From Methanocorpusculum sp. (GTDB lineage: Archaea; Halobacteriota; Methanomicrobia; Methanomicrobiales; Methanocorpusculaceae), in NCBI GenBank assembly GCA_017622255.1, contig JAGARL010000102.1, forward strand, positions 1 through 15,373: a stretch of 15,373 nt of DNA, written 5' to 3'. Below, in pieces: positions 1-15,373 of this stretch (positions within the stretch are counted from its first letter, which is position 1; each line of letters opens with the position of its first letter). Below the pieces are notes generated by a model that worked only from the letters and a program-made list of their open reading frames with translations, ran no database searches and was not told where the DNA came from. The position numbers were made by a program, and so were the translations under genes.

Positions 1-211
1 CAGCCTCTCAAACACACGCCAAAACCACCTAAAACACACCGCATCACACCGAAAATCACTCTTCCACCCCCCCAAAAACCGCACCAAAATCAGCAGAATT
101 CACACCCCTAATTATTTAATAACATTTTAGAAGATAACCCTGGAGAAATTTGTGCGCATATACACACAAAACCAAAATCAACTAAAAATGATTAACAAAT
201 AATTTTTCGGA

Positions 212-247
212 AAAGAGTTTACCTTTCCAGAGAAATCCAAACTCTTT
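212..247. repeat. Inverted repeat / hairpin in intergenic region
   Basis: AAAGAGTTT (212-220) is the exact reverse complement of AAACTCTTT (239-247). Inside it, TTTC (224-227) pairs with GAAA (232-235) around a CAGA loop, giving a two-tier stem with a small internal loop. It could be an RNA structure or a protein-binding dyad; the sequence alone does not decide. Confidence 0.5.
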
Positions 248-270
248 AAAAACAGCGTTTCCTTGTTGTT

Positions 271-298
271 AATTTATATCTTTAAAACTATATAAACA
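271..298 (+). promoter_or_regulatory. Orphan TATA-like promoter elements
   Basis: TTTATATC (273-280) and CTATATAAAC (288-297) look like good archaeal TATA boxes, but no supported gene follows on the + strand. A 22-codon frame (ATG at 300, stop 366-368) starts 24 nt after the first box. A T7 tract at 350-356 could end a transcript of about 55 nt. Both boxes are also AT-rich on the - strand, so direction is uncertain. Confidence 0.3.
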
Positions 299-420
299 TA
301 TGTTGAAAAAATGTGCTGCACACATACACACAAATGCGTCCAGGGACACTTTTTTTATTCTTATTTAATAAATTCACAGCAGAAACCATCCGAAACTGCC
401 CAATCCGGCAAACACCACGC

Positions 421-447
421 AAAAAAGACAAAACCGCAGGGCAAAAA
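421..447 (-). terminator. T-rich terminator after the MBL hydrolase
   Basis: Reading the - strand past the stop codon at 482 there are several T tracts, including T5, T4 and T6 (A6 on the + strand at 421-426), with no stable GC hairpin. This fits archaeal intrinsic termination on U-rich RNA. Confidence 0.4.
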
Positions 448-481
448 CCCCGCGCGGCAAAAATCTGCCTCTGAATCGAAA

Positions 482-1411
482 TCAAACCGTATATCGCATC
501 GGGAATCCATGCCCCGGACAGAGAATCCAGCCGCCGGCATCCAGCAGAGCAAACATCTCCGCACGCTCCGCCTTCGCCTTTGCCGAATCCGCATTCATCG
601 AACCAAGCATAGCCGTTCCCAGAGCAATAAACGCCTTCTGCCCGTCTCCCATATCAGCAGGATTTACCAGTGTATCTCCGGTAAACACCAGACGGTTCTC
701 CTTCTCGTACAGAAGAATAGAACCCGCCACATGCCCGCCGGACGTCTCATACACCGCAAACGAAAACGGCTCGATATTCAGCGTCCCGATATAGGAAAGC
801 GGACGTCCCTCCTCCGGGTCAAACGTATTGATGGAGCGCATATGCGTTGTATCCGCCGAAATATCCCGCGACAGAAGACTGCTGATGCGGTACACCGGAG
901 TTCTGACCGGATGTCGCTCGCGAAGATTCGGCTTCCCTTCCGCACGGCCTAAGAAATCCTCAAATGACGTCTTACTCATCCAGATATTTTCAAAACCGTC
1001 CAGAATGCCGGCATGGTCCATATCCATGTGCGTCAGAATCTGGTCCTTCTGTCTGGAATCATAATCCGGGAAAAGCGAGCGAAGCGTCTTTTTCAGCTCC
1101 TCCGCATAGCACGGAAACCCGGAATCCACCACAACCAGACGCTCTGCCGTCTCCAGAACATACGTCGTACTTCCGCAGAACGGCTCAATATACCAGAGCC
1201 TGCCTGCAGGAATCTCGCACGAATCAATCCGCGGAACAAAATTCTCCCCCGAAGCCTTCGTCATAAACTCCGCATACTGATTCAGCGAATCCAAAGACAC
1301 ATGCTCATCCAGTTTATTCACCTGAACCAAAAGCTCCTCTTTCTCTGCCGAAGACAAACCGCACAGCGCGGCAGCAGAAGCAACATCACCCAGTGTAAAA
1401 CGATTTGACAT
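482..1411 (-). CDS. Metallo-beta-lactamase-fold hydrolase
   Basis: A 309-residue soluble protein with the metallo-beta-lactamase fold. The metal-site motifs appear in order: THMDMDHAG (127-135, ligands H128, D130, D132, H133), GGHVAGS (225-231, H227), FTGDTL (243-248, D246) and PGHG (299-302, H301). The second histidine of the usual HxHxDH is Asp (HxDxDH), a variant seen in parts of this superfamily, so a binuclear metal site is still expected. Residues 1-60 form a helical, acidic N-terminal extension before the beta-sandwich begins (YIEPFCGSTTYVLET). The substrate cannot be read from the sequence; thioester, lactone or phosphodiester hydrolysis are all possible. It is transcribed divergently from the homocysteine operon. 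The start is ATG at 1411, with a weak TATA-like TTTATT about 32 nt upstream and no Shine-Dalgarno, consistent with a leaderless message. Confidence 0.85.
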   Translation of the reverse strand: MSNRFTLGDVASAAALCGLSSAEKEELLVQVNKLDEHVSLDSLNQYAEFMTKASGENFVPRIDSCEIPAGRLWYIEPFCGSTTYVLETAERLVVVDSGFPCYAEELKKTLRSLFPDYDSRQKDQILTHMDMDHAGILDGFENIWMSKTSFEDFLGRAEGKPNLRERHPVRTPVYRISSLLSRDISADTTHMRSINTFDPEEGRPLSYIGTLNIEPFSFAVYETSGGHVAGSILLYEKENRLVFTGDTLVNPADMGDGQKAFIALGTAMLGSMNADSAKAKAERAEMFALLDAGGWILCPGHGFPMRYTV

Positions 1412-1439
1412 ACAGATTCTTAACTATTGTCCGGTACAG

Positions 1440-1445
1440 AATAAA
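1440..1445 (-). promoter_or_regulatory. TATA-like box of MBL hydrolase gene
   Basis: TTTATT on the - strand, centred about 32 nt before the ATG at 1411. It is a weak match; the stronger TATATA at 1478-1485 serves the divergent gene and may help both. Confidence 0.35.
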
Positions 1446-1477
1446 GAGCTTCTGCCCTCTGCATATGAACACGTCAT

Positions 1478-1485
1478 TTTATATA
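1478..1485 (+). promoter_or_regulatory. TATA box of the homocysteine operon
   Basis: TTTATATA centred about 30 nt before the ATG at 1512. No Shine-Dalgarno lies between them, so transcription probably starts at or within a few nt of the start codon. Confidence 0.6.
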
Positions 1486-1511
1486 GAATAAAAAGAATTA
1501 ATACTAATATT

Positions 1512-3014
1512 ATGTACAAGTCCATCGACGAAATTAACGAACGGATTCGTGATGGAAGTGTTCGCGTAGCAACGGCTGAAGAAATGCCGGACATTGTCGA
1601 AGAACTCGGCACTGCTGGCGCTTTGAAGGAAGTGGACGTTGTTACGACGGGTACTTTCGGCGCTATGTGTTCTTCGGGAGCATTCTTCAACTTCGGACAT
1701 CCGGAACTTCCTATCCGCATGGAGAAGATGTACTTAAACGGAGTCGAAGCACATGCCGGTGTTGCCGCAGTAGACTGTTACCTGGGAGCCACCCAGGAAT
1801 CGGAAACGCTTCACTCGGATTACGGCGGAGCGCACGTTATTGAGGATTTCATCAGCGGAAAGTCCGTTGAGCTCGAAGCACGGGCAAAAGGAACGGACTG
1901 CTACCCAAGAAAAACAATTACCAATGAGTTCACCTTAGATGAGCTGAACCAGGCCATCATGGTGAACCCGAGAAATTCGTACCAGTGTTATTCCGCTGCA
2001 ACCAATATGGGCAGCCGCCCGATTAAGACCTACATGGGATATCTCCTCCCGGGACACCGGAACATCACCTACTCCGGTGCAGGATGTCTCTCTCCGCTTC
2101 CAAACGACCCGACCTACTCGGTTATCGGTTCCGGAACGCCGCTCTTTATCGGCGGAGCAAACGGTATCGTAATCGGCGAAGGAACCCAGCACTCCCCGGG
2201 CGCCGGATTCGGTACGCTGATGACCACCGGAAATATGAAGGAGATGTCAACCGACTTTGTCCGTGCCGCGACCATGACCGGATATGGGGTTACGATGTAT
2301 CTGGGAATCGGTATTCCAATCCCGCTCTTAAACGAGGACATTGTAAAGCAGACCGCAGTCCGCGACGAGGATCTGGTCACAGAAATCGTTGACTACGGCA
2401 CACCGTCCAGAGACCGCCCCGTCATCCGCAAGGTCACCTATGCAGAACTGAAGAGCGGTTCTGTTGAGATTGACGGCGAAGAGGTCAGAACGTCGCCGGT
2501 TTCCAGTTTCAAGAAGGCCCGCGAAGTAGCAGCAGAGCTTGGCAGAAGAATCGAGAACGGTACGTTCCTGATGGGCCTTGCAACGAGACCAATCAATGCG
2601 GTAAAGCGCAACCGCCCGATGGCTGAGAAAGGAAACACGGTCTATGTCTCCGAACTGATGGAGACCAAGTTTGTGACCATCACCGGACAGGAAAGCGTAA
2701 AAGAGGCGGCAAAGCGGCTGTTAGTCGGCGAGACGAACCATCTTCCGGTAATCGACTCCGAAAACCGGGTTATCGGAATTGTGACGACCTACGATGTCTC
2801 GAAGGCATTCGCAAACGACGAGCAGGACTTATCCGTTGCGGAGATTATGACCAGAAATGTCATCACCATCAGCCCGGACTCCCCGGTTGACTTCGCAGCC
2901 CGTGCTCTGCAGAAGCACAACATCGGCTCATTAGTTGTTGTGGACAAGAACCGCCGTGTGCTTGGTCTCTTAAACTCGTATGATTTAGGCGACCTTGTCG
3001 GCAGGAGGGGCTGA
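1512..3014 (+). CDS. L-aspartate semialdehyde sulfurtransferase (DUF39 + two CBS), homocysteine biosynthesis
   Basis: A 500-residue protein of the COG1900/DUF39 family with two C-terminal CBS domains. In methanogens this family works with a NIL-ferredoxin to place sulfide-derived sulfur on aspartate semialdehyde, giving homocysteine without O-acylhomoserine. The DUF39 core covers residues 1 to about 365. Cys53 (in FGAMCSSG) and Cys130 (in GTDCYPRK) sit where the persulfide-forming and disulfide-partner cysteines of the Methanosarcina homologue are known; Cys89 is an additional cysteine. CBS1 spans about 378-440 (VSELMETKFVTIT) and CBS2 about 443-498 (VAEIMTRNVITIS). CBS pairs commonly bind adenine nucleotides or SAM, which would suit feedback control (inference). 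The iron-sulfur partner starts 3 nt downstream and the UPF0280 gene follows, so the whole pathway unit is present. The start has a TATA box 30 nt upstream. Confidence 0.93.
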   Translation: MYKSIDEINERIRDGSVRVATAEEMPDIVEELGTAGALKEVDVVTTGTFGAMCSSGAFFNFGHPELPIRMEKMYLNGVEAHAGVAAVDCYLGATQESETLHSDYGGAHVIEDFISGKSVELEARAKGTDCYPRKTITNEFTLDELNQAIMVNPRNSYQCYSAATNMGSRPIKTYMGYLLPGHRNITYSGAGCLSPLPNDPTYSVIGSGTPLFIGGANGIVIGEGTQHSPGAGFGTLMTTGNMKEMSTDFVRAATMTGYGVTMYLGIGIPIPLLNEDIVKQTAVRDEDLVTEIVDYGTPSRDRPVIRKVTYAELKSGSVEIDGEEVRTSPVSSFKKAREVAAELGRRIENGTFLMGLATRPINAVKRNRPMAEKGNTVYVSELMETKFVTITGQESVKEAAKRLLVGETNHLPVIDSENRVIGIVTTYDVSKAFANDEQDLSVAEIMTRNVITISPDSPVDFAARALQKHNIGSLVVVDKNRRVLGLLNSYDLGDLVGRRG

Positions 3015-3017
3015 GTC

Positions 3018-3404
3018 ATGAAGCTGAAGGTTGAGTTTGACCGTGTCGGCATTCAGGAGCCGAGCATTGCCAAGGCGATTCTGGAGACCGGAATTGCCGC
3101 GAATATTGAGCGTGCAGTAATCGACGGTGATGAGGGCTGGACGCTTATCAGTGTCGCAGATGAGGAGACGGAGCGCTTTATCGCTGCGCTGAGCCGTCCC
3201 GGAGTTTCCATCCGGATTCAGAAGAATGCGGTCTCGCACAATGTCACCGAGTGCGTGGACTGCGGTCTGTGTATCAGCATCTGTCAGAAGAAGGTGTTCT
3301 CGTTTGACGAGGACTGGAAGCTTCGGGTAGAGCCGGAGCGCTGTGTGCTGTGCGGACGCTGTGCGGAGTTCTGTCCGCAGCGTGCGCTGAGTATTCTGAA
3401 GTGA
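3018..3404 (+). CDS. NIL-domain 2x[4Fe-4S] ferredoxin, homocysteine synthesis iron-sulfur subunit
   Basis: A 128-residue protein with an N-terminal NIL (ACT-like) domain at about 1-72 and a bacterial-type ferredoxin domain at 76-128. Two CxxCxxCxxxC motifs are intact (Cys79, 82, 85, 89 and Cys109, 112, 115, 119), enough for two [4Fe-4S] clusters. The second has the usual following Pro; the first has Gln instead. It is the partner of the upstream DUF39-CBS protein and probably supplies electrons to reduce the disulfide or persulfide intermediate during homocysteine formation. The start follows the previous stop by 3 nt, and the strong Shine-Dalgarno AGGAGGGG (3002-3009) lies inside the end of the upstream gene, so the two are translated together. 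Confidence 0.93.
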   Translation: MKLKVEFDRVGIQEPSIAKAILETGIAANIERAVIDGDEGWTLISVADEETERFIAALSRPGVSIRIQKNAVSHNVTECVDCGLCISICQKKVFSFDEDWKLRVEPERCVLCGRCAEFCPQRALSILK

Positions 3405-4108
3405 TGTTTCGCGAGCATTTCGCGTTTCGCGAAACCATCACCACTATTTTAGCGGATTCAAAAGAGTTTATTGAGGCGGCAAAGCAGGGACTTCTTTCTG
3501 CCCGCGCCGAGGTTGAGGCATATATTCAGACCGAGCCGTATTTCCAGATGACGTATGAGCCGCTGTCTGTCTCAGACGATGCGCCGCTTACGGTGCGCCG
3601 GATGGCGGATGCCGGCTTTGCGGCAGGCGTTGGTCCTCTGGCGGCGGTTGCGGCCTCTATTGGATGGGCAGGCGTTGAGGCGATGCAGGATGCGGGAGCT
3701 GAGTTCGGGCTGATTGATAACGGCGGAGATATTGTGCTCTTCTCGAACCGGGATGTGCGGGTCGGGATTTTTGCCGGGAATGCGCCGAGTTCGGGGAAGT
3801 TTGCGTTTGTTGTTCCGCCGCAGGAGGAGATTCTTGGAATCTGTACGTCGTCTGCGACGGTCGGTCCTTCGGTGTCGTTTGGAACAGCGGATGCGGTTGT
3901 CTGTTTTTCGCGAAATCCGGCACACGCTGATGCCTGGGCAACGTCGCTCTGCAATGTGATAACGCCGGAGAATTTTTCGGATGTTGTGCCAACAGAGTCG
4001 TCGCTTTGCGGGGTGTATGCGGTTTCCGGCGACTGGGTTGGGACGTGCGGTGTTTTGCCGAGGGTTGTTCCGGCAAACGTGGATGCAGGGCTGATTACGT
4101 GGGGGTAA
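3404..4108 (+). CDS. UPF0280 (COG2122) ApbE-like protein, homocysteine pathway accessory
   Basis: A 234-residue protein of the UPF0280/COG2122 family, distantly related to the flavin transferase ApbE. Visible family marks are the Gly/Ala-rich segment FAAGVGPLAAVAAS (72-85), IDNGGDIVL (104-112, like the NGGD of ApbE) and a C-terminal ADAWATSLC (175-183) that resembles the ADALATAL of ApbE. The Methanosarcina homologue is known to support homocysteine synthesis from sulfide, so its place third in this operon fits that role. The ATG at 3404 is chosen because it overlaps the previous stop (TGATG, one shared base). An upstream in-frame ATG at 3350 would add 18 residues that merely read across the ferredoxin gene. 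Its biochemical activity is unproven; sulfur delivery or redox help is inference. Confidence 0.88.
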   Translation: MFREHFAFRETITTILADSKEFIEAAKQGLLSARAEVEAYIQTEPYFQMTYEPLSVSDDAPLTVRRMADAGFAAGVGPLAAVAASIGWAGVEAMQDAGAEFGLIDNGGDIVLFSNRDVRVGIFAGNAPSSGKFAFVVPPQEEILGICTSSATVGPSVSFGTADAVVCFSRNPAHADAWATSLCNVITPENFSDVVPTESSLCGVYAVSGDWVGTCGVLPRVVPANVDAGLITWG

Positions 4109-4124
4109 ACCTCTTTCAAAACAC

Positions 4125-4135
4125 AATATACATAT
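4125..4135 (+). promoter_or_regulatory. TATA box of cofD
   Basis: AATATACATAT centred 28 nt before the ATG at 4158, with no Shine-Dalgarno in between. It separates cofD from the homocysteine unit as its own, probably leaderless, transcript. Confidence 0.55.
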
Positions 4136-4157
4136 CTTCTGCCGCTAACATCATTGT

Positions 4158-5075
4158 ATGATTACGGTTTTATCCGGCGGAACGGGAACGCCGAAACTGA
4201 TTCGCGGTCTCCGCCAGATTCTGCGGGACAATGAGATAACAGTTATTGTAAATACTGCCGAGGATCTGCACATGTCCGGGCACTATGTGTCCCCCGATGT
4301 GGATACCGTCACCTATCTTTTTGCCGGAATCCTCAACACAGATACCTGGTGGGGAATCAAAGGAGATACGCTTGATACCTACCATGCAATGGAGAAAATC
4401 GGCTACAAAGAACCGCTGCCGTTAGGAGAACGCGACCGGGCAACAAATATCGCACGTACCGCGTTTATGCAGTCCGGAATGACGCTGACCGAGGCAACAC
4501 AGAAAATCTGCGCAGGATACGGAATCTCCGCAAAGATTCTTCCGATGTCTGACCAGGAGGTAACCTCCTATGTGGTAACCGAGGACGGCAGTCTCATGCA
4601 CTACCAGGAGTACTGGGTTGGAAAACGCGGAAATGTTCCAATTTCCGGCATCAGAAGAGTCACTGCCGATGGAGAGCCGCTTGCCGCATCCGATGCCGTG
4701 ATTTCTGCGATTGAGGAAAGTGACGGAGTAATTATCGGACCATCCAATCCGGTAACAAGCATCGGCCCTATCTTAGAGTGCGGAGGAGTGCGGGAAGCTC
4801 TGGCAGACAAGTTCGTTGCCGCCGTCAGCCCGTTTATTGGAAACCGCCCGGTAAGCGGTCCTGCCGCAGCCCTTATGACTGCATGGGGATATGAGCCGAA
4901 CTCTGCCGGAACACGGAAAGTCTATGGGGATGCCGTAAACCTCTTTGTGCAGGATGTAAAGGACACCGTGGAAGTGGAAGGCTCGATGCGGCTCGATACG
5001 ATGATGACGAATCTGAAAAAAGCCGAGTCGCTTTCCTGGGATATCTTATCCTTCATGCCGGATATCCGGCGGTAA
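4158..5075 (+). CDS. cofD: LPPG:FO 2-phospho-L-lactate transferase (coenzyme F420 biosynthesis)
   Basis: A 305-residue cytosolic enzyme, the normal CofD length. It transfers the phospholactyl moiety of an activated GMP/GDP-type donor to FO, giving F420-0, the deazaflavin carrier of methanogenesis (EC 2.7.8.28). Signature blocks are all present: LSGGTGTPKLIRGL (5-18) at the N-terminus, NTAEDLHMSGHYVSPDVDT (32-50) with the metal-binding aspartates D47/D49, LPMSDQEV (128-135), and IIGPSNPVTSIGPIL (192-206). No other F420 gene is seen nearby, so it stands alone. The ATG at 4158 begins exactly at the conserved N-terminal strand (MITVLSGGTG), so the start is well fixed. A 14-bp palindrome overlaps its last codons and a T6 tract follows the stop. 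Confidence 0.97.
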   Translation: MITVLSGGTGTPKLIRGLRQILRDNEITVIVNTAEDLHMSGHYVSPDVDTVTYLFAGILNTDTWWGIKGDTLDTYHAMEKIGYKEPLPLGERDRATNIARTAFMQSGMTLTEATQKICAGYGISAKILPMSDQEVTSYVVTEDGSLMHYQEYWVGKRGNVPISGIRRVTADGEPLAASDAVISAIEESDGVIIGPSNPVTSIGPILECGGVREALADKFVAAVSPFIGNRPVSGPAAALMTAWGYEPNSAGTRKVYGDAVNLFVQDVKDTVEVEGSMRLDTMMTNLKKAESLSWDILSFMPDIRR

Positions 5076-5104
5076 CTGCTGCCGGCCTCACAAACCTCTT
5101 TTTT
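5057..5104 (+). terminator. Possible terminator of cofD (palindrome plus T6)
   Basis: GCCGGATATCCGGC (5057-5070) is a perfect 14-bp palindrome in the last cofD codons, followed after the stop by T6 at 5099-5104. The 28-nt gap between stem and T tract makes the stem's role doubtful; the T tract alone may be enough in an archaeon. Confidence 0.4.
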
Positions 5105-5112
5105 CGCTCACA

Positions 5113-5118
5113 TTTAAA
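5113..5118 (+). promoter_or_regulatory. TATA-like box of dph5
   Basis: TTTAAA centred about 30 nt before the ATG at 5146, without a Shine-Dalgarno. It is directly behind the T6 tract that ends cofD. Confidence 0.45.
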
Positions 5119-5145
5119 CCCCTGAAAAACCCATAATGAGTATCT

Positions 5146-5904
5146 ATGCTCACCTTTATCGGTCTTGGTCTTTTTGATGAATATGATGTATCCGTTCGCG
5201 GACTGGATGCCATCCGCAATGCAGATACTGTCTTTCTTGAGGTGTACACCTCTGTTCTGATGGGATCTTCCATCGAACGCCTCGAAGAATACTACGGCAA
5301 GAAAATCACTCCGCTCTACCGTGAGGATGTGGAGATTCACTCGGATAAAATTATCAATGCCGCAAAGGAAGGGGATGCGGTCTTCCTCACGGCAGGGGAT
5401 TCTATGGTGGCAACAACCCACTCGGATATCCGCTGCCGCTGTGCAGAGGCAGGCGTTGAAACGAAAATCATCCACGGCGCATCCATTACGACTGCTGTCT
5501 GCGGACTTTCCGGCCTGCAGAACTACCGTTTTGGAAAGTCGGTTTCCGTCCCGTTCCCGTACGGCAAATGGTTCCCGATGACTCCCATAGAAGTCATCTC
5601 GGAAAATCTCAAAAACAATCTCCACACCTTAGTCTTCCTTGATATCCAGAAAGACAAGGAACGCTACATGAAGGTCTCCGAAGCAGTAGAACTTTTAGAA
5701 GAGCAGGCACGCCGCGTCGGTGCGAAGATTCCGGTGTATATCGGAATCGCCCGTGCAGGATCGCCCACACCGGTTGTTCACGCAGGCGATGCAGAAGAGA
5801 TGATGCAGTTTGACTTCGGAGGACCCCTTCACATCATGGTCGTTCCGGCAGAACTGCACGATATGGAACGCGAATACTTAGAGAGATTTGCCGGCTTATG
5901 CTGA
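5146..5904 (+). CDS. dph5: Diphthine synthase
   Basis: A 252-residue SAM-dependent methyltransferase of the tetrapyrrole (corrin/porphyrin) methylase superfamily. It methylates the modified histidine of elongation factor 2 on the way to diphthamide (archaeal diphthine synthase, EC 2.1.1.98). Family blocks: [19 protein letters not shown] at the N-terminus, VFLEVYTS (29-36), [16 protein letters not shown] (80-95, SAM site), [18 protein letters not shown] (108-125) and FLDI near 163. Length and start match the family; the N-terminal MLTFIGLGL is the first beta strand, so no earlier start is needed. The DUF357 gene starts 7 nt before the dph5 stop, so the two form one transcript. No dph2 or dph6 gene is seen in this window. 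Confidence 0.96.
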
Positions 5905-6461
5905 TTGAAGAGCTGGTCTCTTACTATCAGAAAACTGCGGCAAAGGCAGTGTCCGCAGTGCCGAAGGCAAGTATTCTCGGCGGCACGGCAGACGAGATTC
6001 TGGAAATGGTTACCTGCTATGCATCGGATGCTGCAGTGTTTCTCAAACACGGAGACTTAGTCAACGCATTTGCCGCATCCGAGTACGGCCTCGGCTGGCT
6101 TGACTGCGGGGTGTATCTCGGATACGTAAACGCAGAAATCTCCAACTGCCTGGCACTCGAAAAGGAGTTTCCAACAGACCTCTTCGAAAAGCTCGAAGAA
6201 AAAACCCTGCGCTATGAAAGAATGCTCAACGGCGCTCTTGCAGGCTCAGTCCCTGCCCCGGATGCTGAAACCGGGTGTTATGCCGCAGTTGAAAAAATCC
6301 GCGAAACCGCAGAGCGGGCACTATCCGTCGGCGAAGACATGCTTCCGGAAGATTATGTCAACGCACTTGCAGTCTTTTCCTACGGATACGGCTGGCTTGA
6401 CTGCGGCGTGCGCTCAGGACTCTTTCAGATAACAGGTGACAGGCATCTGTTTACTATCTGA
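5898..6461 (+). CDS. DUF357 (COG1849) protein with two fused copies of the domain
   Basis: A 187-residue soluble, helical protein. Its C-terminal half (about 122-178) matches the archaeal DUF357 family, whose members are typically about 80-90 residues. The N-terminal half (about 1-76) carries a second copy: [19 protein letters not shown] at 53-71 lines up with [19 protein letters not shown] at 152-170, sharing the VNA...YG.GWLDCGV core. So the protein is about twice the family length, an internal duplication joined by an acidic linker (90-122). Function is unknown. It overlaps dph5 by 7 nt (ATG at 5898 lies within the last dph5 codons), which implies translational coupling and possibly a link to EF-2 modification or translation. 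A T8 tract follows at once after the stop. Confidence 0.8.
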
Positions 6462-6466
6462 ACTTC

Positions 6467-6474
6467 TTTTTTTT
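6467..6474 (+). terminator. T8 terminator of the dph5-DUF357 unit
   Basis: T8 begins six nt after the TGA stop at 6459-6461, with no strong GC stem before it. This is the typical archaeal oligo-T terminator. Confidence 0.6.
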
Positions 6475-6534
6475 AATCTTTGGTGTGGGTAGTTTCCTGG
6501 CTCTGTGTGAGCGTATTACCTACGCGGAATAAAA

Positions 6535-6629
6535 CGAAAAACAAAACAAAACAAGCCAGCATTCGCTCCCATGAATTTATTGACTGAAAGAAAATACCCT
6601 TTCAGTCGGGCCCTTCAAATTATGAAAAA
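6535..6629 (-). terminator. Compound terminator of the L10e gene
   Basis: On the - strand after the L10e stop comes T6 (A6 on + at 6624-6629). Then there is a perfect 9-bp stem, GACTGAAAG (6582-6590) with CTTTCAGTC (6599-6607) and an 8-nt loop. After that comes a repeated GTTTT run (6535-6553 on +). Several stop signals in series fit a highly transcribed ribosomal protein gene. Confidence 0.55.
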
Positions 6630-6666
6630 AGTATTTTGTGTATATTGAGAGCCGGGCGAATCAGCC

Positions 6667-7167
6667 TTACTCTTCAACAACAACACGAACCGGGGTCGGG
6701 AGCTTGTATCCGCTGTGGAGTAAAGCGTCCTTTGCCTGGTCGATGTACTGCGGGTTGGTCCAGATGGTGAAGACCTTCTGTCTCGGCTGGACACGTGCTG
6801 CAGTTCCGACTGCCTTACCGAATGCAAGTCTCATACCCTCAGAAACACGGTCTGCACCTGCTCCGGTTGCGTATTTGTGCTCACGGAGAACGTGGTGCGG
6901 GTAGGTTCTGATCTTTAAGTGGAAGTTGTTCTTACCAATAGAGTTGACAAGGCGTCTGTTCATATTGATACGTGCTGCTTCCATTGCGGTGTGGCGAATC
7001 TGACATCCCTCTAATGCTTCGAGGTGAATTGCTACCGGGAAATCTGCGGAGAGGTTTCCCATATCGAACTGAACAACCTTACATCCTGGGACACCACCCA
7101 TATACTGGCGGCGGCAGTATGCCTTCTTGGCAAGGTTGCGGTACATCTTTGCTGGCTTTCTTACCAT
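6667..7167 (-). CDS. rpl10e: 50S ribosomal protein L10e (uL16 family)
   Basis: A 166-residue archaeal large-subunit ribosomal protein of the L10e/L16 family. It binds 23S rRNA near the A site and helps accommodate tRNA. Recognisable blocks are [12 protein letters not shown] at the N-terminus, [43 protein letters not shown] and [20 protein letters not shown]. Length is normal for archaea and all basic RNA-contact segments are present. Unlike the leaderless genes around it, it has a strong Shine-Dalgarno AGGAGG (plus-strand 7176-7181), 8 nt before the ATG at 7167, and a TATA-like box about 50 nt upstream, so its message has a real leader. It lies 54 nt after the ABC ATPase gene on the same strand but probably has its own promoter. 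Confidence 0.97.
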
Positions 7168-7175
7168 GTTAGTAT

Positions 7176-7222
7176 CCTCCTAGCTCTCTAAATGTGCTAA
7201 TTATGTTAGACGAGTATCATAT
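7176..7222 (-). promoter_or_regulatory. Promoter and Shine-Dalgarno of L10e
   Basis: TTTAATAT on the - strand (plus 7215-7222) is a TATA box about 50 nt before the ATG. It overlaps the stop codon of the ABC ATPase gene. AGGAGG (plus 7176-7181) is the ribosome binding site. This gives a predicted leader of roughly 25 nt. Confidence 0.55.
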
Positions 7223-8010
7223 TAAAGGTTCGCATTCTCCTGCTCAAGTTCCTCGATAACACCAAGGACAGTTTTGCGCAGGCTTGCAAACTCAACGCTC
7301 GTTCTGTCGCGCGGACGCGGCAGCGGATTTTCGTAAATCTCATGGATTCTGCCCGGTCTCGGCGTCAGAATCACAATCTTGTCAGCGAGGAAAACAGCCT
7401 CATCCACGCTGTGCGTGACAAAGAGAATCGTCTTCTTCGTCTTCTCCCAGATTTCGAGAAGTTCTCTCTGCATCTTGTTTCTGGTCTGGGCATCAAGCGC
7501 GCCGAACGGCTCATCCATCAGCATGACAGCAGGCTCGCTTGCAAGAGCACGGGCTACAGCCGCGCGCTGACGCATACCGCCGGAAAGCTCATACGGGTAA
7601 CTGTTTCCAAAGTCCTGGAGACCGACAAGCTCCAGATACTCAGCAACCTTTGCCTCGCGCATCTCCTTTGGGACCTTCATCATCTCAAGACCGAAGCCCA
7701 CATTCTCAGCGATAGTCCGCCACGGGTACAGCGAATACTCCTGGAACACCATGGTCATCATCGGAGACGGACCGTCGACGATTTTTCCGTCGATTTCAAC
7801 CGTTCCCGCTGTCGGCACATCCAGACCGCCGATCATGCGAAGGAGTGTCGTCTTACCGCATCCCGAAGGACCTAAGAGACAGACAAACTCGCCGTCATGC
7901 ACTTCCAGATTCACATCCTCAAGGGCAGTGACCGTGCCTTTCTTGGTGAAGAACTGCTTTGTTGCGTGCTCCACCTTCACCCAGACCTTATCCCAGTCGG
8001 TTTCCGTCAT
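7222..8010 (-). CDS. ABC importer ATPase, nitrate/sulfonate/taurine family
   Basis: A 262-residue ATP-binding subunit of the SsuB/TauB/NrtD type. It energises uptake together with the permease and lipoprotein encoded upstream. All motifs are intact: Walker A GPSGCGKT (47-54), Q-loop MVFQEYSLYPW (87-97, Q90), signature ELSGGMRQR (141-149), Walker B VMLMDEP (162-168, catalytic E167), D-loop GALD and H-loop FVTHS (197-201, H200). The ATG at 8010 overlaps the permease stop by four bases (ATGA), so permease and ATPase are translationally coupled. The substrate cannot be read from the ATPase; sulfonates, taurine, nitrate, bicarbonate and pyrimidine precursors are all carried by this family. Confidence 0.95.
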   Translation of the reverse strand: MTETDWDKVWVKVEHATKQFFTKKGTVTALEDVNLEVHDGEFVCLLGPSGCGKTTLLRMIGGLDVPTAGTVEIDGKIVDGPSPMMTMVFQEYSLYPWRTIAENVGFGLEMMKVPKEMREAKVAEYLELVGLQDFGNSYPYELSGGMRQRAAVARALASEPAVMLMDEPFGALDAQTRNKMQRELLEIWEKTKKTILFVTHSVDEAVFLADKIVILTPRPGRIHEIYENPLPRPRDRTSVEFASLRKTVLGVIEELEQENANL

Positions 8011-8768
8011 TTGTCAAGCACCTCCCATGCAAACTTCTTCTTCTGCACAATGCGGAACAGCTGGTCGGCGGCAATTCCGATGATTCCTATAGCGACCATT
8101 CCCGCGATAATTACCTGAATCTGACTGAAATTGTACGAGTACATAATCAGATAGCCAAGACCGGAAGATGCTCCCGGCATCATTTCTGCGGCAACCACAC
8201 TCATCCAGGCAATACCAAAACCAAGACGCAGACCGTTACAGATAGCAGGACCTGCGGCAGGCAGGAGAACCTTGGATAAGACCTGACGGTCGTTTGCCTG
8301 ATAGATTTTTGCTGTCTCAACCCAGCTCTTCTTGACACGGGAAACACCGTCAATCGTGTTTACCAGAATCGGGAAGAAACAACCGATAACGATAATAAAG
8401 ACAATCGAACTCATACCGATACCAAACCAGGCAAGGGAAAGCGGAACCCAGGCCATCGGCGGAATCGGGCGGAGAATCTGAATTAATCCGTCACAGAAGT
8501 TCTCAAGTCTCGGATAGCGGCCGAGAATAATTCCAAGCGGCACCGCAATTACACAGGCGATGACAAATCCGGTCACCACACGCGTAATACTGACAACCGC
8601 GTTGCTGACCAGGCTTCCGCTTCCGTAAATGTCAGCAAACGGCGTTAGGAATACCGCGAATACTTCCTCTACCCGCGGCAGAATATAGGGGTTATTTACC
8701 AGAACCGCTGCAATCTCCCAGATAACTACCGCAAGTATCGGGAGAATGAGCTTCGTATACCATTTCAT
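8007..8768 (-). CDS. ABC importer permease, nitrate/sulfonate/taurine family
   Basis: A 253-residue inner-membrane subunit of the SsuC/TauC type (binding-protein-dependent transport permease). Hydrophobic segments lie near 5-24, 58-82, 104-117, 119-138, 183-196 and 216-236, giving about six membrane spans. The cytoplasmic EAA loop that docks on the ATPase is at about 151-170 (ETAKIYQANDRQVLSKVLLP). The Gly of the consensus is replaced by Gln157, while the end LLP is kept. It overlaps the ATPase gene by four bases. The start ATG at 8768 lacks a Shine-Dalgarno, and a T7 tract separates it from the lipoprotein gene, so expression may be lower than that of the binding protein. Confidence 0.93.
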   Translation of the reverse strand: MKWYTKLILPILAVVIWEIAAVLVNNPYILPRVEEVFAVFLTPFADIYGSGSLVSNAVVSITRVVTGFVIACVIAVPLGIILGRYPRLENFCDGLIQILRPIPPMAWVPLSLAWFGIGMSSIVFIIVIGCFFPILVNTIDGVSRVKKSWVETAKIYQANDRQVLSKVLLPAAGPAICNGLRLGFGIAWMSVVAAEMMPGASSGLGYLIMYSYNFSQIQVIIAGMVAIGIIGIAADQLFRIVQKKKFAWEVLDK

Positions 8769-8828
8769 TTCTACATATATAAGGGGCTTTCAGCCTTAAT
8801 CAAACATACGGAAAACACACAAAAAAAG
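8769..8828 (-). terminator. Intra-operon attenuator between binding protein and permease
   Basis: On the - strand, T7 (A7 on + at 8821-8827) follows the binding-protein stop after one base. Then come a weak TATA-like TTTGATTA (plus 8796-8803) about 31 nt before the permease ATG and a TTATATAT (plus 8775-8782) only about 10 nt before it. Partial termination here would give more binding protein than permease; a weak internal promoter is also possible. Confidence 0.4.
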
Positions 8829-10046
8829 TTAGGCAGATTTGGTTGCATAACCAATGCCTGCGGAGTCAAGAGCCTCCTTTAACTGGACATCCTGAATAGA
8901 GCCAAGCTGCGGGTCAGCGATAACAACCGGTTTTCCTTCTGCACTGCGCTCTTTAATCCATGCAACAAAGCTGTCCCAGTCGTCAGCCGGAGCATCGTCT
9001 GCTACGAGGAGACCGGATCCGTTCATCATAATCGGTGCTAAGATCTTGATGTCAACAGCGCTGGATGCCTTGTCGATTGCAGAGACAAACGGCGGGGTTC
9101 CGGCGACTGCATACTGAATCTGATTCTGCTGGAGCAGAGTCATCAACTGCGGTCCTGCACTTCCCTCGATGAGTTTGACGTCACAGACCTTCTTGCCGTT
9201 GACATAGAGTTCTGCTTTGTCAATCTTTCCAACCTTCTCGGAGACCGGCTTTAAGTAGGTGTTGTAGTTGTCCTTGAAGAACTTCCAGTCCTTTAAGAGG
9301 ACGAAGAGCGGTCCGTCGTGGTCAGACGGAAGGTATCCAATAGAGATTTCCTGCACTGCGGTCTTCGGGTCTAAGAATTTGCCGGACGCTAAAATGTCCT
9401 GTGCTGCATCGTAGGCAGAGAAGTCAAAGAGCAGAGCTTCAGTTTCCTCACTGTTGGTGTTTGCAAGCTTTCCGGTAACTAATCCTAAGTCACGCTGGGA
9501 CTTGACGAAGTCCTCGTTGCTTGTAATCCATGCATCAGTAACCTCTCCGGAGAACAGGATGGTCGGAATGGATGCCTTCATGACATCAAGGGAATCAACC
9601 TTGACATCTCCGTAGGTTAACTCACCGTTTGCAAAGAGCCAGTCTGCGATGAGGGCTGCTGACTTGTCCGGGTTTTCGGTGATGTATTCATTGCCGAGAA
9701 TCATCAGGGCAGTTACATCAGCGGCAACCTCCGGGTTTGCAAGGGCATTCGAGTTTGCACCGAACACACAGCAGGTGTGTCCTTCCCATTTGCCTGCCGG
9801 CGGAAGGTCTTCGGAGTAGGAGACGACTTTTCCGACACCGCTTTCTTCGATACCGGCAACAAACGGCTGCCAGGTAATTACTGCGTCAACCGCTTCGGAA
9901 TCCAGGAGCTGTGCCATAGTTCCGGGAGCGGAATATAAGATTTCCACTCTGTCGCCGGAAGTTCCGTTGTCCACACAGCCGGCTGAGAAGACGACTGCGG
10001 CACAGAGAAGAACTGCTGCGGCAAGTACAAGATGCTTTTTCTGCAT
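8829..10046 (-). CDS. ABC importer substrate-binding lipoprotein with halves in swapped order (circularly permuted NMT1/SsuA type)
   Basis: A 405-residue exported lipoprotein: signal peptide 1-23 with lipobox SAGC (lipid-bearing Cys24). It belongs to the NMT1/SsuA-like binding proteins and delivers substrate to the permease and ATPase encoded next. The order of its halves is unusual. Residues 33-212 carry what is normally the C-terminal half: AQLLDSEAVDAVITWQPFVA (45-64), then LPPAGKWEGHTCCVF (81-95), YITENPDKSA, and the terminal LLFDFSAYDAA. Residues 232-405 then carry what is normally the N-terminal half: ISIGYLPSDHDGPLFVLLKD, ANVKL-like CDVKLIEG, LMTLLQQNQIQYAVAGTPP, LVADDAPADDWDSF and the closing GSIQDVQLKEALDSAGIGY. 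In ordinary relatives the text at 385-401 runs on into the text at 33-64. A linker (213-231) joins the old ends. The start at 10046 has a TATA box 27 nt upstream. Confidence 0.88.
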   Translation of the reverse strand: MQKKHLVLAAAVLLCAAVVFSAGCVDNGTSGDRVEILYSAPGTMAQLLDSEAVDAVITWQPFVAGIEESGVGKVVSYSEDLPPAGKWEGHTCCVFGANSNALANPEVAADVTALMILGNEYITENPDKSAALIADWLFANGELTYGDVKVDSLDVMKASIPTILFSGEVTDAWITSNEDFVKSQRDLGLVTGKLANTNSEETEALLFDFSAYDAAQDILASGKFLDPKTAVQEISIGYLPSDHDGPLFVLLKDWKFFKDNYNTYLKPVSEKVGKIDKAELYVNGKKVCDVKLIEGSAGPQLMTLLQQNQIQYAVAGTPPFVSAIDKASSAVDIKILAPIMMNGSGLLVADDAPADDWDSFVAWIKERSAEGKPVVIADPQLGSIQDVQLKEALDSAGIGYATKSA

Positions 10047-10069
10047 GATTTTATTTAGGGCAGATTCGC

Positions 10070-10077
10070 ATATATAC
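10070..10077 (-). promoter_or_regulatory. TATA box of the ABC importer operon
   Basis: GTATATAT on the - strand, centred 27 nt before the ATG at 10046. There is no Shine-Dalgarno, so a leaderless start is likely. A 6-bp dyad GAAGAT/ATCTTC (10102-10107 and 10124-10129) lies just upstream and could be an operator. Confidence 0.55.
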
Positions 10078-10177
10078 TATTCTGACGAGAGAGATAATTT
10101 AGAAGATGCACAGAATACAGTATATCTTCCGAATTGATGCAGTGTATAATTTGGCAGACTGAAATTATCATTTTGAA

Positions 10178-10191
10178 GATTGCCGGCAATC
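10178..10191. promoter_or_regulatory. 14-bp perfect palindrome upstream of panE, candidate operator
   Basis: GATTGCCGGCAATC is its own reverse complement. It ends directly before the TATA-like box of the panE gene (10194-10202), the usual place for a BRE element. An outer inverted pair, CATTTTGA (10169-10176) and TCAAAATG (10207-10214), brackets both palindrome and TATA box. The position suits a regulator that blocks or helps transcription factor B binding (inference). Confidence 0.5.
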
Positions 10192-10193
10192 AG

Positions 10194-10202
10194 TTATTTT
10201 AT
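10194..10202 (+). promoter_or_regulatory. TATA-like box of panE-mobA
   Basis: TTATTTTAT centred about 33 nt before the ATG at 10232, with no Shine-Dalgarno following. It is flanked by the palindrome at 10178-10191. Confidence 0.5.
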
Positions 10203-10231
10203 GGTATCAAAATGCCCATAAGTATAGAAGA

Positions 10232-11146
10232 ATGCGAATCTTAGTACTTGGCGCAGGAGCAGTGGGCCTTACCGTTGCGGCACAGCTTTCCAGACACGCA
10301 GAGGTGTTTGCCGTGTGCAGGGAGCGCTGTGTTTCTGCAATATCAGAACATAATTTTACCATGACCGGTATCTGGGGAGAGAGAACGCTTCCCCTTTCCG
10401 TCGGCACAAAACCGCCGGAAGGTCCATGGGACTATATTATTATCTCCACCAAATCCGCCGCAACCCGCGGCATCTGTGAGGAATACTGCGACATCTTCGG
10501 CGATGCGGAAGTGGTTTCTCTCCAGAACGGTATCGGAAACGAGGAAGTCATTGCGGAATATACGAAAAATGTCATCGGGGCAATGATTATCACCGGATTC
10601 GAGTGGGTTTCTGATTCGGAAATCCATGTCTCCGTGGACGGCGGCGAGACGGTTTTCGGCAGATTCCCGGGAGGGGTTGACGAGAAAGTCACCGCCCTTT
10701 CTGACCTGTTTAACCAGTGCGGTATGCGAAGCATCGCATCCGAAAATGTCCGCGGTGCTGTCTGGAGCAAAGCCTTCTACAGCTGTTCCCTAAATCCGTT
10801 AGGTGCGGTAATGGAGTGTCCGTATGGAGAACTCCTGCAGACTCCTGCCTGGAATATTATTGAGGGCATTGTCCGCGAGGCGTTTGCGGTCTCTACCGCA
10901 GAAGGTGTTGAGCTTCCGCAGAAGACGGCAGATGAATATCTCGAATATCTGAAAGTACAAAAGATTCCGCCGACAGCCGCCCACTACAGTTCCATGTATC
11001 AGGATATCATGGCAAAGCGTCTGACCGAAGTTGATTTCATCAACGGCGCTATTGTAAACCTTGGAAAGAAGCACGGAATTCCAACACCGGTCAATGAGAC
11101 CATTGTAAACCTGACACACTTCAAGGAGGGGCTGAAGTGCCGATAA
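10232..11146 (+). CDS. panE: 2-dehydropantoate 2-reductase (ketopantoate reductase)
   Basis: A 304-residue NAD(P)H-dependent enzyme that reduces ketopantoate to pantoate, a step of coenzyme A synthesis. In archaea, pantoate then goes through pantoate kinase. Rossmann motif GAGAVG at 7-12; active-site residues are K74 (STKSAAT), N99 (LQNGIGN), K180 (AVWSKAF) and N188 (SLNPLGAV). The C-terminal helical domain carries SSMYQDIMAKRLTEVDFINGA and IPTPVNETI, as in the family. Length is typical. The first beta strand MRILVLGAG starts at the chosen ATG, which has a TATA box about 33 nt upstream. It overlaps the next gene by 10 nt. Confidence 0.95.
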   Translation: MRILVLGAGAVGLTVAAQLSRHAEVFAVCRERCVSAISEHNFTMTGIWGERTLPLSVGTKPPEGPWDYIIISTKSAATRGICEEYCDIFGDAEVVSLQNGIGNEEVIAEYTKNVIGAMIITGFEWVSDSEIHVSVDGGETVFGRFPGGVDEKVTALSDLFNQCGMRSIASENVRGAVWSKAFYSCSLNPLGAVMECPYGELLQTPAWNIIEGIVREAFAVSTAEGVELPQKTADEYLEYLKVQKIPPTAAHYSSMYQDIMAKRLTEVDFINGAIVNLGKKHGIPTPVNETIVNLTHFKEGLKCR

Positions 11147-11763
11147 GGTCTGCAATGATTCTGGCAGGAGGAGAGGCCAAGCGCGTCAACGGCCGCGAGA
11201 AGTATTTCTTCTCCTACAAGGGATGTTCATTTATCTCCCGCCTGGTCATGACCTTTACCGGAATCACGGATGAGATTCTCATCGTCGCGAAGAACGAAAA
11301 ACAGACCGCACACTTCGCAGGCCTTCCGGACATCGTCCGCTGTACCTGGGATAAAGAGCCGGGACTTGGTCCTATCGGCGGTATCGCTTCGGGAATTGAT
11401 GAGATTAAAGGCGAGACGGTCTTTATCTCCGCCTGCGACATGCCGACGATTCACAAACCAATCGTCTCTTACCTCTTCGACAACATCGAGGACTATGATG
11501 TGATTATTCCGGAATGGGAAAACGCCAACATGGAGCCCTTACACGCCGTTTACCGCGTGTCTGCGGTAAAGGAATACCTGAAAACGCACACCGACGCGTC
11601 GCTCCATGCAATGATTCTCGCACTGAACACCAAGCGCGTGTCTCCGGAAGAGTTCCGCGAGTTCGACCCGGAGCTTGAGACGTTTAGAAACGTCAATACC
11701 TTAGATGAACTCCTGGCTATGGGGCCTGAGGCTTCGTATCAGGAGAAGCATCCGGAAAAATAA
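11137..11763 (+). CDS. mobA: MobA-like nucleotidyltransferase (probable molybdenum cofactor guanylyltransferase)
   Basis: A 208-residue NTP-transferase. MobA joins GMP to molybdopterin to make the guanine-dinucleotide cofactor, as used by molybdenum or tungsten formylmethanofuran and formate dehydrogenases. Motifs: LAGGEAKRVNGREK (9-22; K22 and the Gly-rich loop bind GTP), GPIGGI (78-83), ISACDMP (97-103, metal-binding D101) and PLHAVY (134-139), the last being typical of MobA. The loop has EAKRVNG where many MobA have S.RMG, so a related CTP- or GTP-using transferase remains possible. The GTG at 11137 is preferred over the in-frame ATG at 11155 because AGGAGGGG (11123-11130) sits six nt before it. 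It overlaps the panE stop, so the two are coupled. A T9 tract follows the stop. Confidence 0.88.
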   Translation: MPIRSAMILAGGEAKRVNGREKYFFSYKGCSFISRLVMTFTGITDEILIVAKNEKQTAHFAGLPDIVRCTWDKEPGLGPIGGIASGIDEIKGETVFISACDMPTIHKPIVSYLFDNIEDYDVIIPEWENANMEPLHAVYRVSAVKEYLKTHTDASLHAMILALNTKRVSPEEFREFDPELETFRNVNTLDELLAMGPEASYQEKHPEK

Positions 11764-11772
11764 TTTTTTTTT
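11764..11772 (+). terminator. T9 terminator of panE-mobA
   Basis: T9 starts directly after the mobA TAA stop. It overlaps the stop codon of the convergent small membrane protein gene (11771-11773), so the two genes are packed tail to tail with 7 nt between them. Confidence 0.65.
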
Positions 11773-11953
11773 ACTGACGCTCTTTCTGTGCTTTTCTCTG
11801 GAAAAGAACCGAGAGGCTGATAAATACTGCCGCAAGCGCGATATCAACCGCAAACTGCGAAACACTGCCGACAGACAGCATCAGGATGCCGCTTATCATC
11901 CAGCAGACGGCACATAACAGAAAACAGATGCTTGCAGCCCGTTCTTTTTTCAT
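11771..11953 (-). CDS. Small two-helix membrane protein, unknown function
   Basis: A 60-residue protein. It has a short basic start (MKKERA), two hydrophobic segments at about 7-29 (ASICFLLCAVCWMISGILML) and 33-52 (FAVDIALAAVFISLSVLF), and a basic tail (QRKAQKERQ). That layout predicts a hairpin in the membrane with both ends in the cytoplasm. I do not recognise a family. A TATA-like TTTTAT lies about 29 nt upstream of the ATG at 11953, as for other leaderless genes here. It lies 39 nt after the MFS exporter gene on the same strand and ends tail to tail with mobA. It is probably a real gene because composition and spacing fit, but no homology is claimed. Confidence 0.6.
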   Translation of the reverse strand: MKKERAASICFLLCAVCWMISGILMLSVGSVSQFAVDIALAAVFISLSVLFQRKAQKERQ

Positions 11954-11979
11954 GCAGAAAAATACGTACTCAGGATAGA

Positions 11980-12006
11980 TAAAACAGGGGGGTTATGCCT
12001 GTTTTA
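11980..12006 (-). terminator. 9-bp hairpin at the end of the MFS gene, overlapping the next promoter
   Basis: TAAAACAGG (11980-11988) is the exact reverse complement of CCTGTTTTA (11998-12006), with a 9-nt loop that contains the MFS stop codon. On the - strand the second arm ends in TTTTA, and that same TTTTAT is the likely TATA box of the small membrane protein gene. The element therefore seems to end one transcript and start another. Confidence 0.5.
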
Positions 12007-13447
12007 ATCTGCTCTCTTTGACAAACAGACAAATCACAAACGCGACGACAGCCAGCGACATAGAGACAAAGAAGCACAGGTCAAATCCTGACGTCAGAAT
12101 ACCTGCCGCAACATCCTGCAGAGGGCGGGTTGTGATATCCGTGTGTTTTGCAATTGCCTTTACTCCTGCAATTAAGAGCAGGTTGAAGAAGGCGATACCG
12201 ATAGTCATGGGGGCAAAGCGCTCAAGGCCTGTGATACTGGAAACCATGCCGTTTTTCTCCGGCTTAACCGAGCCCATCAGAAGTGTGGTGGCGGTTGTCG
12301 TGGTAAGGCCCACACCAAAACCGATAAGCGCCAAACCAAGTACGATAATTCCCAGGCCCGAGACCGGACTGATTTTCGAGAGGAAGAAGTAGCCAAGCGC
12401 AAGAATGGCAACGCCGGATAAAATCAGCACCCGGATTTTGCCCACCATCTTCGCATAAATCTGGCCCGAGAGAACGCCTGCTGTCATAATTCCCAAGGAC
12501 ATCACCGTCAGCACCAGACCGGACTCAAAGGTTGACAGGGACTGAATCAGCTGGAGATAGAACGGAAGCAGATACTGTGCGCCGGCAAGCGTGAAGTACA
12601 TCACACAAAGCACCACATTCAGCAGAAGGAAGGACGGATTCTTAAACAGATTCAGGTCCAGAATCGGGGACTTCACCTTCTTTTCGCAGACAATAAATGC
12701 GGCGATACAGAGAACCGCAAGGACAATGCAGATGAGAACCGGAGCAGATGTCCAGCCGAGCTTGTATCCTTCGGAGAACGCATACAGAAGCGCTGCAAGA
12801 CCGACGAAAATAAGAACTGCTCCTGCACCGTCAAATCCTTTGAGCGTGAACTTTGCCTTTTCATCCCTTGGAAGCACAAAAATTCCCAGAATCAGCGCGG
12901 CAATACCGACCGGGACGTTGATGTAGAAAATCCAGTTCCAGGAAAGATACTCGGTCAACAGACCGCCAAGTGTCGGTCCAAGCGCCATACCGAGAGATGC
13001 GAACAGCACAACAACCGACATACCCTTCGCGCGGGCAGCGCCCGGCATATAGCGGGAAAGCATAGCCGGGGCGATAACTGTCATCATCACGCCGCCTAAT
13101 GCCTGGAACACGCGGGAGAGCAGAAGCAGCGAAAACATACCGGTCATCTCCGGCAGGAAACCGCAGGCAAACGAACCGAGCGTAAACAGAACAAAACCGG
13201 TCAGGAAAATCTTCCGGTACCCGATAATATCGGTCAGCTTTCCAACCACCAGAAGCGAACCTGCCATAACCAGCAGATAAATAGTGGAAACCCAGGCAAC
13301 CGAAGAGCTTGGCAGGTCAAAAATATCCGAAATTGTCGGAAGAGCAATATTTACAATCGTGCCGTCAAGAGACGACATAAACGCGGCAAGAGCTGACGAG
13401 AGGATAATCAGCTTCAGCGCTTTACTGGTTGGCGCGCTTGTATCCAT
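11993..13447 (-). CDS. MFS multidrug exporter, DHA2 (EmrB/QacA) family
   Basis: A 484-residue integral membrane protein of the DHA2 drug:H+ antiporter family, with a hydropathy pattern consistent with 14 spans. Family motifs: SSLDGTIVNIALPTI (25-39, motif D1), GKLTDIIGYRKIFLTG (69-84, motif A), SRVFQALGGVMM (motif B) and LGMALGPTLGGLLTEYLSWNWIF (motif C followed by W-W-FY, split here over two segments). Substrate cannot be told. The ATG at 13447 is chosen because MDTSAPTSKALK leads straight into the first span and has a TATA box (TTAATAAT, plus 13470-13478) 27 nt upstream. An in-frame start at 13720 would add 91 residues read antisense through the neighbouring nucleotidyltransferase gene, with no membrane or family character. 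It is divergent from that gene across 95 nt. Confidence 0.9.
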   Translation of the reverse strand: MDTSAPTSKALKLIILSSALAAFMSSLDGTIVNIALPTISDIFDLPSSSVAWVSTIYLLVMAGSLLVVGKLTDIIGYRKIFLTGFVLFTLGSFACGFLPEMTGMFSLLLLSRVFQALGGVMMTVIAPAMLSRYMPGAARAKGMSVVVLFASLGMALGPTLGGLLTEYLSWNWIFYINVPVGIAALILGIFVLPRDEKAKFTLKGFDGAGAVLIFVGLAALLYAFSEGYKLGWTSAPVLICIVLAVLCIAAFIVCEKKVKSPILDLNLFKNPSFLLLNVVLCVMYFTLAGAQYLLPFYLQLIQSLSTFESGLVLTVMSLGIMTAGVLSGQIYAKMVGKIRVLILSGVAILALGYFFLSKISPVSGLGIIVLGLALIGFGVGLTTTTATTLLMGSVKPEKNGMVSSITGLERFAPMTIGIAFFNLLLIAGVKAIAKHTDITTRPLQDVAAGILTSGFDLCFFVSMSLAVVAFVICLFVKESRLKQA

Positions 13448-13469
13448 GCTTTGGTATTTGCATTTCTGA

Positions 13470-13478
13470 ATTATTAAG
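13470..13478 (-). promoter_or_regulatory. TATA box of the MFS exporter gene
   Basis: TTAATAATT on the - strand centred 27 nt before the ATG at 13447, with no Shine-Dalgarno. It supports the shorter start. Confidence 0.5.
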
Positions 13479-13507
13479 GATAGGGTTGCAGACACGTAGG
13501 CGAAGCA

Positions 13508-13514
13508 TTTTATT
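13508..13514 (+). promoter_or_regulatory. TATA-like box of the nucleotidyltransferase gene
   Basis: TTTTATT centred about 32 nt before the ATG at 13543. It lies in the 95-nt divergent gap shared with the MFS gene and supports a start at 13543, not the upstream frame opening. Confidence 0.45.
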
Positions 13515-13542
13515 GCTTTGGCGCACCAATTATCTCGTACGT

Positions 13543-14469
13543 ATGAAACCGATTCGCCTTCGGGATTTTGTGATGACGGAAGACGGCTGTCTCTATGCAG
13601 TCTCCGGATATGAGAATGAGGAACGCGCCGAGTGTGTACTCCGCTATGTGCCGACCGAAGACGGAGACAGACTCTCTCCGTGGGGCGTGCGCTATAAGAA
13701 GTATGATTTCGCCGATGCATTCGCCTGGGTGAAGGAGCACAAGCCGGAGTATCTGGACTTAGTGCACCGGGTGCCGCTTTCCGACATCGTAAAAGTGTTA
13801 AAGCCGGAAGAGCAGGCGCCGTTTATCGCAGAACGCGACCCGCGGGTTGCCCGGCTCTTCTCGCACTTCGACCTGCCTGCCGGAACCTACGGCTGTACGG
13901 GTTCCCTTGTTGCGGGCCTTGAGTGCGGAACGTCTGATATCGATATGGTGGTGTACGGTTCTGCCTGGTTTACAGCACGCGAACAGCTGATGAAAGCGGT
14001 TGCCGACGGGAAAATCCCCTCCATGAGCGAGGAGATGTGGCAGAAGGTGTATAAGAAGCGCCAGCCGGACATCAGCTTTGATGATTTCGTGCTCCACGAG
14101 TCACGGAAGTTCAACCGCGGAGAGTTTGAGGGAACCTACTTTGACCTGCTCTATTCCAGAGGCTACGACAACCTCCACTCGGTCCCGCCAATCACCTTAG
14201 GAGAAAAGACCGGAAAGATGACGATAGAAGCAAAAGTAACCGATGCTTCACTCGCCTTCGACTCTCCGGGAATCTATAAGGTTGACCATGAGGAAATCGA
14301 TATGGTTCTCTCATTCACCCACACCTACTGCGGACAGTGTTTCACCGGCGAGACCTTAGAGGCAAAAGGCGTCGTCGAAGAGCACGGAGACCAGAAGTGG
14401 CTGATTGTTGGAACGACCCGCGAGGCGCACGGGGAATATATTGTATCCAGAACTCTTCTGGATGCCTAA
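13543..14469 (+). CDS. Archaeal pol-beta-type nucleotidyltransferase domain protein, unknown role
   Basis: A 308-residue soluble protein. The middle has a DNA polymerase beta-like nucleotidyltransferase signature: GCTGSLVAGLECGTSDIDMVVYG (117-139), with G120-S121 and the metal-binding pair D132/D134. A plausible third carboxylate is D201 (GTYFDLLYS). Before it lies an N-terminal domain (1-105) with PIRLRDFVMTEDGCLYAVSGYE. After it, about 220-308, comes a beta-rich C-terminal domain (TIEAKVTDASLAFDSPGIYKV and LEAKGVVEE) that could be an OB-like barrel. It resembles conserved archaeal predicted nucleotidyltransferases; the substrate (tRNA, protein or small molecule) cannot be read. The ATG at 13543 has a TATA box about 32 nt upstream; an earlier in-frame ATG at 13429 overlaps the divergent MFS gene and is rejected. 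A T6 tract follows the stop. Confidence 0.8.
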   Translation: MKPIRLRDFVMTEDGCLYAVSGYENEERAECVLRYVPTEDGDRLSPWGVRYKKYDFADAFAWVKEHKPEYLDLVHRVPLSDIVKVLKPEEQAPFIAERDPRVARLFSHFDLPAGTYGCTGSLVAGLECGTSDIDMVVYGSAWFTAREQLMKAVADGKIPSMSEEMWQKVYKKRQPDISFDDFVLHESRKFNRGEFEGTYFDLLYSRGYDNLHSVPPITLGEKTGKMTIEAKVTDASLAFDSPGIYKVDHEEIDMVLSFTHTYCGQCFTGETLEAKGVVEEHGDQKWLIVGTTREAHGEYIVSRTLLDA

Positions 14470-14471
14470 TC

Positions 14472-14477
14472 TTTTTT
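14472..14477 (+). terminator. T6 terminator of the nucleotidyltransferase gene
   Basis: T6 begins three nt after the stop codon TAA at 14467-14469. It separates this gene from the DUF2089 cassette. Confidence 0.5.
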
Positions 14478-14489
14478 ACCAGAATCTTT

Positions 14490-14524
14490 AATATTGTTAA
14501 AGCATATATTGAATATTGTTAAAG
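14490..14524 (+). promoter_or_regulatory. Tandem operator: perfect 13-bp direct repeat over the DUF2089 promoter
   Basis: AATATTGTTAAAG occurs at 14490-14502 and again at 14512-14524, start to start 22 bp, about two helical turns. The first copy extends to a dyad CTTTAA-TATTG-TTAAAG (14486-14502); the second has ATTGAA in place of the left arm. Two TATA-like stretches (TTTAATAT 14487-14494 and CATATATT 14503-14510) lie in or between the copies and the second copy ends 3 nt before the ATG at 14528. A DNA-binding protein on both sites would cover the TATA region and the transcription start. Confidence 0.6.
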
Positions 14525-14527
14525 AAC

Positions 14528-14830
14528 ATGGCTTTGCAGATTATCCCTGACTGGATGGCAAATCTGGAAGACGAGGATGTTTCCTTTATCAAACGGTTCA
14601 TTCTGGCATCCGGATCTCTCAAGGAGGTGGCATCCCAGTACGGGGTTACCTATCCGACGGTCCGTCTTAGGCTTGACCGGCTGATTCAGAAAATCCAGAT
14701 TAGCGAGAAAACAGAGGCAGACCCGTACATCAGCCTCATCAAGCGGCTGGCAGTGCAGGATAAACTGGATTTTGAGACTGCCAAGCTTCTGATTGGCGAG
14801 TATAAGAAAACAAAGGAGGTAAAGAAATGA
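14528..14830 (+). CDS. DUF2089-type helix-turn-helix regulator
   Basis: A 100-residue soluble protein matching the HTH part of DUF2089. It begins IIPDWMANLEDEDVSFIKRFILASGSLKE (5-33), then VASQYGVTYPTVRLRLDRLIQKI (34-56) forms the helix-turn-helix, like a sigma region 4. Residues 57-100 are an acidic then Lys-rich helical tail. Many bacterial members have a zinc ribbon before this region; none is present here. The start could also be a TTG at 14516 in the same frame, but the ATG at 14528 is the better choice. Its stop overlaps the next start by four bases (ATGA), and the strong Shine-Dalgarno AAGGAGGT (14813-14820) serves that next gene. With the direct repeat over its promoter, autoregulation is likely (inference). 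Confidence 0.85.
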   Translation: MALQIIPDWMANLEDEDVSFIKRFILASGSLKEVASQYGVTYPTVRLRLDRLIQKIQISEKTEADPYISLIKRLAVQDKLDFETAKLLIGEYKKTKEVKK

Positions 14831-15114
14831 TTAATCTACTGATTGTCCTGCTGGTACTTGTCTGTGTTGTTCTCCTGCAGGTATTCCTGTCGAGAACGGA
14901 GAGCAAGTGGCCGGGACTGGTTCTTCCCGTACTGTGCTTTGTGTGCAGTCTGATTGTCCCGCTCAATATGATTGTTGCAAACAGTGTGGTTCTGCTTGCC
15001 TGGCTTATCGGAAACATCCCGACAGTTCTTCTGCTTCTGGTGTACTTTGTCTGCCGCGAGAAGTACCGGAAGAAGAACCAGATGGAAAAGATGAAGATTC
15101 AGGATTTGGAGTGA
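14827..15114 (+). CDS. Small membrane protein A of the DUF2089 cassette
   Basis: A 95-residue protein with three hydrophobic stretches, about 1-21, 29-51 and 53-76. A polar turn SRTESKWPG (22-30) separates the first two, and a strongly basic tail follows (REKYRKKNQMEK). It has no recognised enzymatic motif. It is a paralogue of the protein encoded immediately downstream. The ATG overlaps the regulator stop as ATGA and has AAGGAGGT six nt upstream, so it is coupled to the regulator. A role as a membrane sensor or effector controlled by the DUF2089 protein is inference; the sequence shows only the operon and the membrane character. Confidence 0.8.
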   Translation: MINLLIVLLVLVCVVLLQVFLSRTESKWPGLVLPVLCFVCSLIVPLNMIVANSVVLLAWLIGNIPTVLLLLVYFVCREKYRKKNQMEKMKIQDLE

Positions 15115-15118
15115 AAAG

Positions 15119-15373
15119 ATGATTCGGATACTGATTATGCTGATAGTTGTTATCTGCGTGCTTCTGCTGCAGATTGTATTGTCGAAGACGGAGAGCAGAA
15201 TTCCGGGGCTTATCCTGCCTGCGGTAATGATTGCTGGGTATCTGCCCTTTCTGTATGCAATTACCGGCGGACCAAATATCCTTTGGCTTGTCGCGGTTCT
15301 TCCAATCGCTCTTCTGCTTCTGATTTATTTCCTCTGCCGCGGAAAATTCCGGAAGAGAAAGCAGATGGAAAAG
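15119..15373 (+). CDS. Small membrane protein B of the DUF2089 cassette (cut by window edge)
   Basis: An open frame from ATG at 15119 to the last base, 85 codons with no stop, so the 3' end lies outside the window. It repeats the plan of its neighbour: hydrophobic 1-21, turn SKTESRIPG (22-30), hydrophobic segments at about 31-49 and 53-72, then a basic tail (CRGKFRKRKQMEK). Shared blocks with protein A are LLLQ..LS.TES..PGL.LP near the start and LLLL.YF.CR.K.RK..QMEK near the end; the middle differs. It follows protein A by 4 nt, with GGAG at 15108-15111 as a modest ribosome binding site. It is a tandem gene duplication. Confidence 0.8.
   Translation, partial: MIRILIMLIVVICVLLLQIVLSKTESRIPGLILPAVMIAGYLPFLYAITGGPNILWLVAVLPIALLLLIYFLCRGKFRKRKQMEK

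Follow-up and report, generated by a model that had tools for sequence, protein, structure and literature searches.

Natural circular permutation of binding proteins is already known in print, and the kind of rearrangement described here is therefore not new. Tp0684 (MglB-2) of Treponema pallidum, assigned to 'Type Ic / Cluster Bc', is described as a natural and working permuted binding protein (PMC4990184), and Bacillus OpuAC (2B4L) is reported to be permuted relative to ProX (1R9L, 1SW1), these proteins being glycine-betaine binders (PMC2395249). In the open-licence full-text literature, we found no paper on permuted SsuA/NMT1-type proteins, a result that does not prove their absence from print.

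The window, that is the whole stretch of 15,373 nucleotides of Methanocorpusculum sp. DNA that was analysed, carries a gene for what we confidently read as the solute-binding lipoprotein belonging to an SsuA/NitT/TauT-type ABC importer, a protein in which the chain has undergone true circular permutation. Its closest named proteins belong to Methanocorpusculum, order Methanomicrobiales. Compared with canonical SsuA, TauA, NrtA and PF13379 (NMT1_2) proteins, its halves are swapped and its new termini would lie in lobe 2; the chain is also longer than the SsuA type (405 versus about 350 aa) and has extra hairpins. Like PF13379 or SsuA/NMT1-type systems, it is encoded together with a BPD_transp_1 permease and an ABC ATPase (20/20 loci). 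With MglB-2 it shares a lipid tether, a circularly permuted chain and service as the binding protein to an ABC importer, a design described as working in MglB-2. Unlike the window protein, MglB-2 binds D-glucose and falls in the Type I/Cluster B class and in a different sequence class; its cut is placed in the N lobe with the last three strands moved, and a single clade is reported (PMC4990184). OpuAC belongs to another sequence family (PF04069), whose profile gave no match on the window protein at E up to 1. What makes the present family worth following is that the same two cut sites were apparently used more than once, most recently in a permuted and canonical pair within the genus Methanocella. 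The features of the locus are as follows.

8829..10046, minus strand: circularly permuted SsuA/NMT1-type (PF13379) substrate-binding lipoprotein, 405 aa (ORF, swapped PF13379 pieces, rotation scan)
9975..10046, minus strand: signal peptide and lipobox, residues 1-24, Cys24 (sequence reading; alignment invariance)
9411..9950, minus strand: residues 33-212, canonical second half (BLASTP to L118 190-345; PF13379 152-247)
9354..9410, minus strand: residues 213-231, linker from old C-terminus to old N-terminus (AlphaFold model)
8832..9353, minus strand: residues 232-405, canonical first half (BLASTP to L118 61-186; PF13379 5-148)
8007..8768, minus strand: cognate ABC permease, BPD_transp_1 (PF00528, 97.4 bits; operon order 20/20 loci)
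7222..8010, minus strand: cognate ABC ATPase (PF00005, 110.9 bits; operon order 20/20 loci)

Order of the two halves and position of the cut

The PF13379 profile recognizes the window protein with 67.3 bits against a curated cut-off of 24.7, the best piece aligning residues 231-398 with profile positions 5-148. In the genome scan, nucleotides 9648-9953, upstream in the gene, fell on profile positions 152-247, and nucleotides 8850-9182, downstream, on positions 36-149 of 252. The linear order of the profile is violated, its second half coming first, in the window and, by hand count, in all 23 Methanocorpusculaceae genomes with both pieces in one gene. TIGR01728 aligned residues 27-140 with positions 125-234 of 290, the window protein missing the cut-off of this SsuA_fam (aliphatic sulfonate binder) model with 51.9 versus 163.5 bits. 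When window residues 34-210 and 234-400 were compared by BLASTP with seven canonical-order proteins, they matched residues 190-345 and 61-186, respectively, of the protein at locus L118. Judged by these alignments, the two halves are complementary and adjoin in a canonical protein, neither amounting to a full domain. The first-pass annotation had proposed such an exchange, the last segment continuing naturally into the start of the other half; aligned separately to profiles, the halves came out in swapped order and neither matched a whole independent domain.

The rotation scan used a profile built solely from 33 canonical proteins, with the mature window protein as query. The score was 66.1 bits unrotated, 117.4 when starting at residue 217 and 117.1-117.3 at 220-226, the best of 100 shuffles reaching 1.9 bits. 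Rotation also raised the Archaeoglobus-type L110 (173 to 330 bits) and Thermincola L148 (149 to 283 bits), with a smaller gain for L080 (59 to 86 bits); L162 rose from 136 to 196 bits at a single odd rotation (start residue 139) and was flat otherwise. Two canonical controls peaked at, or a few residues from, their own start.

In the confidently predicted AlphaFold model, a helix (residues 210-221) is followed by a loop and a strand (233-238), in agreement with the linker originally placed at 213-231. Residues 33-212 begin at the strand succeeding the first beta-alpha unit in lobe 2, and residues 232-405 stop just past the Q-D helix, where the canonical chain would continue. The cut would thus fall within lobe 2, as had been suggested, a placement that rests on the order of strands and helices plus general knowledge of the fold. 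Profiles, BLAST, rotation scan and predicted secondary structure all concur on a circular permutation, and no outcome named beforehand as refuting it was obtained: the order departs from the normal one, each half falls short of a full domain and the swap is conserved in many genomes.

SsuA, NrtA and TauA were absent from the 50 matches listed by a fold search with the window model, which does not imply their exclusion; NMDA-receptor matches were discarded as not meaningful (TM-scores about 0.25, rmsd near 30). A PDB sequence search with the window protein gave no match below E 0.03, and two PqqT matches in it placed the N-terminal half on chain residues 136-182.

Conservation and proposed role of the window protein

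PF13379 matches occur in 32 of 33 Methanocorpusculaceae genomes, with both pieces in one gene in 23 and one piece in nine. Of the 232 genomes of the order, the permuted profile has a match in 137 and none in about 95; one match spans at least 300 of the 408 profile positions in at least 102 genomes. A protein-database search with the rotated single sequence gave permuted proteins only among the best 120 of 234, canonical relatives being obtained by genome searches. An artefact of assembly or gene calling might produce a swapped order, most sequences coming from metagenome-assembled genomes and the window genome comprising 322 contigs. The likelihood of this is negligible, as the order recurs in many independent assemblies, including the single-contig genomes G013 and G031, and is present in proteins at 53-100% identity (best 120 of 142).

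The window ORF is intact and is followed on the same strand by the permease and then the ATPase gene, a binding protein-permease-ATPase order kept at 20/20 loci (L061-L080). The gene for ribosomal protein L10e comes next after the operon in 14 of these loci, and two of the other six reach a contig end nearby. Cys24 of the lipobox is invariant in the 23-row and in the 64-row alignment; the signal peptide, lipobox and operon are intact, as first read. Values of dN/dS were 0.09-0.145 for the whole gene, 0.11-0.17 for the N half and 0.03-0.125 for the C half, in a sample of five distinct gene pairs from eight loci, three repeated. The motifs W-Q/E-P, H-x-C, G-S and S-I-Q are retained in permuted and canonical rows alike. 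The swapped arrangement is conserved and apparently working. That the protein is a dead relic, or has been diverted from the importer to another task, would be compatible with the shorter middle region at L066, L067, L077 and L080; dN/dS near 0.1 in both halves, the transporter genes downstream at every one of the 20 loci and the motifs kept across both arrangements nevertheless make this very improbable.

Within the order, the proteins at these four loci stand apart as a second, divergent permuted group, whose middle region is shortened and whose genes have no L10e neighbour. At L125 (3248-6530, genome G110, same order), L10e is flanked by the gene of a canonical-order binding protein together with its permease and ATPase, in the place held by the permuted operon in 14/20 order loci.

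By family and operon, the window protein is expected to act as capture subunit in an ABC importer. A short linker connects the old N- and C-termini, and the new ends very probably lie in the helix-to-strand loop past the first beta-alpha unit of lobe 2. Beyond the swapped order, the conservation, the operon and the confident fold prediction shown by the analysis, we infer its membrane side, binding and transport as follows: the permuted chain would fold into the same two-lobed clamp, its N-terminal lipid would anchor it to the membrane on lobe 2 in place of lobe 1, and the clamp would close on a small solute and hand it to the adjacent permease and ATPase. The ligands that go with membership of the PF13379 or SsuA/NMT1 type are small anions, organic or inorganic, or vitamin precursors.

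The protein scores below SsuA-like cut-offs, the gene context of the examined loci gave no pointer to the substrate, and an RNA clue was looked for in vain: the window, L118, L119, L110, L072 and L078 all lack an Rfam match at gathering score. A sulfur link was considered from genes near L117-L119 and L124 labelled 'HcyBio'; Pfam identifies those of L117 and L118 as CBS plus M50 peptidase, so no link to homocysteine synthesis is claimed. In the window, positions 1512-3404 hold a homocysteine-biosynthesis (HcyBio-CBS) gene, then a NIL/ferredoxin gene; HcyBio and the ATPase gene are about 4 kb apart, and other genes stand between them.

Distribution, cut sites and number of origins

Scanning named genomes with the Archaeoglobus-type form yielded 406 relatives, 80 of which were kept: 50 with the window's cut (type A), two with another cut (type B, both from Theionarchaea), 27 canonical, one of them a 211-aa fragment, and one single half. 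Type B was assigned by hand from the pieces, and the proportions of type A and canonical (C) among the loci are an effect of the query (A5), meaningless as frequencies. Type A is found in Archaeoglobi, Mnemosynella, Bacillota (e.g. Thermincola), Thermoplasmata, Methanomassiliicoccales and ANME-2, these taxa being the labels of records that are mostly MAGs. At two Mnemosynella loci (L115, 3450-4328; L145, 3079-3957), a 292-aa PF13379 protein without evident signal peptide is encoded directly upstream of the permuted gene.

The C-terminal piece ends at canonical-profile position 154-165 in 61/61 type A tree rows, and the type B pieces meet near position 120. Type B is cut about 40 residues earlier, at the crossover from lobe 1 to lobe 2, and occurs in two unrelated lineages.

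L161, 3941-4900: type B, Theionarchaea, with lipobox; permease and ATPase genes downstream
L170, 3935-4894: type B, Theionarchaea, with lipobox
L117, 3871-4956: type B, Methanocella, with lipobox; permease and ATPase genes downstream

The main binding-protein tree comprises 96 rows (61 type A, two type B, 33 canonical), near-duplicates or fragments being omitted (L108, L109, L111, L114, L126-L132, L136-L138, L150, L151, L164, L170, L171, L178 and L179). The window clade consists of L122 plus 17 rows from Methanomicrobiales; its partners in the tree are type B L117 and the canonical proteins L118 and L119 (100/94*). The remaining type A rows, 43 in number, group with canonical Thorarchaeota/Baldrarchaeota/Borrarchaeum rows (98/94*), the clade of these 43 alone reaching 93/89, below the starred level. 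A single clade was rejected both for all type A rows (p-AU 0.0003) and for the two type B rows (p-AU 3e-7). In the tree of permease plus ATPase, both genes being present at 84 of 93 loci, the window's transporters group with the canonical L117-L125 types (100/95*), and a single type A clade was rejected less strongly (p-AU 0.011, simpler model).

The window's arrangement is ancestral to the Methanomicrobiales members, and its origin is probably separate from that of the same permutation in Archaeoglobi, Thermoplasmata and Bacillota; among relatives of the window protein, permutation seems to have occurred independently on several occasions. Had type A arisen once, its scatter would reflect a return to the canonical order, transfer of genes or an error in the tree. 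The nearly identical cut in all type A rows, the sub-starred support of the larger type A clade and a possible exchange of permease and ATPase genes speak for this scenario, which we hold to be unlikely, since the two type A groups sit with different canonical rows at starred support and one clade was rejected in both trees. It is reasonably probable that the family was permuted at least four times at two cut sites only, namely the helix-to-strand loop of lobe 2 (once in Methanomicrobiales, once in Archaeoglobi/Thermoplasmata/Bacillota) and the point where the chain crosses from lobe 1 to lobe 2 (in Theionarchaea and, recently, in Methanocella by tandem duplication and in-frame fusion).

Both known cuts shift the lipid tether to lobe 2, and since this move away from lobe 1 is common to all cases, selection may lie behind the recurrence. 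A possible promotion of permutation by tethering was also raised as a question by the authors of the MglB-2 study (PMC4990184). Canonical L118 and L119 are, by reading of their lipoboxes, lipid-tethered as well, which counts against a simple tether idea.

L122 (2528-3745, genome G368, outside the order) is a full-length member of the window clade on a 6.5-kb contig, attributable to transfer or mis-binning; its N-terminus is without the lipobox cysteine and three overlapping permease-like ORFs adjoin it.

The Methanocella junction and the route to permutation

Locus L117 comes from Methanocella sp. PtaU1.Bin125. Its 63 close relatives examined include 49 canonical proteins and 14 of type B, the latter forming one clade (99/95*) nested among canonical Methanocella, M. 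arvoryzae included; the nearest canonical protein is 78% identical over the best segment. BLASTP aligned L117 residues 1-37, 56-257 and 267-359 with residues 1-38, 144-346 and 51-143 of L119, respectively. At the internal junction, just before the old first strand, 13 of the 14 type B proteins carry [KR]VKD and the fourteenth KTKS; VKD stands at the equivalent site, right after the lipobox linker, in all four nearest canonical proteins. Such a junction would be the expected trace of the end of copy 1 fused to the post-lipobox linker of copy 2, as is typical of duplication and fusion, and permutation by duplication is described as a known route (PMC3320104).

Fission followed by re-fusion, or the move of a segment, could take the place of tandem duplication and trimming. 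Such a segment carrying its linker could leave the same [KR]VKD junction, the loci examined showed no intermediate with two fused domains and the window linker keeps no recognisable leader remnant of the Methanocella kind. The motif at 13/14 Methanocella junctions nonetheless matches the trace expected from an in-frame fusion with a second copy, and no half-length open gene was seen among the loci, contig-end fragments apart; we judge fission or segment movement the less probable route, while granting it real weight, and prefer tandem duplication. For the window lineage, the tandem-fused ancestor initially imagined found no backing, since G010 and G027 carry their tandem copies as two distinct genes, each permuted already.

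In these two genomes (G010:C65, L231; G027:C61, L232), the two permuted lipoprotein genes lie in tandem on one strand, followed in G010 by a permease gene. The N-terminus of the type B row P0134 is without a lipobox, perhaps through a gene-call or sequence error.
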